IMG/VR virus record: IMGVR_UViG_3300031857_000124
Coordinates: 1 to 64,000 of that record
Reading direction: 5' to 3' (one strand)
From: a virus
Length of the DNA stretch: 64,000 nt
Shown: positions 1 through 64,000 of the stretch, piece by piece
How positions within the stretch are numbered: the stretch's first letter is position 1
Layout of the letters: each line of letters begins with the position of its first letter
Notes under the pieces: model-generated
Databases searched by the model: none
The model's input: the letters and a program-made list of their open reading frames with translations, nothing else
Told to the model about the DNA's origin: nothing
Position numbers and translations under genes: made by a program

Positions 1-1272
1 CTTGTACACCTTCATGTACGCATCGTATGATGGGCGTGTTGGGTTACTTGGTGTGCAGTCCCTCCCAAAGTAAATCTCTACAAGATCGTGGTAGAACTGT
101 TCGGCAGGCAGTTCCTCAGGAGTAAAGATGGCAACCCTCTCCCCAAACCTAACCATACGCATTATCATCTCCCACTTCATGAATGATGACTTTCCGTAGT
201 TTCCTATTCCGGAAACAATTGTTAATTCGCCTTTAACTCTTTTGAAGTGCCTATCGAGCAATGGGACGCCGACGGGCATTGCTGCTTGATAACCCTTGAG
301 GTAAATTTCCCCAGCCCTATCCATCACCTCCTCGGCATAGATTACGTCCTCCTTAGACATTTCATCGAGGTCCTCTTCGGTTAGCTCAATCTTAACCTCC
401 TTGTGGCTACTCTTTGTAACTAACTGATCCTTAGTGAACTCGGCAGTATTCCACTGGCTCATGTTCGCCCTGTACGCACTACGGATGGCCTGGCGACACT
501 CCTTCTGACTGAAGCTTGCATCAGGAACGACGTAGGTCATCATCATGCTGTAGCACGTCTCCTCGAGCATCCCGAACCTACAGCAGCTTGCGGCCAGCTT
601 AAAAACGAAGTGATTCCTTTCCCCCTCACGGAACGCATCCCCCTTGGATGTCATCCACGTCAGCAGGTTGTTGAATATCTTGTCGTCATCGTTAATCGTT
701 TCAGTGGTTGTCTGTTGGGGCAACCTTCTATCGGCCTTTTTTACAGGCAGTTTGTTGTACGTCTCGGCGTTCTCGTTGTACCAAAGATTGGGATCATACG
801 ACTCAAAGCAGAGTCGGGACAGGTTCTTTCCGGTCTTGTCAATGTCTGGAAAGTCATTCATTAAGGCCTCAAAGTGCTCTTTGTGCATGGTTTTCCATTC
901 AATTTGGACGAGCGCCTTCAATCCCTTGCCAGATGGGGAAGTCCAAACAGCTGTTATGTACCCTAAAGAGCACAGTTCTCTGCGTTTTTCGGCCATGTCT
1001 GACACGTTATCGAAGTCCAAAACAATGTACCCGGAATGTTCGACAAGTTCAGAGTCCTTTCGCTTTGAGAACGTGCCGCTGAAACAAACGGCAGGGAGTT
1101 TCTTTTTTAACTCGTCCGCCTCCTTCTTGGTTTTTGCTTGCCTCGCCTTGTTAACAAGCTCCTTTGACTTCCCATTCCTAATTCGTTCAAGTGCGCCCAA
1201 CACACTAATTGTGTGTCCCTGCAGGTCGTTGAAGTCTTGGTAGATTGATACTTTACCATCTATTGGTCTCAT
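1..1272 (-). CDS. VirE_N/BT4734-type primase-helicase, partial
   Basis: The minus frame opens with ATG at 1272 and runs off the left edge, giving 424 codons with the C-terminus missing. Residues about 60-130 carry the BT4734/VirE_N signature: SGTFS, then HSGYIVLDFDN, then WTSPSGKGLKALV. In Bacteroidota mobile elements this domain is associated with primase-like replication proteins. A second half follows with a P-loop SGIGNYGKSS (Lys about 361) and a FTPEE strand, typical of DnaB/RecA-like helicases. The likely role is a primase-helicase that unwinds and primes phage DNA at the fork. The start overlaps the end of the upstream winged-helix gene by 20 bases, so the two are co-transcribed from the attenuated promoter near 2088. 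I am confident of the two domains and less so of the biochemical activity. Confidence 0.82.
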   Translation of the reverse strand, partial: MRPIDGKVSIYQDFNDLQGHTISVLGALERIRNGKSKELVNKARQAKTKKEADELKKKLPAVCFSGTFSKRKDSELVEHSGYIVLDFDNVSDMAEKRRELCSLGYITAVWTSPSGKGLKALVQIEWKTMHKEHFEALMNDFPDIDKTGKNLSRLCFESYDPNLWYNENAETYNKLPVKKADRRLPQQTTTETINDDDKIFNNLLTWMTSKGDAFREGERNHFVFKLAASCCRFGMLEETCYSMMMTYVVPDASFSQKECRQAIRSAYRANMSQWNTAEFTKDQLVTKSSHKEVKIELTEEDLDEMSKEDVIYAEEVMDRAGEIYLKGYQAAMPVGVPLLDRHFKRVKGELTIVSGIGNYGKSSFMKWEMIMRMVRFGERVAIFTPEELPAEQFYHDLVEIYFGRDCTPSNPTRPSYDAYMKVYK

Positions 1273-1960
1273 CTGTAGTAGGTGTTTGTTTTATCGTTTG
1301 TTTTGTTTGTGTTTCATCCTCCCATCTCCTGTCGCGAAGGTATCGCACAGGATCCTTCCAGTACTTGCGTTCGCGCCCCGATTTGTGGTTCCCCATGCAC
1401 TCCACGGCAAGTATGCGATCTTTTTCATGCAGTTTGTTCCATGCAGCTTCTGCTTGTTTCTTGTCCACTTTCTTGTCGTAAGCCATCCAAAACTGCTCGA
1501 AAGAATACTTATTTTCTTCTTTTACTTTATTCTTTTTATTATGTGAGCATTCCTGAGCAGGGGTATGCTCATTTTTGAGCAGGGGGTATGCAGGTTTTTG
1601 AGCAGGGGTATGCTCAAAAAAATCATCTTCCTCATTTTCAGACACTGGTATCTCGGGGGTAACTGTTCTGCTTAAAATGTCGGCATCTGGATTTATAGTT
1701 AAACATCTAACCTCAACCTCATTTCTGGTATTGAGTTTCACAATTCTCCCCAAAACACCTTTCTGTTCGAGATCAGCAATTATCCGTCTCACACTGTGCT
1801 TGGATATCCCAAGGCATTCACCCAGATAATGATTTGAGGCAAAGCAATAGCCCCTGATGTTTGATAAATTCGAAATAACCCCTATAAGGAGTTTTTCCGT
1901 GGATGATAATTCCTTGCTAAGCAACACACTTGCAGGGATAATTGAATATTGATTGTGCAT
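1253..1960 (-). CDS. winged-helix replication initiator-like protein
   Basis: 235 residues from ATG 1960. An upstream in-frame ATG at 1990 lies inside the terminator hairpin and is not used here. Residues about 1-75 form a helix-turn-helix typical of phage replication proteins: LSSTEKLLIGVISNLS, then a YLGECLGISKHSVRRIIADL recognition region and a beta wing. The middle is acidic and low in complexity, with three imperfect HTPAQ-type repeats. The C-terminal third (FEQFWMAYDKKVDKKQAEAAWNKL) matches the basic tail common in DnaD/DnaT-like loaders. It probably recognises the origin or loads the downstream primase-helicase. Its start codon sits 13 bases after an intrinsic terminator, so expression should need antitermination. 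Confidence 0.72.
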   Translation of the reverse strand: MHNQYSIIPASVLLSKELSSTEKLLIGVISNLSNIRGYCFASNHYLGECLGISKHSVRRIIADLEQKGVLGRIVKLNTRNEVEVRCLTINPDADILSRTVTPEIPVSENEEDDFFEHTPAQKPAYPLLKNEHTPAQECSHNKKNKVKEENKYSFEQFWMAYDKKVDKKQAEAAWNKLHEKDRILAVECMGNHKSGRERKYWKDPVRYLRDRRWEDETQTKQTIKQTPTTDETNRW

Positions 1961-2088
1961 GATAAAATAAAAAAGCCCCGTGTAAGGCACCGGGGCTTGG
2001 GTTGGTCAAACTTGCGTTCAACTTGCCAAACCCTTCTTTTCGGCCTTACTCAAAAAGAAGGAATTGGCACAAATACATCGCAAAGATA
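1961..2088 (-). promoter_or_regulatory. leader RNA with kissing-loop attenuator
   Basis: Reading the minus strand, a -33 TTGACA (2110-2105) and a -7 TATCTTTG (2088-2081) predict a start near 2075. The leader then holds hairpin A: stem 2053-2061 with 2032-2040, 9 perfect pairs, 12-base loop 2041-2052. An imperfect hairpin B follows (1999-2005 with 2026-2033, one bulge), then the terminator hairpin C: stem 1991-1997 with 1974-1980, 10-base loop 1981-1990, and a T-rich run to the ATG at 1960. GTAAGGC in loop A (2049-2043) is the exact reverse complement of GCCTTAC in loop C (1988-1982), so the loops can kiss. That pairing could stabilise or disrupt termination. This is seen directly; the regulatory effect is inferred. 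Confidence 0.7.
1974..1997 (-). terminator. intrinsic terminator abutting a start codon
   Basis: Minus-strand stem AGCCCCG / CGGGGCT with loop GTGCCTTACA, followed by a T-rich run (1973-1961) broken once by A and once near the start codon. The start codon of the winged-helix gene is only 13 bases beyond the stem, so this is positioned as an attenuator rather than an end-of-operon terminator. The A-rich opposite side means it may also work on the plus strand. Confidence 0.75.
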
Positions 2089-2137
2089 ATCCTGTTTTTT
2101 CACTTGTCAAGACTTTACTCATATTTTTTTCAGTCTA

Positions 2138-2167
2138 TTGACACAGTGCATATTATTTGTATATTTG
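2138..2167 (+). promoter_or_regulatory. strong Bacteroidota-type promoter of the late operon
   Basis: TTGACA at 2138 and TATATTTG at 2160-2167 are separated by 19 bases, matching the Bacteroidota -33/-7 consensus. The predicted start (4-7 bases after the box) falls on or next to the ATG at 2172, suggesting a leaderless or nearly leaderless first gene. It is divergent from the replication promoter, with the two -33 elements about 28 bases apart. Confidence 0.72.
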
Positions 2168-2171
2168 CCGC

Positions 2172-2387
2172 ATGAGTAAACTTATTCCGCCAGACCACAC
2201 GGTCTTTGTAAACATAGAATCGCGCTCAAAGGGGAGCGTGAAGGCTGTGATAACCGATGTTGGGAGCGGCGTTGACTATGAGGTTGGTCAGCGCGTCGGC
2301 ATTATTGGAAAGATAGACAACCTTGAAATACAGGGGGACTCAAGGTTCTCCGTTCACGAAAAATACATTGCGTTTTTATATGAGTAA
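2172..2387 (+). CDS. small GroES/Cpn10-like protein
   Basis: 71 residues from ATG 2172. An in-frame ATG at 2157 lies upstream of the predicted transcription start. The core GSVKAVITDVGSG, VGQRVGIIG, then FSVHEKYIAFLYE follows the order of GroES: a glycine-rich turn, GDxV strand, roof and terminal strand ending in the heptamer contact. It is shorter than bacterial GroES (about 95 residues) and lacks the usual N-terminal strand. It probably helps the host GroEL fold the capsid. It is the first gene of the late operon, and its stop overlaps the next start (2380). A second, double-domain GroES-like protein lies 500 bases downstream. Fold assignment is by eye. Confidence 0.55.
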   Translation: MSKLIPPDHTVFVNIESRSKGSVKAVITDVGSGVDYEVGQRVGIIGKIDNLEIQGDSRFSVHEKYIAFLYE

Positions 2388-2700
2388 CAAGAAGACGTGG
2401 GAAAGGGCTAAGACTGTTTTACAGCGCCTTATTGATGATCGTGTCGAAATATACGAGGTTACAAGGATATTTAACCCAATGGCAAACGGGGCAAGAAAAA
2501 CCCTGTGCCTGTGTAAGCCGTCAGTAACCGACAACGATCTTGACGAGGTTGAGAAAACAATAGAAAGATACAAGAACACCCTGAGCGAGGTGTCCTCAAC
2601 TCGTGTTGAGCAGAGGGTAAAGCGGTCGATGTTCTTTAAAACACTTCAGGAGCACTATGATAAGAACAAAAACAAAAGAGCAGTACGAAAAGGCCATTAA
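2380..2700 (+). CDS. hypothetical late-operon protein
   Basis: 106 residues from ATG 2380, which overlaps the stop of the GroES-like gene by 8 bases; an earlier in-frame ATG at 2323 lies deep inside that gene. The product is basic and helical (WERAKTVLQRLIDDRV, EVEKTIERYKNTLSEV), suggesting a short coiled coil. No family is recognised. Its C-terminus (KNKNKRAVRKGH) overlaps the next gene by 44 bases. Tight packing before terminase suggests a virion assembly role, but the sequence shows none. Confidence 0.6.
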   Translation: MSNKKTWERAKTVLQRLIDDRVEIYEVTRIFNPMANGARKTLCLCKPSVTDNDLDEVEKTIERYKNTLSEVSSTRVEQRVKRSMFFKTLQEHYDKNKNKRAVRKGH

Positions 2701-2914
2701 GGTCTACGACTACTACATCCGCAGGGAGGTGGCAGAGAAAGACAAGCTAGAGTCACTTACTGAAGACCCCGAGGTTATAGAGCTTTTTGATGGCTCTTAC
2801 GCCTCTATCCGCAGGGCCATTTGCAGGATGCGTGATAAAAAGCCTGTTGGGAAGAAACTTTTCGAGAGGCAGCTTGCTTTTTTAGAGATTTACGAAAAAA
2901 GATTTTGCCGATGA
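2657..2914 (+). CDS. hypothetical helical protein
   Basis: 85 residues and highly charged. It looks all-alpha (EQYEKAIKVYDYYIRREVAEKD, ASIRRAICRMRD). The start at 2657 lies within the preceding gene (44-base overlap), and the TGA overlaps the ATG of the next gene at 2911, so translation is probably coupled. No family is recognised. Confidence 0.58.
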   Translation: MIRTKTKEQYEKAIKVYDYYIRREVAEKDKLESLTEDPEVIELFDGSYASIRRAICRMRDKKPVGKKLFERQLAFLEIYEKRFCR

Positions 2915-3723
2915 ACTTTAATGGTATTGATGTTGACTCGTTAAGGCTTCTTAACGGTTGCTGCTTGGTGGAGATACACTCGCTTACAGAGGACGAGGTA
3001 TCCTTTAACGGGGGTACGCTAAAGATTGTACACAAGGTGAAGAGCGGTGTTGCCGATATAGATCCAAGGGACATTTTTAGTGCCGTAAAGGGGATGAAAA
3101 AGTCCAGGTATAAGGACGACGAGGCCACCAAGGAGTACTACAAGATGCTTGCTGAGGTAAATAGGAAGGCCGACGAAAACAAGGAGAACCACCAGGACAA
3201 ACAGGCGGTAAGGAGGGGGATCATAGTTAAGATGCCCGAGGCAAGCCTCAACGACTTCGGGTGGGACTACGACTGCGAGTTTGATGCTGTTATTGGCGAC
3301 GAGGTGTGGTTTGATGCCACTTACACTAGGGAGATGATTACCGAGGGCGAGAACGGCTTTGAGTCTGACGGCAAAACATTTTTAATGATCCCAACAAGGT
3401 CAATATTTGCCGCAAAGAGGGGCGATGATATCGTTAGTCTTAACGGGTACGTTATAGGGAAAAAGCTGCCCAACGACAGGAAGTACGGCTCGATATTCTT
3501 GATTGATAACGACACTGCCCGCGTTGAGGTGATTGTACCAAACGCAAGGACGCCAAGGTTCAGCGATTTTTCCCCGTGGACAAACACGTCAGTTAAGAGG
3601 GGTGATGTTGTGATAATGAAGAACCACTTTGCCATTCCTCTTGATCCAACTCTTGGGCAGAGCACGGATCTTGTTAGGTTTCAAACACGAGTGATAAAGG
3701 CGTACGAGAATGATCAAGCTTGA
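2911..3723 (+). CDS. tandem GroES/Cpn10-like co-chaperonin
   Basis: 270 residues from ATG 2911 (ATGA overlap with the upstream stop; a TTG at 2905 is the only earlier option). Two Cpn10-like units can be read. The first spans about residues 90-170: RRGIIVKMPEA, IGDEVWFDATY, KTFLMIPTRSIFAA. The second spans about 175-265: LNGYVIGKKL, then VKRGDVVIMKNHFAIPL. Each shows the strand, glycine turn, GDxV, hydrophobic strand order. The N-terminal 90 residues look like a degenerate further unit (GCCLVEIHS, KIVHKVKSG). It probably works with host GroEL in capsid folding, as phage T4 gp31 does. Overlaps the next gene by 14 bases. Confidence 0.6.
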   Translation: MNFNGIDVDSLRLLNGCCLVEIHSLTEDEVSFNGGTLKIVHKVKSGVADIDPRDIFSAVKGMKKSRYKDDEATKEYYKMLAEVNRKADENKENHQDKQAVRRGIIVKMPEASLNDFGWDYDCEFDAVIGDEVWFDATYTREMITEGENGFESDGKTFLMIPTRSIFAAKRGDDIVSLNGYVIGKKLPNDRKYGSIFLIDNDTARVEVIVPNARTPRFSDFSPWTNTSVKRGDVVIMKNHFAIPLDPTLGQSTDLVRFQTRVIKAYENDQA

Positions 3724-4366
3724 CTTTAGCAAAATAGCGTACAATATCGAGAACATCCCAGAAGAAGAGTCTGTGGTTCATCGGTTCTCTGACTTGGCTA
3801 GTCAAGCCCACATATTTGATAGGTCTGACGACCTTCCAAGTGGAGTGGATGCAGACAAGGTGCTCAGGTACTTGATATACATGTTTGCCCCAGGGACACC
3901 AGTAAGGGAGGCCTATCCAGATATTAATCAGCGCAAGAGGTACACCCTCAATAAGTTGAACATAGTGGTTGACGAGAATGACACGACCGACGAGGGCTAC
4001 GTTCAGTTGTGCTTGATGAATGCTGAATGGGCTGTGGATAGATACATTGCGTTCACCAGGCTTCAGTGCTCGGAGGACTACTCCATCATGAGCACTGCCG
4101 ATATACGCATAGCCGCTCTTCAGAGGGCGCTTCTAACCCAGCCTGTTGATAGGTCTAATGACGACAAGAACTTCCAGGAGGGTCTTGAGCGGTGGAGGCA
4201 AACACTTGTTAGCGCAAGAACAAGAATCATGAACGAGGAGAGTAGTGTCATGCTTCAAAAGTCAATCACGTTCTCTGTTAGGGCTGAGAACCTCGGCATT
4301 CAGCCCGAGCACTACTCAAGGGTTTGGAGAGAGAAAAAGGAGATATTCCCAGAAATAATACCATAA
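3710..4366 (+). CDS. pre-terminase protein, possible small terminase
   Basis: 218 residues, mostly helical, immediately upstream of the large terminase with a 3-base gap. Position and size suit a small terminase that selects phage DNA, but no classic helix-turn-helix is obvious. DKVLRYLIYMFAPGTPVREAYPDINQRKRYTLNKL may be a conserved segment. The C-terminal half has a long amphipathic region (NDDKNFQEGLERWRQTLV) that could oligomerise. I assign the role only from context; the family is not recognised from sequence. Confidence 0.5.
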   Translation: MIKLDFSKIAYNIENIPEEESVVHRFSDLASQAHIFDRSDDLPSGVDADKVLRYLIYMFAPGTPVREAYPDINQRKRYTLNKLNIVVDENDTTDEGYVQLCLMNAEWAVDRYIAFTRLQCSEDYSIMSTADIRIAALQRALLTQPVDRSNDDKNFQEGLERWRQTLVSARTRIMNEESSVMLQKSITFSVRAENLGIQPEHYSRVWREKKEIFPEIIP

Positions 4367-4369
4367 ACA

Positions 4370-6832
4370 ATGGAGTACCAATACGAGGAGGAGGATAAGT
4401 ACGTTGTTTTTCATGATGATGATCCAGACCTTGACACCATTATGATAAAGCTCCCTGTTCTTGAGCAGTGGTACACCGAGATGCTGAAGCGACCAGTTAC
4501 AAGGGAGGAGGCGCTGACCTATGTGGATGGGTATGGACTTGCCCCTGAAAAACAGAAGTTCACGCACCAGGAGATGCCCGAGAAGTTGAGGATGATTTAC
4601 GAGGTTGTGTTCAATAAAAAACACGCTGTAAACAAGGGTAAGTACAAGGAGGTGTCTGACGTAAGGTTAGAGGATATCTACGAGGAGATTGAGTCAAATC
4701 AAAAGTACTACGCATCAGAAATTGAGTGGATAAAGCTTCAGATTAAACGCAGGTACGTTGGCTACTGGTGTTTCATTAAGGGAAAACCAACTTACCTAAA
4801 CGGTGCGAACTACTTCTTCCTTAATTTTTGGCCGGTGAAAAACTTTGGGAAGAACGGAAACAGGCCAGATTACAGGGACTACCAACGAAAAATGTTCCAC
4901 TTTTTGATGTACGCGTACACGACACAAGAGGCGTTCTACAAGCACAAAGTGTCTTACAGGGAAGACGGGGTTGTTAAGACAAGGTACTCAAACAAGGACA
5001 TTAAGGATGTTATTGAGGAGGTGAAAGAGATAAACTCTGAGTACTACGCTGAGCCAAACATAAACATCACTGTTGATATGGGGAGAAGGACGGTGCATGG
5101 GACAAACTTTGTCTCTGGGAGGAGGATTGCTAAGACGGCAATATCTTGTTGTTTCTGCACGTGGGGAACACTGAACATGCCTGACCAGACATTTATCATA
5201 CAGGCAATGAATGAAGATCAGGCGGTGGATAAGATATTTGTCAAGCAGATACAAACCCCTATAAGCAAGTTGCCGTTTTTCTTCAGGCCGTACTACAGGG
5301 GTAGACTGGAGGCGAAGCAGGGGTTGAGGTTTCAGTACGAAGGTTCGGTGGCCTCTGCCGCAAGGGCTGGGATAATCCCCGAGCAAATGGAGTGCTTCAT
5401 TACACCCTTACCGTCTACAGAAAAGGCTGCGGATGGTGAGGCAGAGATTGCCTTTGTGTATCGGGATGAGCCCGCAAAAAAAACAGACGCCAAGGCAGCC
5501 GATCAAAACATACCTACGTGGTGGTACAACACCATGAAACCCGCAATAGAACGAGGACAAAACATACGAGGATTTTGCATTATGCCGTCAACCGTTGGCG
5601 ATATGGAGAGTGGTGGTGGGGCTCAGTTTTTCGATATTGCCAATGACTCTCACTTCTCTGATAGGAATGAAAACGGAACAACGGCATCCGGTCTTGTTAA
5701 CTTCTTCTTGCCTGGATACTATGCTGTTGAGGGATACATAGACGAGTACGGGGCAAGCGTTGTAGACGACCCTGATGAGCCGGTAATGTCTAATGAGGGG
5801 AAGTGGATAACAAAAGGTGCTAAAACCTATTTGCTCAACCAGGCAGAGTACTTCGAGAAAAAGAAGCAGTGGAGTAACTTGATAAAGTTGCAACAGAACT
5901 TTCCCATGACGTGGAAGCAGGCCTTTGCCGTAATCCCTAAGGACATGGGTATGCCGATTGAGAAGATGAGGGATCGAATATCTGAACTCAAGTTTTCAAA
6001 AACCCCTATAACCACACGCGTAAACTTAAAGTGGTTGGGGGAAAAGTTTGGAGGAGATGTTTTTGTTGAGAACGACCCCAAGGGCAAGTGGATAATGTCT
6101 TACCTACCCCCAATTGATCAAAGGAATTTAAGGACTGTGGTTACCGCGGAAGAGGGTTATGTGCCGCCAAAAAACAGGGGTGTGATTTATGCCCCCGATC
6201 CGTCTGTAATGAATAAATTTTTTCTTGCCTGTGACCCAGTTAAGTTCCACAGGAGGAATACTGTTGGCAAGAAAAAGTCAAACGCAGCCGCCGCAATATT
6301 TTACAAGAGGGATTCACAAGTAGATCCGGACACGAAACCCAGGTCTGAGTGGGTGTCAAGTGATTGGGTGATGATTTATAACAACCCGGTGGATGACAAA
6401 GAGGAGTACCACGAGGAGTGGTTAAAGGCCGCAATACTATTTGGGGCGTACGTTTACCCAGAGTGGCCCGATGGAGAATCTATTGTTGAGTACTTCAGGG
6501 ATAATGGGTTTGACGGCTATCTTTTGAAGGACATGGGGGCTGATGGGAAGCAGGATTCAAGACCAGGAGTTTGGGCGGGTGTTGCCGAGCAGAATGAAAT
6601 GGCAGGGGATATAATGACCTACTTCCACAACAACGCTAAGTACGTGAAAATATGGGAAATCCTTGAGGAGTGGACACAGATGAGGGGTATAGACGACCTG
6701 ACAAACCATGACCTTTGCGCGGCCACAGGTTGGTGCATGAGGGCGATAAAGAGCAGGATGCCAGACCTTTACAAGGAGGTTTACCAACCCATAGAGGTCA
6801 CGGGATCTTTTCAGTCGTTTGATGTTGACTAA
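4370..6832 (+). CDS. terL: terminase large subunit
   Basis: 820 residues; the motor-nuclease that packages DNA into the prohead. The ATPase has a variant Walker A, VSGRRIAKTA (Lys 255), the usual GRRxxK form in large terminases. Walker B is IAFVYRDEP (Asp 366, Glu 367). The RNase H-like nuclease half starts at FLACDP (Asp 622), and later acidic positions lie in DGYLLKDMGADGK and near the C-terminus in DLTNHDLCAATGW. The length is at the upper end for the family and similar to crAss-like phage terminases. The N-terminal 190 residues are an extension with a KPTYLNGANYFFLNFWPV segment seen in such long terminases. A hairpin and a promoter lie between it and the portal gene. Confidence 0.95.
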   Translation: MEYQYEEEDKYVVFHDDDPDLDTIMIKLPVLEQWYTEMLKRPVTREEALTYVDGYGLAPEKQKFTHQEMPEKLRMIYEVVFNKKHAVNKGKYKEVSDVRLEDIYEEIESNQKYYASEIEWIKLQIKRRYVGYWCFIKGKPTYLNGANYFFLNFWPVKNFGKNGNRPDYRDYQRKMFHFLMYAYTTQEAFYKHKVSYREDGVVKTRYSNKDIKDVIEEVKEINSEYYAEPNINITVDMGRRTVHGTNFVSGRRIAKTAISCCFCTWGTLNMPDQTFIIQAMNEDQAVDKIFVKQIQTPISKLPFFFRPYYRGRLEAKQGLRFQYEGSVASAARAGIIPEQMECFITPLPSTEKAADGEAEIAFVYRDEPAKKTDAKAADQNIPTWWYNTMKPAIERGQNIRGFCIMPSTVGDMESGGGAQFFDIANDSHFSDRNENGTTASGLVNFFLPGYYAVEGYIDEYGASVVDDPDEPVMSNEGKWITKGAKTYLLNQAEYFEKKKQWSNLIKLQQNFPMTWKQAFAVIPKDMGMPIEKMRDRISELKFSKTPITTRVNLKWLGEKFGGDVFVENDPKGKWIMSYLPPIDQRNLRTVVTAEEGYVPPKNRGVIYAPDPSVMNKFFLACDPVKFHRRNTVGKKKSNAAAAIFYKRDSQVDPDTKPRSEWVSSDWVMIYNNPVDDKEEYHEEWLKAAILFGAYVYPEWPDGESIVEYFRDNGFDGYLLKDMGADGKQDSRPGVWAGVAEQNEMAGDIMTYFHNNAKYVKIWEILEEWTQMRGIDDLTNHDLCAATGWCMRAIKSRMPDLYKEVYQPIEVTGSFQSFDVD

Positions 6833-6871
6833 TTTGTTTTCAACAAATTGCGATAAAATTGCATACATTTG
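6833..6871 (+). promoter_or_regulatory. hairpin and TAnnTTTG promoter before portal
   Basis: After the terminase stop there is an 8-pair hairpin of the form AATTTGTT-ttc-AACAAATT, without a strong T run. It is followed by TACATTTG at 6864-6871, a match to the Bacteroidota -7 box. This would allow portal and head genes to be transcribed separately from terminase. No well-spaced -33 element is seen, so confidence is moderate. Confidence 0.5.
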
Positions 6872-6896
6872 CAAGGAATAAATATTTTTGTTACAT

Positions 6897-9293
6897 ATGC
6901 TTCTACCTCAATTAGCTGGAGGGGTACTTTTCCCGAATGACAACATACCCGAGATTGACAAGCTGAAGCCAGACTTCGGTTTGCGTTGCGGGAGGGCTTT
7001 GTATTCTCGCTTTTGCGCGGGAGGAACATATTTTTCCATGGCTCAAATGCCAGAGATGCAGGAGGTCCGTAACTACGGGTCTGGAATGCAGTCCCCGGAA
7101 AAGTACAAGAACTGGTTCTCTAACGGATCCCCGATTGGTAACAAACAGGCGAAGCAGGGCGAGGCCGTTTCTTCCACACGCGGAATGACGAAGGCTCAAA
7201 GAAAGGCAATGGCAAACGTGAGTTACGACATCTTCTCTCCGATGAGAAAGATGACCAACGTTTTGTTGTCAATCCTTTCTGACAACGACTACAAGGTGGA
7301 CTGCCTGTCCCTTGATAGATCTATAATAAATGTTAAAAAAACAGAGAAGGCCAAGGTAATCGCCAGAAACTCTGTTGTTAATCCGTTCCTGGAGTCTTTG
7401 GGCCTTAAAAAACTTTCTGTTCCGTTTGTTGCAAATGACCCAGCGACTGTTGAGGTGGCTGAAAGGCTTGGTTTTTTTAAGGCGAGGTATGAGGTCGCTC
7501 TTGAAAAGCTTGCTGAATCTGGTTTTAGGGCATCCAAGTGGCATGACCTAAGAATGAAAACGAACAGGGATGCTGTAGACTATCACTTCCGTGCGGCAAA
7601 GGTTTACAACGACGAGAAAACTGGACAGGTAAAGGTGAAGTACGTTGACCCAGCAAGGATGGTCATGCTGTGGAATGAGGACAACGAAAATGACCCTGTT
7701 GCTATTGGGCATATTGAGGTTGAGACCATTCAGTCTATTTACCCTAAGCTGAAGGAGGCGGGCTTCCCTGATGAACAAATACAGGCAATGGCCAAGTCAT
7801 ATGTTCCGTATCAAACTGACGTAAGCTCTATACCTGCGTGGGCGTTCGAGAGAAAAGATCCAACCACCAATAAATGGGTGTGGATGGACTTCAAGGTTTA
7901 TGTTCTTAAGTTTGAGTACCTGTCAACAGACTACTCTCAATACGTTGAGAGGACTAACAAGCAGGGTGTAAGGACATTCTTAAAGAATAACAAGCCCGTA
8001 GACGAGAAAAAGAAAAGCCAAAGCGATGATTACCATGAGGTTTCATGCAACTATTGGTACGAGGGGTGCTACATAATCTCTGGCACAGGACAAGATAAAA
8101 TATACGATTGGCGCAAGAAGCCAAACCAAATGCAGAGCGGCCTTACGCCTAAGTGCTCCTATGTAATCGATAGGATTCTTGGTCAAAGTCCAACAAGAAG
8201 TGTTAAGGGTCTTCTTGACGATCTCATGTTTGCCGTCCTTAAACTGAGATCAGCAGTTTGGGCTGCTGCTCCGAAGGGATATAGAATAGATATAGGTGAG
8301 TCCGCCAACATTAAGATTGGCGGGGTGGAGTACGATCTTTTTGACTTGATGCACGTTCATCGCCAAAACGGTATTCTTGTTGCGGCAACAAAGTTTAATG
8401 CTGCAACAGGAAAGTATGTATCACAGCCATTGGTTGAAATGGATAACGGCCTTGGTCCACAGGGCCAGGAGTGGCTGAATCAAATAGCCAACATTCAGCT
8501 CATGATTAAGGACGTGCTTGGCATCCCTGATGCGATGGCTGCAAGTCCTGACCAGAGTGCAGAAAGACTTGTTGGTGTTATGGAGGCTGACTACATTGCC
8601 GGTAACCACGCCAACTGGCCGCTCCGCGAGTCTGAAAGACGGTTTAAGGAGAAGATTGCAGAAAGAATAATTCACCAGGCAAGAATAGACATTCAATTTG
8701 ACAAAAAGATTGAAGAGTTTTATAGAGCCGTCATTGGGGAGAACCTTATAAACGCGCTTGTTGAGATACAGGATTTAACCCTTGATCAGTTAGCAATTAC
8801 CTGCAGGTCTCTTCCTAACGAAAAGGAAAAGAGCATGATCCTTCAGCGGGCAATACAGATGTCTCAAATCCCAACTAAGGATGGGTCTGTGCTGTTGTCT
8901 CCTTCAAGCATTGAAAGGGTTGCACAGATGCTCAAGAACGGGGATGTTGATGAGGCCCTTTGGTTTATGGCTAAGTCAGAGATTGATGCGAAGGCCCGTG
9001 AAGAGGCTCACGCTAAGGAAATGCTGCAGCAAACCATTCAGGGTCAACAGCAGACGGCAATGATGAGCGAGCAGGCAAAACTGCAATCAGCAATGCAGAT
9101 GGCAGAAATAGACTTGAAGAAACAGGCACAGCTTTACAACCTTGAGTTAATGAAGGAGAAGGAGCTGCTTAAACTGAAGTCAGAAGACAACTACGACCTT
9201 CAGCTTTTGAAGGGCGAACAGGTGCTTGAACAGATAAACTTAGAGGCCACACTTGAGTCTCAGTACGGAAACGAAATAACAGGAAGAGTATAA
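6897..9293 (+). CDS. portal protein
   Basis: About 798 residues from ATG 6897 (a TTG at 6888 is in frame; Met at 7038 is a further alternative). It sits directly after terminase. It has the size of the large portals of crAss-like phages and the expected content: a mixed alpha/beta stem and clip region (RTVKVK-like beta hairpins near residues 230-330), then a long helical C-terminal barrel rich in Gln, Ala and Glu (about residues 690-780). The portal forms the dodecameric DNA channel at one head vertex and docks terminase, then the ring proteins. No diagnostic short motif exists, so the call rests on order, length and composition. Confidence 0.82.
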   Translation: MLLPQLAGGVLFPNDNIPEIDKLKPDFGLRCGRALYSRFCAGGTYFSMAQMPEMQEVRNYGSGMQSPEKYKNWFSNGSPIGNKQAKQGEAVSSTRGMTKAQRKAMANVSYDIFSPMRKMTNVLLSILSDNDYKVDCLSLDRSIINVKKTEKAKVIARNSVVNPFLESLGLKKLSVPFVANDPATVEVAERLGFFKARYEVALEKLAESGFRASKWHDLRMKTNRDAVDYHFRAAKVYNDEKTGQVKVKYVDPARMVMLWNEDNENDPVAIGHIEVETIQSIYPKLKEAGFPDEQIQAMAKSYVPYQTDVSSIPAWAFERKDPTTNKWVWMDFKVYVLKFEYLSTDYSQYVERTNKQGVRTFLKNNKPVDEKKKSQSDDYHEVSCNYWYEGCYIISGTGQDKIYDWRKKPNQMQSGLTPKCSYVIDRILGQSPTRSVKGLLDDLMFAVLKLRSAVWAAAPKGYRIDIGESANIKIGGVEYDLFDLMHVHRQNGILVAATKFNAATGKYVSQPLVEMDNGLGPQGQEWLNQIANIQLMIKDVLGIPDAMAASPDQSAERLVGVMEADYIAGNHANWPLRESERRFKEKIAERIIHQARIDIQFDKKIEEFYRAVIGENLINALVEIQDLTLDQLAITCRSLPNEKEKSMILQRAIQMSQIPTKDGSVLLSPSSIERVAQMLKNGDVDEALWFMAKSEIDAKAREEAHAKEMLQQTIQGQQQTAMMSEQAKLQSAMQMAEIDLKKQAQLYNLELMKEKELLKLKSEDNYDLQLLKGEQVLEQINLEATLESQYGNEITGRV

Positions 9294-9297
9294 TCAA

Positions 9298-10350
9298 ATG
9301 GAAACAGCAGAAATGAACAATGAAACCCCGGAGAATTCACAAAATTCAGGGGAAAACCAAGAGCAGAATTTGCCACAGGAGTGGTACAACGTGCTTGGCT
9401 ATGAGAGCGAAGATGTTTTTAAACAGGAGTTTGAACAGCTAAAGACTTACAAGTCCTTGGCTGCAGAGCTTGAAGAAAAACAGAAGGATATTGAGGACGG
9501 CTTTGCACTGCTGCAGGAGGCCGAAGATCCTTACGCGGGGAATGAAGAGGCCAGGATGCTTGTCCAATTTTCAAAGAAGGGAATTCCGTCTTCTATTTCA
9601 TCGAAGATGATGTCTTTAGACGCAGAAACGATGATGGAGGATCCGCTGTCAGCGCTAATTGTTGCTGAGGCTGTAAAGAACCCCGAAAAATTCAAGAAGC
9701 TTGGTCAAGAAACAATTGAAGAGGCCGTTCGGGAGAAGTATGGGATTGGGTTTGATGGGGACTACACCCCAACAGCCCTGATGAAATCAGACGCCCTTGA
9801 CGCAATTGATGCTATAACAAAAGTAAAAAAAGAGATTGCGGATGCTAAAAATCCGTTTATCTTTGCAAAAGAGTTGAAATCCCAAAACGAAAAATCGTTT
9901 GCGGATAGGCAGTCGTTAGCGTTTTCAGAAGCCGAAAGCTTCTCAAAACAAATTAAGGATGTGCCGTACAAGTTTGGCGAAAACCAAATATCGCTGCAAG
10001 TTTCGAGCGAAGAGGTTGAAGCCGTCTTGAAGTCGCAATACGCTTCGTACTTGGGTAGGGCCTTTGACGCATCGACAAAGGAGGGTAAACAACAGGTTAG
10101 GGATTGGGTTTCTAACCAAATTCTCGTACATAAGCTTCAGTCCGGGGATATTGGAATCCAAATTCAAAACGCCCTTCAGGCAGGTGCGGAAAAGAAAGCC
10201 GTTCAAACAGTGTTCAACGGTCAGCCAAAGATGGTGAACCGTTCGGGCAAAACAAATGTTGACGCGAAGGGTTTAACGCCAGCACAACGCGACCTTATGG
10301 ATCGTGGGCTTCCTATCCCGTCACAACAAATTCAGTCTAACAACAGTTAA
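9298..10350 (+). CDS. scaffold-like head assembly protein
   Basis: 350 residues between portal and capsid. It has an acidic Asn/Gln/Glu-rich N-terminus, a central coiled coil (KTYKSLAAELEEKQKDIEDG), a helical middle and a Gln/Asn-rich tail with basic residues. That composition and position are typical of internal scaffolding proteins, which guide capsid assembly and leave before packaging. No protease motif is visible. Confidence 0.72.
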   Translation: METAEMNNETPENSQNSGENQEQNLPQEWYNVLGYESEDVFKQEFEQLKTYKSLAAELEEKQKDIEDGFALLQEAEDPYAGNEEARMLVQFSKKGIPSSISSKMMSLDAETMMEDPLSALIVAEAVKNPEKFKKLGQETIEEAVREKYGIGFDGDYTPTALMKSDALDAIDAITKVKKEIADAKNPFIFAKELKSQNEKSFADRQSLAFSEAESFSKQIKDVPYKFGENQISLQVSSEEVEAVLKSQYASYLGRAFDASTKEGKQQVRDWVSNQILVHKLQSGDIGIQIQNALQAGAEKKAVQTVFNGQPKMVNRSGKTNVDAKGLTPAQRDLMDRGLPIPSQQIQSNNS

Positions 10351-10364
10351 AAAAATTAAAGAAA

Positions 10365-11789
10365 ATGGGATTTACACCTAATGGAAATATCGCACCTTTG
10401 TCAGCCCCCGGCGGGATGACCTATGGTGGCATCCAGAACAACTGGGATGCACTCAAAGAAGATTTCGACGCGGTAGCATACCTGCCGTTCGGTGATGAGT
10501 ACTGGGACGCAATGAACCAGATTATGAACGCTATCGGTAACCGCGAAATCGCGAAGCAGCCGACCGTTCGTTGGTTTGAACTCACTCGTCAAGAGGTTCC
10601 TTTCACCGTTGATGAAACTATCACAATTGATTCAACAGACAACCCTGGAACACAAGTTAATTTGGCTGCGGCTGACGTTGTTGTTCTTGATGGTTCACGC
10701 TATGTTTGGGCGACAGTCAATGAGATTTATCGTCACGCACCAAGTGGAGCCCTTGTTCAGGTTGTTGCTAAAGACGCCTCTACTACTCCAGCCACTCTCA
10801 CTTTGCGTCCCCTTGCAGCGTCTTCTACAATCAGTGTAACTACGGGTGATAAGTTCTTCTACGTTGGTGTTTCCGTGAAGGAAAACTCTAGCGCTCAGGA
10901 GGCTAAGTTCACCTTTGATGAGCTGCGTGGAGCAAAGCTTCAGACTATGCGTCACGATGGACTGTCAAGCTCAGAGGCTCTGTACAACCAGCTTTGGTAC
11001 ACCCAGATTGAGAACGGCGTTCAAACTCCGTACTCAAACTCTCGCGACATCCTGTACCTCCAGCGTGAGCATCAGGTCGCTATGGTGAACACCTTCCTTG
11101 CTGGTGAAACAGACACTAACCTGTCTTCATCTACATCGTTTCAGACTACTAACGGATTGATTCCATCTATCCTCGCTGGTGGCCAGGCACACGACGCTGC
11201 TGGTTTTGTTGATGCTTCAGACTTCTACACGCTTGAGGCTATGCTTACTTCACAGGACGCATCCATCAAGAATTACATGGTGTGGACAACTGGTAAAACA
11301 TCAGCGAACATCGAGCAGGCAATGTTTGAATATAACAAGAACGCTAACATCAGCATCAATAAAGTGCAGATGGAGAAAACGTTCTGGGGCGAAGGCCAGT
11401 ACGCTGACCTGATGCGCTCTACTTACTCGTTCAACAACCTTGTTTTCAATAACAAGAACTTTGGACTGGTTCGTATGGGTATTTTCGATAACCCACAAAC
11501 ATTCAACGTGGCTGGTTCTAACTGGGCGGATTATGCAATCTTCCTCCCAATGAGCCAGGGCAATGTTGATGACGGTATCGGAAACATGGGTAAGTACATT
11601 CGTCTGTGTCACAAGCCAGGTGCGTTCATGAATATGTGGCAGACAGGTGGTCGTGCCGCTGCGAACAAGACCGACAAGTGGGAACTCGGTATTCACATTG
11701 TATCTGAGGTTGCGTTCAAGTTCGTTAACGTGAATAAGTACGGAATGTTCTACAACGCTACAGAGCCAGGCCCAGAGCCAGTAGTGTAA
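10365..11789 (+). CDS. major capsid protein
   Basis: 474 residues, after the scaffold gene, with codon use shifted toward highly expressed codons relative to its neighbours. The coding strand is unusually rich in GCT, CGT and AAC. The arrangement suits an HK97-fold capsid with a beta-rich insertion near residues 75-165 (TIDSTDNPGTQVNL, VVVLDGSRYVWATV). The C-terminal section KWELGIHIVSEVAFKFVNVNKYGMFYNA resembles the end of capsid proteins in crAss-like and related podoviruses. It ends just before a strong terminator. Identification is by order, length and general pattern. Confidence 0.85.
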   Translation: MGFTPNGNIAPLSAPGGMTYGGIQNNWDALKEDFDAVAYLPFGDEYWDAMNQIMNAIGNREIAKQPTVRWFELTRQEVPFTVDETITIDSTDNPGTQVNLAAADVVVLDGSRYVWATVNEIYRHAPSGALVQVVAKDASTTPATLTLRPLAASSTISVTTGDKFFYVGVSVKENSSAQEAKFTFDELRGAKLQTMRHDGLSSSEALYNQLWYTQIENGVQTPYSNSRDILYLQREHQVAMVNTFLAGETDTNLSSSTSFQTTNGLIPSILAGGQAHDAAGFVDASDFYTLEAMLTSQDASIKNYMVWTTGKTSANIEQAMFEYNKNANISINKVQMEKTFWGEGQYADLMRSTYSFNNLVFNNKNFGLVRMGIFDNPQTFNVAGSNWADYAIFLPMSQGNVDDGIGNMGKYIRLCHKPGAFMNMWQTGGRAAANKTDKWELGIHIVSEVAFKFVNVNKYGMFYNATEPGPEPVV

Positions 11790-11802
11790 TTTGACTAAAG
11801 AT

Positions 11803-11831
11803 AAAAAGGGGGCAATGTCGCCCCCTTTTTT
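11803..11831 (+). terminator. intrinsic terminator after capsid gene
   Basis: GGGGGC (11808-11813), 6-base loop, GCCCCC (11820-11825), with A5 before and T6 after. It probably ends much of the capsid transcript, raising capsid over downstream gene expression. The next gene starts at 11848, only 17 bases after the T run. Confidence 0.85.
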
Positions 11832-11847
11832 AAATCCAATATACGTT

Positions 11848-12792
11848 ATGCTTTTCGATATAAGCACTATGCAACCTGTTTCTATCCCAGATTGGGCAGA
11901 GCAGCAAATGAGGGAGGACTTCCCTGAGTTCTTTAAGGGCAAGCCCGTTAAAATAAGGCTGATCCCTTCAAAGGGCGTAAAAAAAATGATGGTTCCATCC
12001 AACGCCCATGACAGTGAGGCTAGGGTACGACTTGAGGCTCCTAAATCGAACTCAAGAAAGGCCAGAGGAATTGTCATTGATCCGGAGACGGGGGAACAGT
12101 ACCACATTCAGTATTCAACATCTTCCCCCCGACCAGGAAGGAATGGTGTTGAGTTTTTTTACCCTGGCAACAACGTAACTATTTCAGACGGGATGACCAT
12201 CCAGTCTGGACAGAAGGACTTGTTGTTTTATGTCCACTACTTGTGTCCCGTTATCAAGGGGAACAAGTGTCGCTTCCGTTCTTCTGACCCGTGGTATGAG
12301 TACTACCAGCCAGAGGTAGAGGCTGCGGTTAAGATCAAGCAGGCAAAAGAGCGTGTTGATCTTGAGAAGCTTATTTACTTTGACACCCCGTATGACGTCA
12401 TCCTGAAGGCTATTGATGGATTGGCGATGAAACGCATGGGGAATGAGGAGCGAGATCGTGTGGCATTGCGAGATGCTATTTCTAAGGGTTCAGCCACGTT
12501 TAAATCGAACGCATTCAGCATTATAAACGCGTCCGTTCAGACTCAAAAGGAAAAAACACAAGAGTCAACGTCTGAGGAATCCGAGGGAGAACTAGTAAAT
12601 CGTCTTTTGATGGAAAAAATTATCAAAAATGACGAAGGAAAGTGGTATCTTCGCGACAAAAGAGGTGATGGGGATAAGTGGTTGAAGAATCCGTTTTACG
12701 AGACACAAGGTCAAGTATCAGAGGCGTTCTTCGAGCTTGTTGATCACCTTAAAATAAATAGCGAATTGCTGAATAAACTTAGAAAACAATAA
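11848..12792 (+). CDS. hypothetical head or connector protein
   Basis: 314 residues from ATG 11848; a longer frame from 11791 would run through the terminator and is not chosen. A beta-rich N-terminal half (VKIRLIPSKGV, GEQYHIQYSTSSP, KDLLFYVHYLCPVIKG) is followed by a helical C-terminal half. The placement between capsid and ring proteins, under read-through of the capsid terminator, implies a moderate-copy structural protein. A Cys pair (LCPVIKGNKCRF) might bind metal. No family is recognised. Confidence 0.65.
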   Translation: MLFDISTMQPVSIPDWAEQQMREDFPEFFKGKPVKIRLIPSKGVKKMMVPSNAHDSEARVRLEAPKSNSRKARGIVIDPETGEQYHIQYSTSSPRPGRNGVEFFYPGNNVTISDGMTIQSGQKDLLFYVHYLCPVIKGNKCRFRSSDPWYEYYQPEVEAAVKIKQAKERVDLEKLIYFDTPYDVILKAIDGLAMKRMGNEERDRVALRDAISKGSATFKSNAFSIINASVQTQKEKTQESTSEESEGELVNRLLMEKIIKNDEGKWYLRDKRGDGDKWLKNPFYETQGQVSEAFFELVDHLKINSELLNKLRKQ

Positions 12793-12795
12793 AAG

Positions 12796-14823
12796 ATGTT
12801 AAGCACCGTATCTCTTACGTTTGAACTGTCGTACACCAACCCCATCACAGGGAATGTTGAGCCTCGCGGTATCGTAACGGACTCAACTGATTACTCTGGA
12901 ATTGGTATTAATTTGTCGTCATTTTTGGCGAAGGGACTCGGTGTTATATCTTTTAACGGGGATATAATCGTCGACAAAAATTCTGTTGGCGACCCGATGA
13001 TTGATCTTCAAAACTGGGAGTCTCTCCACCCTGGCGAGACCCCAGTTTTTATTTTCCCTCTTGTCCTTGACGGCAATGGGGAGCCAGCCAATGGAGTTTA
13101 TTCCTTCCAATACTCTTTGAGACTTCTTTCAAACCCGCTGATCGGCGGTGTTGAAATCTTTGCTGAAATTCCTCCACACGAAGTTGAGACAGACGGCAGC
13201 GAGTGGCTCGTAAACTTCCTTGTGTCGGGCAACACTATAACCCTTGTTACAGGTTCTCCAAACTTAGTTGCTACTGTTGTTTCCGCCTCAGAGGGCGAGA
13301 ACGGGGCGCTTATTGTCATTGAAGAGCAGCTTGATGCGGAAGCCCCTCACGAGGATATATCGTTTGACATAACGAATGTTCAGCTGAATAAATCATACGT
13401 GTTTAAGGGTTGTAAGAAAGCTACTGCAAATGTAGATTTTACATACGATTGCGAGTACGGCGATTCGGGCACATGGGCGGTGGCTAACACTACTCAACTT
13501 GGTTCTAACGACGTTGTATCGAGCCTAAACTGCACGATCACATACCCTGGTTGGACATTTTCGACACCAGGATTTACTCCGACCATCACAACCACATCTC
13601 TTCCATATCCAACACTTGAGACTCAAACTCCGTTGGCGACTGGAACGTACACCGTTTCTCTGACAGAGGTTATTGAGACTATTCAAACCGACGGTCTGAT
13701 ACTTCAGTACAGCACGTCTGTTACGAAGGAGTTTTCAGTAAGCTGTGCGGGAACACTGTGTGGACTTGTTCCATGCATTGAAAACCTGAGAAAGGCACAC
13801 GAGTTGGAGCTCAAGTCTAATCGCGTATCTAAGTACCAAGTTTTTGTAGACAATGTTCTTCTGTACTATACAGAGGCTTTGAACTACAAGGCTTGCGGAG
13901 AGCTTGATAAGTACAAGGAGACCATCTCTTTGATAGAGTCTCAACTTGATGCGTCGGGCTGTGAGTGTGCTTGTTGTGATGATGAGACATACTACTGGGT
14001 GTCAAACAACAGCGGTCAGTCTGTTATCGATCAGCTTCTGGCTAACATACAGTACAAGCTGTTCGATGGAATCCCTGGTGCTACCGAGGATTCAACGGCT
14101 GGAAACCTTGTTGGGGCAATCAAACAGGACTACAACACTGGTATCGAGTATCGATGCATTGATAACACACCTGGAGCGGCTGTTTGGGTTCTGTATTACG
14201 ACCCTAATGCAAATCCGGCTGCGGAAAACGTATCCTTTTCTGAAAACCCCAACATACCAGGAACCAATGTTCAGGACGTAATAGACAATACTATTGGGGC
14301 TACGCTGTACCTGCAGTCTTTGATAGACATAAACACGTCTCAGATAGCGTCTTTGATCACTGATGTTGGCAGTAAGGTGCAGAGTGTTACTGGAACTGTT
14401 GTTGATAATACCGATCCTCTCAACCCGATTATTCAGGCTCTGAACTCCGTGGCAACCGACAGCTCGCTTACAGGAAACGGAACCGTTGGGTCACCCCTAG
14501 CGGTTGTTCCAAAGTACTTGTCTGCCGTGTTCAGAATCACTCAAATAGGAAGTTCTGCTCCCACTTTGGACCAGACCCTGTACAATGACACCGGTCAATC
14601 GATTTCATTGGTGAGAAGTGCTCAAGGCGTTTACCGAGTTACAATCGGCGGCCTTGTTGGCCTAACTAAAACAGCGGTGTCCATCTCCAACGGATCCGTA
14701 AAGGGTCACGTGGCTATCGCTCCTGCTTCTGGATACGCAGTAATATCTACCGGCTCTTTTGCTGGGGTTGCTGCCGACAGTATTTTGGATGATGCTACCG
14801 TAGAGATCAAATTCTATCAATAA
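12796..14823 (+). CDS. fibre-like structural protein (possible head fibre)
   Basis: 675 residues. The N-terminal 330 residues are beta-rich with Ig-like periodicity. The middle is a helical, Cys-rich segment (LDASGCECACCDDETYYW) that may bind zinc. The C-terminal 150 residues read like phage fibre heads: ALNSVATDSSLTGNGTVGSP, then a jelly-roll-like end (GVYRVTIGGLVGLTK). Genes in this place in crAss-like phages encode head fibres or decoration. Its stop overlaps the next start (TAATG). It probably contacts host surface sugars; the precise location in the virion is inferred. Confidence 0.65.
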   Translation: MLSTVSLTFELSYTNPITGNVEPRGIVTDSTDYSGIGINLSSFLAKGLGVISFNGDIIVDKNSVGDPMIDLQNWESLHPGETPVFIFPLVLDGNGEPANGVYSFQYSLRLLSNPLIGGVEIFAEIPPHEVETDGSEWLVNFLVSGNTITLVTGSPNLVATVVSASEGENGALIVIEEQLDAEAPHEDISFDITNVQLNKSYVFKGCKKATANVDFTYDCEYGDSGTWAVANTTQLGSNDVVSSLNCTITYPGWTFSTPGFTPTITTTSLPYPTLETQTPLATGTYTVSLTEVIETIQTDGLILQYSTSVTKEFSVSCAGTLCGLVPCIENLRKAHELELKSNRVSKYQVFVDNVLLYYTEALNYKACGELDKYKETISLIESQLDASGCECACCDDETYYWVSNNSGQSVIDQLLANIQYKLFDGIPGATEDSTAGNLVGAIKQDYNTGIEYRCIDNTPGAAVWVLYYDPNANPAAENVSFSENPNIPGTNVQDVIDNTIGATLYLQSLIDINTSQIASLITDVGSKVQSVTGTVVDNTDPLNPIIQALNSVATDSSLTGNGTVGSPLAVVPKYLSAVFRITQIGSSAPTLDQTLYNDTGQSISLVRSAQGVYRVTIGGLVGLTKTAVSISNGSVKGHVAIAPASGYAVISTGSFAGVAADSILDDATVEIKFYQ

Positions 14824-15578
14824 TGGTAACCACTCTAGGTCAAATATATGATGAACTGCTTTTCCGTGCGGGTAAGGACCTTCGCGGTGGGTTCATCACT
14901 CCAGATGACTTCAATAGGGCTATCAAGGTGATAAGCCAAAGGTACCTGAACACGTTAGTGGACAACTTTGAGAAGAGCAGGGAAATATCAAGTGACCTTC
15001 AGCCGTTTATCAAAACACTTGGTTCTCCTCAGTACCCAGCCATGAGTTTCACGCCTGTGATGCCTGGCAACCACAAAAAGGGAGGGTACGCAGACATTCC
15101 TGAGGACATATGGTATGAGGCAGCATCAAGCTACCTTGAACTCATGAACGACGGGTGTTCTACCAGCGAGAACTACAGGTCTGTTGACTTTGTAAGTCAG
15201 CATGACTTTGATGCTAAGATGAGGAACTCCATTACAAGCCCAGTGGATAACCCGGGTGAGAATGACCCGATACTTGTTACAAGGAATAACAAGTACTTCT
15301 TGTACCCATTCTTAAACAGAATTTCGTTTACATACATTCGTAAACCGAACACTCCGTACTTTGACTATGATTTTATCAATGGGGTCGCTGTATATCTCCC
15401 GCCGGGATCAACTCACGTAAACAGTTCTGTTGAACCGCAGGGTTCCCCAAGCCTCAGCGTTGAGTTTGAGTACCCTGAGAGCACGGTCGATCACCTGACA
15501 GACATGATTAAAACCTATGTCGGTATCGGTAATGAGAATCAGTGGAATATTCAAACCCAAATGCCTAGCAAGGTATGA
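14823..15578 (+). CDS. tail ring/connector-like protein 1
   Basis: 251 residues. The helical N-terminus LGQIYDELLFRAGKDLRGGF, with DFNRAIKVISQRYLNTLVDN, resembles P22 gp4/T7 gp11-type connector proteins that stack under the portal. A beta-rich second half (KYFLYPFLNRISFTYIRKP) includes the typical strand-plus-Lys-Pro element. It is followed with a 4-base overlap by a second similar protein, as in crAss-like phages where several ring proteins form the short tail. The specific ring number is not assigned. Confidence 0.65.
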   Translation: MVTTLGQIYDELLFRAGKDLRGGFITPDDFNRAIKVISQRYLNTLVDNFEKSREISSDLQPFIKTLGSPQYPAMSFTPVMPGNHKKGGYADIPEDIWYEAASSYLELMNDGCSTSENYRSVDFVSQHDFDAKMRNSITSPVDNPGENDPILVTRNNKYFLYPFLNRISFTYIRKPNTPYFDYDFINGVAVYLPPGSTHVNSSVEPQGSPSLSVEFEYPESTVDHLTDMIKTYVGIGNENQWNIQTQMPSKV

Positions 15579-16171
15579 TAACGAAGCGCCAAGCCATAGA
15601 GTTAGTTCAGCACAGACTCACGGGCGGAGATATCCCCGAGGATGTTCGCAGGCTGTATCCTAGATCAATAATAGCAAGGATCATAAACTTTGCCCTTTCT
15701 GATATTGTGACCAGGGATCCGTATGCGGCATCAGACATGGCTGTTCCGTATTCTTTTGACGTGAAGTCTGATGAGAGGGGGTACTACGTGGAGATGAATC
15801 CACAGCCCATGTCGGGTAGCTTTTCTATCTACACGGTTGAGGACCAGTCTGAGGCGGCAAGTGAATACCTTGTTCAAACGAAGGCGGAGTCATCGGCAAT
15901 GAAGGTGTTAAGGGGGGCCAATAAAAGTGCTGCAGTTCTTTACAAGAACCTGCTCAGGTTCAACAAGAAGCCAACTGGTTCGGTTACGATCACTATGATC
16001 CCTAATATATATCAGATGGAAGACGACGATATACTTGTTATTCCATCGGATGTGAATGGAGCTGGTGAGCTTGCCTTCTTTCAAATGTGCTTGCAGGCGC
16101 TTTCAAGCCAAGGGTTCCAGGATGACCTTAACAACAACTCTATAGACATTCAAGCGTTATCAAAGGGTTGA
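15575..16171 (+). CDS. tail ring/connector-like protein 2
   Basis: 198 residues, start overlapping the previous stop by 4 bases (ATGA). The helical start (KRQAIELVQHRLTGGD, RRLYPRSIIARIINFALSDI) and a central beta region (GSVTITMIPNIYQMEDDDILVIP) match the pattern of short-tail connector proteins. Acts with its neighbours to form the collar between portal and muzzle. Function is inferred from position. Confidence 0.6.
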   Translation: MITKRQAIELVQHRLTGGDIPEDVRRLYPRSIIARIINFALSDIVTRDPYAASDMAVPYSFDVKSDERGYYVEMNPQPMSGSFSIYTVEDQSEAASEYLVQTKAESSAMKVLRGANKSAAVLYKNLLRFNKKPTGSVTITMIPNIYQMEDDDILVIPSDVNGAGELAFFQMCLQALSSQGFQDDLNNNSIDIQALSKG

Positions 16172-16189
16172 TAAAACTACACTTAGTCG

Positions 16190-16921
16190 ATGACAATAAA
16201 GGATATAAAATACATTGCAACATCAGCCCTGTACAGGCTTGGCAAGAATCCTACTGGTCGTGATTTGAACTGGATGATTCAGGTTGCCATAGACTACATG
16301 AGTGAAAAATCGCCGCTTGACGGGTCTGTGAGCCTAAAAACGGTTTATGCAAAGATTGATACAGGGGCGAGGGTGTACACGCTCCCGCCAGACTGTATGC
16401 GCATCTCTAAGATAGGGCTCAAGTCTGGAAGGAGGATATGGACCCTGACGCCGGACACGTCACTGACATTCCCTGAGCCTGTGTTTACGTGCGAAAGCGA
16501 CGCCACTGACCCCGTGATCATAGACGGCTACTATCCGTCGGGTTATTTTGGGTATTTTTACGGGTATCCAAACTACACAACTGGCGGGGGGAGGAATGAG
16601 AACTACTACAGGATTGATGGTAGGAACATTGTTTTTGACCACAACATACCCGATGGGCAGCTTGTTATTGAGTACTTTTCAAACGGCTCAAGCATTGATG
16701 AGAGGACATTGATTGATGCGGCATACGCTGAACCGTTTAGGCTTTATCTAATGAGTGAGTACTGTTTCCACAGGGGTAGTGCGGGTGATATGGCTAAGTA
16801 CAAAGAGCTGCAAATGCAGTACGAGGCCGCCCAATGGAGTGCCAACCTTTTGGTGAAGGCTCCCAGGTTGTATGAAATGATTGACGCTTTGGCGCAGAGT
16901 TCAGAACTTAATCTTGGATAA
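16190..16921 (+). CDS. tail ring/connector-like protein 3
   Basis: 243 residues. MTIKDIKYIATSALYRLGKN with NWMIQVAIDYMSE is the helical N-terminal unit. The middle has short strands around TLPPDCMRISKIGLKSGRR. The distinctive end of this family is seen: QLVIEYFSNGSSIDERTLID followed by a helical region with EYCFHRGSAGDMAKYKELQ. This pattern is common in ring proteins of crAss-like podoviruses. The stop overlaps the muzzle start (TAATG), so the products are probably made in fixed ratio. Confidence 0.7.
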   Translation: MTIKDIKYIATSALYRLGKNPTGRDLNWMIQVAIDYMSEKSPLDGSVSLKTVYAKIDTGARVYTLPPDCMRISKIGLKSGRRIWTLTPDTSLTFPEPVFTCESDATDPVIIDGYYPSGYFGYFYGYPNYTTGGGRNENYYRIDGRNIVFDHNIPDGQLVIEYFSNGSSIDERTLIDAAYAEPFRLYLMSEYCFHRGSAGDMAKYKELQMQYEAAQWSANLLVKAPRLYEMIDALAQSSELNLG

Positions 16922-19900
16922 TGGATTTCAACGAAGAAATAATCTTTGCTGGGGGCATCAACACTGACGATGATCCACGATCAATCCCTAAGGGGGATTA
17001 CCGCGACATGAGTTACTGCAGGCTTGGTCCGGTGACTGGTGAGGGAGTTGCTGTCATTACCTCGTGGGGCACGGTTAACATCTCCAACCCAGAGCTTGAG
17101 AGTAGGGATGTTGTTATAGGTGCCACTATATGGGAGAGAAATGGTGGAAATTCAAGGTCTATAGTTTACTTCGTGTGTGCCTACGATGGGGACCACGAGG
17201 TGTGGGTTTACGACATAAATTCGGAGGCACACTCGCTTGCTCTGCAAAGCCCTGAGCTGAACTTCTCTGTTAACTTCCCTGTTTTCCATGCAAATACGTT
17301 CGACGACATACTGAAGTTTACAGACGGCAGGTGGGATGATCAGATGTATGTTGATGGGGATCGGGTCTTTAATCCTCCGTACCAAATTAACTTGGAAAAG
17401 GCGTTGTCAGGGTTTTATACTGGCGTAACGCTTAGGACGATTGATGCAATTAAATGGCCTCCGAACCCGCCCTATACGCAGTACATTACCGATGTAGACA
17501 GGAACGACAACAAGATATCTAAGAAGCTTTTCAAGTTCTGCATTCAGTACATTTACGAGAACAACGAGGTTAGTTCATGGTCGATGTACAGTAACCTGCC
17601 GTTGCCTGACCAGTCGGAGTTCGTTACAGGGTCAAACTGGCTTCGTACTAACTACGATAACGGGATTGCTATTACATTCGAAACAGGCCCCAAAGAGATT
17701 ATAGGCTTTAACATAGCTGTTCAGCAGTTTGACGAAAGCACCGGTGGCGCCGAGGGGCCGTTTTCTGTTTTTGCTGAATTCAATAAGGAGAGGGATGGGA
17801 TTTCAGACAACGAGAATTACACGGTCAATTTCTACGGAAACGTATCCACCAAAGTTGCCGTTGATTTCCAGAAAAATTATGACCGCCTTCCTATTTCGGC
17901 TCGTTGCCAAGAGTACCTTCCGACGAGTCAGGTAGCGTATATAAATTTCAGAGAGGGTTTCGATAAGATCGCAATTGATTCTCAGTCCGATTATATCATC
18001 AGGGAGGTTCAGTGGTCTGCGTTTGCGAATGTTTGGTTTACGGCTAGATGGGACGGCCCCGGTGGTGGGAACCTGGATACCGGCGTCGATGCGTGGAATG
18101 TCACGACCGAATTCCCCTACAGCGCAGGCATGGTCATAACACTCAACGGGCCGACGAGCATCCCTATTCTTCTGAGCTACATTGTGACTCAGCAGGACAT
18201 TGATGCAGCACTCGCTCTCCCGACGATTACCGATCGGAATGAGTACATGATTCAGTTGATCGGCGACTCGTTCATGGCTTCTCTTGGTCAGCCCGCCGGG
18301 ACGGTATCTCTTGTTGGAACTATTTTCAGATACTCTTTCACCCCGATCGCGAGCGACATCAACACGACTCAAAGCAAGCTGACCCGCCTCAATGACGCCC
18401 GGACATCCCTAAAGTCTGGTGCCACTCACCAGTTTGGGATAGTTTACGGGGACAGGGCTTTCAGGGACGGCACCGTTTATACTTCGGATCAGATGAATCT
18501 GTTTGTTCCGTTCTTTTACGACATCGACAGATCGTCTTTGTCCAAAGAATGGAACCCTTTTACTATTAATCCGAAAATCACCATCGGGCATGCACCTCCG
18601 GTCTGGGCCGACAGGTACTGGATTGTAGCGAAGCCGGCTACCGAGATATTGAGTTTTGGTCAGTACATGGTTTCGGTTGAAAACATATACGCAAACAGTG
18701 CTATAGTTTTAGATTCTGCAAGTCAAGACACTCGTTACAAGATAACGCTTGACAACAAGTACACTAACGTTTATAACATTGGGGCGACCATAAATCACGT
18801 TCCTCAGAAGGGTGATAAGCTAAGGTTTGTTAGAAGACGTTCCCCAGAGAGTTGGGATAACTTCAGTAACACCCTTGGCGGGTATGCGGAGTATGTTGAG
18901 GTGGATGTTTTGGATTACCTTCCCACTGACGGGGAGGGCGGAAGGCCAGTTGTTTATACTAGCCTGTTTAACATAAACCTGATTGAGAACTTTGACAGTA
19001 TCGATAACCCGGGCGGATACATTGTTGAGATATACACTCCTCGTCCGTTTGTTGACGATGACGGAGGCCTGTTTATTTCGGCTTGGAAGGACGTGACCGG
19101 TTCTATATCGGTTATTGACGCGCATACTCCAGACAGGAGACATGGTGCGCCATACGATTACACCGCTCAGTGCGTCGAGATAGCTCCTTTCAGCTACATA
19201 TTTTCCATGACCAGTGATCGCACTAATTTGGTCGGGCAGTCCTTTAATCTCGTTCTTTATTACAACGACGGATCTGTCGAAACAGTTAATTCCGAAGAGA
19301 TTATCGATGCTGAATACCGCGTAGAGGACAATATAACCTACATCACGTTTCTTAATCAGGATCCTCTCGATACCATTTCCTACATAACGCTGTCTTATAG
19401 CTCTTCTCAACAGGTGGGTGTTATTGCTTCTCCGGCCTACATCTACCCGTCATACGGAGACGTATACCTCAGGATGAGAAATTTTTGCACGGGGTATGCA
19501 GGCGGGGCGGGGATGTACTACTACTACATCGAGGACCCGCATTATTCCGACTACTGGCTGAGTGATGTTCACAATACCGGAAGAACAAGAATCGAATCTC
19601 CGACATTTAAGATGACGCACCGTAAGGCTGACGCCATCCACTCGAATCCTTACGGCGGCCCGAACAGCACTATTAACGGGACGTCGACCTTTGTGCTTGA
19701 CAACTCGAACATCATTCAGATGAACCCCTTTCACGGGGAGGTGACTCGAGCAATTATGGCTGGCAGGGAGGGTAAGACTCTGAAGTGCCTTCAGCCGTTT
19801 AAAGAGAACTCGGTGTACATTCAGTTCTACCCCAACGAGGTTGGATCGGATAGCTCTGTGAGGGTAAGCAAGGCCACGTTCGCTTCTTGGTTTGACTACA

Positions 19901-21231
19901 AGTCAAGGTTTGGAACCACGGCCCCTGGCTCTGTTGCGCTGCTCCCAAACGGCTCTATAGCGTACTTTGACCCGAACTCTGGGGTGTTTATCCTGTCTGA
20001 CACCAACGGTCAGAACGTGATCAGTGAGATAGACCCTGCAAGCGGAAACGACTTTAAGTTCAAAACCGAGACCAAGCGGATTGCTACAGAGTACTCAAAA
20101 ACGTCTGCATCTGACTGCCGTTCGTACGTGAACGAGCTTATGGGGGAGGTGGGATTTGCTTTTAAGCTGGTGAAGGACGACTCTGATTATTCTGGCGACA
20201 TAGTGTTCGCCAACGAGGGCGCTTCGGTTTTCCTTGCCTCTGGAACATATGCTGAACTCGCCGGGTTTGTTGGTCGCCAAATAACGTTTTACATACCAGT
20301 AGACGATCCTTTGGCTCCGCTTGTGACATTCACCACGTACATAGAGTTCGTCGAGGAGCCGGGCCTTATCGCACTGGGTATCGCAATATACATTCGGGAT
20401 CAATTCCCTGTAGGGAACAATGTTGGTCAGGCAACGTATTACATTCACCCGGAAACAGAGGTGAAGCACGTTGTTTTCGATTACTTAAAAATGAGGTGGA
20501 GATCAACATACTACTACCCGTTCATGCACTTTGTCAACTACGGACAGCTTCTGTTTGGGTGGGGGGACGAGTCGGAATTCTTTAAACACAATCAGAGGGA
20601 TTCTTTCACGTTCCACGATACCGAGTTTATTCAAAAGATAGCGTTTGTCTCCAACGAAGACCCGCTAAATGTAAAGAGGTATCAAAACTTTACTCAGCGC
20701 TCATCAAAGCCGTTTTTGGTTGAGGCAAGTTCAGAACCAAACCTCAGCTACACTAGCGGAATGTACACCTCCGTCCCAACATCAGAGATGGGGGTTTATG
20801 AGGGGTATGTAAGGGGTTACTACAAGAAGAACTTGTACGACCCCAAGTTTTTGAATTCAGCAGTCCCATCAACGTCTTTTGTTGGTATCGATCCCGACAC
20901 GGGGGACCTCATCACGGGGTGGAATGTTGATGGTGATTACACGGGATTGCTTGGTGTGAATGTGGTGGTTGTTCAGGTTAACGGCAACTTTTTAGGGACG
21001 GTAACGTCTGCCGTTTACAACAGCATTACAAACACAACGTTTATAGAGACTAGCTACGGGAACCCTGTAGAAACAGGGGTTTCAGGGTACTTGTACTCCG
21101 CCGATAAGGCCATGGCTGCTGGTGAAGACATGAGGTCGTACTACCTTACCCACGTGTTGAGTTATGACCCACTTTCAAACCAGAGCGGGGCACAAATATT
21201 CAATGTTGGAATTAAGGGGATACTTTCATAA
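16921..21231 (+). CDS. muzzle-like tail tip / stabilisation protein
   Basis: 1436 residues. The N-terminus IIFAGGINTDDDPRSIPKGD, YRDMSYCRL and a following glycine-rich strand are characteristic of the long muzzle or tail-stabilisation proteins of crAss-like and related Bacteroidota podoviruses. The rest is almost entirely beta strand with many aromatic and Asp/Gly turns, as expected for beta-propeller and barrel domains. It would cap the short tail and hold ejected proteins until infection. No lytic active site is evident. Confidence 0.78.
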   Translation: MDFNEEIIFAGGINTDDDPRSIPKGDYRDMSYCRLGPVTGEGVAVITSWGTVNISNPELESRDVVIGATIWERNGGNSRSIVYFVCAYDGDHEVWVYDINSEAHSLALQSPELNFSVNFPVFHANTFDDILKFTDGRWDDQMYVDGDRVFNPPYQINLEKALSGFYTGVTLRTIDAIKWPPNPPYTQYITDVDRNDNKISKKLFKFCIQYIYENNEVSSWSMYSNLPLPDQSEFVTGSNWLRTNYDNGIAITFETGPKEIIGFNIAVQQFDESTGGAEGPFSVFAEFNKERDGISDNENYTVNFYGNVSTKVAVDFQKNYDRLPISARCQEYLPTSQVAYINFREGFDKIAIDSQSDYIIREVQWSAFANVWFTARWDGPGGGNLDTGVDAWNVTTEFPYSAGMVITLNGPTSIPILLSYIVTQQDIDAALALPTITDRNEYMIQLIGDSFMASLGQPAGTVSLVGTIFRYSFTPIASDINTTQSKLTRLNDARTSLKSGATHQFGIVYGDRAFRDGTVYTSDQMNLFVPFFYDIDRSSLSKEWNPFTINPKITIGHAPPVWADRYWIVAKPATEILSFGQYMVSVENIYANSAIVLDSASQDTRYKITLDNKYTNVYNIGATINHVPQKGDKLRFVRRRSPESWDNFSNTLGGYAEYVEVDVLDYLPTDGEGGRPVVYTSLFNINLIENFDSIDNPGGYIVEIYTPRPFVDDDGGLFISAWKDVTGSISVIDAHTPDRRHGAPYDYTAQCVEIAPFSYIFSMTSDRTNLVGQSFNLVLYYNDGSVETVNSEEIIDAEYRVEDNITYITFLNQDPLDTISYITLSYSSSQQVGVIASPAYIYPSYGDVYLRMRNFCTGYAGGAGMYYYYIEDPHYSDYWLSDVHNTGRTRIESPTFKMTHRKADAIHSNPYGGPNSTINGTSTFVLDNSNIIQMNPFHGEVTRAIMAGREGKTLKCLQPFKENSVYIQFYPNEVGSDSSVRVSKATFASWFDYKSRFGTTAPGSVALLPNGSIAYFDPNSGVFILSDTNGQNVISEIDPASGNDFKFKTETKRIATEYSKTSASDCRSYVNELMGEVGFAFKLVKDDSDYSGDIVFANEGASVFLASGTYAELAGFVGRQITFYIPVDDPLAPLVTFTTYIEFVEEPGLIALGIAIYIRDQFPVGNNVGQATYYIHPETEVKHVVFDYLKMRWRSTYYYPFMHFVNYGQLLFGWGDESEFFKHNQRDSFTFHDTEFIQKIAFVSNEDPLNVKRYQNFTQRSSKPFLVEASSEPNLSYTSGMYTSVPTSEMGVYEGYVRGYYKKNLYDPKFLNSAVPSTSFVGIDPDTGDLITGWNVDGDYTGLLGVNVVVVQVNGNFLGTVTSAVYNSITNTTFIETSYGNPVETGVSGYLYSADKAMAAGEDMRSYYLTHVLSYDPLSNQSGAQIFNVGIKGILS

Positions 21232-21242
21232 ATTTGCCTACG

Positions 21243-21677
21243 ATGAAGAGTAGCGTCAAAATAAGGTCTATTCTTGCCGCTTTTAAGGGGGACAAGGAGA
21301 TAGAGCTTTATTGCGACCCAAGTAACCCTGATAAAACGGATTCAGGAGTGGCTGTAGACACCTACAAGAAAATTATGGATTGGGAGTCTGTTAGCGAGGA
21401 CGGGGTTTTTAAAGACGTGGTTGTTGACGATAGAGTTGTTGGATTCATTTACACCATACCGGGGAGACTCGTGAGTTTTGGTGTAAACCCAAACTACAGG
21501 GTAAAGACTGTTCTCAAGCAGGTGTTTGAGTCCGTTGTTGATACCGTTGGCCCCGAGTTTGAGTGCTCGATGTGGTCTCGTAACGAAAGGGGTATAAAGT
21601 GGCTGCAGCGCTGTGGGATGAGTGTAGTTTACTCTGATGAAGAAATAACAAATTTAATCTACAAGGAATGCCGATAA
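21243..21677 (+). CDS. GNAT acetyltransferase-like protein
   Basis: 144 residues from ATG 21243 (TTG 21234 in frame upstream). The order of elements fits a GNAT fold: VVVDDRVVGFIYTIPGRLVS (the two central strands), NPNYRVKTVLKQVFESV in the acetyl-CoA-binding position, then MWSRNERGIKWLQRCGMSVV, the usual N-x-x-G/A-x-x-x-x-x-x-x-GF element. The Q/RxxGxG/A loop is poor, so enzyme activity is uncertain. Such genes occur between tail and internal-protein genes in other phages. The last 10 bases overlap the next gene. Confidence 0.6.
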   Translation: MKSSVKIRSILAAFKGDKEIELYCDPSNPDKTDSGVAVDTYKKIMDWESVSEDGVFKDVVVDDRVVGFIYTIPGRLVSFGVNPNYRVKTVLKQVFESVVDTVGPEFECSMWSRNERGIKWLQRCGMSVVYSDEEITNLIYKECR

Positions 21678-22336
21678 CAGCAAGTATTATAGCAGGGGGC
21701 ATTGCAGCGGGTAAGGGGATTCAGTCCCTTATTCGTGCGAACCGTGCCAAGAAGGAGATAGAGGGCCTACAGAAGGGGCTCAAGGACCCCCGTTTTGAGA
21801 TGCCTAAAGAGATGATGCAGGCCTACGATGCTGCAAAGGCAATGCCTGTTTCAAGGAATATGCCGGGCTACGGCGCCATGCAGAACCTTATGGGGGTTCA
21901 GCAGGCCTCCGCCCTTGGGGATATTTCTAAGTACGGTACGGGTCTTGATGCCGTTGCCGCCCTTACAAACCTCGGGACTCAGGGTATGGCTCAGCAGCAG
22001 CAGATTGGTATTGAGAATGCGCAGAACTATCAATCCCAATTAGAGAACAGGCGGGCGAATATGGCGAATATGGCCTCTCAACTCGGCGAGTACAGGCAGA
22101 TGGAGTACGAGCAAAACGTCTTGAACCCCTTCTTGAGAACCAGTGCAGCTATTTCTGCGTTAAGACAAAAGAGGTATCAGGAGTCGAACTTGGCTTTCGA
22201 TGCTTTTGCGAATGTCGCAAGGGCTGGGGGCGGCATGATGGGGGGAATCGGGGGCAAAACCACGACAACTACGGGGAATACAGGCGAATTTGGTGAAACA
22301 GGAATAGATACAATTGAACCAATGCTTTACGGATAA
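21668..22336 (+). CDS. internal/ejected virion protein, pilot-like
   Basis: 222 residues with an amphipathic, glycine-rich N-terminal helix (SIIAGGIAAGKGIQSLI), a Gln/Ala/Met-rich helical middle (GTQGMAQQQQIGIENAQNYQ) and a Gly-rich C-terminus (AGGGMMGGIGGK). This resembles DNA-pilot or ejection proteins that insert into membranes during genome entry. The start overlaps the GNAT-like gene and the stop overlaps the next gene, indicating a coupled internal-protein operon. Confidence 0.65.
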   Translation: MPITASIIAGGIAAGKGIQSLIRANRAKKEIEGLQKGLKDPRFEMPKEMMQAYDAAKAMPVSRNMPGYGAMQNLMGVQQASALGDISKYGTGLDAVAALTNLGTQGMAQQQQIGIENAQNYQSQLENRRANMANMASQLGEYRQMEYEQNVLNPFLRTSAAISALRQKRYQESNLAFDAFANVARAGGGMMGGIGGKTTTTTGNTGEFGETGIDTIEPMLYG

Positions 22337-23571
22337 TGGCAGTACCAAGTGCAGCAATAGTATACACAGGCGAGTCTGGTCAAATGGATGGATCAGGCAA
22401 AGGGGCTGCGTTCTTTGAACGTGGGGAGGCCTTAAACATAGCCGAGTCGGAGCTTGAAAGGGCTCGTGAATTAGCCAAGGAGGAGGAGGATAACAAGAAG
22501 GAGGCTAAGAGGCAGTGGCTCGACACAATACTTGCCCCCGAAGACCTTTGGCATGATGGGGAGGAGGAGGAGCTCAATGGTCTTATCTCTCAGTACGACG
22601 ACCTCGTTACGGGTTACATCAACTCTGGAACGGCGATGGAAGACCTTACCCCCGACCAAATAAAGGAGAAGAAGGCCCTTGAGAGGAAGATAGAAACCGC
22701 CCGTAAGCAGTCCGAGCAAAACAGGGCCTTCTACGACAATATTATGGGTCAGTACCAAAAGGATCCTGAGGGGTTGGTTTACGATAAGGAAAAGGCCCTT
22801 GCCCAGATTGAAGCATTTAAGAGTGCCGGTACAATAGAGGAGAGGAATAGACTTGCTAGACAGGGTGCCGAACTACCTAAGGTTTATGACTTGACGGGAG
22901 TGGTTGATGAGATTGCCAAGACGGTTCCGGAAACTGATCTGCCCAAGAACATGGTGGGTAAGGATAGAACCGCATTCGAGTCAAGACTCGACGCGTACCT
23001 GCTGAAGAGCCCTGAGGGTAAGGCTGTAGCAAATCAAATGGGGGGTTACGAGGACGCAAAAGAAGAAATCCTTAAGCAGTTTGACCAGTACTACAAGCCC
23101 AAAAAGAAGGAGGTTAAGTACACGGGGGGAGTAACAAGTAGGAAAGAGGAAAAGCCAGACTTTTCTTTTGACTTTAATGCGGGTCAGGGACAGTACAAGG
23201 GGGTTAACTTCAGGGCTGCTCACACACCAAACCAGCCGGATCAAACAGATCTTTTTTACACGTCTGGATACAACACGATTGCCCTTGATCCTAAAACCGT
23301 TGATTTGTATGACAGCGATGGTAACTTAAGAAGAGTAAGCGTTAAAGAGGTTTATCAAGGGCCGAACGGGACTGTAATTCGTGGTGTGGTTGATACAGGA
23401 AGAGGCTATGTTGAATCGGTTTGGATTGACTACTCAGATGTAAGGAATAGGAACGCGTTTTTAGGGGAGTACGGGGCTGATGCAAATGACATATTTAACA
23501 ATATTCGCGGGGGTGGCAGCGCTAATCAAAGCACGGACAACTCAGGCGTTACCTGGTTGAAACCCGATTAA
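22336..23571 (+). CDS. internal virion (cargo) protein
   Basis: 411 residues. The N-terminal half is strongly helical and charged (ESELERARELAKEEEDNKKE, KEKKALERKIETARKQSEQN), probably a coiled coil. The C-terminal 130 residues are beta-rich. It sits between the pilot-like protein and the giant polyvalent protein, where crAss-like phages carry cargo proteins ejected with the DNA. No enzyme motif seen. Followed by a 53-base gap. Confidence 0.6.
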   Translation: MAVPSAAIVYTGESGQMDGSGKGAAFFERGEALNIAESELERARELAKEEEDNKKEAKRQWLDTILAPEDLWHDGEEEELNGLISQYDDLVTGYINSGTAMEDLTPDQIKEKKALERKIETARKQSEQNRAFYDNIMGQYQKDPEGLVYDKEKALAQIEAFKSAGTIEERNRLARQGAELPKVYDLTGVVDEIAKTVPETDLPKNMVGKDRTAFESRLDAYLLKSPEGKAVANQMGGYEDAKEEILKQFDQYYKPKKKEVKYTGGVTSRKEEKPDFSFDFNAGQGQYKGVNFRAAHTPNQPDQTDLFYTSGYNTIALDPKTVDLYDSDGNLRRVSVKEVYQGPNGTVIRGVVDTGRGYVESVWIDYSDVRNRNAFLGEYGADANDIFNNIRGGGSANQSTDNSGVTWLKPD

Positions 23572-23624
23572 GCACATGGCAAAGAATAAAGTGCAGTAAC
23601 AACAATTACAAGACAAAAATATAA

Positions 23625-26600
23625 ATGGCAATACCAGTAAGCAAGAAGTATTACGAATATCTGAAGTCGAAAAACCTTGACGTACCACCAACGTACGAAT
23701 CGTTTCAGAAAACACTTTCCAATCAGGAGAGTGCAAGGAAATATTTTTCATACCTTCAGTCCAAAAAATCTCAGGGAATAGATGTCCCCGAATCGTTTGA
23801 ATCGTTTTACAAAACGCTTTCGCTAAAGGGGGCGCAACCGGAAGATGGCGCGGCTTCTGGGCAAGAATCAAACGCGCCACAAGGGCAGCAGCCACAGCCT
23901 TCCGCTCCGAGTTTTGGGCAGGGCATTGTCGATAGGATGAAGCAGTCTCAAATTCAGGTTCCGCTTAAAACTGATTTGCAAAAGAAGCAAGAGATAAAGC
24001 GTCCATTTGAAGACATAACCTACAAAAAAGAAGAACTGCCATCCGAGACAACTCAAGCGCTTGTCCCTGAGCAAACCTCCTTTGAAATAAGTCAAGCAAA
24101 CAAGGCTCAGTCGCAAATTCGGCAGGGCAAACTGCCGTCGAATCCAAAGTACGTAAACGAGCAGGTTGTTCAAGAGGTTGAGGACATTAGAAAGGAGAAG
24201 GGTATGCCAACTCTTGAGGAATCAGCCAGAAGGACGATGAGAAGGGCGGAGTTAAGCGATGCTATTTCCCCATTTGAGGATGAGTTGAAGGACTACATGG
24301 CCTATTCTGGGGATGATACGTTAACTGACGATGACTATACAATTGCATCCAATAAGGACATTGCTGATTTGTACCAAGAGTCAGAGGACCAGCCCGTTTC
24401 TACCATATTTCTCGAAACAACTGAGGAGGGCAAAAAGAACAGGGAAAAGAAGGATTTAGTTTTTAAAAACGTAATGGATTCTTATTGGAGGTACATGTCC
24501 AAAAAGTATCCAGACGGGTATAGCTCCAACAAACAAAGGTACGACGAGATTAAAAAAAGAATATCGGATAAAGAGGGTGTTTCTAAGGGGGATGAGCAGT
24601 TTGTTTTATCTATAGAAGACAGGGCAAAGGGGCTGTTTAATGCCAAGAGGGCAGAACAGGCTATGGCTATTGAAAACAGGATTGTGGAGAACTCAAACCT
24701 TGTTGGCAGTGTAGATATTCAGAAGTACCAAGAACAAACAGGCGATATTTTTAAGCAGGCCGAGGTGTTGAACACTCAGTTGCAGAAGGGAGAAATAGCC
24801 CGTGAGTTCTATGACTCTCAAATGGAGTCTTTAAAACAAAAAGAAAAAAGTATATCTACTCGACTTGGCATAACTGAAGATGTCAAGAAAAGGGTAAACC
24901 AACTTCAGCAGGACTATAACATCTATGGCAAGGTCTTGATGGGCATGTCGGCTTCTGGTCAGGCGTTTGCTGACGAGTTTGAGAAGTATTCGGGCATAAA
25001 GGAGGAGTTTGAACAGAAGAAGCGCAATGAAGAAATTGCAAAGAAGTTTTGGTCAACGGATTTTGGGGTGATTGAAGCTCCTATGAAAACATGGGGGGCT
25101 GCGTATGAATTTATGAGGTCGGCAGGTGCTGCGGGAATGAGTATGGCCATATCTTCAGCGGCATCACTTGTTAGGATGGGGGCTCAAGTTGGGCCGGCAA
25201 AGTTTTTAACAAGCGATGACAAGTACGACATCTCGGACAGGCTGTTTGATAAAATTATGGGGCTTAACGCCAACCTTATAGCTGAATCGTTCGAGCCAGA
25301 GACTAACTCTGTTGTTCAGAAGCTGTCAAGCATGGCCGGTAGTGGTTTTGGATCGATGGCTATGTTTATGATGGGGGGAGAAGCTGCGGCAGCGGCAAAA
25401 GCCCCTGCTTGGCTTGGAACATTTATCCCCGGGTTTTTATCTGCTGAGGCGGACTACTATAATGAACTGATTCAAACGGGCAAGTACAGTTCGTCTGAAG
25501 CTTCTGTAGTGTCCTCTGCGTTGGCAATTCCGCAGGCCACAATAGAACTTGCTGTCCCAGATAATTTGTTTAAGACGCAGGCAAGGGCCTCTATTCGTCA
25601 GGCCATAAGGGGCAACGGCCCGCTTGGAAAGGCCGTGTTTGAATCGCTTGGGGCGTACACAAGGGATGCCTTTATTAAGGAGGGACTTCTTGAAGAAGGG
25701 GGTGCTTACATCCTTGATAACATATCGAAGCGGGCTGCTAACGCTATCGGTCAATCGAAGTACTTTGACACACAGTTTAATAACGAAGAATTTGTAAATA
25801 GCGTTCTTGGGGGAGCCATCGTAAAGGGTGGCGTTGACTTCATAAAGGGTCCTCAAAAGAAGTCCCAAACAAGGGAGTCTGTAGAGTATGAAATAGCTGA
25901 AAGGGGACAAAAAATAATTGATTCTCACACATCAGAGAGCACTGTGGGTCAGTTAAAAGAGACGCTCAAAAAGCCGATGGAGACTCTGGAGTCTTTAAGG
26001 GTTCACCCTAATTGGGATTCCCTTGATGACACGAAAAAGGCTCACGTCTTTTCGATCAGTCAAGACATCAAAACGCTTGAAGATTCAGACGTGCAGGATC
26101 CTGTAACCGAGGCTCAAATTCAAAGACTCAAAAGTGAAAGGGAGCAAATTTTAAACCTTGGCACAAACGGGATTGATGCAAGAACGGTGGGTGTTTCTAC
26201 GGCCCCTCAACGAGTTATGGTGGATGGGCAACAGGCGAATTTCTTCATAAACGAAGATGGGGATTACGAGCTTGAGTACAACAACGGGAAAAGTGTTGTA
26301 ATCGAGAAGGGCGAAGGCGCGGCTGAAAAAATTCGCTCAATGGGGATTAAGACAGACACTGGAGACGTTGGGGAGATGGTAAAAGAAAACCAGAACACCC
26401 TCATCACTCCATCCCTTGAAAAGGGGGCAACAGTAGACTACAATGGTAAAAACGCTGTAGTCAATAGCTATAAAGAAAAGGGCGGCAAGGTTGTGTATCT
26501 TAATATAACAACTGAAGACGGCAAAAATCTTCAAATAAGAGATGGTGCACAGGGTCCTGGGCAACAGCTGTTGAATAATCTAAACAATCTCCCTTATGAT

Positions 26601-29600
26601 CAAGAAAACCAAACAAGGGTATCAGGTGAAGTCGGAGTCGGGCAAGAACCTGTCACAACCCAACCTATCGAAACAACAAGCGGTGAAGCGCCTGCAACAA
26701 GTGGAGTTCTTCAAACATCAGACGAAGCCGCGCAAAGGGTAAACGATATATTGAGTGATATTTATTTCAATGTTCCCGGCGGACGAAGTGGCGGATTGTT
26801 GGATGAAGGATTTGGGAATGCCCCAGCAGCTCTCGATAGAGCGAATGCGGAAGGCGGAAATCAATATTCGGCTCATGGAATGGGGAAAACAACTATTGGT
26901 AAAGCATTTAGTGATTTATTCAATCTTTTAACCAAAGGGATAGACCCGACTAGAGGTGGAGGAAGGCTTTACACGGCTCCGTTATCAGGGGGTCAACAAG
27001 GGGCGGGAGCCGGAACCGGAACAGCTTCTGGAAACGCATATATGGATGGACCATTTACTCTTGTTGCAAATAGAGGTGTTGGATCGATAACCGACGTGTC
27101 TCAAATAGGCGGAATCATCGTAAATGACGGTCTTGTAAATGCAAGGCCCGAATTGCTTGACGCTCTAAGACAGGCGTTTCCTGATATTGTATTTGAATCT
27201 ACATCAAACGCTGACCTGCTTGTTAGGCAATTAAATGCAAGAAGCGAAAGTCAACAAGCCGCTCAAACAGAAGCCGCTCCTCAAGCACAAGAAGAAATAG
27301 ACTCTGTAAGACAGCGGATAAATGCAATTGAAGCCGCAAGAAGAGAGGGCAGAATCCTTGAAGATGAAAAGCCTAATGAATTAAAGGAACTTAAGGCAAG
27401 GGAAAAAGAATTATTGTCCCAAGAGACCAAACCGTCTGGACAAAAATTAACCGTTGGAAGCAAAATTCAATGGGACGTATTCGGCAATGAATCAATGAAT
27501 GAATGGACTGTTGCTGAAGAAACTACAACTAGAGGCGGACAACCAGCGGTAAGGCTTACTCGGTTTATAGAACAGGGCGTTGCCGAAGGCGGCGGAATTG
27601 CGGGGTACACGCAAGAACACGTTGTACCAATCGTTGACTTGCAAGCCAAGCCAACCACCGAAAAGGCAACCGAAGGAACCAAGCCCGAACCTCAAAAGAA
27701 ACAGCCACTCAGAAAACGCGTTGCATCACTGTTTGAAACATCCGAAGGGGAGAAGTCAGCAGAGAAGGTTGGTGAGTTCTTAAAGGATGCCAACATCGAT
27801 GTAGAAGTACTGGACCCAAAAGATTTTGAGGAAAAGGGTTCACAAAGAAACTTCGAGGGAGATGCTGATGGTGTATTCTTAGTTGATAACAACACAGGCA
27901 AAATCTACCTGAACAGGGAGAAGATAAAGACCGCCGAAGGGAAGGTCATCGCGTTCCACGAGGGTATCCACCCGGTTATCAACATCATCCGCAACACTAA
28001 TCCAAAGCAGTACCAGGCGATCGTCCAAGGATTGAAGGCAGAGGCTGCAAAAAATAGCGCTGTGGCTCAGGCCGCTGCCGATGTTGCTGCTTCTGAATAC
28101 TACCAGGAGCAGGGTCCTTTGGCTATTGAAGACGAGACCGTTGTAGAAACCATGGCTCGTGTGGCTGCTGGAGATATTGACATCGACACGTTCGAGCCTA
28201 CGTTCCGTGAGAAGTTCATCGACTTCATGAATAAGTTGGCTAAGATGCTTGGCCTAGGCCCTATCGCGGTAAACTCTCCACGAGTTGAGGTGAAGCGTTT
28301 GGCTGATCAGCTTAGCAAGGCGTTGAATGAGGGCGGTAAGATTAGCGATATTGTAGGGAAAAAGAATGTGGGTAAATTCCAGAACACTATTAGTGATGGA
28401 CAATATTCTATAGATGCTAGAATAGCAGATAAAGGAGTTCAAGTTCCTCGAAGTGAAAAATTGCCATTGAAAATTGTGGCAAGCAAAGAGGAAGATGTTA
28501 TGCGTAGGATAAATGAATTGTTAGACAAATATCCAAACGCATTAACTGATAAAGAGCAATGGAAAGAGTTGATGTCAAGAGTTTTCCCTATAACTGTTGA
28601 TGGGGAAGTGTTTATACCAGCATTTCCAGAAGGACTCGCTAGAATGGCAGGAAGTGTGCAAGAGACTTTAAAAGAGATAAATAAAGTAAGCGACGAACAA
28701 AGAAAACTCGCTTCAGAAGGTTTGAAAAAAACCAAGGAGATTGGCGAGTTGTACAAGCAAGGAAAAATGGACGAGGTTGATACCGGTCTTTATTTCTTGT
28801 GGAATATCATGTCAATAGGTATAAGTCCATATCCTCAAGAATCTGGATTTCTTCAGGCTGTTAATGGTGGTGTAGACAAGTATATAAAACTTGCAGCTGC
28901 GGGTAAATTTAATGAAAACACTCTTAAAGAATACTTGAATTGGGTAGACGGAGTGCTTCCTAAAGGAACTCCTGGAGCCGGCTCAAAATCTAACTTAAAT
29001 TCATTTGGTAAAAGTTTCTTATCAAAGGCGGCACAAGAAATTGAAAGTGGAGAATTTGAAGGGAAAACAAAACTGCAAGCTCTTCATGAAATTCTTTCTG
29101 ATAGAAAAACACCAACCAACGAACTTAGAAGAAAATGGCAAGCAAATATGTCTGCCATGCAATTCAATAATAAGATTTTTGACTTTATCTTGCTTACTAC
29201 TGGTCGTAGTGATTTGTTTGTTACAGACAGAGTTAGGGTAGATCACTTCTGGGACGGAAATAACTTTAAGAAGAAGCGTGGTTTAAAGGAGTCAACCTCT
29301 TTGTATGACGGAAGCGACTTGACGTATGGTGCAGCAGCAGGTGCTGGATTTACTAAGATATTATCAGATGTGCCTGGATTAGTGTTTAATGAATTGGCAA
29401 ACAGAACTATGACGCCCATAGTTGAAAAGGCTTACAAACAGATAGGAGTAAAAGATTATCCTGAAGTAGGCAGATTTCACTGGGAAACATGGGTAGCTGC
29501 TAGTTCTCAGGAAGTTTCTCACGGATCTATTGATGCTATTGTACAAAGAAAAGAGAAAGGAGAGATACAAGATGCCGGTATTCGTCAAGGTAAATATGGC

Positions 29601-31544
29601 GCATGGGATTTTAATTTTGCGTACAAGAAAAGAGCGGGGAAAGATTTCGTTTATGAATTTGTAGACAATGACGGCAACACTTATGTGTTTGATAAGATTA
29701 ATGATATTCAAGACGAGATAGAGAAACAAAAGAAAAAAACATACGAAACAAATAATAGATTTTTATTACCAGATGAAAAAGGAAACATATCAAGGCCAAC
29801 AAAAGGCTTATCGACCGCTTGGTACGATACAGAACTCGTCGATGCAGAAAAATATTTCGAATTCCTCAGAAGCAAAGCAAAGGAAATCATTCCAGCACCT
29901 GATGTCGTTGAAGATCAAGGCGTCGTAATTGAAAAGCCGAAATCTGAAAAGATTTCTAAGGGAAAGAAACCGACTGGCCAGCCATCCAAAGGCATCAAAC
30001 GCGGATCATACATCCCCAAAACACAACCACTAGCCGGCGCTCCAACCCCTCAAGGAGCGACCGGACCTATAGAAGAGCTTGTTAATGTGGCTGAGAGTTA
30101 TGCTAAAAAGTTTAACATCCCTTACACCCGCCAGGCGGAATATGTTCCGATAGACGAAGATTTTTCAAAAGAACTTGCTGATGCCTACGAGGCGATGAAG
30201 CACGACCCAAGCAACCCAAAGGTTAAAGAGAGTTATGAGGATTTGATTCGTCAAACAAAGGATCAGTACGATGCCCTTGTGGATGCTGGATATGAGTTTA
30301 CATTTTTTGACAGCAAAACCGATCCGTACAAGGGTAATCCGGTAGACGCAATGCGTGACCTGAGGGCCAATAAGAAAATGGCTGTTTATGGAACGTATGA
30401 TGGATACGGAACTGGAAGTGAGTTAAATATTGGTCTTAAAGATCCAGCAGGAGGGCCAGACTTAAAGGTGAGTGACGTATTAAAGGCTGTTAAGGATGCT
30501 GGAGGAGAGGTTGTAAACAGCTCTGTTTACGAATCAAATACAGAGCCTACCTTAGTTGTTAAACTTAAAACAAAACTTGACGATAAGTCGGCAGACAAAT
30601 TATCAAGCGATCTTGGTCAGGAGTCTATTGCCCAAAGGTTTGATGACGAAACAGGAAAACTTTATGGCCCTCAGGCCGAAAAGTGGGGTGACTTCAATCC
30701 TGAGTTTTTTGTAACACTGGACGGAAGAAGGGCTTCCGACACCTCAAATCCTATGCTTGCTGATACTGGACTTCAATGGCCTGATCAAAACGGGGTGATG
30801 CACAAGGTTACGGCTAATGACTTGTTCCGCGCAGTACACGACGCGTTTGGTCATGGATTAGAAGGGGCTGGGTTTAGAGCGAGGGGGGAGGAGAATGCAT
30901 GGCAAGGTCATGTGCGTTTGTTTGTTGGTCCGGCCGTTGGAGCCATAACCACCGAAACTCGCGGTCAGAATAGTTGGTTGAACTACGGTCCTTATGGAGA
31001 AAAGAACAGGAAGGCCAAATTAGAGGACACTGTTTTTGCAGAACAGAAAACAGGGCTGATGCCTGAGTGGACGTGGACAGAAAATGTGGCTCCCGCTATG
31101 GATGAAGCTCCGCCAGAAACTGGCAAGCCAACCGCCCAACAATCCACCAAGATCCCCCGCACCCAGGCACAGGTTCGTGAGGCCGCTGAAAACGCAATAG
31201 ACGCGGTAGAAGAAGCGATTGCTGACGGCATGAGTCCACAGCAGGCCATTGATGAAAACATCTCAAACCAGGAATGGTACGGTGATTTGAGTGCTGCCCA
31301 GAAGGAACAGCTGAATGAAATACTTCAAGACGAGTTCGGGGCCACTGCAAGTGAACCTAAACTACAGAACAACGCCCAGCGCGTAGCTGACCTGTGGGAG
31401 AAGGGTGGAAAAGAAGCCAAGGCAGAGATCAAGAACATTTTGGAGACTGACCCTGAACTTTCGTACATTTACAACAATTTCCCGAAGATAACTAAGCAGT
31501 TAGAAGAGCAGGGATTGTTGACTAAAACAGAGAATTGTCCATGA
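23625..31544 (+). CDS. giant polyvalent internal protein with zincin domain
   Basis: 2639 residues. Residues about 4-65 hold two copies of a YYEYLKSK...PPTYESFQKTLS repeat common at the start of Bacteroidota phage giant proteins. About 470-620 is a hydrophobic Gly/Ala region that could cross membranes. A zincin motif FHEGIH (His 1445, Glu 1446, His 1449) suggests a metallopeptidase. About 2400-2450 carries the conserved VHDAFGHGLEG (His 2410) and EENAWQGH, TTETRGQNSW block seen in phage polyvalent proteins. The protein is presumably packaged and ejected with DNA, giving several activities at once to the new cell. Codons 905-1310 and 1570-2110 are markedly AT-richer than the rest, a sign of module exchange. 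Its stop overlaps the ferritin start. Confidence 0.75.
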   Translation: MAIPVSKKYYEYLKSKNLDVPPTYESFQKTLSNQESARKYFSYLQSKKSQGIDVPESFESFYKTLSLKGAQPEDGAASGQESNAPQGQQPQPSAPSFGQGIVDRMKQSQIQVPLKTDLQKKQEIKRPFEDITYKKEELPSETTQALVPEQTSFEISQANKAQSQIRQGKLPSNPKYVNEQVVQEVEDIRKEKGMPTLEESARRTMRRAELSDAISPFEDELKDYMAYSGDDTLTDDDYTIASNKDIADLYQESEDQPVSTIFLETTEEGKKNREKKDLVFKNVMDSYWRYMSKKYPDGYSSNKQRYDEIKKRISDKEGVSKGDEQFVLSIEDRAKGLFNAKRAEQAMAIENRIVENSNLVGSVDIQKYQEQTGDIFKQAEVLNTQLQKGEIAREFYDSQMESLKQKEKSISTRLGITEDVKKRVNQLQQDYNIYGKVLMGMSASGQAFADEFEKYSGIKEEFEQKKRNEEIAKKFWSTDFGVIEAPMKTWGAAYEFMRSAGAAGMSMAISSAASLVRMGAQVGPAKFLTSDDKYDISDRLFDKIMGLNANLIAESFEPETNSVVQKLSSMAGSGFGSMAMFMMGGEAAAAAKAPAWLGTFIPGFLSAEADYYNELIQTGKYSSSEASVVSSALAIPQATIELAVPDNLFKTQARASIRQAIRGNGPLGKAVFESLGAYTRDAFIKEGLLEEGGAYILDNISKRAANAIGQSKYFDTQFNNEEFVNSVLGGAIVKGGVDFIKGPQKKSQTRESVEYEIAERGQKIIDSHTSESTVGQLKETLKKPMETLESLRVHPNWDSLDDTKKAHVFSISQDIKTLEDSDVQDPVTEAQIQRLKSEREQILNLGTNGIDARTVGVSTAPQRVMVDGQQANFFINEDGDYELEYNNGKSVVIEKGEGAAEKIRSMGIKTDTGDVGEMVKENQNTLITPSLEKGATVDYNGKNAVVNSYKEKGGKVVYLNITTEDGKNLQIRDGAQGPGQQLLNNLNNLPYDQENQTRVSGEVGVGQEPVTTQPIETTSGEAPATSGVLQTSDEAAQRVNDILSDIYFNVPGGRSGGLLDEGFGNAPAALDRANAEGGNQYSAHGMGKTTIGKAFSDLFNLLTKGIDPTRGGGRLYTAPLSGGQQGAGAGTGTASGNAYMDGPFTLVANRGVGSITDVSQIGGIIVNDGLVNARPELLDALRQAFPDIVFESTSNADLLVRQLNARSESQQAAQTEAAPQAQEEIDSVRQRINAIEAARREGRILEDEKPNELKELKAREKELLSQETKPSGQKLTVGSKIQWDVFGNESMNEWTVAEETTTRGGQPAVRLTRFIEQGVAEGGGIAGYTQEHVVPIVDLQAKPTTEKATEGTKPEPQKKQPLRKRVASLFETSEGEKSAEKVGEFLKDANIDVEVLDPKDFEEKGSQRNFEGDADGVFLVDNNTGKIYLNREKIKTAEGKVIAFHEGIHPVINIIRNTNPKQYQAIVQGLKAEAAKNSAVAQAAADVAASEYYQEQGPLAIEDETVVETMARVAAGDIDIDTFEPTFREKFIDFMNKLAKMLGLGPIAVNSPRVEVKRLADQLSKALNEGGKISDIVGKKNVGKFQNTISDGQYSIDARIADKGVQVPRSEKLPLKIVASKEEDVMRRINELLDKYPNALTDKEQWKELMSRVFPITVDGEVFIPAFPEGLARMAGSVQETLKEINKVSDEQRKLASEGLKKTKEIGELYKQGKMDEVDTGLYFLWNIMSIGISPYPQESGFLQAVNGGVDKYIKLAAAGKFNENTLKEYLNWVDGVLPKGTPGAGSKSNLNSFGKSFLSKAAQEIESGEFEGKTKLQALHEILSDRKTPTNELRRKWQANMSAMQFNNKIFDFILLTTGRSDLFVTDRVRVDHFWDGNNFKKKRGLKESTSLYDGSDLTYGAAAGAGFTKILSDVPGLVFNELANRTMTPIVEKAYKQIGVKDYPEVGRFHWETWVAASSQEVSHGSIDAIVQRKEKGEIQDAGIRQGKYGAWDFNFAYKKRAGKDFVYEFVDNDGNTYVFDKINDIQDEIEKQKKKTYETNNRFLLPDEKGNISRPTKGLSTAWYDTELVDAEKYFEFLRSKAKEIIPAPDVVEDQGVVIEKPKSEKISKGKKPTGQPSKGIKRGSYIPKTQPLAGAPTPQGATGPIEELVNVAESYAKKFNIPYTRQAEYVPIDEDFSKELADAYEAMKHDPSNPKVKESYEDLIRQTKDQYDALVDAGYEFTFFDSKTDPYKGNPVDAMRDLRANKKMAVYGTYDGYGTGSELNIGLKDPAGGPDLKVSDVLKAVKDAGGEVVNSSVYESNTEPTLVVKLKTKLDDKSADKLSSDLGQESIAQRFDDETGKLYGPQAEKWGDFNPEFFVTLDGRRASDTSNPMLADTGLQWPDQNGVMHKVTANDLFRAVHDAFGHGLEGAGFRARGEENAWQGHVRLFVGPAVGAITTETRGQNSWLNYGPYGEKNRKAKLEDTVFAEQKTGLMPEWTWTENVAPAMDEAPPETGKPTAQQSTKIPRTQAQVREAAENAIDAVEEAIADGMSPQQAIDENISNQEWYGDLSAAQKEQLNEILQDEFGATASEPKLQNNAQRVADLWEKGGKEAKAEIKNILETDPELSYIYNNFPKITKQLEEQGLLTKTENCP

Positions 31545-32047
31545 TGACACCTAATAAACTCGATAAGAAAGCCGTTGACCTACTCATCCCGCGAATGAAG
31601 GATGAGTACAACGCATTTTACTTCTACCGTGCCGCCAGTAACTGGTGTCAGGGTGTTGGATTCTTCCAAGCCGCCAAGTTCTTTGCTGCCGAGTCGCAGG
31701 ATGAGCTTGAACACGCAAAGAAGATTGAGGATTATATCACCGACTGGAATGTAATCCCAGAACTACCCACCGTGGCTCGTCCACAGCTTGAGTTCTCCAG
31801 CATCGTAGAGGTTTTGGAAGAGGCTTACAAGATCGAGTACGACTTGTACGAGGCTTACGAGGAGACTTCGAAGAAACTTTTCGAGATTGACCTGTGCGTG
31901 TTTGACTTTTTACAACCACTGCGGTTGATACAGAACAAGTCTGTTGCTGAGTACAGCGACAAACTAAACCTGCTCGAAGGAGTAGAGGGTACTGACAAGT
32001 TCAAAGCACTGTTATTGGAAGAAAAGTTATTCCCCGTAAATGGCTAA
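31541..32047 (+). CDS. ferritin-like iron storage protein
   Basis: 168 residues from ATG 31541, overlapping the giant protein's TGA. It aligns by eye along its length with bacterial non-haem ferritin. Ferroxidase A/B site residues are present: Glu 22 (KDEYNAFYFY), Glu 55 and His 58 (ESQDELEH), Glu 99 (YKIEYD) and Gln 131 (LIQNK). The third-site residues (Escherichia coli Glu 49, 126) are Asp and Ile, so iron turnover may differ. It stores or detoxifies iron, acting either in the infected cell or within the virion. It lies between two genes for presumably packaged proteins and overlaps both, hinting that it could be part of the cargo. Host origin is possible, but base composition matches the neighbours. 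Confidence 0.88.
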   Translation: MMTPNKLDKKAVDLLIPRMKDEYNAFYFYRAASNWCQGVGFFQAAKFFAAESQDELEHAKKIEDYITDWNVIPELPTVARPQLEFSSIVEVLEEAYKIEYDLYEAYEETSKKLFEIDLCVFDFLQPLRLIQNKSVAEYSDKLNLLEGVEGTDKFKALLLEEKLFPVNG

Positions 32048-35000
32048 TCCCTGTAAAATAACCTTTAAGAAGACCAAGGACGGAAAGGCGAAGGAGTACA
32101 CCTACGCTGAGTTCATGACTGCCCTGCAAGATGGATTGTTCCAAGAGCTTGTGGATGGCGGACTTTTGAATGCGAATAAGATTCCAGGAGAAAATCCGTT
32201 TGCGGCAGCTGCTCCAAAGGAACAGAAGGGTCCGTCGGTAAAGGAAAGGAAGACCATAACCACAATCAAGAATAATCCGGACATCTCTGACAAGGTAAAG
32301 AATGCGTTTTCATCTGATCGCATCAACTACAATCAGTTGCCTAACGATGTTTCTGTAGCAGAGGCCAACGCGATTATCGAATCACTTGGTATGGAAGAGG
32401 CAGATAAATTGGCCAAGACTGGAAACAAGGATATGCCATCCGCGTTTAGAATTACCCTCGCTCAGATATTGATTAAGAAATACAACCAGGCGGGGGAATA
32501 CGGAAAGGCTGTAGATGTTGCTCAAGACATCGCTGAACTTGCTACCGATTACGGTCAGGCGATTCAGGCTCTTTCTCTGTTCGCAAGACTTACTCCAGAA
32601 GGGGCATTGCTTGCAGCTACCCGCATGGTAAAGAAGAATAAGGACAGGGCGGTAAGCAAACATAAATCGAAGGCGACAGAGGTTAAAAACACGATCAACA
32701 AGATTAACAAGGAGACCGCTAAACAAGTGGCTCAAGTGGCTCAAGCCGAGATGGAAAGGACCACAGCTAGTGTTAAGATGGTTGATCGTCCCAAGACTTA
32801 TGGTAAAAAGAACAAACTAGTAACCTTAGAAAGATACGAGAAGGCTCGTGCCGCCCTAAAGGGTAAGATGTTCAGTGCGGTTGTTCCCCCTCCCGAACTC
32901 ATTGAAATCGCTATGTTTCATATTGAGGCTGGGGCAAGGAATTTTGCCGACTTTGTGAAGCGAATGAAGGAGGATTTTGGAGAAAGGGCTAATGATTATT
33001 TACAGCCGGCTTATGATGAGGCGGTTTCAAGGCTTGATGCTTCTGAAAAGCAAAAGGCGATTACGTCTTCGGTGAATAAGTTTGGGAGATTGATCTCCGA
33101 GCAGTTGCCCCGTCAAGCAGATCGCAGGAGTAAGGTTGAAAAACTTCAAGAACTTGCCGATCAAATTGATGCGGAAACGGGGAACGATGCGTTCAACCAG
33201 ATTCTTAATGATTACAAGGCCATCCTAGCCCAAGAGCAGGCGGATAACGATGCTGTAAAGGCTCAGAAGAAACTAGACAAACTCGTTGCCTTCATGGGGA
33301 CTGAGGCTGGAATCAGAAAGGGACTCAAGGAAATGAATGTGAGAATAGGTGACTTGATTAAGCAGCACTATTCTGAGGTTGATGCGACAAAGGAAGACCT
33401 TATCAACAAACTCGTAAATGAGGCTGGATTGACTGGTGTTGAGGCCGATAACTTAGCTAACAAAATTCAGTCTGAGTTTGAGACCCTTGTTGCAGATAAA
33501 AAGAGAAAGGCCATCGAGAGATTAATGCCGAAAGGTCCACGCACAACTGCTCGTAAGGAGGCATTTGAAAAACTCGTAGAGGCATCCAACATTGGGGCCG
33601 TAGACGAGGCGATGGTTAATGACGCAATAGCTGAGGCTCTTGGGGTTCCGTCAAGCCTAACGCCTGAACAGGCGGCTAAGATTACTGAACTGGCCAACGC
33701 GGTTCAAGAGGCAAAGACTGAGCGTGAAGAGCTACGTGCAATACAGAATTTACTATCTTATCAGCAGAACATTAATGGCATTTCTTGGTTTGAAGTAACT
33801 CAAGCCGTGTGGATGGCCAATATGTTGTCTGGATGGAAGACACAGACCATCAACATGATAGCCAACCTTTACAACACTGGAGCCCTGTTTGCTAATGCCG
33901 CCCTTCAGCGCAGCACAAGCAGAAGGTTATTAGTAAAGGGTTTGGCAGTTGGATGGAAACGCGGATTTTTTGAGGGTCTTGACAGCCTAAAAACGGGATA
34001 CAGCCCGATTCGAGATAAGTCAGAAATCCCAAACATACTTGAGCGCGTAACATTTAAGGGCGGAAAGTTTAATCCAGTTAACTACGCCAAGTATGTTCGA
34101 CGTCTTATGACGGCTGTTGATGTTTTATCCTTTGAGGGATTACGCCAGATGCGTTCATTCCAGATGGCGTACAAGAAGGCGGCTGCTGAAAACGAAGGAT
34201 TTTCCAGCAAAGAATTAAGAGACAAAGCTCTTGAGATATTAAACAGGAAAGATGAGACATTGAATGCCGCAATTGATCAGGCAAAAGATGAAAGGGCAGT
34301 AAAAGAGGCGTTGCTCAAGGATGATTTTGAGGATGGAAAAATTACTAAGGAAGAGTTCATGAAGCAGATGGACTTTGCTAAAACTGACGAACGATTCCGA
34401 ATCCACGAATTGATTGAAGAAAAACGTGATAGTGATATAATGATTGAGGCAAAGGATTACGCTGCTCGCGGTACGTTCAATCACCCGCCAAACGGATTGC
34501 TTGGTCTTCTTTCTCAATACATGAACTCCGCGAAGAGGGAATGGCCAGCGTTGAATTTTGTAGTGCCATTCGTAAACGTAATCTCTAACGTAGCCAACGA
34601 AACGCTTAACTACACCCCTGTAGGTTTTGCTCGTGCAAGAAAGGAAGGTGGGACATTGACTGGACTCAAACCTATTCAGGATTGGGACGCTCAGAAGAGA
34701 ACTGATCTGATGATAAAGGCGACTATGGGAACAGGCCTTATGGCTTTGACCTACCTGTTGACTAAGTTAGACGATGATGACGAAGAACCAGTTCTTGAAA
34801 TTACGACTAATGGGTTCAATGACTTTGCTAAGAATAAAGAACTTATGGAGACCGGATGGCAACCATACTCTGTGAGGGTGAAGAATCCTGTTACCGGAGA
34901 GTATTCGCCTTGGTTCTCTTACAAGACAAGCCCATTCATGCTTGGTCTTTCGTTCATTGGATCGCTTGGAGATGCTGAAAAGTATTTAGGGGAAGACATC

Positions 35001-35744
35001 TCTGCTGATGGATACAAGAAGATGTCTGTAGCGGCCACGGGGCTTACAAGGTCTTTCCTTGATCAAACATTCCTTTCATCTGGAGAAGACTTCTTATCAA
35101 GTGTGCTTGACTCAAGGGATAAGGACTTAGTTGACAATGTTCGTGATGCGGTTATTAAGACAGGAACTACTATTGTTGTTCCGGCCATCTACACTCAGAC
35201 CGCTCAAAAGATTTCAGATATCATGGAAATCCCACAAAAAGAAATCCGTGATACGTACTTTGGTAGGGTGTTCAGGGACATCCCTGTTGCTCGGGATAGG
35301 TACAATAATGTGATTAACGCCCTAGGAGATGAAGTTCCCTACGACTCTGACTTGCTAATTAGCTCTGACAAGGGTAAGCCAGAAGATAGGCTTTGGAACC
35401 TTGTTATTTCTAAAAAACAAACTATTGGCACACCTAAAGCGCCAGAAACGTATTTGGATAAGGATAATAACGAAGTTCAGTTAACCGAAGAGCAGACGTA
35501 CAGTTTCATGAAAATCAGGGGTTCGTACATTAAAAAAGCGCTAGAAGAGAACTACGACGCCCTTAGCAAGTTAAGCAATGCCGATTTCTCCAAGTACTTA
35601 ACAGGTTTAAAATCACAGGCTACAAGCATTGCTAAGTCTTCCTTCACCACAGAGCAAAAAGCGTTAGACAAGAAGATTGCTCGAGATCTAAAAGAACAAA
35701 AGTGGAAAATTGAAGATATACTAGAAAAAAACGAATCTGAATAA
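32040..35744 (+). CDS. large polyvalent internal protein
   Basis: 1234 residues. The N-terminus CKITFKKTKDGKAKEYTYAE and a long charged coiled-coil region (residues about 60-560) are followed by ISWFEVTQAVWMANMLSG and KTQTINMIANLYNTGALFAN, a block that recurs in phage polyvalent and internal proteins. Further C-terminal hydrophobic segments are GTGLMALTYLLTKLDD and SPFMLGLSFIGSLG. It is probably ejected and membrane-interacting. No catalytic motif is clear. The first 8 bases overlap the ferritin gene. Confidence 0.68.
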   Translation: MANPCKITFKKTKDGKAKEYTYAEFMTALQDGLFQELVDGGLLNANKIPGENPFAAAAPKEQKGPSVKERKTITTIKNNPDISDKVKNAFSSDRINYNQLPNDVSVAEANAIIESLGMEEADKLAKTGNKDMPSAFRITLAQILIKKYNQAGEYGKAVDVAQDIAELATDYGQAIQALSLFARLTPEGALLAATRMVKKNKDRAVSKHKSKATEVKNTINKINKETAKQVAQVAQAEMERTTASVKMVDRPKTYGKKNKLVTLERYEKARAALKGKMFSAVVPPPELIEIAMFHIEAGARNFADFVKRMKEDFGERANDYLQPAYDEAVSRLDASEKQKAITSSVNKFGRLISEQLPRQADRRSKVEKLQELADQIDAETGNDAFNQILNDYKAILAQEQADNDAVKAQKKLDKLVAFMGTEAGIRKGLKEMNVRIGDLIKQHYSEVDATKEDLINKLVNEAGLTGVEADNLANKIQSEFETLVADKKRKAIERLMPKGPRTTARKEAFEKLVEASNIGAVDEAMVNDAIAEALGVPSSLTPEQAAKITELANAVQEAKTEREELRAIQNLLSYQQNINGISWFEVTQAVWMANMLSGWKTQTINMIANLYNTGALFANAALQRSTSRRLLVKGLAVGWKRGFFEGLDSLKTGYSPIRDKSEIPNILERVTFKGGKFNPVNYAKYVRRLMTAVDVLSFEGLRQMRSFQMAYKKAAAENEGFSSKELRDKALEILNRKDETLNAAIDQAKDERAVKEALLKDDFEDGKITKEEFMKQMDFAKTDERFRIHELIEEKRDSDIMIEAKDYAARGTFNHPPNGLLGLLSQYMNSAKREWPALNFVVPFVNVISNVANETLNYTPVGFARARKEGGTLTGLKPIQDWDAQKRTDLMIKATMGTGLMALTYLLTKLDDDDEEPVLEITTNGFNDFAKNKELMETGWQPYSVRVKNPVTGEYSPWFSYKTSPFMLGLSFIGSLGDAEKYLGEDISADGYKKMSVAATGLTRSFLDQTFLSSGEDFLSSVLDSRDKDLVDNVRDAVIKTGTTIVVPAIYTQTAQKISDIMEIPQKEIRDTYFGRVFRDIPVARDRYNNVINALGDEVPYDSDLLISSDKGKPEDRLWNLVISKKQTIGTPKAPETYLDKDNNEVQLTEEQTYSFMKIRGSYIKKALEENYDALSKLSNADFSKYLTGLKSQATSIAKSSFTTEQKALDKKIARDLKEQKWKIEDILEKNESE

Positions 35745-35755
35745 CTTTATCATCG

Positions 35756-35763
35756 TATATTTG
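35756..35763 (+). promoter_or_regulatory. TATATTTG promoter box before small membrane gene
   Basis: TATATTTG directly precedes the ATG at 35771 by 7 bases, so the transcript would be leaderless or nearly so, as at 2160-2167. No clear -33 TTG at the standard distance. Confidence 0.5.
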
Positions 35764-35770
35764 CACCGCA

Positions 35771-35965
35771 ATGATAGTAGAGCACACTCAATCGTCTAAC
35801 CCAATAGATTCAATCATCGCCATAGTCCTTACGGCATTTGCTGCCGTTGTGTCCTGGCAAGAACAGGCCGAGTGGGCGTTCCGTATTCTGTCATTAATGT
35901 TGGCATCTACAGTCTCTGTTGTTGTGCTTTTCGGCCACTACAAGAAGACAAAGAAGAAGAGGTAG
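35771..35965 (+). CDS. small two-helix membrane protein, holin candidate
   Basis: 64 residues. Two membrane segments (SIIAIVLTAFAAVVSW and FRILSLMLASTVSVVVLFG) are joined by a short EQAEW turn and followed by a very basic tail (HYKKTKKKR). This is the size and topology of class II holins. It has its own promoter-like box and is followed by stem-loops at 35991-36042. It could instead be a small virion or signalling membrane protein; a second holin candidate lies next to the endolysin. Confidence 0.6.
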   Translation: MIVEHTQSSNPIDSIIAIVLTAFAAVVSWQEQAEWAFRILSLMLASTVSVVVLFGHYKKTKKKR

Positions 35966-35990
35966 TCTGTCTCCCAGCTATAAATAACAA

Positions 35991-36042
35991 AGGGGGGCAG
36001 CGTTTACTGTCCCCCTCAAATGGTTTTGCCTCCCGGCATTTG
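35991..36042 (+). terminator. tandem stem-loops after small membrane gene
   Basis: The first stem pairs 35991-36000 with 36007-36016 (10 pairs, one G-U, 6-base loop CGTTTA) but has no T run. The second pairs CAAATG (36017-36022) with CATTTG (36037-36042) around a 14-base loop. They may terminate transcription or protect the 3' end. The interval 36043-36187 is AT-rich and contains no gene that I can see. Confidence 0.5.
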
Positions 36043-36187
36043 CGCTAAACCGCGACAAATCTAATACAAAAAAGCTAAAAATCCTAATTAGCATTTATTT
36101 TAACAAAATAAATTTGACTAAGCATTAAATTGTGACTAATTTAGCCGCATTGGAATAAAGTTCAATGTCAATGTTTTGGTAGGTGAT

Positions 36188-36221
36188 CAACTCCTGGGCA
36201 ACGGCTCGGGAGTTGTTTTTT
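36188..36221 (+). terminator. intrinsic terminator just before gene at 36234
   Basis: Stem CAACTCCTG (36188-36196) with CGGGAGTTG (36207-36215), a 10-base loop GGCAACGGCT, then T6. The ATG of the next gene is 13 bases after the T run. Its geometry resembles the two kissing-loop attenuators, but the only upstream complement to its loop is 5 bases (AGCCG at 36143), which probably lies outside the transcript. Confidence 0.75.
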
Positions 36222-36233
36222 AAATGAACAATT

Positions 36234-36884
36234 ATGATACGAATAAAGATAGCCGACCCACTGTTCCCCGAGCTTTCGGAGTACAACCGATTACTTAGTG
36301 AGTTTAAGGGGCTGTTCCCCCACGTTTCAGTTACGGTCACAAGAAGGAGTTCTGATTACGCAATGTCCACTGCCTGTTTTACCGACTCCAGCACCGGCCG
36401 TATCGAAAGCTTCTTCTCAATCTACCCGCACTCCCCCAACGCCGCAGTTGGACAGGTTAAGGCCGATATAATGTCTGTGGTGCAGGGGATAAGGTCGTTT
36501 GGAGTCCCTGTTGAGTACATTGATTCGGTTCAAGAGCCGAGGGAGAGCCTTCACATAACAAGGGCAAGGCTGTCAGGGTGCGTGTCCATCAAGCAGATGG
36601 TGTCTATGCTGGAGGACGCTAACCACGAAAGGCTTCCGGAGGTGCTTTCATTCATTGAATCTAAGAGGGCATCGGGCGGCAGGCCGAGCAAGAGGTCTGT
36701 AGTTGATCTGATATTTTCGGGGGCTAAGGAGGAAAAGCGGGCGCAGCCAATGAGAACGGGGCTAGAGTGGGCGCAGGTCAAGTCCAGGTGGAAGGACCGT
36801 TTTCACGACTCTAAATTTGCTAAAACATACAAAAGTCTTGATGAATTTTGTACCTTTGCCACTGACCAGGAGTGTTCGCAATGA
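36234..36884 (+). CDS. hypothetical tail-region protein
   Basis: 216 residues. The mixed alpha/beta N-terminal half (IRIKIADPLFPELSEYNRLL, HVSVTVTRRSS) and basic C-terminal half include GGRPSKRSVVDLIFSG. No family is recognised. It lies just upstream of the tail fibre with an ATGA overlap and behind a terminator hairpin, so it may be a fibre assembly or attachment protein with controlled expression. Confidence 0.6.
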   Translation: MIRIKIADPLFPELSEYNRLLSEFKGLFPHVSVTVTRRSSDYAMSTACFTDSSTGRIESFFSIYPHSPNAAVGQVKADIMSVVQGIRSFGVPVEYIDSVQEPRESLHITRARLSGCVSIKQMVSMLEDANHERLPEVLSFIESKRASGGRPSKRSVVDLIFSGAKEEKRAQPMRTGLEWAQVKSRWKDRFHDSKFAKTYKSLDEFCTFATDQECSQ

Positions 36885-39544
36885 TAACAATAGACTCGGT
36901 AAGCACAATACAGATAGAGGGGAACGACATGGTGTCGTTTCTCGACGCGAATGGGGATTACATTCAAACGCTGAGTCAGGTTGTCCCAGACAACGCCCCG
37001 ACATACATTTCATACAGGTACGATAAGATTACGATTGCACAGGACCCCGGGACTGGCATTACGTTCTCCGTGTACGCCATCACGGCAGTGGGCGGAAACT
37101 CGTTCCCTGCCCTGACTTTTAAGGATACATCAGACACCGTTCTTGCCAAAACAAGGGAGGTGTACAGGCTGCTTGTTACATCTGTCTTCAAGGGTTGCTG
37201 CGACTGCGGGGATACAACCCCGGAGTGTGCGATTCAGTACGAGGTGGGGGATATAACCCAACCGGGCAAGTTCTCTTACGATGGGGCAACGATCAAGTTT
37301 TCATACACCACGGCGAACAATCAGGACTTCACAAACTTTTACCCAATAGTTCAGGACGGATCTTGGGTGTTTTTATTCAGCAAAACAGATCCAACGGTTT
37401 ACGCCGTGGTTCAGCTGTCAGGGTATACCGACGGGGTAACCTGTGCGATATTTACAGCAACAGAGCTCGACTCCAACGGAACCCCGTTTGTTGAAGGGAC
37501 TCAGTTCTGCGTGGATTTCACAAGCGTAGGGGGCAACCTTGTTCAGGGCTTCCAAGACGTTCTTGATATCGATTCTGTTTTGACATCAGACAATGATATT
37601 GATACGTCTGGGTACAGATTTAAGTTCTCCAACACTTACGAGTTCAGTGCGGAGTCCACATCGGGGGAGGAGATAGCCGTTGGTGCTGGCTACGTAAGGG
37701 TTAAGACCCCTAACTACGGCACGGCAACTACGGGAATGGTGCTGGCCCTTGATGGGGCTGGGAATGTGGAGTACATCACCCCGCCGGCCGGAACGGGCAC
37801 CGTTACATCTATAGAGGTGAGCGGCGGAACGGGTATATCTGTGTCTCCTGCTGGTCCGATAACTACATCAGGTACATTTACAGTAACTAATACTGCTCCA
37901 GATCAGGTGGTTGTACTTACTGCAGGTACGGGTATATCTATTTCGGGTACATATCCCTCATTTACTATTGCGGGTACAGATTCACTTTTGTATGGTGTAG
38001 CATCAGGGACAAATAACTATACTGTAACTATTACTGGGGTTACAGCCTACACAGCTGGTGATGCCTATATAATTAAGTTTACAAATGGTAATGATAATGA
38101 CTCTGATATTGACATTAACGGACTAGGTATCAAGACTTTAGTCAAAGAGTTTAATGTACAGCTTACTGGGGGAGACATTGTATCAGGGCAACAGTTAATC
38201 ATCATGTATGATGGTACTAACTTCCAGACTCTTGGAGTAGCTCCTAACCAACTATTTGCTTATGTAACTAATGATGATTCAGTTACTATAACCAAGGGTC
38301 AGCCAGTATATGCATTTGGCGCAGCTGGTAACAGGATGAGTGTTAAACTTGCTGCTAATACTTCAGATGCAACATCTGCTCAAACGGTTGGTGTAGTTTT
38401 TTCTAATTCTATTGCAGCCGGACAAAAAGGATTTATTATTACTCAGGGTGTTATATCAGGATTAAATACTAGTATGTATAGTCCTGGTAATCAGTTATAC
38501 TTAGGTTCAACAGCAGGTTCTCTTACTAACGTCAAACCATATGCACCTAACCATCTTGTATATATAGGTATTGTAGAAAGGGCAAACGCAGGTAACGGTC
38601 AGATTTACATTAAGCCTCAAAATGGATATGAGTTAGATGAACTTCATAATGTTCAGGCACAAACACCCACTGTAAATGATGTTTTATATTATTTTGGAGG
38701 AAGTCCTGGTCAGTGGAAGACAGCTTCTATATCCACTATTCTTGGTTATACACCATTAAGTGCTGCCATTACATCACTTAATGCTTTAACGGATGCTTCT
38801 CAAACATTTGCTATAGGGACAACTGGTACAGACTTTAATATTAGCTCTGCCACCTCAACACATACCTTTAACCTTCCGACCGCTTCAGCAACCAACAGGG
38901 GGGCTCTTTCTTCAACCGACTGGTCCACGTTTAACTCTAAGGAGCCGGCGATATCTGCGGGCACGACCCTGCAGTATTGGAGAGGGGATAAGTCTTGGCA
39001 AACCCTTGACACCCTTGCTGTTCCAGAGAATTCGAATCTGTATTTTACCGACTCAAGGGCAAGATCGGCAATATCCCTCACCACAACCGGCACCAGCGGC
39101 GCGGCTACGTACAACAGTTCCACGGGGGTGCTGAATGTTCCCCAGTACACCGGAAGCGTCCCTTACATCTTTGGCACCCACGCGGTTAATGCTGTTATTG
39201 GGGCTGGAGCAACCCTGTATTGGACAAACCGGATCACGGGTGCAGGAGCCGGAACACTGGCTCAGAGGCAGTCATCCATGACCTTTAGCGGTACGGCGTC
39301 TCATCTTCAGGTTCGAACCTCTACGACTCAGCCTGTTTCAGGAGCTTTGACGTTTACGGTTCAAAAAAACGGCGTAGACACCGCTCTTGTTCTTGTGATT
39401 GCCGCCGGATCAGCCGCCGGGGTGTACGATAACGTTATTAATACGTTTACCTTTGTAGACGGAGACCTGATCAGTTTCAAGGGCGTGAACAGCGCTACTG
39501 GAAATAGCGCGGGTCTTTACGATATCCAATTCAACTGCAACTAA
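36881..39544 (+). CDS. tail fibre / receptor-binding protein
   Basis: 887 residues from ATG 36881. The N-terminal 300 residues attach to the virion and contain a CCDCGDTTPEC cysteine cluster. Repeats such as TSIEVSGGTGISVSPAGP and VLTAGTGISISGTYPSF follow. Then comes the block TDFNISSATSTHTFNLPTAS, STDWSTFNSKEP, LQYWRGDKSWQTL, typical of flavobacterial phage fibres. The last 130 residues look like a beta jelly-roll receptor head. Bases 37855-38870 are clearly AT-richer with different codon use from both flanks, indicating a swapped module. It determines host range. Confidence 0.82.
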   Translation: MITIDSVSTIQIEGNDMVSFLDANGDYIQTLSQVVPDNAPTYISYRYDKITIAQDPGTGITFSVYAITAVGGNSFPALTFKDTSDTVLAKTREVYRLLVTSVFKGCCDCGDTTPECAIQYEVGDITQPGKFSYDGATIKFSYTTANNQDFTNFYPIVQDGSWVFLFSKTDPTVYAVVQLSGYTDGVTCAIFTATELDSNGTPFVEGTQFCVDFTSVGGNLVQGFQDVLDIDSVLTSDNDIDTSGYRFKFSNTYEFSAESTSGEEIAVGAGYVRVKTPNYGTATTGMVLALDGAGNVEYITPPAGTGTVTSIEVSGGTGISVSPAGPITTSGTFTVTNTAPDQVVVLTAGTGISISGTYPSFTIAGTDSLLYGVASGTNNYTVTITGVTAYTAGDAYIIKFTNGNDNDSDIDINGLGIKTLVKEFNVQLTGGDIVSGQQLIIMYDGTNFQTLGVAPNQLFAYVTNDDSVTITKGQPVYAFGAAGNRMSVKLAANTSDATSAQTVGVVFSNSIAAGQKGFIITQGVISGLNTSMYSPGNQLYLGSTAGSLTNVKPYAPNHLVYIGIVERANAGNGQIYIKPQNGYELDELHNVQAQTPTVNDVLYYFGGSPGQWKTASISTILGYTPLSAAITSLNALTDASQTFAIGTTGTDFNISSATSTHTFNLPTASATNRGALSSTDWSTFNSKEPAISAGTTLQYWRGDKSWQTLDTLAVPENSNLYFTDSRARSAISLTTTGTSGAATYNSSTGVLNVPQYTGSVPYIFGTHAVNAVIGAGATLYWTNRITGAGAGTLAQRQSSMTFSGTASHLQVRTSTTQPVSGALTFTVQKNGVDTALVLVIAAGSAAGVYDNVINTFTFVDGDLISFKGVNSATGNSAGLYDIQFNCN

Positions 39545-39816
39545 TGGCTTATACATTCACAAAAACCGGATCTACATGGTCCTTCAGGGTCGGAACGATC
39601 ACTCTTGGTCTTAACGAGAATCTGCCGTCTCACCTTGAGGTTATCAACCTTCTTAACGACGCCACAAACGGCACATCTTACCGGGATTACATGGAGAGTC
39701 TTTTGACTTGGGAAAACTCTGTATCCGGCTCCGCTCTGCAGGCCTTTCGGGACGTGTTCGGTCTGTACGCTATCGACCCTCCGGCTCCACCTATTGAAAT
39801 TGATCCAAATCAATAA
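39544..39816 (+). CDS. hypothetical protein after tail fibre
   Basis: 90 residues, start overlapping the fibre stop (TAATG). An N-terminal beta segment (TKTGSTWSFRVGTITLGL) and a helical rest (SYRDYMESLLTWENSVSG), ending in a Pro/Asp-rich tail. Similar short proteins after fibre genes often act as fibre chaperones or cap proteins, but the sequence gives no direct evidence. Confidence 0.58.
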   Translation: MAYTFTKTGSTWSFRVGTITLGLNENLPSHLEVINLLNDATNGTSYRDYMESLLTWENSVSGSALQAFRDVFGLYAIDPPAPPIEIDPNQ

Positions 39817-39818
39817 TT

Positions 39819-40229
39819 ATGAACAAGAATCTCAAAAAGCTGATCTACAAGCTCAATCTTTATGACGGAGTGTGGTCGATCCCTCTTTCCTTCCTGATAT
39901 TTTTTCTGGTCGGCAAATACTCTTACGAGTACTTCAATTCGCCCCTGATCTCCGTGGAGTATTATCAGGTGGTGTTTATGGCTGCTATGATCATGGTTTT
40001 CGGCAACTTCGTTGTATTTTTGGGCCTCAATCTCAACTTCAGAAGCTTGCAACGCTACTTCTATAGCAGAGAGATAAAAGACCACGTCCAATACTCATTA
40101 AGCACATGGCAACGGATAAAGCTGTACGTTTTTGTTTACTCATTCTTTTTCTGTGCATTCCTGTTTTTGGTCTGGATGCTTCTGACGGTTACTGCGTCAG
40201 GGCTACCGCAGACTATTATGTCGGAGTAA
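39819..40229 (+). CDS. three-helix membrane protein, probable holin
   Basis: 136 residues with three membrane helices: VWSIPLSFLIFFLVGKY, QVVFMAAMIMVFGNFVVFLG and LYVFVYSFFFCAFLFLVWML. That topology suits a class I holin that opens the inner membrane at a set time. It sits immediately before the CHAP endolysin and overlaps it by 124 bases, so helix three and the lysin signal peptide are read from the same DNA in different frames. Confidence 0.7.
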   Translation: MNKNLKKLIYKLNLYDGVWSIPLSFLIFFLVGKYSYEYFNSPLISVEYYQVVFMAAMIMVFGNFVVFLGLNLNFRSLQRYFYSREIKDHVQYSLSTWQRIKLYVFVYSFFFCAFLFLVWMLLTVTASGLPQTIMSE

Positions 40230-40681
40230 CAGAAAAGGGAGGAAACAACCGGGGGTTTACAAGTAAGGCCCTTCAGGAAGAGCTCAAGAACGCGGGTTGG
40301 CAGCCCGGACACGCATGGTGCGCGTACTTTGTCAAGGCAATGCTTGACGATTGCGGTATTCCGAATACGGTTACCGGATGGTCTCCTACGGCATACAATC
40401 GAAAAGACGTCATCTACACCGATGGTCGGTTTCAGAAGTCATTCAGCGACAACGACGTTCTTGTTGCCACATACACTTATCAGAGTTTTGTCGGTAAGCG
40501 ATTCAAAGGGATCGGTCATACCGGTGTTGTGGATAAAATCGGGAAGTATTCGATTCGAGCAATCGAGGGGAACACCAATGACCAAGGCATGCGGGACAGC
40601 AGGGCCGGAGACGGGGTTTACATAAAGATTCGTCCCCTGACCCGGAACGTCCATATCACTCGCTGGGGCAAGAGGCGTTAA
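40106..40681 (+). CDS. secreted CHAP-domain endolysin
   Basis: 191 residues. An N-terminal signal peptide (VRFCLLILFLCIPVFGLDA) precedes a CHAP amidase/peptidase domain. Catalytic Cys 72 is in HAWCAYF, His 138 in GIGHTGVV, and the Glu 154/Asn 156 pair in AIEGNTN. It cuts peptidoglycan in the periplasm; a signal sequence implies Sec export, with the holin permitting release or activation. No ATG or GTG occurs in frame between 40106 and the CHAP domain, so the overlap with the holin-like gene is real. The end overlaps the convergent spanin-like gene by 4 bases. Confidence 0.88.
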   Translation: MATDKAVRFCLLILFLCIPVFGLDASDGYCVRATADYYVGVTEKGGNNRGFTSKALQEELKNAGWQPGHAWCAYFVKAMLDDCGIPNTVTGWSPTAYNRKDVIYTDGRFQKSFSDNDVLVATYTYQSFVGKRFKGIGHTGVVDKIGKYSIRAIEGNTNDQGMRDSRAGDGVYIKIRPLTRNVHITRWGKRR

Positions 40682-41118
40682 AGGAAGAAGTAGATGAATG
40701 CCGCTCCGGCGGTAGCTACCCCGGCATAGCATTTCCAGAAGATCTTTTTTCGGCGCTCTGACTTCATGGCGCTTGTTTCAGACTCAAGCCTCCTCTGTAG
40801 GTACTCGATGTTCTTTTCCAGAGACTCAATGGTTGCCCGATCGTTCTCCAAGGACTCAGAGCACAGCTTGTTGTTTTCTAGCGCAAGTTCAAGAGCCACC
40901 TCTGCTGCACGCAACTGCTCTTTGTACATTCGAATTCTCTCAGACCTCGCATCCAAGCTGATCTTGTCCTGACGGATTGTTTCTGCGGCTGCAGACACAA
41001 CCTCTTGAGCTTCCCTTGGAATCTTCGGAGCATCATTCACTTGGCTGAAGCCTGCCTGAGCGATACTCATTGAGAAGATAAGTCCAAGAATTGTTGTAAG
41101 TCTTCTGAAGTGAATCAT
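40678..41118 (-). CDS. spanin-like protein with signal peptide and C-terminal TM
   Basis: 146 residues from ATG 41118; the longer frame to 41307 overlaps the neighbour and lacks a signal-like start. A signal peptide (RLTTILGLIFSMSIAQA), a long periplasmic coiled coil with four heptads (SLENDRATIESLEKNIEYLQ) and a C-terminal membrane segment (YAGVATAGAAFIYFFL). No lipobox Cys is present, so it is not a standard o-spanin or u-spanin. It starts inside the N-anchored protein encoded at 41431, and the overlapping pair resembles Rz/Rz1. It probably joins inner and outer membranes in the last step of lysis. Confidence 0.62.
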   Translation of the reverse strand: MIHFRRLTTILGLIFSMSIAQAGFSQVNDAPKIPREAQEVVSAAAETIRQDKISLDARSERIRMYKEQLRAAEVALELALENNKLCSESLENDRATIESLEKNIEYLQRRLESETSAMKSERRKKIFWKCYAGVATAGAAFIYFFL

Positions 41119-41431
41119 TGGATAGATGAGGTATTTGTGAAACAAATGTTCTGGAGTTCTTGATCCTGAGGAATTCCTGTTCCTCTCTCTGTTTATCGTA
41201 GACGATAAAAGAGTCGATAGCAGCCTTGGTTTGGAGTACAACCTGAGTGTTTTGTTGCATCTCTTGGTAGTAGCCCTCATTGATTTCGCGGAGCCTTTCA
41301 ATGGCAATCCTTTCGGTTTGGTTCTCAGTCCTCACCGATCCTATGTTGTAGACCAAGAAGAAGGTCCCAAACAGGACAGCCACAACCAGGGCAAGGATGA
41401 TCAGTGTGTATATGTTTTTCGTCTTGTCCAT
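41033..41431 (-). CDS. i-spanin-like membrane protein
   Basis: 132 residues. The N-terminal anchor (YTLIILALVVAVLFGTFFLV) is followed by a periplasmic coiled coil (ERLREINEGYYQEMQQNTQV), the topology of inner-membrane spanins (Rz). The next gene begins 86 bases before its end in another frame. Its -7 box TAAATTTG is only four bases from the ATG. Located opposite to and convergent with holin and endolysin, an unusual arrangement for a lysis cassette. Confidence 0.65.
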   Translation of the reverse strand: MDKTKNIYTLIILALVVAVLFGTFFLVYNIGSVRTENQTERIAIERLREINEGYYQEMQQNTQVVLQTKAAIDSFIVYDKQREEQEFLRIKNSRTFVSQIPHLSNDSLQKTYNNSWTYLLNEYRSGRLQPSE

Positions 41432-41588
41432 AGTACAAATTTACTCAAAATTTGCATACCCCAAGTCTTCCCACACAGGAGATTCGTTCATTGTTTTTTT
41501 TCTTGCAAATTTAATGGTATTCCCGCAGGTATTCTTGCAAGAAGTTCACTACCTTTGATGTAGCACATTCACAGTGCGTATAATTAAT
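41432..41588. promoter_or_regulatory. divergent promoter region
   Basis: Between the spanin pair (minus) and the DUF1064 nuclease (plus). Leftward: TAAATTTG immediately before the ATG at 41431. Rightward: TACCTTTG near 41552 with TTG upstream. A run of eight T near 41490 is also present. No gene is seen here. Confidence 0.55.
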
Positions 41589-42104
41589 ATGCCAAGACGG
41601 AACTCAAGAACGCGGTCTAACACGGTAAGGAAGGCCGGCCCCAAGAAGGGGAGCGGTGGGAAAATAAGATCCACACAAAAGATTGTTGATGGCATACAGT
41701 TCAAGTCAATGCTTGAGGTGTTCACTTACAGAAAGCTGCTTGAGTATGAACTCAGGTTTGAGTATGAAAAGAAACGGTTCGTGGTTATGCCTGGGTTTGA
41801 CTACCCTGAGTGTTCGTGGGAAAGCAAACCAAGTGGGGACTACGAGGACAAGGGGCATGGAAGGGTGAGGGACATTACCTACACCCCGGACTTTGTGGGG
41901 TATGATTTGCACGGCAATATGCAGTGGGTTATAGAGTGCAAGGGCTTCGCCAACGAGCGCTTCCCCAACACGTGGAAGCTGTTTAAGCAGACCCTTATCC
42001 GGGAGGGGAATCCTGTTCCGCTGTACCTCCCAAAAAACCAAAAGCAGGTGCTTGAATCGATTGAGAAAATATTGCTCTTAGGCAATCCAACCCCTCTCCC
42101 TTGA
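41589..42104 (+). CDS. DUF1064-type phage endonuclease
   Basis: 171 residues from ATG 41589 (a GTG at 41574 is possible). A basic N-terminus (RTRSNTVRKAGPKKGSGGKI) is followed by the compact PD-(D/E)XK-like nuclease core: RDITYTPDFVGYD (Asp), WVIECKGFANERFP (Glu, Lys). This is the DUF1064 pattern, related to T7 endonuclease I-like resolvases. A role in branch resolution or DNA repair during replication or packaging is likely. Its 3' end overlaps the convergent HNH gene by 27 bases. Confidence 0.75.
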   Translation: MPRRNSRTRSNTVRKAGPKKGSGGKIRSTQKIVDGIQFKSMLEVFTYRKLLEYELRFEYEKKRFVVMPGFDYPECSWESKPSGDYEDKGHGRVRDITYTPDFVGYDLHGNMQWVIECKGFANERFPNTWKLFKQTLIREGNPVPLYLPKNQKQVLESIEKILLLGNPTPLP

Positions 42105-42449
42105 TTCTTTAGGGTGTCGTTCTACATACTCGTGGCAGTTCCTACACAGGGCCATCCATGTTTTAACGTTTAAGTAGTTCTGACCCCTCCTGTGTACGTG
42201 GTGTACGTCAGTGGACCTCAAGAAGCATCCTTGCAGATTTAGTTTGCACTGCGGGTGGTTTTTGAGGAACACATCACGAAGTGCGTAGTACGCCCTGTCT
42301 TCTTTCTTCTTCTTTTCGCTTACCTTGTTTATCCTGTTTTTAGTTCCATGGGCGATCTTGCACTCCGTGTTACCACAGGTGACTTCCATGGTGCTGTACT
42401 TTGGGGTAAATGGTGCTTTGCACACCCTACACAACTTTGCTTTTTTCAT
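42078..42449 (-). CDS. HNH / NinG-like nuclease
   Basis: 123 residues. The N-terminal zinc knuckle (CRVCKAPFTPKYS, CGNTECK) resembles the lambda NinG start. The HNH core has STDVHHVHRRGQNYLN, TWMALCRNCHEYVERHP. It probably nicks DNA at recombination intermediates. Convergent with the DUF1064 nuclease, so both serve recombination. The TnpB element begins about 20 bases upstream of its start. Confidence 0.75.
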   Translation of the reverse strand: MKKAKLCRVCKAPFTPKYSTMEVTCGNTECKIAHGTKNRINKVSEKKKKEDRAYYALRDVFLKNHPQCKLNLQGCFLRSTDVHHVHRRGQNYLNVKTWMALCRNCHEYVERHPKESRERGWIA

Positions 42450-42538
42450 AGGTGTTTCGGCAAAGAAACTTATTCATCTTTAGTGAATGGGAGGAATTGC
42501 CGCCTCAAAGTTAAATTAAATTTTGGTATTTCAAACGA

Positions 42539-43639
42539 ATGAACTATATTTGTTCCGTGAAACTGACATTGCAGATAAAATTGCTGCCTGATAATAAACA
42601 GGCAAATGCTCTCAAAGATACTTTGAAGGAGTGTAATACCGCCTGTAATGAAATTTCCAAACGGTGTTTTGAGAAAAAGATTTGGGGGCAATATAGAATC
42701 CATCACGAAGTTTACTATTCTGTAAAATCCTCTTTCAATCTTTCCTCTCAAATGGTTGTAAGATGTATTTCTAAGGTTGCTGACAGCTACAAGTTGGATA
42801 AGAAGGTTCAACGAATATTTAAGCAGTTTGGCAGCATTGCTTATGATAGCAGGATTCTTACCTATAAACAATCCGAAGTATCTATTTGGACTGTTGAAGG
42901 TAGATTGAAAATTCCTTTTGTTTGCCACAACCCCCAATACATTCCATACATTAAAGGCGAAGCGGATTTGGTTTACAAGAAGGGTAAATTTTACATTTTT
43001 CAAACTGTTGAAGTTCCCGAAGAAGATATAAAAGATATTGAGGAATTTATCGGTTGCGATTTTGGACAAACAGATATTTGCACTCTGTCCGATGGCACTA
43101 ATTTTAATTCTGAACAACTTAAAAAGATTCGTAAAAAATATTCTAAAGTAAGAGCTTCGGTTCAATCCAAAGGCACTAAAGGAAGCAAGAAACTTCTGAA
43201 ACGGCTTGGCGGGAGAGAACGAAGATTCGCTACAATTTCTAACCATACAGTTAGTAAACAGATAGTAGCTAAAGCCAAAGAAGAAAATAAAGGCATAGCT
43301 ATTGAGGATTTGAGTAAAATTAGATTTACCGCAAAGCCAAAAAGCAAAGCACAAAAGACAGAACTTAACCGTTGGAGCTTCTATCAGCTTCGTCGATTTC
43401 TGACATACAAAGCGTTGCTTAATGGCATTAAACTTGCGGTAATTCCACCTGCTTATACTTCTCAAACTTGCTCTGTTTGTTTGCATATTGGTAAAAGAGT
43501 AGCGAAAAAATTTACTTGTGAAAACTGCGGAAATATTTCTGATGCAGACGAAAACGCTGCTAAGAATATTTCTGCATGGGGTGTCGCTGTAAATACGCCC
43601 GAAAAGAATAATATGTTTTGCTCTCTGCATTCGTGTTAA
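42539..43639 (+). CDS. tnpB: TnpB RNA-guided nuclease
   Basis: 366 residues, a typical TnpB length. The split RuvC site is intact: Asp 174 (GCDFGQTDI), Glu 256 (GIAIEDLSK), Asp 335/337 (SDADENAAKNIS). The four-Cys zinc ribbon is present (Cys 311, 314, 327, 330). TnpB uses an omega-RNA from the right end to cut DNA matching a guide just outside the element. Here that guide would come from about 43679 onward, i.e. the end of the zincin-like gene. It is flanked by both end hairpins, lacks tnpA, and is AT-richer than the phage. Confidence 0.9.
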   Translation: MNYICSVKLTLQIKLLPDNKQANALKDTLKECNTACNEISKRCFEKKIWGQYRIHHEVYYSVKSSFNLSSQMVVRCISKVADSYKLDKKVQRIFKQFGSIAYDSRILTYKQSEVSIWTVEGRLKIPFVCHNPQYIPYIKGEADLVYKKGKFYIFQTVEVPEEDIKDIEEFIGCDFGQTDICTLSDGTNFNSEQLKKIRKKYSKVRASVQSKGTKGSKKLLKRLGGRERRFATISNHTVSKQIVAKAKEENKGIAIEDLSKIRFTAKPKSKAQKTELNRWSFYQLRRFLTYKALLNGIKLAVIPPAYTSQTCSVCLHIGKRVAKKFTCENCGNISDADENAAKNISAWGVAVNTPEKNNMFCSLHSC

Positions 43640-43678
43640 TTCTTAAGCCTATTGGTCTTTAGCCAATGGGTAGTTTAC
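43640..43678 (+). ncRNA. 3' end of putative omega-RNA / right end
   Basis: The segment after the tnpB stop holds the end hairpin of form AAGCC-TATTGG-tctttag-CCAATGG-GTAGTTTAC. In IS200/IS605 elements the omega-RNA overlaps the 3' part of tnpB and ends at the right-end boundary, with the guide beginning in flanking DNA. Inferred from family; no transcript start can be seen. Confidence 0.5.
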
Positions 43679-43679
43679 T

Positions 43680-44111
43680 TCAGTTTTTTGGAAATTCAGT
43701 TCCTCCCCCCACAGGCTCTGGCTCATTAATTTTTTTGAAGTGCCTTGCGTAAATGGCGTTGGTGTACTCTTCCGCCCATGTGACCACGTCTTCTTCGTGG
43801 TTGTCTACATCCCAACTGTGTATCAGTAAAGACATATGGATCATTTCGTGGTTAATCAGGGTAACATCCCGGTAATCACCGTGCAGTGCGGATCTGTTAA
43901 TAAATACAAAGGGCAAAGGATCGGTATTCAACAGGGTGTCCTTAGGATCGTAGTTGGCAAAACCATCTATGTAGGTACCCCCCTCAGCTATCCTGTTAAT
44001 ACATTCGATCTTGCTGACCCCGTGCATCTCCTGGACACTGTAGTAATCAAACAGTTCTACGGCATTATTCCCAATGAGTAGAACAAACTGTGCATAGTAT
44101 ATCACTTCCAT
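43680..44111 (-). CDS. zincin-like metallopeptidase
   Basis: 143 residues. A zinc-binding motif NHEMIHMSLLIH fits HExxH with a downstream acidic residue in HEEDVVTWAEEY. The N-terminal region has YIDGFANYD and PFVFINRSALH. No signal peptide. Possible role in processing phage or host proteins. The stop codon lies 2 bases from the TnpB element's right end, so the C-terminal few residues may come from the insertion junction. It is the first of three AT-rich accessory genes. Confidence 0.62.
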   Translation of the reverse strand: MEVIYYAQFVLLIGNNAVELFDYYSVQEMHGVSKIECINRIAEGGTYIDGFANYDPKDTLLNTDPLPFVFINRSALHGDYRDVTLINHEMIHMSLLIHSWDVDNHEEDVVTWAEEYTNAIYARHFKKINEPEPVGGGTEFPKN

Positions 44112-44265
44112 TCTGTCAAGTTATATGTTTACTTTTTATAGCCCTATACTGAAATTTATATCCATCTCCACTCTGTCTATCTTGTATGAATTTAATTCTT
44201 CCTATCTACTGTTTTTGGATATAGGAGGAAGGTTTTATTCGCCTATATGTAAGTTAGCGGTAATG

Positions 44266-44595
44266 CTACCACGCATCCATAACGACATCGCAACTGTCAA
44301 ACTTTTGTTTAGTCCAATCTATTGAGCCATTATTATCTACCCATACCGCTTTTTGTTTACAATAAATCTTTATACCATCAACTCTCAACTGATGAACCAC
44401 ATCTTCCATTTCCTCATCACTCATATTATTTGCAGGTTTTATACTTTCCTTTACAAAAGTTTGAAGTTGCTTTTGTTCTTCGCAGTTACACACATATCTA
44501 CTGCGTTGTTTGCTTCCACATCCTGAAAGCACTACCGCTAACAACAAACTTGCAAAAGCAAGGGTTAATCGGTTAATTGAAAATCTGTTTTTCAT
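44266..44595 (-). CDS. small lipoprotein
   Basis: 109 residues from Met at 44595 (a 22-codon N-terminal extension to 44658 would bury the signal). The signal peptide LTLAFASLLLAVVLSGC has a clear lipobox (LSGC). A Cys-rich mature part follows (YVCNCEEQ, KIYCKQ, DSCDVV). It is probably an outer-membrane or periplasmic lipoprotein made in the infected host, e.g. for superinfection exclusion, as other phage lipoproteins do. Strong AT bias suggests recent acquisition. The 150 bases after the zincin start (44112-44265) hold no gene. Confidence 0.65.
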   Translation of the reverse strand: MKNRFSINRLTLAFASLLLAVVLSGCGSKQRSRYVCNCEEQKQLQTFVKESIKPANNMSDEEMEDVVHQLRVDGIKIYCKQKAVWVDNNGSIDWTKQKFDSCDVVMDAW

Positions 44596-44662
44596 TTTGA
44601 TATTTGTTTTTAAGTTAAAAATTTGTACTTCTAAATCCTTTCCTTCGCAAGTTTGCAAAACG

Positions 44663-45103
44663 TTATAAGTAATTTTTTACAAATTCCGACATTTCAACCA
44701 AAGAGGCATCTCTCCTTCCTGTATTTGCAAATACTGTAGTTAAAACAATGTTATCTTTTTTATATCCAATACTATTATCTAATCTATCTAAACTTGGTTT
44801 TCTCAATTTGTCTTTTAATGTAAAGTCTATAGGTATATTTAACCAATAACACATACCGTTTTGTTTGTTTTTTAAGTGTTCTAAAAAAGCACCATTTATT
44901 TTATCATCAACATCGTGTACTTTCTTATTCCTACCATCTGGCAATTTTTGATTTTTAGCCTTCCTTGATGATAATGTTGACATTAACCTATATTTCCAAT
45001 TTGAATTATAACAAACTTTACATTGCCCTCTTTGTTTGCCATTGCCTCTACTTGAATATTCAGCTAACGGTTTTAATACTTTACACTCTATACATTCTTT
45101 CAT
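44663..45103 (-). CDS. HNH homing-type endonuclease
   Basis: 146 residues. N-terminal zinc knuckle pairs (CIECK, CKVCY), then a nuclease core with PSLDRLDNSIGYKKDNIV, a signature of HNH/endonuclease VII-like homing enzymes in phages, and the NTGRRDASLVEMSEF end. It likely cuts phage genomes that lack it and promotes its own spread. It is very AT-rich compared with the genome, agreeing with an invading gene. Confidence 0.75.
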   Translation of the reverse strand: MKECIECKVLKPLAEYSSRGNGKQRGQCKVCYNSNWKYRLMSTLSSRKAKNQKLPDGRNKKVHDVDDKINGAFLEHLKNKQNGMCYWLNIPIDFTLKDKLRKPSLDRLDNSIGYKKDNIVLTTVFANTGRRDASLVEMSEFVKNYL

Positions 45104-45226
45104 AATTATATCAATTTAAAACTACTTATAACAGCACATTGGCGGCATTAAAACGACCGCCAATCTGCAAAACGTTAGCTGCTATTTTGGGACAACCCCT
45201 CAACTTTTCTTGTTGATTTAGATCAA
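45104..45226. other. intergenic, no gene seen
   Basis: AT-rich spacer containing two AACGTTA-type elements (near 45171 and, in relation, 47138). Marks the right edge of the AT-rich block. No promoter box is confidently assigned. Confidence 0.4.
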
Positions 45227-45544
45227 TCAAAACGGCACCCCGTCGCTTTCGTAGACATACTCTCCCACAAGCTCTCTTCTGCCGGAATTATTGATCTTGG
45301 TTAATATACTGTTTTCTGAGTCTGTTTCGTACCAGAACGCTACCGGCTCTCCCTGACTTTCATCCGGGTCAGGTAGCAATGTAATATTTTCCGGGATGTA
45401 GACATACGACTTCCCGGCCTTTCTGCAGGCCAAGGCTTCCTTGCAAACAACTGTCAGGCTGTTCCCGGGAGGAGGAGTCCCTCCGCCAGAAAAGATAGCC
45501 ATGATGTCCTTGGTTTTGATTATTGGGACCGTGATTTTTGTCAT
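45227..45544 (-). CDS. hypothetical protein
   Basis: 105 residues, beta-rich. A low-complexity GGGTPPPGNS stretch near residue 20 and a beta hairpin region SYVYIPENITLLPDP. The first codon overlaps the end of the DnaA-like gene (4 bases, ATGA), so they are co-translated. GC content returns to phage average here. No family is recognised. Confidence 0.6.
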   Translation of the reverse strand: MTKITVPIIKTKDIMAIFSGGGTPPPGNSLTVVCKEALACRKAGKSYVYIPENITLLPDPDESQGEPVAFWYETDSENSILTKINNSGRRELVGEYVYESDGVPF

Positions 45545-46050
45545 ACGATGATCTTGATTTTGCTGACGTGATCCATTATTGGATACCCCATATTGGTCAG
45601 GATTTCAAACACCTGATCGGCAACAGCCCGAAAAGCTTTTTCGACACTGTACTTCTTCACAAAGGTTTTGTTCTCCACATGACCGATGGTGCAGTACGCT
45701 TTCTTGTACTTGAATTTGTCCCCGAGTTTTTGTTGCGAGAACTTGGGGTACAGTTTTCTCATGGACCATATTGCAATGTGACGAGCCCTGACGTAATTCG
45801 CCTCATTGGTTTTTCCATCGGTGATGTCTTCCTGCGGAATAAGGGTCACCAGACTGACTGCTGATAGCACGTCTGCCCATACGTTCATTGCCGGGATCTT
45901 TGATACGTCCTCGATTCTTTTCTGCACGATGTCGATCTGTTTGTATATCTCGAATTCGTACTCGGACTTTGCGATCTTCGCAAGGTCTGTCAACATTTCC
46001 ATTCTGTGGTTGGGATGGCAGAAGGCCACCATTCTTTCGATCTCTCTCAT
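45541..46050 (-). CDS. DnaA domain IV-like DNA-binding protein A
   Basis: 169 residues. The central part matches the C-terminal DNA-binding domain of DnaA: LVTLIPQEDIT, YVRARHIAIWSMRK (Arg 88-His 91 region), FSQQKLGDKF, then AYCTIGHVENK, the counterpart of the DHSTV signature loop (Thr 121, His 124). No AAA+ domain is present. It would bind DnaA-box-like sites. The N-terminal 50 residues are helical (ERMVAFCHPNHRMEMLTDLA) and may dimerise. A paralogue with identical spacing lies at 46576-47085. It probably regulates replication at the iterons at 55713-55816 or competes with host DnaA. Confidence 0.75.
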   Translation of the reverse strand: MREIERMVAFCHPNHRMEMLTDLAKIAKSEYEFEIYKQIDIVQKRIEDVSKIPAMNVWADVLSAVSLVTLIPQEDITDGKTNEANYVRARHIAIWSMRKLYPKFSQQKLGDKFKYKKAYCTIGHVENKTFVKKYSVEKAFRAVADQVFEILTNMGYPIMDHVSKIKIIV

Positions 46051-46051
46051 C

Positions 46052-46300
46052 TTATTCGATTGTTTTGTTGATTACCATTGATTTTGGAACCACGATCCCA
46101 TTGGACAGCATAAGCTCCCCGCGCATAGGGTAGGCTCTCCACACGGACAGCGTGTCTTTGTAGATCACGACTCTTTTGCCAACAAGAGGCTCCATGAATT
46201 CTCGTTCTGTCTTGATGCCATTTGAGATGTGATGGCAGATGAATATGACCCCTGCGAATATCATTCCGATTGTCAAAAATGCGATAAGTTTGAGTTTCAT
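46052..46300 (-). CDS. small membrane-anchored protein
   Basis: 82 residues. An N-terminal membrane helix or uncleaved signal (LIAFLTIGMIFAGVIFICHH) is followed by a beta-rich domain (KRVVIYKDTLSVWRAYPM, GELMLSNGIVVPK). Lies between the two DnaA-like paralogues. No family is recognised. Confidence 0.6.
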   Translation of the reverse strand: MKLKLIAFLTIGMIFAGVIFICHHISNGIKTEREFMEPLVGKRVVIYKDTLSVWRAYPMRGELMLSNGIVVPKSMVINKTIE

Positions 46301-46311
46301 ATTTGTGTGTT

Positions 46312-46572
46312 TTAATTTTCCATTTCAATCCAGTTCACCCGGTCCTTCTTAAGGCATTCGAGGATCGTGTTTCTCAGGCTGCGGGCGTTCGCTTCTCCCA
46401 TGATTGCGACATCACTTGGATGCAGAAGAATGTCGTCTACGACCGTCCCGTTCATTTGCCTGAGAAGCTCGAAGTCCCACTCACACTTTTCTTCTATGCC
46501 GTCAAAGCAAGCTATAACCTTGCCCTTGTGGTAGTCAGCCTTTTTGTAGGCTCTTTTATTCAGTTGTATCAT
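46312..46572 (-). CDS. hypothetical protein
   Basis: 86 residues with alternating beta and alpha segments (GKVIACFDGIEEKCEWDFEL, NARSLRNTILECLKKD). Lies 3 bases downstream of the second DnaA-like gene and probably in the same operon. No family is recognised. Confidence 0.55.
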   Translation of the reverse strand: MIQLNKRAYKKADYHKGKVIACFDGIEEKCEWDFELLRQMNGTVVDDILLHPSDVAIMGEANARSLRNTILECLKKDRVNWIEMEN

Positions 46573-46575
46573 GTG

Positions 46576-47085
46576 TTAAATTATGATGTGCATTTTATTT
46601 ACGTGAATAAGTATTGAGTAGCCCTTGGACTCAAGTATTTCGCAGGCCTGTAGCATGAGCGTTCTGAAGGATTTCTCTGTAGCGTAGAGGCTTGGCACGG
46701 ACTTGTTCTCAACATGGCTGACGGTGCAGTGCTTTCGTGGGTGGTCAAACATATTCCCCAAGTTGGTCTGCGAGAAGTGCGGGGCCAGCTTCCTCATAAT
46801 CCAAATCGCGATGTGTCTTGGCCTTGCGTACTCCCTCTCGCGAGAGTGTGCCGACGTGATTAGATCCACAGGGACAAAGGTCACCTCACTGACCGCAGAC
46901 AGTATGTCGTTCCACACGTCTTTGGGGGACATGGATTCGGGGGGCGTCGGGGCCTGTTGATCAGCATTAATCTGCCGATAAATTTCAAACTCAAATTCGG
47001 GCTTGGCAACTTTCGCAAGTGTTGCCAGCATCTCGGCCCTGTGCGGGTATCGGCAAAAGGCTACTAAAGTTTCAATCTCGTTCAT
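46576..47085 (-). CDS. DnaA domain IV-like DNA-binding protein B
   Basis: 169 residues, the same length as and aligned without gaps to protein A: VAFC at 8-11, RHIAIWIMRKL at 90-100, FSQTNLG at 104-110, HCTVSHVENKS at 119-129. It has the same DnaA domain IV helix-turn-helix and signature loop. The pair arose by duplication and has diverged, most strongly in the linker (QQAPTPPESMS). The two may bind different sites or form a heterodimer. It is the first gene of a minus operon whose promoter is not obvious. Confidence 0.75.
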   Translation of the reverse strand: MNEIETLVAFCRYPHRAEMLATLAKVAKPEFEFEIYRQINADQQAPTPPESMSPKDVWNDILSAVSEVTFVPVDLITSAHSREREYARPRHIAIWIMRKLAPHFSQTNLGNMFDHPRKHCTVSHVENKSVPSLYATEKSFRTLMLQACEILESKGYSILIHVNKMHIII

Positions 47086-47184
47086 TTTTTTAGTGTTTAA
47101 AGTGTTTGTTTTTTAGGGTTGTACATTGCTGCGTAACGTTATGACTTTACAATTTTGTTTGTTTTGTCAAGGTTTTACTTGACT

Positions 47185-47288
47185 TGGTTACCGGGACAGG
47201 ATTCGAACCTGTATGATAAGTAACTTTAAGACCCTGTTGTAAACTTATCTCATCTTGGGTCAGCGTCTACCAATTCCGCCACCCGGTA
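47185..47288 (-). tRNA. tRNA-Leu-like gene with expanded anticodon region
   Basis: Acceptor TACCGGG/CCCGGTA (7 perfect pairs: 47288-47282 with 47195-47189), discriminator A, encoded CCA (47187-47185). The D arm has GCGGAATTGGTAGACGC as in class II tRNA-Leu, and the T arm is ACAGG-TTCGAAT-CCTGT. Between them lie 50 bases rather than about 32. GACCC/GGGTC can close an anticodon stem but leave a 22-base loop. GATAAGT in that loop is perfectly complementary to ACTTATC in the variable region (7 pairs). I cannot assign an anticodon. A 6-pair hairpin follows the 3' end (GTCAAG-CTTGAC). Confidence 0.7.
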
Positions 47289-47295
47289 AAATCAA

Positions 47296-47360
47296 CCCAG
47301 ACCAACAACGGAAGCAAGAGTGTTCAAGCCGCCTCTCGACTTATATTGTTGCGGTCCGGG
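47296..47360 (-). ncRNA. long stem upstream of the tRNA
   Basis: On the minus strand CCCGGAC and CAACAA (47360-47346, two bulged bases) pair with TTGTTG and GTCTGGG (47308-47296), giving 13 pairs including one G-U around a 37-base loop. It lies 8 bases before the tRNA-like gene. It may be a processing signal or part of a small structured RNA. Confidence 0.4.
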
Positions 47361-47367
47361 TCGAGAA

Positions 47368-47520
47368 TTAAATTTTGTACAACTCGTCTCCCGTTTCTTC
47401 GTAGAGCTTACTCATCAGTTGTCTCATTTTGGCGCTGTCTTCTATTGACGGACGAATCGACCTTCTTGCAGTCAACACAAACAGTTGCCGATGCATTTCT
47501 CTTACCTCTTCTGATGCCAT
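47368..47520 (-). CDS. small hypothetical protein
   Basis: 50 residues from ATG 47520; a longer frame to 47658 overlaps the upstream membrane gene and is less likely. Helical, basic (REMHRQLFVLTARRSIRPS, AKMRQLMSKLYEETGDELY). No family is recognised. Confidence 0.5.
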   Translation of the reverse strand: MASEEVREMHRQLFVLTARRSIRPSIEDSAKMRQLMSKLYEETGDELYKI

Positions 47521-47531
47521 TTGTTTTGTAA

Positions 47532-47723
47532 TTAAGGTTTCAAGTACTTCCAGGTCCCCGCAACGGCCGGAATCATCAGTACATAAATCGCGATCTTCAT
47601 CGCTCCATCGGAGAGTTCGGCGAAAGAAAGGAAGAGGATTATCACCACTATACAGCAAAGTATGGTGAACATCCCCCTCCCAGCTTCCTTCATTCCTCTC
47701 CCGAAATCGTCAAGGTACGACAT
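47532..47723 (-). CDS. small two-helix membrane protein
   Basis: 63 residues from ATG 47723 (MSYLDDFGRG). Two membrane segments: FTILCCIVVIILFLSFA and MKIAIYVLMIPAVAGTW. Its promoter box TATATTTG is at 47768-47761 (minus), about 38 bases upstream. Function unknown. Confidence 0.6.
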   Translation of the reverse strand: MSYLDDFGRGMKEAGRGMFTILCCIVVIILFLSFAELSDGAMKIAIYVLMIPAVAGTWKYLKP

Positions 47724-47760
47724 GGGTTTGATCTTTAATTCTAGATGTCTTGCAATTTTT

Positions 47761-47768
47761 TGCAAATA
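47761..47768 (-). promoter_or_regulatory. -7 box TATATTTG
   Basis: Minus-strand TATATTTG, divergent from the box at 47878. Drives the small membrane gene and possibly the tRNA and DnaA-like genes beyond. Confidence 0.55.
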
Positions 47769-47877
47769 TAAATCTATATGCGTTGTTTGTGCAAATTATT
47801 TAACATTTAATGTTAAGAACTCCTAGATAATTTTCGGATCAATTCAAAAAAAATATAGGTTTTTTCGGTTTTTGTTT

Positions 47878-47987
47878 TACATTTGCTGCGTTCTCACATT
47901 GCAGTGTTTGACGGCAGTGCAATGCGGGATGTAAGATCAAAATCTTACCCTGAAATGCCCTTGGTCCGTCAAACAAGGGCTTTTTTT
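47878..47987 (+). promoter_or_regulatory. leader RNA with kissing-loop attenuator
   Basis: TACATTTG (47878-47885) predicts a start near 47891. Hairpin A: CATTGCA (47897-47903) with TGCAATG (47918-47924), 14-base loop. Hairpin B: GTAAGAT (47931-47937) with ATCTTAC (47942-47948), loop CAAA. Hairpin C, the terminator: GCCCTTG (47957-47963) with CAAGGGC (47974-47980), 10-base loop, then T7 and ATG at 47988. TTTGACGG in loop A (47907-47914) and CCGTCAAA in loop C (47966-47973) are perfect reverse complements, 8 pairs. The architecture matches the leader at 1961-2088 although the sequences differ. Confidence 0.72.
47957..47987 (+). terminator. attenuator terminator abutting ATG 47988
   Basis: Seven-pair GC-rich stem with a 10-base loop and T7; the start codon follows the T run with no spacer. 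Ribosome binding and terminator folding must be mutually exclusive here. Confidence 0.82.
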
Positions 47988-48707
47988 ATGCCTAAGCGCA
48001 CAGAAATATCAAGTATAATCTCAAGCGACACACTGTTTTCGAACGTAGAAAACATAAAGTGGCTTGAGAGGTTCGTTGAGTTCAAGCGGGCATTCCCAAA
48101 CTCCGTGATATATAAATACTCTGCCTACCGAGTTGAAAAACTTGGGAGGTTAAAAATGTCACGTAACACAATCAAGAACACGATAGACAAGTTCATCGAG
48201 CTTGGTTGGGCAACAAAGAATAAATCTCACCTCATTTTAATATCTAAAAACAAATTGTCTGCGCTCTATGGGGCAAAATCTCATAGAAAAATCAAATTAG
48301 ACACAACCCTATCCGTTAAGATTCAATTACAAGCAAAGGTGTTTAGCAGAGCCATCAATCGCTCTCGCTATGGTAAGTGCATGCAGGAAGTACAAGGTAA
48401 AAGCATCAGGCGTAAATACGCTAAATCACTCAGTGGCACTCCGCAGGAACTTTCTAGCAAAAAGATTGGGAAAATTTTTAACTCATCACAAACTCAAGCT
48501 CTAAGGGTGGTAAGAAGTCTGGAGAACAATGGGTGGATCACTGTACAACGGCAAAAACTCAAACATTTGGGTAAGTGTTCAGCCAAGCAGTGGCAGTTCA
48601 GAAAGGCGTGGTGGAACAAGAAGGAAAGTGTCGACAACTGCTTTTGGCATTTGGGGCATTTCTTCCATCTTCCATCTAATTCTTACCTCATGAATAGCAT
48701 ACCCTAA
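47988..48707 (+). CDS. two-HTH regulator or replication protein
   Basis: 239 residues from ATG 47988; the frame extends upstream to 47883 only through the leader hairpins. First wHTH (residues about 40-85): KMSRNTIKNTIDKFIELGWA with LILISKNKL as the wing. Second (about 150-195): PQELSSKKIGKIFNSSQTQA, VVRSLENNGWITV. The linker is basic (RYGKCMQEVQGKSIRRKYAK). Two winged helices resemble plasmid Rep proteins and phage regulators. It is the only plus-strand gene in this stretch, isolated between minus operons and controlled by a structured leader, fitting a master regulator or initiator. Confidence 0.65.
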   Translation: MPKRTEISSIISSDTLFSNVENIKWLERFVEFKRAFPNSVIYKYSAYRVEKLGRLKMSRNTIKNTIDKFIELGWATKNKSHLILISKNKLSALYGAKSHRKIKLDTTLSVKIQLQAKVFSRAINRSRYGKCMQEVQGKSIRRKYAKSLSGTPQELSSKKIGKIFNSSQTQALRVVRSLENNGWITVQRQKLKHLGKCSAKQWQFRKAWWNKKESVDNCFWHLGHFFHLPSNSYLMNSIP

Positions 48708-48757
48708 AGATGCTAGAATTCCTAACCATTTTTTGACCAAGCAAAAAAAATCATCAA

Positions 48758-49357
48758 TCAAATAAGGCTCATTTTACTGAGGTAATCACACTCCTCATTC
48801 ATTTCCCTTGGAATCCATTCTATTTCAATGTTTGAGAACGCCCCAAACATTTTCTTACACTCTAAGCCGTAGGGCAGGTACAGTCCGTTTGCCCCGAACC
48901 CCCACACCCCATTCATTTGATTGACAACTAGGCTGGAGTCCCCCCTGACAAGTATGTTGTGGTCAGAGAAACTGTTATCCATAAGCCAGCACAGGGCATC
49001 GTAGAGGGCTATGTACTCTGCTGTGTTGGCTGAGTTTTTTGTGCTGGCCTGCTGTCTTCCTGAGGATTGGTGTATCCACCTCCCCCCTTGTTCGACATAA
49101 AACCCCCACCCCATCTGCCCGTATGGGTTGACTGGTTCGCAGCATCCGTCAAAGTACACTATTAGGTCGCGATTAAAGTGTTTAAACGTCTCCGACTCTA
49201 CCTCCGCCCAGTAGCGCTCGTAGTAGGCGGATACGGCAGGGTACTGACCCCCCTCCCACGTTTCTTTAATCCACCATGCGGGGGTGTCTATCATTCTTTT
49301 ACCCTTGTGTACCCCGAACGGGAAGGTGTCGCTGTGTTTTGCATTTTTGTTAGTCAT
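48758..49357 (-). CDS. RNase HI with N-terminal DUF3820-like domain
   Basis: 199 residues. RNase H core: Asp 70 (LIVYFDGCCEP), Glu 114 (ANTAEYIALYDAL), Asp 140 (LVRGDSSLVVNQMNG), Asp 191 (EECDYLSKM), the full catalytic set. Residues 10-50 (FPFGVHKGKRMIDTPAWWIK) resemble the DUF3820/exonuclease-X C-terminal domain, FGxxKGxxxxxxPxxYL. It removes RNA primers or R-loops in phage replication. The first codon overlaps the neighbour (ATGA). Confidence 0.88.
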   Translation of the reverse strand: MTNKNAKHSDTFPFGVHKGKRMIDTPAWWIKETWEGGQYPAVSAYYERYWAEVESETFKHFNRDLIVYFDGCCEPVNPYGQMGWGFYVEQGGRWIHQSSGRQQASTKNSANTAEYIALYDALCWLMDNSFSDHNILVRGDSSLVVNQMNGVWGFGANGLYLPYGLECKKMFGAFSNIEIEWIPREMNEECDYLSKMSLI

Positions 49358-49788
49358 AGTAACTCAAGTTGTTCGTTTGGATCGGGTATGTAGATGTCCA
49401 GGGTCTCAGCGGCAAACTGCTTGACCTGCTCAAGGTAGTCCATGAACTCCGAGGTTGTTAGGTCCCTTGTTTTTTTAGGGATCTTCATAACCTCTCCGGT
49501 CTTTTCGTCATTCAGTTCATTGAACAGGAATCGGGACTTGAGGAACTCGTGGGTCATTTCCTTGTCCACATCGTGTCCGAATTCCCTGAGTCTGTCACAG
49601 ATCATTTGAACGCACACCCCGAAGTAGTACGCGTTGTGGAACACGGACCTGTACCTTCTCTTTGGCCTGACCTCGACCTCGACCTCGTACTCCTTGTCCC
49701 TTGACAGGGACCTCAGGTACTCGTCAAACAGGGCTCTGTTCTTAACCCTGAGTGTTCCGTCTGGATTCACTATTGCGTTGAATTTCAT
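49354..49788 (-). CDS. NinB-like recombination protein
   Basis: 144 residues from ATG 49788, overlapping the upstream stop. RRYRSVFHNAYYFGVCVQMI, KEMTHEFLKSRFLF and KKTRDLTTSEFMDYLEQVK follow the lambda NinB/Orf pattern, a single-strand-DNA-binding recombination mediator. The acidic tail ends in PDPNEQLELL. Adjacent to RNase H and close to an exonuclease, so it belongs with recombination functions. Confidence 0.6.
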   Translation of the reverse strand: MKFNAIVNPDGTLRVKNRALFDEYLRSLSRDKEYEVEVEVRPKRRYRSVFHNAYYFGVCVQMICDRLREFGHDVDKEMTHEFLKSRFLFNELNDEKTGEVMKIPKKTRDLTTSEFMDYLEQVKQFAAETLDIYIPDPNEQLELL

Positions 49789-50012
49789 TTGACCCTCCAC
49801 ACTCTAAAGCCCCCGTCACACAGGGCTGATTTAAACTTCTTTTTTTCAGACTTGGTGTGGTAGAGTGCAAGGGCCATTGTTGATGCCCTGCGGCTTGATG
49901 AATTAAACTCATCACACTCAACGAAGAAGGAATCTCCGACCTCCATCTTGTCAAACGGGTACTTTGTTTCTTTCTTCTTCCTTTCAAAAGGCACGTTTTT
50001 TTCGATGTCCAT
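49785..50012 (-). CDS. conserved phage protein (DUF7303-like)
   Basis: 75 residues from ATG 50012. The layout YPFDKMEVGDSFFVE, a basic helix with SSSRRASTMALALYH, and the end GGFRVWRVK are typical of a widespread small phage family of unknown function in replication regions. It overlaps the NinB-like start by 4 bases. Confidence 0.62.
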   Translation of the reverse strand: MDIEKNVPFERKKKETKYPFDKMEVGDSFFVECDEFNSSSRRASTMALALYHTKSEKKKFKSALCDGGFRVWRVK

Positions 50013-50031
50013 AGTTGTTGTTTTTTTGTTG

Positions 50032-51036
50032 TTAGTCTTCTGTTTCTTCTTCTGTAACACCCACCCTCTTAGCGGTTTCTACAAGGCTCATGAAGTCGTA
50101 GCCGGCATTCTCAATCTCCTTACGCACCTCCTCGTTCTTAGCGGTAATCTTATCACCCTTTGCGTAGCGGGCGATGACCCGTGACCAACGTGCTACCTGA
50201 GACTTGACTGAGTCAGAGTAGTCGCGTGGCTCTTCGAAGTCGTACAGGAACTTGAGGTAGTTTGAATACTCGATGCCGAAGTTCTTCTTGAACTTGCCAT
50301 CCTCGAACACAATCGGTTTCTCAAGCGGAGGGCGAGTATTGGACGTGTAGTAGTGCGATATGGCGGCAAGGTCTGCTAGGTACTCCTGCTCAAGTTCTTC
50401 GGTCGGCTCGTAGTCAAAGCACATCATGCGGAGGTCATCCTTGCAGATGTACACGAGTTCGCCGTTGAGGTTAAGTCCCTTCATGTAGTGGAATAGCTGA
50501 AGGCGGTGGTGCTTAATAGGCTTCTCGGTCTTCTCCATCATATCCATGACAAAGGATGAGCAAGACTTGATTTCAAGCACCTTGGTCTCTAGTTCCATAT
50601 CCCCGAACCTTTCATACAGTTTCTCTGCGATGTACAGGGAGGATGCTTGGATGGATTCGGGAAGGTGTGACGAGGTGATGTCCTGCTTGGCACGTTCAAG
50701 GTCTATCTTACCACCGGCTAGGAAGTCAAGGCGACCCGATACGCGCAGTTTATTCGGGTATTCGACCATTACCCTCTCCTGAGTCTCTTGGATCAATCCT
50801 GCGCGTTCTAAAACGTATCGCACCACCCACTCGACAAGGTTACCCGCCTCGAACTTGCGGAGGCTTCTCATGTTGGGGGGGTTGGTTGGTGTAACGGCTC
50901 TCATCTTCAGATATCGATCGACAAGGGGCTGTCCGATTTCCGATGCGTAGCAGTAGTCACGTTCTTCGAGTGGTCTTTGTACTGAGTATACGCACTCGTT
51001 CCATAAACTCGCTAAATTCCACGTTTGTTTATTCAT
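50032..51036 (-). CDS. PD-(D/E)XK exonuclease (Cas4/RecB-like)
   Basis: 334 residues. Nuclease motifs in order: Asp 104 (SGRLDFLAGG), Glu 155-x-Lys 157 (VLEIKSCSSF), and Gln 180/Tyr 184 (RLQLFHYMKGL), the RecB-family Q-Y element. The N-terminal half carries a helical SLRKFEAGNLVEWVVRYVLE segment, as in Cas4-like phage exonucleases. It probably processes DNA ends for recombination. No iron-sulfur cysteine cluster is evident. Confidence 0.82.
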   Translation of the reverse strand: MNKQTWNLASLWNECVYSVQRPLEERDYCYASEIGQPLVDRYLKMRAVTPTNPPNMRSLRKFEAGNLVEWVVRYVLERAGLIQETQERVMVEYPNKLRVSGRLDFLAGGKIDLERAKQDITSSHLPESIQASSLYIAEKLYERFGDMELETKVLEIKSCSSFVMDMMEKTEKPIKHHRLQLFHYMKGLNLNGELVYICKDDLRMMCFDYEPTEELEQEYLADLAAISHYYTSNTRPPLEKPIVFEDGKFKKNFGIEYSNYLKFLYDFEEPRDYSDSVKSQVARWSRVIARYAKGDKITAKNEEVRKEIENAGYDFMSLVETAKRVGVTEEETED

Positions 51037-51047
51037 TGTGTTTTGTT

Positions 51048-51263
51048 TTATGTTAGTATGATTACTACGTTCCCTTTTTTCATGTGGAAGTAGCCGCTGT
51101 TGTCTACTTCTACGGTGTATTCATCGGCATTGCACCGCTGTGATATTGGCGGTTGAAACTTGCCCTGAAGGACCACCTTGTCGTCCCACACGCTGATGTT
51201 GTAGAACGCACTCTCACCGAACAGGTCTAGGAGGTCGTTCGCAATTTTTAAGTTAGCTTTCAT
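51048..51263 (-). CDS. small hypothetical protein
   Basis: 71 residues, beta-rich (FYNISVWDDKVVLQGKF, YTVEVDNSGYFHMKKGNVV). Start overlaps the end of the next upstream gene by 11 bases. No family is recognised. Confidence 0.55.
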   Translation of the reverse strand: MKANLKIANDLLDLFGESAFYNISVWDDKVVLQGKFQPPISQRCNADEYTVEVDNSGYFHMKKGNVVIILT

Positions 51264-51447
51264 TTCGTTGGATGTTAAAGAAGATTGTTTTGATTTCGTT
51301 TGGTATGTTCTTAAGCAGTCGACCGCTCGGTATGTAGCTCGGGGAAACCCTCCCGATGTACTTGACGTTCTTGCCTACGATTGCATATAGATCACGAGAG
51401 TGCTTCACGATTTCATAGCCGTCCTTGGTCTTGTATACCCTGCTCAT
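51253..51447 (-). CDS. small hypothetical protein
   Basis: 64 residues. MSRVYKTKDGYEIVKHSRDL looks like a small beta fold, with a basic C-terminus (IPNEIKTIFFNIQRNES). Overlaps the following gene by 11 bases. No family is recognised. Confidence 0.52.
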   Translation of the reverse strand: MSRVYKTKDGYEIVKHSRDLYAIVGKNVKYIGRVSPSYIPSGRLLKNIPNEIKTIFFNIQRNES

Positions 51448-51496
51448 TGCATTAACAGAATTAGTTGTACGTATTATTATTTCTACTAAATAGATA

Positions 51497-51802
51497 CTAA
51501 TTAGTGTCTATTAGCACCTCCTCCAACGCCGCCCTGAGGTCATCCTCCTGCTCGTCGGTGAGTAGTTTCCTGAACAGTTCTATGGCTATGTACCACACGT
51601 TATCCCCCTTCTCAAAGTGCGTCCCGCAGTGGGTGCAGAGGGTGAACGGCCGGTTGGATCTAAGCCCCACGTCAACGATGGTTGCGCACCCGCACGGGAA
51701 TGATACGACATCTCTCACGGTGTATATCTTCCCCTTGATGACAGCTCCTTGGGAGTGTGTTTTGATACAAATCACATCATCCCCTGATTTAATTGCGCTC
51801 AT
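51497..51802 (-). CDS. conserved phage zinc-binding small protein
   Basis: 101 residues. An SH3-like beta segment (GDDVICIKTHSQ, KGKIYTVRDV) and two Cys pairs (PCGC, LCTHCG) that could bind one zinc, followed by a helical acidic tail. This order is common in small phage proteins of unknown role. 49 bases separate it from the next gene. Confidence 0.6.
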   Translation of the reverse strand: MSAIKSGDDVICIKTHSQGAVIKGKIYTVRDVVSFPCGCATIVDVGLRSNRPFTLCTHCGTHFEKGDNVWYIAIELFRKLLTDEQEDDLRAALEEVLIDTN

Positions 51803-51852
51803 TGTTGTGGATAGATTTTGATAGTTGATACATTATGGCAAACACGATGTGT

Positions 51853-52053
51853 TCAATTATGTTCTTCATCCCCTATTGTGTTAAGTATTGATACGAAAAA
51901 CTGCATTTCCTGTTCGTAGTACTCAGCGGACGAGAGGGATATGTACTCATCGGTATCTGATTTGCTGTTGGATATCCTCCTTGCGCTCTCTGCTTGGAAT
52001 GCGAGGACCATGATCCGCTGTTTGATTTGCTGTATGATTTGATCTCTTTCCAT
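51853..52053 (-). CDS. small helical protein
   Basis: 66 residues, entirely helical by pattern (RDQIIQQIKQRIMVLAFQAE, YISLSSAEYYEQEMQFFVSI). No family is recognised. Confidence 0.52.
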   Translation of the reverse strand: MERDQIIQQIKQRIMVLAFQAESARRISNSKSDTDEYISLSSAEYYEQEMQFFVSILNTIGDEEHN

Positions 52054-52055
52054 GT

Positions 52056-52298
52056 TTACTGCTTTATGAATTCAATGTTGAAGTCCTGCTCTGCGGCTTT
52101 GATGTCCTCGGTGAACTCTTCCCTGTCGAAGTAGGTTAAGACCCTGAGGATTTCCTCGTTGATTGTCATGAGGGTTACGAAGTAGTAGCCGTCATCCCTG
52201 TCATCTCTTCCCATCCAAAGCAGGGTTGGGTTGTCGTGGTGGGCTTCTTCGCACACCTCGGCGAGTTCCGGAAGGTGGTAGTTTGAGTTGTTTCTCAT
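52056..52298 (-). CDS. small hypothetical acidic protein
   Basis: 80 residues from ATG 52298, which shares its A with the TGA of a 29-codon ORF upstream (TGATG), implying re-initiation. Beta plus alpha (LLWMGRDDRDDGYYFVTLMT, EEFTEDIKAAEQDFNIEF). No family is recognised. Confidence 0.55.
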   Translation of the reverse strand: MRNNSNYHLPELAEVCEEAHHDNPTLLWMGRDDRDDGYYFVTLMTINEEILRVLTYFDREEFTEDIKAAEQDFNIEFIKQ

Positions 52299-52387
52299 CA
52301 GTTTACGTTTATTAGAATTATTTCGATGCTGTGGTTTGGGTTGGAGCAGAGGATAACCTCTGTCACTTCGCATACTCTTACGTTCAT
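52298..52387 (-). CDS. 29-residue leader or micro-protein ORF
   Basis: ATG at 52387, TGA at 52300-52298, product starting MNVRVCEVTEVILCSN. Its stop overlaps the next start by one base. Minus-strand spacing after the 53-residue gene (stop at 52401) fits a coupled chain of tiny genes. It may act mainly in translational coupling. Confidence 0.4.
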   Translation of the reverse strand: MNVRVCEVTEVILCSNPNHSIEIILINVN

Positions 52388-52400
52388 TGTGTTTTTTTTT

Positions 52401-52562
52401 TTAGTCTGAACTATCTACTGACCATTGGATGTTACAGGTGTCGCAGGTGTACCTGCTGTAGCACCTGCCGAGTTGTTCGTGCTTCACGGTGTGGAGCATT
52501 GACCGGCACGACTGAACCTCTGCGGGTGTCTTGCCGTAAATGTTGATGTCAAATGTTTTCAT
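52401..52562 (-). CDS. 53-residue CxxC protein
   Basis: ATG at 52562, TAA at 52403-52401. Sequence segments MKTFDINIYGKTPAEVQSC and CYSRYTCDTCNIQWSVD, with a Cys-x-x-Cys pair near the end and two further Cys, suggest a small zinc knuckle. The start overlaps the end of the neighbour (52549) by 14 bases. The T-run 52391-52400 follows. Confidence 0.5.
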   Translation of the reverse strand: MKTFDINIYGKTPAEVQSCRSMLHTVKHEQLGRCYSRYTCDTCNIQWSVDSSD

Positions 52563-52845
52563 TGTCAATGTGTGTTTGTAGGTGAATTACTGAGTTGTGG
52601 GAGAGCGTCATCCTGTGCTTGGAGAAAACTGCCTCCGACAGGATGGCAATCTTAGACCTCAGCAGGGAGGATGTTCTCTTTGACTTCTCAACGAGTCGGG
52701 GGAAGCCCATGTCTTGGTACATTACCTCGTTGTGGATAGAGTTCTCAAGTTGGTTGACCCTGTCTTTGAGCCTCTCAAGCAGTTCTACCTGATGTTCAAG
52801 GGACTCGATTGCCAGGTCAATTTGGTGTGTTGTGCTGTTCTGCAT
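52549..52845 (-). CDS. coiled-coil protein
   Basis: 98 residues; a long heptad region (DLAIESLEHQVELLERLKDR, VNQLENSIHNEV) then a helical basic segment. Could be a small structural or regulatory oligomer. 4-base gap to the next upstream gene. Confidence 0.55.
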   Translation of the reverse strand: MQNSTTHQIDLAIESLEHQVELLERLKDRVNQLENSIHNEVMYQDMGFPRLVEKSKRTSSLLRSKIAILSEAVFSKHRMTLSHNSVIHLQTHIDNENI

Positions 52846-52849
52846 GGCG

Positions 52850-53074
52850 TTAGTTGTTAGAGTTAATGAATGCCACTACTTTATCTCTTGTTCCGATACT
52901 TCCAAGAGCATCGCAGCGGAAGCCGTAGGCGGTCATAACTGCTTGGATGCTTTCATCACTACCATCGGTAGTTCGTGCTGCGTTTACAGCTGCCCTGTAG
53001 TTGATTTCAGACAGGAGCAGGACGATGACCGCGACAAAGGCAATCACCGAGAGTGCGGGGAGGTGTTTTTTCAT
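52850..53074 (-). CDS. small membrane-anchored protein
   Basis: 74 residues. N-terminal membrane helix LPALSVIAFVAVIVLLLSEI, then a short periplasmic or cytoplasmic domain with one Cys. 4-base gap to the next gene. Role unknown. Confidence 0.58.
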   Translation of the reverse strand: MKKHLPALSVIAFVAVIVLLLSEINYRAAVNAARTTDGSDESIQAVMTAYGFRCDALGSIGTRDKVVAFINSNN

Positions 53075-53078
53075 GCTG

Positions 53079-53354
53079 TTACTTTTTGTCGATTAGTATC
53101 TTGAATCCTTTGTAGATGCCGGCACGATATGACTTGCTCTCGTGCTTGAATATTTTACTGATCATGATAGAGCCTACAGAGATAAACTCGGTCTCTATCT
53201 GATCAATCACTCCGCTCAGTGTCTTGCCTGCTCTTAAGGCGTCAATCACCTCTTGCTTCGTGTGCACCACAGGGTCGTCGAAGTTGCCGGTCTTGAGCGC
53301 TTCCAAATGCCGGTCTGCGATTGCCTTTGCTTGTTTACTGATTCTGTTCTTCAT
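53079..53354 (-). CDS. hypothetical basic protein
   Basis: 91 residues from ATG 53354; a longer frame to 53423 starts in the structured region downstream of the tRNA-like RNA and is less likely. Helical N-terminus (QAKAIADRHLEALKTGNFDD) and basic beta C-terminus (SYRAGIYKGFKILIDKK). No family is recognised. Confidence 0.55.
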   Translation of the reverse strand: MKNRISKQAKAIADRHLEALKTGNFDDPVVHTKQEVIDALRAGKTLSGVIDQIETEFISVGSIMISKIFKHESKSYRAGIYKGFKILIDKK

Positions 53355-53431
53355 TTTATTTTGTTTGTTTTGTTTCTTAGATAAAGGGAGTGCGAGCCGT
53401 TGCCGCTCCTCCCTTCTTTGCATTTACGAGC

Positions 53432-53510
53432 ATCAGGTTGAGCACCTGATAGAACAAGGGCGGGAGTCGAACCCGCCAATGAACCAAGCCGTGTGGCCGT
53501 ATCACTTGTT
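53432..53510 (-). ncRNA. mini tRNA-like RNA plus hairpin
   Basis: On the minus strand AACAAG (53510-53505) pairs with CTTGTT (53458-53453), followed by a 6-pair T arm GGCGGG-TTCGACT-CCCGCC (53477-53459), so acceptor and T arm stack to 12 pairs as in tRNA. Only 27 bases replace the D and anticodon arms; a 4-pair hairpin around ACAC is possible. A 7-pair hairpin (53450-53432) follows directly. It overlaps the last 9 bases of the 53502-53966 gene. Confidence 0.5.
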
Positions 53511-53966
53511 ATCTTCAGCTATTCGCTGAGATATAATTCTGATGTAGTCACGCTTCTGCGTTTCCGTGCCGTGTCCTTGGGGCATGGGGAGTTCTATCTC
53601 CCTGTCAAGGTCAATCGAGTAAATTGCCTTCTGATTGTTAAGCATCCCGAACTCTGCCGCATCCTGCACGCTATCGAAGCGGCGGGACAGGTCAAGGTAC
53701 AGCTTGTTGTCACTCCACCACCCCCCGATGTACACGTCCTCCTGCTCCGCCTCAATGCCGTTCTTAGCGATGAAATTCAGGACGTGGTTAGCAATCATCT
53801 CGCGTTGCAATTCACGTTTATAACGAATGTATGCGGAGGGCAGTTCAGGGATGTACTCATGCCCCTGCATCGAAGCCATAACGCCTGTCGTTGGTTTACC
53901 CTGAGTGAGTGAGTAAGATGCCCCGTTACCCGTAACGAGGTCGTCAATAAATGTTTGTAGGTTCAT
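53502..53966 (-). CDS. hypothetical protein
   Basis: 154 residues, mixed alpha/beta. Notable segments: FIDDLVTGNGASYSLTQGKP near the start and DVYIGGWWSDNKLYLDLSRR in the middle. Promoter box TATATTTG lies at 53997-53990. The 3' end overlaps the tRNA-like RNA. No family is recognised. Confidence 0.6.
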   Translation of the reverse strand: MNLQTFIDDLVTGNGASYSLTQGKPTTGVMASMQGHEYIPELPSAYIRYKRELQREMIANHVLNFIAKNGIEAEQEDVYIGGWWSDNKLYLDLSRRFDSVQDAAEFGMLNNQKAIYSIDLDREIELPMPQGHGTETQKRDYIRIISQRIAEDNK

Positions 53967-53989
53967 TCTGTTTGTCTGTTTGTTTTGTG

Positions 53990-53997
53990 CAAATATA
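53990..53997 (-). promoter_or_regulatory. -7 box TATATTTG
   Basis: Minus-strand TATATTTG 24 bases before the ATG at 53966; fits the host consensus. Confidence 0.55.
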
Positions 53998-54096
53998 TGC
54001 AGTAAATTTAAGTTTCAAAATTTATTTTTAAAAAAAGCACACTTCATCAAGCCGTTCGTGGTTGATGCTCCCGGTTGTGAATCTCTAATTTGCTTT

Positions 54097-54327
54097 TCAT
54101 ACTTGTTGAGTTTTTAAGTTTGGATAAAATTGATTGAAGATCGTGTTGTACTCTTGCTCGGTGATTACCACAAAGCCATCCCACCCGTCATACATTTTAA
54201 GCAAATCTTCGGGTGTGTTTTTTTCGGTATCGTAACAAATTACGTCACCTGTAAAGTGGTCAGTCAATTCGGCGATGTTTGGGTAAATTTCCACGGCCTG
54301 TTCGCCAACTAGAAAAAAGTGTTTCAT
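54097..54327 (-). CDS. hypothetical acidic protein
   Basis: 76 residues (MKHFFLVGEQAVEIYPNIAE, DLLKMYDGWDGFVVITEQEY). It follows the structured RNA by 20 bases and may share its promoter. No family is recognised. Confidence 0.55.
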   Translation of the reverse strand: MKHFFLVGEQAVEIYPNIAELTDHFTGDVICYDTEKNTPEDLLKMYDGWDGFVVITEQEYNTIFNQFYPNLKTQQV

Positions 54328-54347
54328 GCTGTTGTGTATTAAGTTTA

Positions 54348-54786
54348 GAACAACGGGGAGACTCGAACTCCCTGCGAATGTGGTAACCTCAGTTAGTCAC
54401 ACTTGCCGCACCTTGCGTCGTTGCTGTGTTGTATTGCACGTTTGCTTCATTGAGCAGTTAAGACGCTACTCGTTAACTGCTCCCCACATTACTGCGGGAC
54501 TTGTATTGCGCTGTATTGCGCTTTTTTTCGGGCCATTGCGGTACTCCGTTTGTTACTCCCGTGCTATTGGCACGGCTCAGGCAAGTTTAACCTGTAACTC
54601 CTAACCTTGTTACTGACAGGTTGCCGAATGTTGTCGGCCATTTGCGAGCTTGCTCTCGTCGCGTCGTTACCTTCGCGCTCACCCTCTTTTCTGTCAGGAG
54701 AGGGAATCAGAACCTGTTGCTGTCTTTCAATTCTAACTGATATCTCATCAGGTATACTTGCGGGTGACTTAAGCACTCCGTTGTTC
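54348..54786 (-). ncRNA. about 440-nt structured RNA with tRNA-like 3' end
   Basis: A promoter box TATATTTG (54806-54799) predicts a start a few bases before GAACAACGG (54786-54778). That element is the exact complement of CCGTTGTTC at the other end (54356-54348), 9 pairs. The 3' end carries a T arm GGGAG-TTCGAGT-CTCCC (54372-54356) next to it. A further long-range helix pairs TTAAGTCAC (54772-54764) with GTGACTAA (54400-54393). Inside are a perfect 10-pair hairpin (54452-54461 with 54473-54482), a 6-pair one, and a tandem TGTATTGCGC repeat (54502-54521). The layout recalls tmRNA, but no ALAA-type tag or conserved 5' motif was found. Confidence 0.5.
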
Positions 54787-54798
54787 CGTTGAACGGGG

Positions 54799-54806
54799 CA
54801 AATATA
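54799..54806 (-). promoter_or_regulatory. -7 box TATATTTG of the structured RNA
   Basis: Good consensus box; predicted start about 54793-54790, just outside the closing helix of the RNA. The -33 region holds TTTG and TTG candidates but spacing is not ideal. Confidence 0.5.
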
Positions 54807-55031
54807 TGTTTAAGTGAAAGTTTCAATGCAAATTTGAATGATCGTTTAAAACACCTGTATTATCAAGGCTTTCAGAAAATGTCATTTCTGAAACCCGCGT
54901 CAGACGTGGCCGAAACCACATTCAAAATATTTTTTCAATTATTTTCAGTTTTGTAGGAATGACGCGGGTTGTAGAGCGAAAAAAAAATGAAAAAAAGTTT
55001 GACTTTTCTTGGAAGCCGCGTAAACATTGAC

Positions 55032-55039
55032 TATCTTTG
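55032..55039 (+). promoter_or_regulatory. plus-strand promoter into the origin region
   Basis: TATCTTTG with a TTG about 20 bases upstream. Points into about 1.2 kb without a sizeable gene, so it may make a noncoding or replication-priming transcript, or express the tiny ORF at 55075-55140. Confidence 0.45.
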
Positions 55040-55074
55040 TAAGCAACAGCATTGAAACCCGCATCAATCAAGCA

Positions 55075-55140
55075 ATGCAGCAAATCGCTGAATCGGTAAA
55101 AATGGCTCATTTCAGGCCGTTAGGTCACGTTCTCAGGTGA
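55075..55140 (+). CDS. possible 21-residue ORF
   Basis: ATG 55075 to TGA 55138-55140, about 30 bases after a promoter's expected start. The product MQQIAESVKMAHFRPLG is unremarkable. Low support. Confidence 0.2.
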   Translation: MQQIAESVKMAHFRPLGHVLR

Positions 55141-55712
55141 TCCGGACACAGGGTAAAACGGGGCTAAAATCAGGTTAAAAAATGGGTGCATTTAAGGTCA
55201 TCCGAAAATGGTCCGGAAAGGCCAAGGCCCGAGCGCGGATACACTGCACGCATAGCTCTCCCCTCTCCTCCTACTACACAAACACAAAAGAATAATAGTG
55301 TATTGCACAAGGTCTCCTCGTGTGCGCACGCGTTTGGGCTCTCCAATCTTGTTGTGGCCCAAACTAAAAATTTCCCACGCCCCACGCGGCTTTCAGCACA
55401 ACTGCATGAAAAAACACGAAAAAAGGCATGATCCGGCAGCCCTTAAAACAGCCCCTCATTATTGTATTCTCAGAGGTTTTGGCCTCAAAGTTAAAGCACT
55501 GATAATCAGGATCAGTTTATCTTCCTGCTCCGGCTGAAGACAATTTTATCGTTGGATTCCTATTATTAGACCTGTTTCTGGGCTGCTTTCGCCATGCCGC
55601 GCAGCGCTCCCCAGTTTATATGACCAGCGCCCAGTGTGCGCGATGAGCGGACGATTGCGCCTAGTTTATGCGGGCCAGTTCATATGATCCAGATTGTGGT
55701 CTGACGTGATCA

Positions 55713-55816
55713 TATGCACGCATAGGATTGTAAGCTATGCACGCATAACACTGCACACTATGCACGCATAGCATCGCACCTTATGCACGCATAACACCAT
55801 GTCCTATGCATGCATA
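55713..55816. repeat. five 23-bp-spaced palindromic iterons
   Basis: TATGCACGCATA at 55713, 55736, 55759 and 55782, and TATGCATGCATA at 55805, each exactly 23 bp from the last. The arms TATGC/GCATA are palindromic; spacers (11 bp) are not conserved. TATGCAC resembles the TTATnCAC core of a DnaA box (copy 4 reads TTATGCACG). Iterons of this regular spacing usually bind an initiator at an origin or a repressor at an operator. The window encodes two DnaA-domain-IV proteins that are natural candidates. Confidence 0.85.
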
Positions 55817-56081
55817 ATACCGCGCCCAGTCCATGGGATATGGCCGCCGGTTTGTGGCTGATTATCAACGCTTTATACATAGCTGACTACCAAGTAGTTA
55901 CCACTATGTGCCGCTCCTTATGCCTCCTGCTTCCCCGCTCTATATGGTTGACAGCCAATGCGTTACCTGTTGGGGGATAATTAGCTGTGGATCAGCGACT
56001 TAGTGCACCCACCCCATTTGCTAATTCGACTTCGGGAGCGGCAGGCGGCAGTGGTGGTGGGGGGGGTGACCCCCACCGCAG
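55817..56081. other. noncoding right flank of iterons
   Basis: No gene seen. Contains a G-rich run near 56050-56068 (several GGTGG/GGGGG units) that could form a quadruplex or a strong stem with the following CCCCCACC. Confidence 0.4.
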
Positions 56082-56170
56082 TTGGTTTACGTTTTTCAAT
56101 AAAATCGCTTCACTACGCTTGGTTTACGTTTTTTCAATAAAATCCCTCCGCCACAGTTGGTTTATGAGTT
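56082..56170. repeat. three 37-38 bp imperfect tandem repeats
   Basis: TTGGTTTACG followed by a T run and CAATAAAATC begins at 56082 and 56119; a third shorter copy TTGGTTTATGAGTTTT begins at 56157. It lies directly upstream of the promoter of the basic-protein operon. Possible operator or upstream promoter element. Confidence 0.6.
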
Positions 56171-56199
56171 TTCGGGGTTTTCTATGGTTAATTAATTTT

Positions 56200-56229
56200 T
56201 TGTTGTAATTGATTGGTTGTGTATATTTG
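56200..56229 (+). promoter_or_regulatory. promoter of the basic-protein operon
   Basis: TTG (56200-56202), 19-base spacer, TATATTTG (56222-56229); ATG of the first gene at 56243 follows by 13 bases. Confidence 0.68.
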
Positions 56230-56242
56230 TAAAAAAAAAGTT

Positions 56243-56515
56243 ATGAGACTTGTAAAGAATGGGGATCCGAAGAATCGCAAGGTTTCTGAGGGTGCGAACT
56301 CGGGGATGTCTTGCAGCAAGGATGGCTGTGGGGCGGTTAAGACGAATTCAAGTGTTGGGACCAACCGTCAGAACGTTGGGGGTGCTAAGGGGCTCTCCAG
56401 CAAGCCTCAGTACGGATCAAAGACCATCACCAAGAAGCAGGCTGAAAAGAGGGCTGTGAAGATGGCTGAATACCGGGCGAAGGCTCAACCGAAGTCAAAT
56501 CGATCTAAATACTAA
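56243..56515 (+). CDS. small basic protein 1
   Basis: 90 residues from ATG 56243. Lys/Arg/Ser/Gly-rich with a Cys pair (MSCSKDGCGAVK) and a helical end (TKKQAEKRAVKMAEYRAKAQ). Probably disordered and nucleic-acid-binding. First of seven consecutive tiny basic genes. Confidence 0.62.
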   Translation: MRLVKNGDPKNRKVSEGANSGMSCSKDGCGAVKTNSSVGTNRQNVGGAKGLSSKPQYGSKTITKKQAEKRAVKMAEYRAKAQPKSNRSKY

Positions 56516-56521
56516 TAAACA

Positions 56522-56800
56522 ATGAAAAAGGTAAACAGGGGTAACCCAGAAAAACGAGCTGCCAAGGTGGAGGCTCGTGCCGAAAAGAAGATGACCAAGG
56601 CTAAATCGTCTTGGAACAAGGCTGAGGCCACGAGAAAGGCTGAGCCTCCAAAAAACAAGACGGTAACCTACGACGACTTCGGGGGCATGGCTCATCAGGC
56701 CAAGACCAACAGGTTGTACGCAAGGTCTGCGAGACAGGCTGAGAAGGCCCGGGATCTCAAAACCAAGGCCGGTATCATTCGTTCCGGAGGTAAGAAATAA
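56522..56800 (+). CDS. small basic protein 2
   Basis: 92 residues, about one-third Lys/Arg/Ala (KRAAKVEARAEKKMTKAKSS, ARSARQAEKARDLKTKAGI). No family recognised beyond similar Lys-rich phage proteins. 6-base gap from gene 1. Confidence 0.6.
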   Translation: MKKVNRGNPEKRAAKVEARAEKKMTKAKSSWNKAEATRKAEPPKNKTVTYDDFGGMAHQAKTNRLYARSARQAEKARDLKTKAGIIRSGGKK

Positions 56801-56819
56801 TCTTTTATCCTTATACGAC

Positions 56820-57161
56820 ATGGCAAAATCATCAAAACCAAATCCGCCTAAAAAGAAGGCGAACACTCAGGGTCCTTTGAAATCAGGACCAAGAATGGCT
56901 CCGGGAAGCGGGGTTAGAAAGCTTGATAAACAAAGCCCCGGAGGTTCTAAGCCAAGAACAGGATCTCAATTTGTCCCCAAAAGCATGCCCAAAAACGGAC
57001 CGTCAAAGCCGAAACCGAAGCCTAAAAGCGCAGGTCAACAACTCAGGGAGGGCAACGAGGTTGTTCGCCAGACAGCAAAGAGGCTCTACAATGAGTTTGG
57101 AGACAAGGTCATGGGAGCCCGTGAGTGGATCCGAAAGGATCTCGGCCTGCCCAAGAAGTAA
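56820..57161 (+). CDS. small basic Pro/Lys-rich protein 3
   Basis: 113 residues, disordered Lys/Pro/Gly-rich for about 70 residues (SKPKPKPKSAGQQLREG), ending in a short helix (TAKRLYNEFGDKVMGAREWI). Its TAA (57159-57161) is followed in the same frame by a further conserved segment, see next entry. Confidence 0.58.
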   Translation: MAKSSKPNPPKKKANTQGPLKSGPRMAPGSGVRKLDKQSPGGSKPRTGSQFVPKSMPKNGPSKPKPKPKSAGQQLREGNEVVRQTAKRLYNEFGDKVMGAREWIRKDLGLPKK

Positions 57162-57218
57162 GATCCTTCAGAGATATGGAAATCAAAAAGCCCCGATTGT
57201 AGTCGGGGTTTCAAGGCC

Positions 57219-57359
57219 GTGCAGAGCAAGATTGCTAAGAAGCAGGGCATCAGTAAGGAGAGTTCCGGGGCTATTTTGGCCTCTGCTGCTCGTAAGGCGA
57301 TTCCTGCTGCTAAGAAGGCCAACCCGAAGTTGAAGAACGTTAAAATGAAGAAGAAGTAA
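57219..57359 (+). CDS. small basic protein 4 with unclear start
   Basis: The frame encodes a recognisable phage segment, KAVQSKIAKKQGISKESSG, GAILASAARKAIPAAKKANP, common in small Lys-rich phage proteins. No ATG lies in frame after the stop at 57161; GTG 57219 gives 46 residues. Alternatives are read-through of that TAA, or a +1 shift from a short ATG ORF at 57177 at its CCC-C, next to a stem (CCCCGA/TCGGGG). The stop overlaps the next ATG (TAATG). Confidence 0.45.
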   Translation: MQSKIAKKQGISKESSGAILASAARKAIPAAKKANPKLKNVKMKKK

Positions 57360-57478
57360 TGGCAAAGTCACTAGGAAACGGACTAAAAACAGTATTCGGG
57401 AAGCGCAAGGAGGGTAAAGCCTCCAAGCGCAAATCCCCGAAGGATAAGCACGTCAAATCTTCACGAGGACAGGGATGA
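57359..57478 (+). CDS. 39-residue basic protein 5
   Basis: ATG 57359 overlapping the previous stop, TGA 57476-57478 overlapping the next start at 57475. MAKSLGNGLKTVFGKRKEGK continues Lys/Arg-rich. Overlaps on both sides support real translation. Confidence 0.55.
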   Translation: MAKSLGNGLKTVFGKRKEGKASKRKSPKDKHVKSSRGQG

Positions 57479-57855
57479 ATAAGCCTAAACCAAAAGTAAA
57501 ACAAGGAATGGTGGTTAGCCAGCGTCGCAAGACCGCTCAAGCTATTCGCGATCCTAAAAAGCCCATGCCCGGAAGTAATTCAACTCACTTGATGCAGCAT
57601 GGGGAATCGGGGAAAAAAAAGTACAAGTACGACGTTAACCCGACTATTTTCCCTAATAAAGATGGTTCATGGACTGATTACAGCAATGATCCAAAGGCTG
57701 CGTATGCTGAAGCAAAAAAGAGAGGCGAGACGTTTGGTTTTAAGCGTGAGAAACGAGCAGAGAAGTTTGCTGCTGGGTCATGGAAAAAGGGCCAGGATCG
57801 CAAGGAGGCTATGAAGAACTATCGTCAAGATAAACGTCAAAACAAAAAGAAATAA
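57475..57855 (+). CDS. basic protein 6
   Basis: 126 residues. A basic N-terminus then a compact segment DVNPTIFPNKDGSWTDYSND, AAYAEAKKRGETFGFKREKR, AEKFAAGSWKKGQD. This NPTIFPNKDGSW unit also occurs inside large phage polyvalent proteins, so this may be a free-standing version. Stop overlaps next ATG. Confidence 0.62.
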   Translation: MNKPKPKVKQGMVVSQRRKTAQAIRDPKKPMPGSNSTHLMQHGESGKKKYKYDVNPTIFPNKDGSWTDYSNDPKAAYAEAKKRGETFGFKREKRAEKFAAGSWKKGQDRKEAMKNYRQDKRQNKKK

Positions 57856-58118
57856 TGGCAAAATCACCAGCATGGCAGAGGTCTGAGGGCAAGTCAAAAA
57901 CAGGAGGCTTGAATGCCAAGGGCCGTGCATCGTACAAGCGTGAAACCGGAGGCACATTGAAGCCCCCAGTCTCTGCTAAGCAGGCCAAGAGGTCTCCAAA
58001 GGCCGCTGCAAGGCGTAAGTCATTTTGCGCTAGAATGAGCGGGATGGCTGGTCCGATGAAGAAGCCTAACGGGGAGCCGACAAGGAAGGCCCTGGCCCTA
58101 AGGAAGTGGGACTGCTAG
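57855..58118 (+). CDS. conserved phage protein (DUF6321-like)
   Basis: 87 residues. WQRSEGKSKTGGLNAKGRAS, YKRETGGTLKPPVS, RRKSFCARMSGMAGPMKKP, TRKALALRKWDC form a highly conserved small phage family often found in virion or early clusters and of unknown function. Basic and glycine-rich. The end overlaps the convergent gene by 4 bases. Confidence 0.78.
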   Translation: MAKSPAWQRSEGKSKTGGLNAKGRASYKRETGGTLKPPVSAKQAKRSPKAAARRKSFCARMSGMAGPMKKPNGEPTRKALALRKWDC

Positions 58119-58324
58119 TCCCAGAAGCACTTATTTTTTTGGTACACCCCATGAATGAATGACGTTGCCTCTTCTGTGGTGACCTCGTGGTAGAATGTTT
58201 TTGAGTACTTCCTCTTGTTCTTACACCAAACCGTACACGTTGTACCACCCCCATCCTTAATGACGGTCATCATGTCCTGTCCCACCACCAGTCTGTGGTA
58301 GTTGTTTGAGCTTGTCCACTCCAT
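58115..58324 (-). CDS. hypothetical small protein
   Basis: 69 residues, beta then alpha (YHRLVVGQDMMTVIKDGGGT, TTEEATSFIHGVYQKNKCFW). Convergent with the previous gene. No family is recognised. Confidence 0.55.
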   Translation of the reverse strand: MEWTSSNNYHRLVVGQDMMTVIKDGGGTTCTVWCKNKRKYSKTFYHEVTTEEATSFIHGVYQKNKCFWD

Positions 58325-58338
58325 TTTGTAAGTATGTT

Positions 58339-58659
58339 TTAAATTTCGTTCTTCCCCTCAACCCCGCGCTTGATTCTGTTTGCGGTACGGGCGTTCTGCC
58401 AGTGGATAGCCTCTTCAATCTTTGTGATTGTCAAGGCATTTTCTCTGCACGGGAATGCATCGTTAAGGCTTTCGAATAAACACTTTACGTACTCGAGCAT
58501 ATCTGTTGCTTGAACTCCGTTTACCCCGACCTCGCTGACGGGGTCTGACTGGATTGTAAACTTTACAACTGGGGCAACCCCCCTCACATCCTCTGTGTTT
58601 TCGAGGGTGATGAATGGTGTTTCGCCGAACTTCAGCAGGGCCTTTTCTACGTGTCTCAT
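58339..58659 (-). CDS. hypothetical protein
   Basis: 106 residues, alpha/beta (ALLKFGETPFITLENTEDV, DMLEYVKCLFESLNDAFPCR, ITKIEEAIHWQNARTANRI). The last part resembles phage proteins ending in a helix of form AIxWQxxRTxxRxxRGVEG. Role unknown. Confidence 0.58.
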   Translation of the reverse strand: MRHVEKALLKFGETPFITLENTEDVRGVAPVVKFTIQSDPVSEVGVNGVQATDMLEYVKCLFESLNDAFPCRENALTITKIEEAIHWQNARTANRIKRGVEGKNEI

Positions 58660-58691
58660 TTATTTATTGTTTTTAGTGTTATTAAGGTTAG

Positions 58692-58744
58692 CCACGGGGA
58701 CTCATGCGGGGTCGGATCCACTACCGCAGGTATTGCCCCCGTGG
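58692..58744. other. 53-base two-tier stem structure
   Basis: CCACGGGG (58692-58699) pairs with CCCCGTGG (58737-58744), 8 perfect pairs, with an inner TGCGG/CCGCA stem. No T run on either side. It sits in the 115-base gap between minus genes and could be a processing site, an operator or a small RNA domain. Confidence 0.45.
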
Positions 58745-58774
58745 ATTGCCGTTAGCAAGTCGGCTACTTACGGG

Positions 58775-58873
58775 TTAGTTAAAGTCTGTTTTATCCCACC
58801 TCTCCACGAGCTTTACTACTGCATAAACAGTCAGGTAGAGGGCGAGGGCGACTACGATTGCTTCTTTCCACAT
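58775..58873 (-). CDS. 32-residue single-pass membrane peptide
   Basis: ATG 58873, TAA 58777-58775. The segment EAIVVALALYLTVYAVVKLV is one membrane helix, then a charged tail (ERWDKTDFN). It overlaps the end of the next upstream gene (58852) by 22 bases. Plausible micro-protein. Confidence 0.48.
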   Translation of the reverse strand: MWKEAIVVALALYLTVYAVVKLVERWDKTDFN

Positions 58874-59073
58874 CTTCTTTTCTGTTGGTTCTTTTTCTTT
58901 TCGTGGTTGCTGTTTATTGCGTTGAGCGCCTGCTCGATCTTATCGATACCGTAAGACCTTGACTGTAACTCAAGCTCAAACCTCTCCTTGAGGTCGTTCA
59001 TTCGCCCCGTTGACCAAAGGGCAAGTATGATGATGGCTGATAGCTCAACCACGTGCACTACTGCGTGAATCAT
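58852..59073 (-). CDS. small membrane protein with coiled coil
   Basis: 73 residues. N-terminal helix VVHVVELSAIIILALWSTG, then amphipathic coil (NDLKERFELELQSRSYGIDK) and a very basic end. Overlaps the upstream gene by 29 bases. Role unknown. Confidence 0.55.
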   Translation of the reverse strand: MIHAVVHVVELSAIIILALWSTGRMNDLKERFELELQSRSYGIDKIEQALNAINSNHEKKKNQQKRRCGKKQS

Positions 59074-59248
59074 GTATTGAAATTGTTTTTTTTAAGTACA
59101 CGGCAAGGTCAAGGGCCTCTTCGTAAGCGTGTTGTAGCCACTCGATTTCGGAGAGGTCTGTCCTGTCTACGGTTGTCCCGTACTTGGACAGTCCCCTCTG
59201 CTCCCTTGACTCAAGGTCTTGTACTACCTGGTTTATTATTTCGCTCAT
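59045..59248 (-). CDS. MazG-like small nucleotide hydrolase-type protein
   Basis: 67 residues. REQRGLSKYGTTVDRTDLSE, then EWLQHAYEEALDLAVYLKK. The EExxD-type element (YEEALD) and preceding YGTTV are typical of small MazG/dNTP pyrophosphohydrolase-like phage proteins. Too short for a complete enzyme by itself, so an oligomer is expected. Confidence 0.6.
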   Translation of the reverse strand: MSEIINQVVQDLESREQRGLSKYGTTVDRTDLSEIEWLQHAYEEALDLAVYLKKTISIHDSRSSARG

Positions 59249-59251
59249 GGT

Positions 59252-60286
59252 TTACCCCCAAATATCCTTAATACCCGTCTCCAGTCCGTACACCATCCCC
59301 GCGTTCTCGTTCTTACCCTGTGCTGGGAGGAACTCCGCGTAGGCCACAACCTGTGCGTTTGTTTCGAGGGACTGGTTAAACATCAGCTCCCTTTTAATTG
59401 GGTCGTACATGTCTTTAGCCCCTGCCACAATCGATACGGTGTTATCCTCATCGGAGGTGAAGCTTGCCGTGACTGAGGATCCGTATGGGGTCCTTCCCGC
59501 CTCGTTGTACAGGTTCCATCTAAATACAAACGACGGGCACGACTTACCGTATGAGGCCACTTTGCCTGGGGCGCCCGTGGCCGGCTCCCCGTTGATGTGG
59601 AACACCCCACGGATTTTATTGTCGGGCAGCGTTTCGATGTCCATGGAGATGCTTGTAACGTGAGTTTCTGGGCTGACCGACACCGAGTTAAAGGTCACCC
59701 TTGTGTTGTAGGAGATCTCCTCGGCGGTCATCCCTGTAACCGAGCACAGCTGGCCGACCGTCCACCTAACGAACTGCTTCTTGCTTGTCCACGTCTTGGT
59801 TGTTCCGTCCGATGATCTCGTAATAGATTTCTGTACGCGGTAGAAAACACCACCCCTAACGAACGGGTTGTCCGGGTTTGATGGGGTTCCGTCAGTGTTG
59901 ACGTTCATCCCTATGTCTGATATAACGTCAAAGGAGTGCCCCCCACCGGACTCGGATGGGTAAAGCTCAACCATTTGCCATGGCATCCACCTGCCGTTGT
60001 CCCCGTACACACGTGGTTTGTTTGTTGTCATAACGGACCCGTTAAACACAGGCATACCGTGACCGTAAGAGTGGATGTAGTTGGATATCATATTGAAGGT
60101 GTACGCCCCAAACAGCTCCGTGGAGCTTGATACGTAAACCCTTGTGCTGATTTTTCTAGGGGAAACCGTAAAGTCATGGGTTTCCTCAACAATTAAGAAC
60201 CGTGAGGTTTTGCTCTGTATTTGCCCCTCAAACTGCTGACACTCGTCGGGTAGTTGTAGCAGCTCTAACGCCTTTTGTGTGCTCAT
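59252..60286 (-). CDS. large unrecognised early-region protein
   Basis: 344 residues, the largest unknown on the right arm. Mostly beta with turns rich in Asp, Asn and Gly. An early helical start (QKALELLQLPDECQQFEGQI) and strands such as ISTRVYVSSSTELFGAYTF, TSISMDIETLPDNKIRGVFH, NTVSIVAGAKDMYDPIKRE. No catalytic motif or signal peptide is clear. It overlaps its upstream neighbour by 4 bases. Confidence 0.6.
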   Translation of the reverse strand: MSTQKALELLQLPDECQQFEGQIQSKTSRFLIVEETHDFTVSPRKISTRVYVSSSTELFGAYTFNMISNYIHSYGHGMPVFNGSVMTTNKPRVYGDNGRWMPWQMVELYPSESGGGHSFDVISDIGMNVNTDGTPSNPDNPFVRGGVFYRVQKSITRSSDGTTKTWTSKKQFVRWTVGQLCSVTGMTAEEISYNTRVTFNSVSVSPETHVTSISMDIETLPDNKIRGVFHINGEPATGAPGKVASYGKSCPSFVFRWNLYNEAGRTPYGSSVTASFTSDEDNTVSIVAGAKDMYDPIKRELMFNQSLETNAQVVAYAEFLPAQGKNENAGMVYGLETGIKDIWG

Positions 60287-60498
60287 TTATGTGTTTTTTT
60301 TGATTTTTTAACCACTTGCGCCCCCTCAACCACCTCCCACGAGTACTTGTGCCACGGCCTGTCAAATCCCATTACCTTATCAAGCTTCCAGCAGTCTGAA
60401 AGGCACTTCGACTTAGCCATTTCGGGGGACTTAGCGGTACACCTTGCGTGGTGAATCACGCTATCCCCATCAAGAACCATTACCGTGTATTCCCTCAT
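60283..60498 (-). CDS. small hypothetical protein
   Basis: 71 residues: a beta-alpha-beta pattern (REYTVMVLDGDSVIHHARCT, SPEMAKSKCLSDCW) and a Lys-rich tail. Overlaps both neighbours by 4 bases (ATGA). Confidence 0.55.
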   Translation of the reverse strand: MREYTVMVLDGDSVIHHARCTAKSPEMAKSKCLSDCWKLDKVMGFDRPWHKYSWEVVEGAQVVKKSKKTHK

Positions 60499-60890
60499 TC
60501 CTCGCCCTCCCCTGAGATTTCAACCTCAACCTCCTGGGGGAGCGGGGTTTTGTTACTTTCCGCCTCAATTACCACCTTTTTAATGTTTTTTACAGCCATT
60601 ACCACCGTTGGCCAGTACTCCAGAGGCAGACCAGACAGCTCGGCAATGGTGTTGTCAATTGTGGCAACGGCACGAACGTACTCGTCCCCGTCGTTTAGGT
60701 CCCCCAAGGTCTTGTACAGCTGCTTAAACTTGTTCTCCAGCTTAGAGACAAGGTTGTTTGAAGCCATTTTTAGGTCCTGTGTAAAAACCCCCGTGGCAAC
60801 ACTCTCGTCGTGACACTGGGCGTACACCTGCTGCGCGGCAAGGCCTGTGACAACCATCCTGTAGGCCCTGATTGCTTGTTCTTTCGTCAT
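60495..60890 (-). CDS. hypothetical helical protein
   Basis: 131 residues. Helical throughout (KEQAIRAYRMVVTGLAAQQV, SNNLVSKLENKFKQLYKTL) with a very acidic end (PQEVEVEISGEGEE). No family is recognised. Confidence 0.57.
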   Translation of the reverse strand: MTKEQAIRAYRMVVTGLAAQQVYAQCHDESVATGVFTQDLKMASNNLVSKLENKFKQLYKTLGDLNDGDEYVRAVATIDNTIAELSGLPLEYWPTVVMAVKNIKKVVIEAESNKTPLPQEVEVEISGEGEE

Positions 60891-60962
60891 TTTTCTGTTT
60901 GTTTTTGCAAGTGTACGACATTGTGAGTAGTATTTGCAAATAAATTACGCGATTTTAACAAA

Positions 60963-61220
60963 TTAGTTCTTAAAAAACAGGTACTTTGACTGAGTCTGAT
61001 CATCTATTGCGTCAATCAGCTCGTCAAGCGTAGCCGCAACGACAAACTGTGCCCCCCCTGAACCAACGACACACAGGTTCTTAAAGGATGAGTATGGACC
61101 TATGTAGTCTATGTGGTAAAACCAAAACTCTTCGATGTGGAACATTTCGGGCATGGTTTCCAGCTCTTCGTACAAGCGAATTTGTAGATCATCAACCACT
61201 GACAGTTTAAGCTTTAGCAT
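60963..61220 (-). CDS. hypothetical protein
   Basis: 85 residues with three beta-alpha units (LKLKLSVVDDLQIRLYEELE, LCVVGSGGAQFVVAATLDEL). No family is recognised. Confidence 0.55.
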   Translation of the reverse strand: MLKLKLSVVDDLQIRLYEELETMPEMFHIEEFWFYHIDYIGPYSSFKNLCVVGSGGAQFVVAATLDELIDAIDDQTQSKYLFFKN

Positions 61221-61265
61221 AGAAGACTGTGATTTTGGTTTGTAACAAATTTATTGTGTTTTTTG

Positions 61266-61502
61266 TCACGACTCAACTTTCCTGTAATGATTTTTCCAAA
61301 GAAAATCCGATAAGCAGACCCCCGTCTCGGTGACCTTCTCCTCTGTCCACTCTGGGTGGAGGTGAAGGTACTCGTGAATCATAACCTCAAGGTGCTTCTT
61401 GCCCCTTAGCCTTGGGTCAATTTCTATAGTTCCGTTTGGCATATACTGCCCCCAGGCCTGTTGCCTCCCCAGTTTTTTCAGTATTACCTTCGGGTGTCTC
61501 AT
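61266..61502 (-). CDS. small zincin metallopeptidase-like protein
   Basis: 78 residues. MPNGTIEIDPRLRGKKHLEV then MIHEYLHLHPEW: His 43, Glu 44, His 47 of HExxH with a downstream Glu (EEKVTETG). The layout is that of short phage SprT-like metalloproteases. Possibly cuts a host protein. Precedes the phosphoesterase operon's end by 19 bases. Confidence 0.68.
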   Translation of the reverse strand: MRHPKVILKKLGRQQAWGQYMPNGTIEIDPRLRGKKHLEVMIHEYLHLHPEWTEEKVTETGVCLSDFLWKNHYRKVES

Positions 61503-61520
61503 TAGTCAAATTTACAAAAA

Positions 61521-62531
61521 CTACCGAACCCTTCCGTTTATAATTGTAAAATTTTGAACCTCAAAGGTCTCGTCCTCAAAGACCTTGATGTGGGCAAACC
61601 CGTGGTTGTATTTGTTGTACGGTGCGTAGTCCGGGTGCAGCTCCGACAGGCAACCAATAGACCAGCAGGCAACCACCCTCCCGTTAATGTTAGGCTCCGT
61701 GTGGTGAGATGTCTGGTGGCTGTGACCGCAGATTGCGTTGTCCTTTGCCCTTGTGTAAAGACCACGCGCCACGTTGACGGGGGAGAACGTGGACTTACCA
61801 AGCTCATGGCCGTGGAGTATCGTCAGTTTCCCCGCGTGGATAAGCTGCTTATCGGGGATCATTACGATGTTGTACCTCTCCAAGTGAAGCAGGGACTCTA
61901 AGTTAAACTCGTTTATCCCAAGCAGGTCGGGTGCCTTATTGATGATGTAGTGTTCGTACCTAATGTCGTGGTTGCCGAGTTTAAAGTAGATGTTCTGGGT
62001 TGGGAAGAGTTCCCTTAGGGTTGCAAGGAACTCCCTGGTAGACAGAATCTCGTTGGCAAAGTTCCTCTTCCTTGGGTCCTTGTCAAACCTGGAGACCGCG
62101 TAGAAGTCTATCAAGTCTCCATTGATAATGATTGTGTTAACCCCCTGCTCCATCCCGTACTTTAAAGCTGCAGTCAGAGCCTGAATGTTGTGGTACGGGA
62201 TGTGAATATCGGAGATAAGGAGGATGTCGTTGTGCGAGACGGGGAGCTTGAACGCCTTGTGCTCGGGCTCTAAACTCTTGGGGAGGTTGAGCGGGTTGTC
62301 GTTCTTTGACAGCGCCTTGAGGTCTGCAAACTCTGATTTTTTATTCGTGGGGGCGGTTGGCTTTGGGTTGTCTTTCTTCATCCTCTTTGGGCTCCTCTTC
62401 CACCGGAAGTAGGCCGCTGAAAAGCATGAGTACGTCTCCCCCTGTTTTTTAGCGTACTCATTCAGCAGTTGCCTTTGGCTTTTTCCGCTTGTGTCAGAAA
62501 TAATTTGTTGAAACACTGTTCGTCTATCCAT
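61521..62531 (-). CDS. calcineurin-like metallophosphoesterase
   Basis: 336 residues. All metal-site motifs are present: Asp 108-x-His 110 (LISDIHIP), Asp 139 (INGDLIDF), Asn 187-His 188 (LGNHDIRYEHY), His 240-x-His 242 (ILHGHELG), and GHSH (His 270, 272). The N-terminal 50 residues have a small helix-turn-helix-like segment (GKSQRQLLNEYAKKQG). Such phage enzymes act on nucleotides or DNA ends (Mre11-like) or remove phosphates; the substrate cannot be told here. Controlled by a leader with hairpin and terminator. Confidence 0.88.
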   Translation of the reverse strand: MDRRTVFQQIISDTSGKSQRQLLNEYAKKQGETYSCFSAAYFRWKRSPKRMKKDNPKPTAPTNKKSEFADLKALSKNDNPLNLPKSLEPEHKAFKLPVSHNDILLISDIHIPYHNIQALTAALKYGMEQGVNTIIINGDLIDFYAVSRFDKDPRKRNFANEILSTREFLATLRELFPTQNIYFKLGNHDIRYEHYIINKAPDLLGINEFNLESLLHLERYNIVMIPDKQLIHAGKLTILHGHELGKSTFSPVNVARGLYTRAKDNAICGHSHQTSHHTEPNINGRVVACWSIGCLSELHPDYAPYNKYNHGFAHIKVFEDETFEVQNFTIINGRVR

Positions 62532-62644
62532 TGATTTTATTTTTTATGGAGAAAAAAAAACAAGCCGCCCCAACTATAGGGACGGCTGTCAAACAAAACG
62601 AAAATTGAAACAAGGCACACAGATCAGTGTGCGGAACAAATGTA
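62532..62644 (-). promoter_or_regulatory. phosphoesterase leader with hairpin and terminator
   Basis: Box TACATTTG (62644-62637) with a TTG about 20 bases upstream. Hairpin GCACAC/GTGTGC (62632-62627 with 62620-62615). Terminator AGCCGTCCC/GGGGCGGCT (62587-62579 with 62571-62563, one G-U) then T9, 31 bases before ATG 62531. The loops (TGATCT and TATAGTT) are not complementary, unlike the two kissing leaders. Confidence 0.7.
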
Positions 62645-62668
62645 TTGAATATGTTCCATTGAAGCAAG

Positions 62669-62911
62669 TTAGTTGATTGTAATGCTAAACCTATTGGTCC
62701 CAGTCTGTTTTGATTTTGATTTCCACTGAATGAACTTGGTGACAAGCGCAAACGACATGGTTGTCGAACACGCTATTAAGTTCTTTGTATCAGACTGCGT
62801 AACAGACACTATCACCCCCACGAAAAAGGCAAAAACAAAGGCTAAAAAACCATGGTTTTCACCCGACACGAGGTGCTTGGCAAATAGGATTGCGGAGTTT
62901 GGTTTCTTCAT
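62669..62911 (-). CDS. small two-helix membrane protein
   Basis: 80 residues. Segments HGFLAFVFAFFVGVIVSVT and LIACSTTMSFALVTKFI separated by a short polar loop. Overlaps the upstream gene by 4 bases. Function unknown. Confidence 0.55.
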   Translation of the reverse strand: MKKPNSAILFAKHLVSGENHGFLAFVFAFFVGVIVSVTQSDTKNLIACSTTMSFALVTKFIQWKSKSKQTGTNRFSITIN

Positions 62912-63198
62912 ACTGCTTCTTGTATTTTCAGCTTACTTATGGGTACCTCAACAGAGACATCAAAGCTCGTCCCCTTCATTTTTTTGTCCTTTGTCATGTC
63001 GTATACGCTCGGTGCGTAAAACGATCTCCACGCCTCGCACATAGCGCATATGTGTTTTTTTACAGAGGACGCAGTGTTTAACACCTCCGATGTCTGTAGG
63101 ATTTCGTTGTTAGAGGCCACTGTCTTCACCCTGAACCCCTTCATTTTTTTCCCATCAACAGTTCTTGTGGCGTCGTAAATTTCTATTCTGTTTGTCAT
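62908..63198 (-). CDS. hypothetical protein (DUF1508-like?)
   Basis: 96 residues. FRVKTVASNNEILQTSEVLN resembles the NGxxIxxSExY unit of the YegP/DUF1508 family, followed by a helix with a CxxC-like CAMCEAW. Assignment is weak. Confidence 0.5.
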   Translation of the reverse strand: MTNRIEIYDATRTVDGKKMKGFRVKTVASNNEILQTSEVLNTASSVKKHICAMCEAWRSFYAPSVYDMTKDKKMKGTSFDVSVEVPISKLKIQEAV

Positions 63199-63281
63199 CT
63201 TGTTTATTGTGTTTGTTGTGTCAAATGTAACAATTAATTGCTAAATGCCCGTGGTGGTTTTGTTTTTCTAACAAAAATCAA

Positions 63282-63671
63282 TCATCTCAAGTACGTTTGA
63301 GAAAACCCAAGCCACCTTAGCACGGAAAAGAACACCATTAAAAAAAATGTGTTTAATAGGCTGTTAGTGAAGCTGTAGGCTATCAAGAAATCCGTTATTC
63401 TGTACTGAAAGAAGTTGGACAGGTGCCACCAGTCAGTAAAAAACACCAGCGCCGTTGAACTGAACGGGAACCTTTCAGAGTACTTCGGTAAGTGAGTCCC
63501 AAAGTACCACCAATGCCTTGTTTCAGAGCCCGGGACAAGCGATCCGTTGGGGTTTGTTTTCCACTTACCCTTCCACCCATTGATTATGTAGTCTGGATCG
63601 TGGGCAATCCTATCTGATATACCCTTGAACGCCCCAACAAAAAATATCCCTATAATAATTATCGCTATCAT
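63282..63671 (-). CDS. small membrane protein with periplasmic loop
   Basis: 129 residues. N-terminal helix AIIIIGIFFVGAFKGIS and a C-terminal one SLLNTFFLMVFFSVLRWLG. The loop between has TRHWWYFGTHLPKYSERFPF and FFTDWWHLSN, a pattern I have seen in small membrane proteins of Bacteroidota phages. Role unknown. Confidence 0.58.
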   Translation of the reverse strand: MIAIIIIGIFFVGAFKGISDRIAHDPDYIINGWKGKWKTNPNGSLVPGSETRHWWYFGTHLPKYSERFPFSSTALVFFTDWWHLSNFFQYRITDFLIAYSFTNSLLNTFFLMVFFSVLRWLGFSQTYLR

Positions 63672-63904
63672 TTTTTTCTTTTTTTTCGGTAGTCAGGCCT
63701 TGGTTCGCGCATCTCTTTGATATACTGGTAGGCCATGACGGCCAGAACAAGGCTTGCCGTTACCATACACCCAATGGCTGTTGTCATGTCCCCCACAAAG
63801 TAGCTTGACACTCCGTACACGACAAAAAGAATCAAGAACGTGCTTACAATCTTGCTGTCGTATGCCACCAAGTAGTACCAAAATGTTGTTCTGTACTTTT
63901 TCAT
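63668..63904 (-). CDS. small two-helix membrane protein
   Basis: 78 residues from ATG 63904 (longer frame to 63979 crosses a strong hairpin). Helices STFLILFVVYGVSSYFVG and IGCMVTASLVLAVMAYQYI, basic tail. Overlaps the downstream gene by 4 bases. Confidence 0.55.
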   Translation of the reverse strand: MKKYRTTFWYYLVAYDSKIVSTFLILFVVYGVSSYFVGDMTTAIGCMVTASLVLAVMAYQYIKEMREPRPDYRKKRKK

Positions 63905-63918
63905 TTTTGTTTGTTTTA

Positions 63919-63955
63919 GGCGGGAGGGGGGAAACCAAAAACCCCCCTTTCCGCC
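63919..63955 (-). promoter_or_regulatory. strong leader hairpin before ATG 63904
   Basis: GGCGG and GGGGGG (63955-63951, 63947-63942) pair with CCCCCC and CCGCC (63931-63926, 63923-63919) around a 10-base loop, with small internal bulges. It lies 14 bases before the start codon and has no T run. It may block ribosomes or mark a processing site. The upstream leader continues past the window edge. Confidence 0.5.
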
Positions 63956-64000
63956 GTACTTCAAATCAACTCTAACCACTGGTTTTTTCGTCTATCTTGT

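Follow-up and report, generated by a model that had tools for sequence, protein, structure and literature searches.

This locus raises the question of whether a short segment of a phage genome, in which the loop of a hairpin is the exact complement of the loop of a nearby intrinsic terminator, is a functional RNA and, if so, what the loop pairing serves. The window, i.e. the whole stretch of DNA analysed here, takes up 64 kb out of a virus record of 68.5 kb (68,495 bases) and carries two such segments. They are referred to below as element B and leader A, and their relatives as families B and A.

Organization of the two elements and chance level

Element B lies on the plus strand and is composed of the following parts, listed with the gene that follows it.

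47878..47885, plus strand: -7 promoter box TACATTTG (Bacteroidota TAnnTTTG type), read from the sequence and found at the same place in B relatives
47892..47929, plus strand: hairpin A, stem CATTGCA/TGCAATG with outer TCTC/GGGA, from the fold; stem nearly invariant in 13 relatives
47907..47914, plus strand: loop A TTTGACGG, the recognition loop, exact complement of 47966-47973 and covarying in relatives
47931..47948, plus strand: middle hairpin GTAAGAT-CAAA-ATCTTAC, inside the 27-nt linker, from the fold
47957..47980, plus strand: intrinsic terminator hairpin, from the sequence and the detector described below
47966..47973, plus strand: recognition bases of the terminator loop, CCGTCAAA, complement of loop A
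47981..47987, plus strand: T7 run of the terminator, from the sequence and the detector
47988..48707, plus strand: gene P0001 (239 aa, weak winged-helix matches), starting with the ATG at 47988, directly after the T7 run

The promoter box and three hairpins described in the initial annotation could be read as stated from the sequence. Its 8-base perfect complement between 47907-47914 and 47966-47973 was exact to the base, and the T7 run indeed led directly into the ATG at 47988. The terminator displayed a 10-nt loop (47964-47973), and the 8-nt loop-loop complement grows to 10 nt (TGTTTGACGG) if closing pairs open. As a minor correction, the -33 box of the window copy was weak; a TTGAC box was clear in most other B copies, upstream of a -7 box placed as in the window. 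Folding of the window copy gave -37.5 kcal/mol (z = -4.67) and none of 200 shuffles was as good. In the B stem (e.g. 47902-47918 in the window), the recognition loop was found between direct repeats CAGTG...CAGTG, and nearly all B copies displayed a conserved G-G mismatch just under this loop.

Leader A occupies the minus strand (1960-2088, folding z = -4.92), upstream of a replication initiator gene.

2081..2088, minus strand: -7 box TATCTTTG, with TTGACA at 2110-2105, from the sequence
2024..2069, minus strand: hairpin A, with loop GTAAGGC at 2049-2043, from sequence, fold and detector
1973..1998, minus strand: terminator, whose 10-nt loop (1990-1981) holds GCCTTAC (1988-1982), from sequence and detector
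1253..1960, minus strand: replication initiator P0002, start ATG at 1960 (phrog_270 6e-30, HTH_36 3e-10)

The detector searched for a hairpin followed by an intrinsic terminator with a loop complementary to the hairpin loop, and was run at 6 nt or more. At 7 nt or more, B and leader A alone were found in the window, two further matches being 6-nt ones. In sixty dinucleotide shuffles, elements of at least 7 nt arose at a rate of 0.03 per 64 kb and those of at least 8 nt did not arise, so that the earlier argument that two instances were unlikely by chance was borne out. On 3.0 Mb of related loci (both strands summed), the detector returned members of families A and B, plus a single chance match. 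A match on the minus strand of locus L018 (CGAAAACA, spacing 47 nt) was judged to be chance, and weak covariance matches on reverse strands were discarded as palindrome echoes of the same elements.

Relatives of leader A and element B

Relatives of P0002 in viral contigs had a similarly built leader immediately ahead of their start codon; no relative was recorded in 84,980 cellular genomes. The family A alignment used for covariation (A3) comprised 38 distinct sequences and seven loop-loop pairs. All 266 loop-loop cells were Watson-Crick, with 38 double changes and no single one, and pairing fell to 29-56% in slid controls where the partner was moved by 1-3 columns. Flanking stems also covaried. 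Since many of their changes passed through G-U intermediates (e.g. CG:20 UG:18), this fits a function of the stems at the RNA level. Four loop types were observed: GAGCAAC, GAACCAC, GAGTCAC and, in the window, GTAAGGC.

About 18 different B elements were uncovered by pattern and covariance searches; they displayed 11 loop pairs, whose loops were TTTGACGG, TCTGACGG, TTTGGCGG, TCTGGTAG, TCTGGTACC, TCTGGTACG, GCTGGCACC, TGTGAGAG, TCTGGCTGG, TTGGAGAG and TGTAGAGAG. Each of the 11 was complementary to its own terminator loop (TTTGGCGG through one U-G pair). The stem was almost invariant among the first 13 elements: the loop helix represented 9 of the 27 pairs and held four of the six pairs with double changes, the stems being nearly fixed. 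Stems were changed in L188, L198 and L199/L200 (wholly different in the last two), with the layout kept. Near-complete relatives carried one A each, and several also one B (G008, G009, G012, G015, G016, G030, G033 and G036, as well as G010 with a diverged B); in four of those carrying A, B was not detectable.

Outside these phages, no Rfam 15 family matched the window at gathering scores or five related loci at E<=1. Blastn with leader B returned no phage match; with leader A, searched against phages and plasmids, the sole match was a 24-nt stretch shared between a plasmid and the A terminator. Three matches of the B-stem pattern in cellular genomes lay inside unrelated contigs and were taken as chance. 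The cultured relatives identified through the terminase (Flavobacterium elemoA, Maribacter Panino and MW202828, first 50 kb each) contained no such element, a single weak match being rejected for its 126-nt gap and T-poor tail.

Both families displayed the same layout. Median lengths in A and B were 17 and 15 bp for hairpin A, 27 and 27.5 nt for the linker (8 and 8.5 nt of it unpaired) and 10 and 7 bp for the terminator stem. A middle hairpin was present in the linker of 33 of 35 A and 16 of 18 B elements, with different sequences. The view of B as a second element with the architecture of A and unrelated sequence was therefore supported, the medians agreeing while no sequence was common to A and B. 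Loop complementarity between A and B types never exceeded 6 nt, which offers no sign of cross-talk. As judged from sequence comparisons, the same design is apparently built twice without common sequence in one phage group. The initial annotation had also proposed a reusable design, naming a joint lack of covariation and of other examples as evidence against it; covariation and further examples of both families, all with the same layout, were found. That both elements are genuine, conserved RNAs with paired loops is nearly certain.

Genomic setting of the two families

In family A and window B, an intrinsic terminator stands between promoter and start codon with no possible other promoter, and the start codon follows the beginning of the T-run by 7-15 nt (14 nt for the ATG of P0002 at 1960). 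Since this leaves no room for a promoter in family A, the initiator would need terminator read-through for its expression.

Two side observations concern the A loci. Most family A relatives (e.g. L010, around 4860-4895) displayed a palindrome between the -33 (TTGAC) and -7 (TATGTTTG) boxes. It is operator-like, e.g. ACAACC-TCGCGT-GGTTGT, and absent from the window's own leader A; control by a protein repressor on top of the RNA element is possible. Many initiator relatives (L026, L029, L076, L091 and others) matched only from residue ~144 on. From these alignments, the N-terminal DNA-binding part seems to have been replaced while leader and C-terminus were kept, as in a modular swap of origin recognition.

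The setting of B is different. In most B contigs, no conserved plus-strand gene was found after the terminator, and the end of a minus-strand gene followed. B thus appeared as a plus-strand RNA gene in a gap among minus-strand early genes (neighbours of 144, 331 and 179 aa). The 331-aa neighbour corresponds to a window protein with Cas4-like exonuclease matches, and the surroundings consist of early recombination genes. Judged by its kept promoter and terminator, B is, in most relatives, a predicted stand-alone RNA gene of ~95 nt. As most of these phages have no gene behind it, the terminated RNA is its likely product.

The initial annotation had described both elements as leaders of winged-helix genes. 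This held for A, which precedes a clear initiator, and only partly for B, since the winged-helix matches of P0001 were weak (MarR 7e-5, phrog_270 0.0013); its AlphaFold model (pLDDT 36) was unusable. P0001 occurred directly after B only in the near-identical lineage of the window and in L005, with an RNase H gene adjoining. The arrangement as leader before a winged-helix gene is therefore local and does not define the role of B, and the general designation of B as a leader was not supported: most relatives have no gene past the terminator and the RNA runs opposite to the early genes. Window B looks like a small RNA gene that was later used as a leader, or that merely stands before a gene.

Together, P0001 and the RNase H gene (48758-49357, minus strand) resemble a block (47988-49357) inserted between B and the minus-strand early genes; the window lineage and L005 have it, and the other B phages do not. 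In L120, L198 and L200, whose loop types differ, B was followed by a second kind of sequence (ATGTACTACGGTCTTAAAAGTGTTTCACCCGTTCC...).

Loop specificity and loop change

The match between own loops spanned 7-10 nt in A and 8-10 nt in B, except for L134 with an uninterrupted 6 nt plus G-U. Most cross-type pairs matched over 3-6 nt, the exception being related TCTGGTA- types (8-10). Energies of own duplexes were -12.2 (A) and -15.0 (B), against -4.2 and -6.1 for cross duplexes. By sequence comparison, loop-loop complementarity was thus type-specific.

Loop types were also exchanged on otherwise constant elements. L090 and L095 shared the same leader scaffold (tree alignment) and initiator C-terminus and differed by two compensated loop pairs. 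Between window B and L005, whose proteins were 92% identical, the inner stem was kept and most of the loop had changed. On the initiator tree, loop type required 15 changes, versus 14.9 with shuffled labels, and was no better predicted. It followed the leader scaffold instead, with about five switches on the scaffold tree, which derives from a short alignment of low resolution. These comparisons indicate that the loops change faster than their surroundings.

Proposed mechanism and alternatives

Our main reading, to which we attach a probability of roughly 0.4, is a homotypic loop-loop RNA switch in which the terminated RNA would pair with nascent copies and tune read-through of the terminator. 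Hairpin A and the intrinsic terminator would serve as the two recognition hairpins of the ~95-nt RNA, and the linker between them would contain a small hairpin acting as a spacer. As long as copies are few, the nascent loop A would pair with the RNA's own emerging terminator loop, thereby delaying the terminator hairpin and allowing read-through. As terminated copies accumulate, they would occupy nascent loops in trans and termination would prevail. In family A, the RNA would thus signal how many of its own genomes the cell contains and limit expression of the replication gene; in B, the output would be the self-pairing RNA. Relatives with different loop pairs would be deaf to each other upon co-infection, as with new plasmid incompatibility groups.

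This switch, with a kiss in cis that delays the terminator and an RNA in trans that frees it, was proposed because energies are similar (kissing duplex -11 to -19, terminator stem -11 to -15) and because the cis kiss appears easy before the 3' arm of the terminator is made. Once all hairpins are folded, it would span ~31 stacked bp with ~8 unpaired nt plus a hairpin, and by this rough estimate it looks strained. The components of the proposal differ in strength. That recognition of self in trans is the point of the loops stands slightly short of an even chance, judging from the loop comparisons. It is favoured since a contact acting in cis alone has no reason to diversify and a self-specific contact does. 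The complete picture of a self-antisense RNA, whose loop pair would be a fast-changing tag that counts its own genomes, ignores relatives and switches the initiator's terminator, in a design built twice, is more tentative. Control of read-through by pairing in the proposed direction is doubtful, this direction being a guess from geometry and energies, and the opposite sign is possible. Should the trans model hold, these phages would offer a compact family of at least 15 orthogonal loop pairs for copy sensing and terminator control, and phage-phage discrimination in a co-infected cell would be testable with natural loop types on one scaffold.

A contact confined to one molecule, the compact fold setting a constant terminator efficiency (leaky or strengthened) or protecting the RNA, would need nothing more than what the compensatory changes display, since a purely cis tertiary contact gives them too. 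Both partners do lie on one RNA at constant spacing, and loop types are few (four) in family A. Yet such a contact is unlikely, given that loops change and switch repeatedly on the same scaffold (L090/L095, window B/L005) and that the linker seems short for the stacked length with three hairpins folded. An attenuator reading, for its part, does not explain stand-alone B because no regulated gene is known there. A small RNA with two exposed loops could also act in trans as an antisense on host or phage mRNAs, its self-complementarity keeping it inactive until a target opens it. The loop-A octamer occurred once elsewhere in the window and its complement three times (raw counts), but fixed targets would keep the loops constant, contrary to their rapid change, and this role is rather improbable.

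The two remaining explanations have less in their favour. B as a stand-alone RNA with two complementary loops recalls the self-assembling pRNA of phi29, the loops joining copies into dimers or rings for packaging or another particle. This is improbable: one of the loops belongs to an intrinsic terminator, A immediately precedes a replication gene, B is surrounded by early recombination genes, and B was not detected in some near-complete relatives. The strong palindromes of A and B, the former next to the replication initiator, might instead be cruciform or hairpin signals acting on DNA in replication or recombination, with an incidental transcript. However, the limits of the element coincide exactly with a promoter and an intrinsic terminator, the stem variation through G-U intermediates reported above fits RNA, and the strand of A is fixed relative to the initiator gene, making a DNA-level function very improbable.

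Comparison with known systems

In plasmids, copy control and incompatibility provide known cases of RNA recognition through loop pairs whose specificities can be exchanged. As sequence comparison suggests for A and B, recognition in these plasmid systems (ColE1 RNAI/RNAII, IncFII CopA/CopT, pIP501 RNAIII and pT181) involves hairpin loops that carry the specificity. Expression of the replication initiator is controlled, sometimes by induced termination, as proposed here for A. In those systems, however, transcription of the opposite strand yields an antisense RNA with complementarity along its entire length. In A and B, one RNA from one strand carries both loops, complementary over 7-10 nt, and one of them is the terminator's own. 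A target leader before a replication initiator, as expected of plasmid-type antisense copy control, is found in family A but not in most B copies. New incompatibility groups arise in plasmids when the recognition loops of their antisense RNAs mutate (PMC4485353). In pMV158 RNAII, a short RNA, the terminator hairpin is the antisense hairpin as well (PMC4485353); yet, unlike A and B, it has a single hairpin, recognition proceeds via the 5' tail and kissing is not critical.

Among phage RNAs, the P4 CI RNA pairs with leader sequences and terminates transcription of replication genes (PMC4825925), and complementarity between noncoding RNA and leader was described in P1, P7, N15 and P4 (PMC7567579). 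Such CI or C4-type RNAs would resemble A and B by their small size, pairing with a leader of the replication region and premature termination. P4 CI is, however, a lysogenic immunity RNA processed from the leader, whereas A and B end at their own intrinsic terminator, had no Rfam match and occurred where no tyrosine integrase or HTH_3 repressor was found. In phi29 pRNA, copies are joined by contacts between 45AACC48 and 82GGUU85, which lie on separate hairpins (PMC7357161). Like B, it is a phage RNA with two different complementary hairpin loops, but it is part of a packaging motor, makes 4-bp contacts and involves neither a terminator loop nor a gene leader; no Rfam match to a described pRNA family was found in the window or five related loci. 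By analogy, the mode of action of A and B may be closest to that of P4 CI RNA and of loop-loop control in plasmids. They would fit neither definition fully, because a single RNA bears both loops and no lysogeny genes were detected. The open-access literature yielded no account of a comparable element, and one may exist elsewhere. The loop-loop pairing described here occurs in phages without detected lysogeny genes, with both partners on one RNA and use of the terminator loop.

Hosts, lifestyle and genome record

The closest matches of the terminase, at 23-26%, came from phages of Flavobacterium, Cellulophaga, Tenacibaculum and Maribacter, and the promoters are of the Bacteroidota type. The phages are apparently virulent, and their hosts are presumably Bacteroidota. 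Neither PF00589 (tyrosine integrase) nor PF01381 (HTH_3 repressor) was detected in any of 14 near-complete records, which makes classical lysogenic immunity unlikely, and copy counting or superinfection sensing during lytic infection likelier.

Leader A was observed at both ends of the record (around 67590 in the full record G000 and at 1998 in the window), with an offset of ~65.6 kb. The record therefore probably overlaps itself, for a genome of about 65.6 kb. An IS-type transposase gene (42539-43639, plus strand, phrog_506 2e-44) was also found in the window, inside the phage genome.
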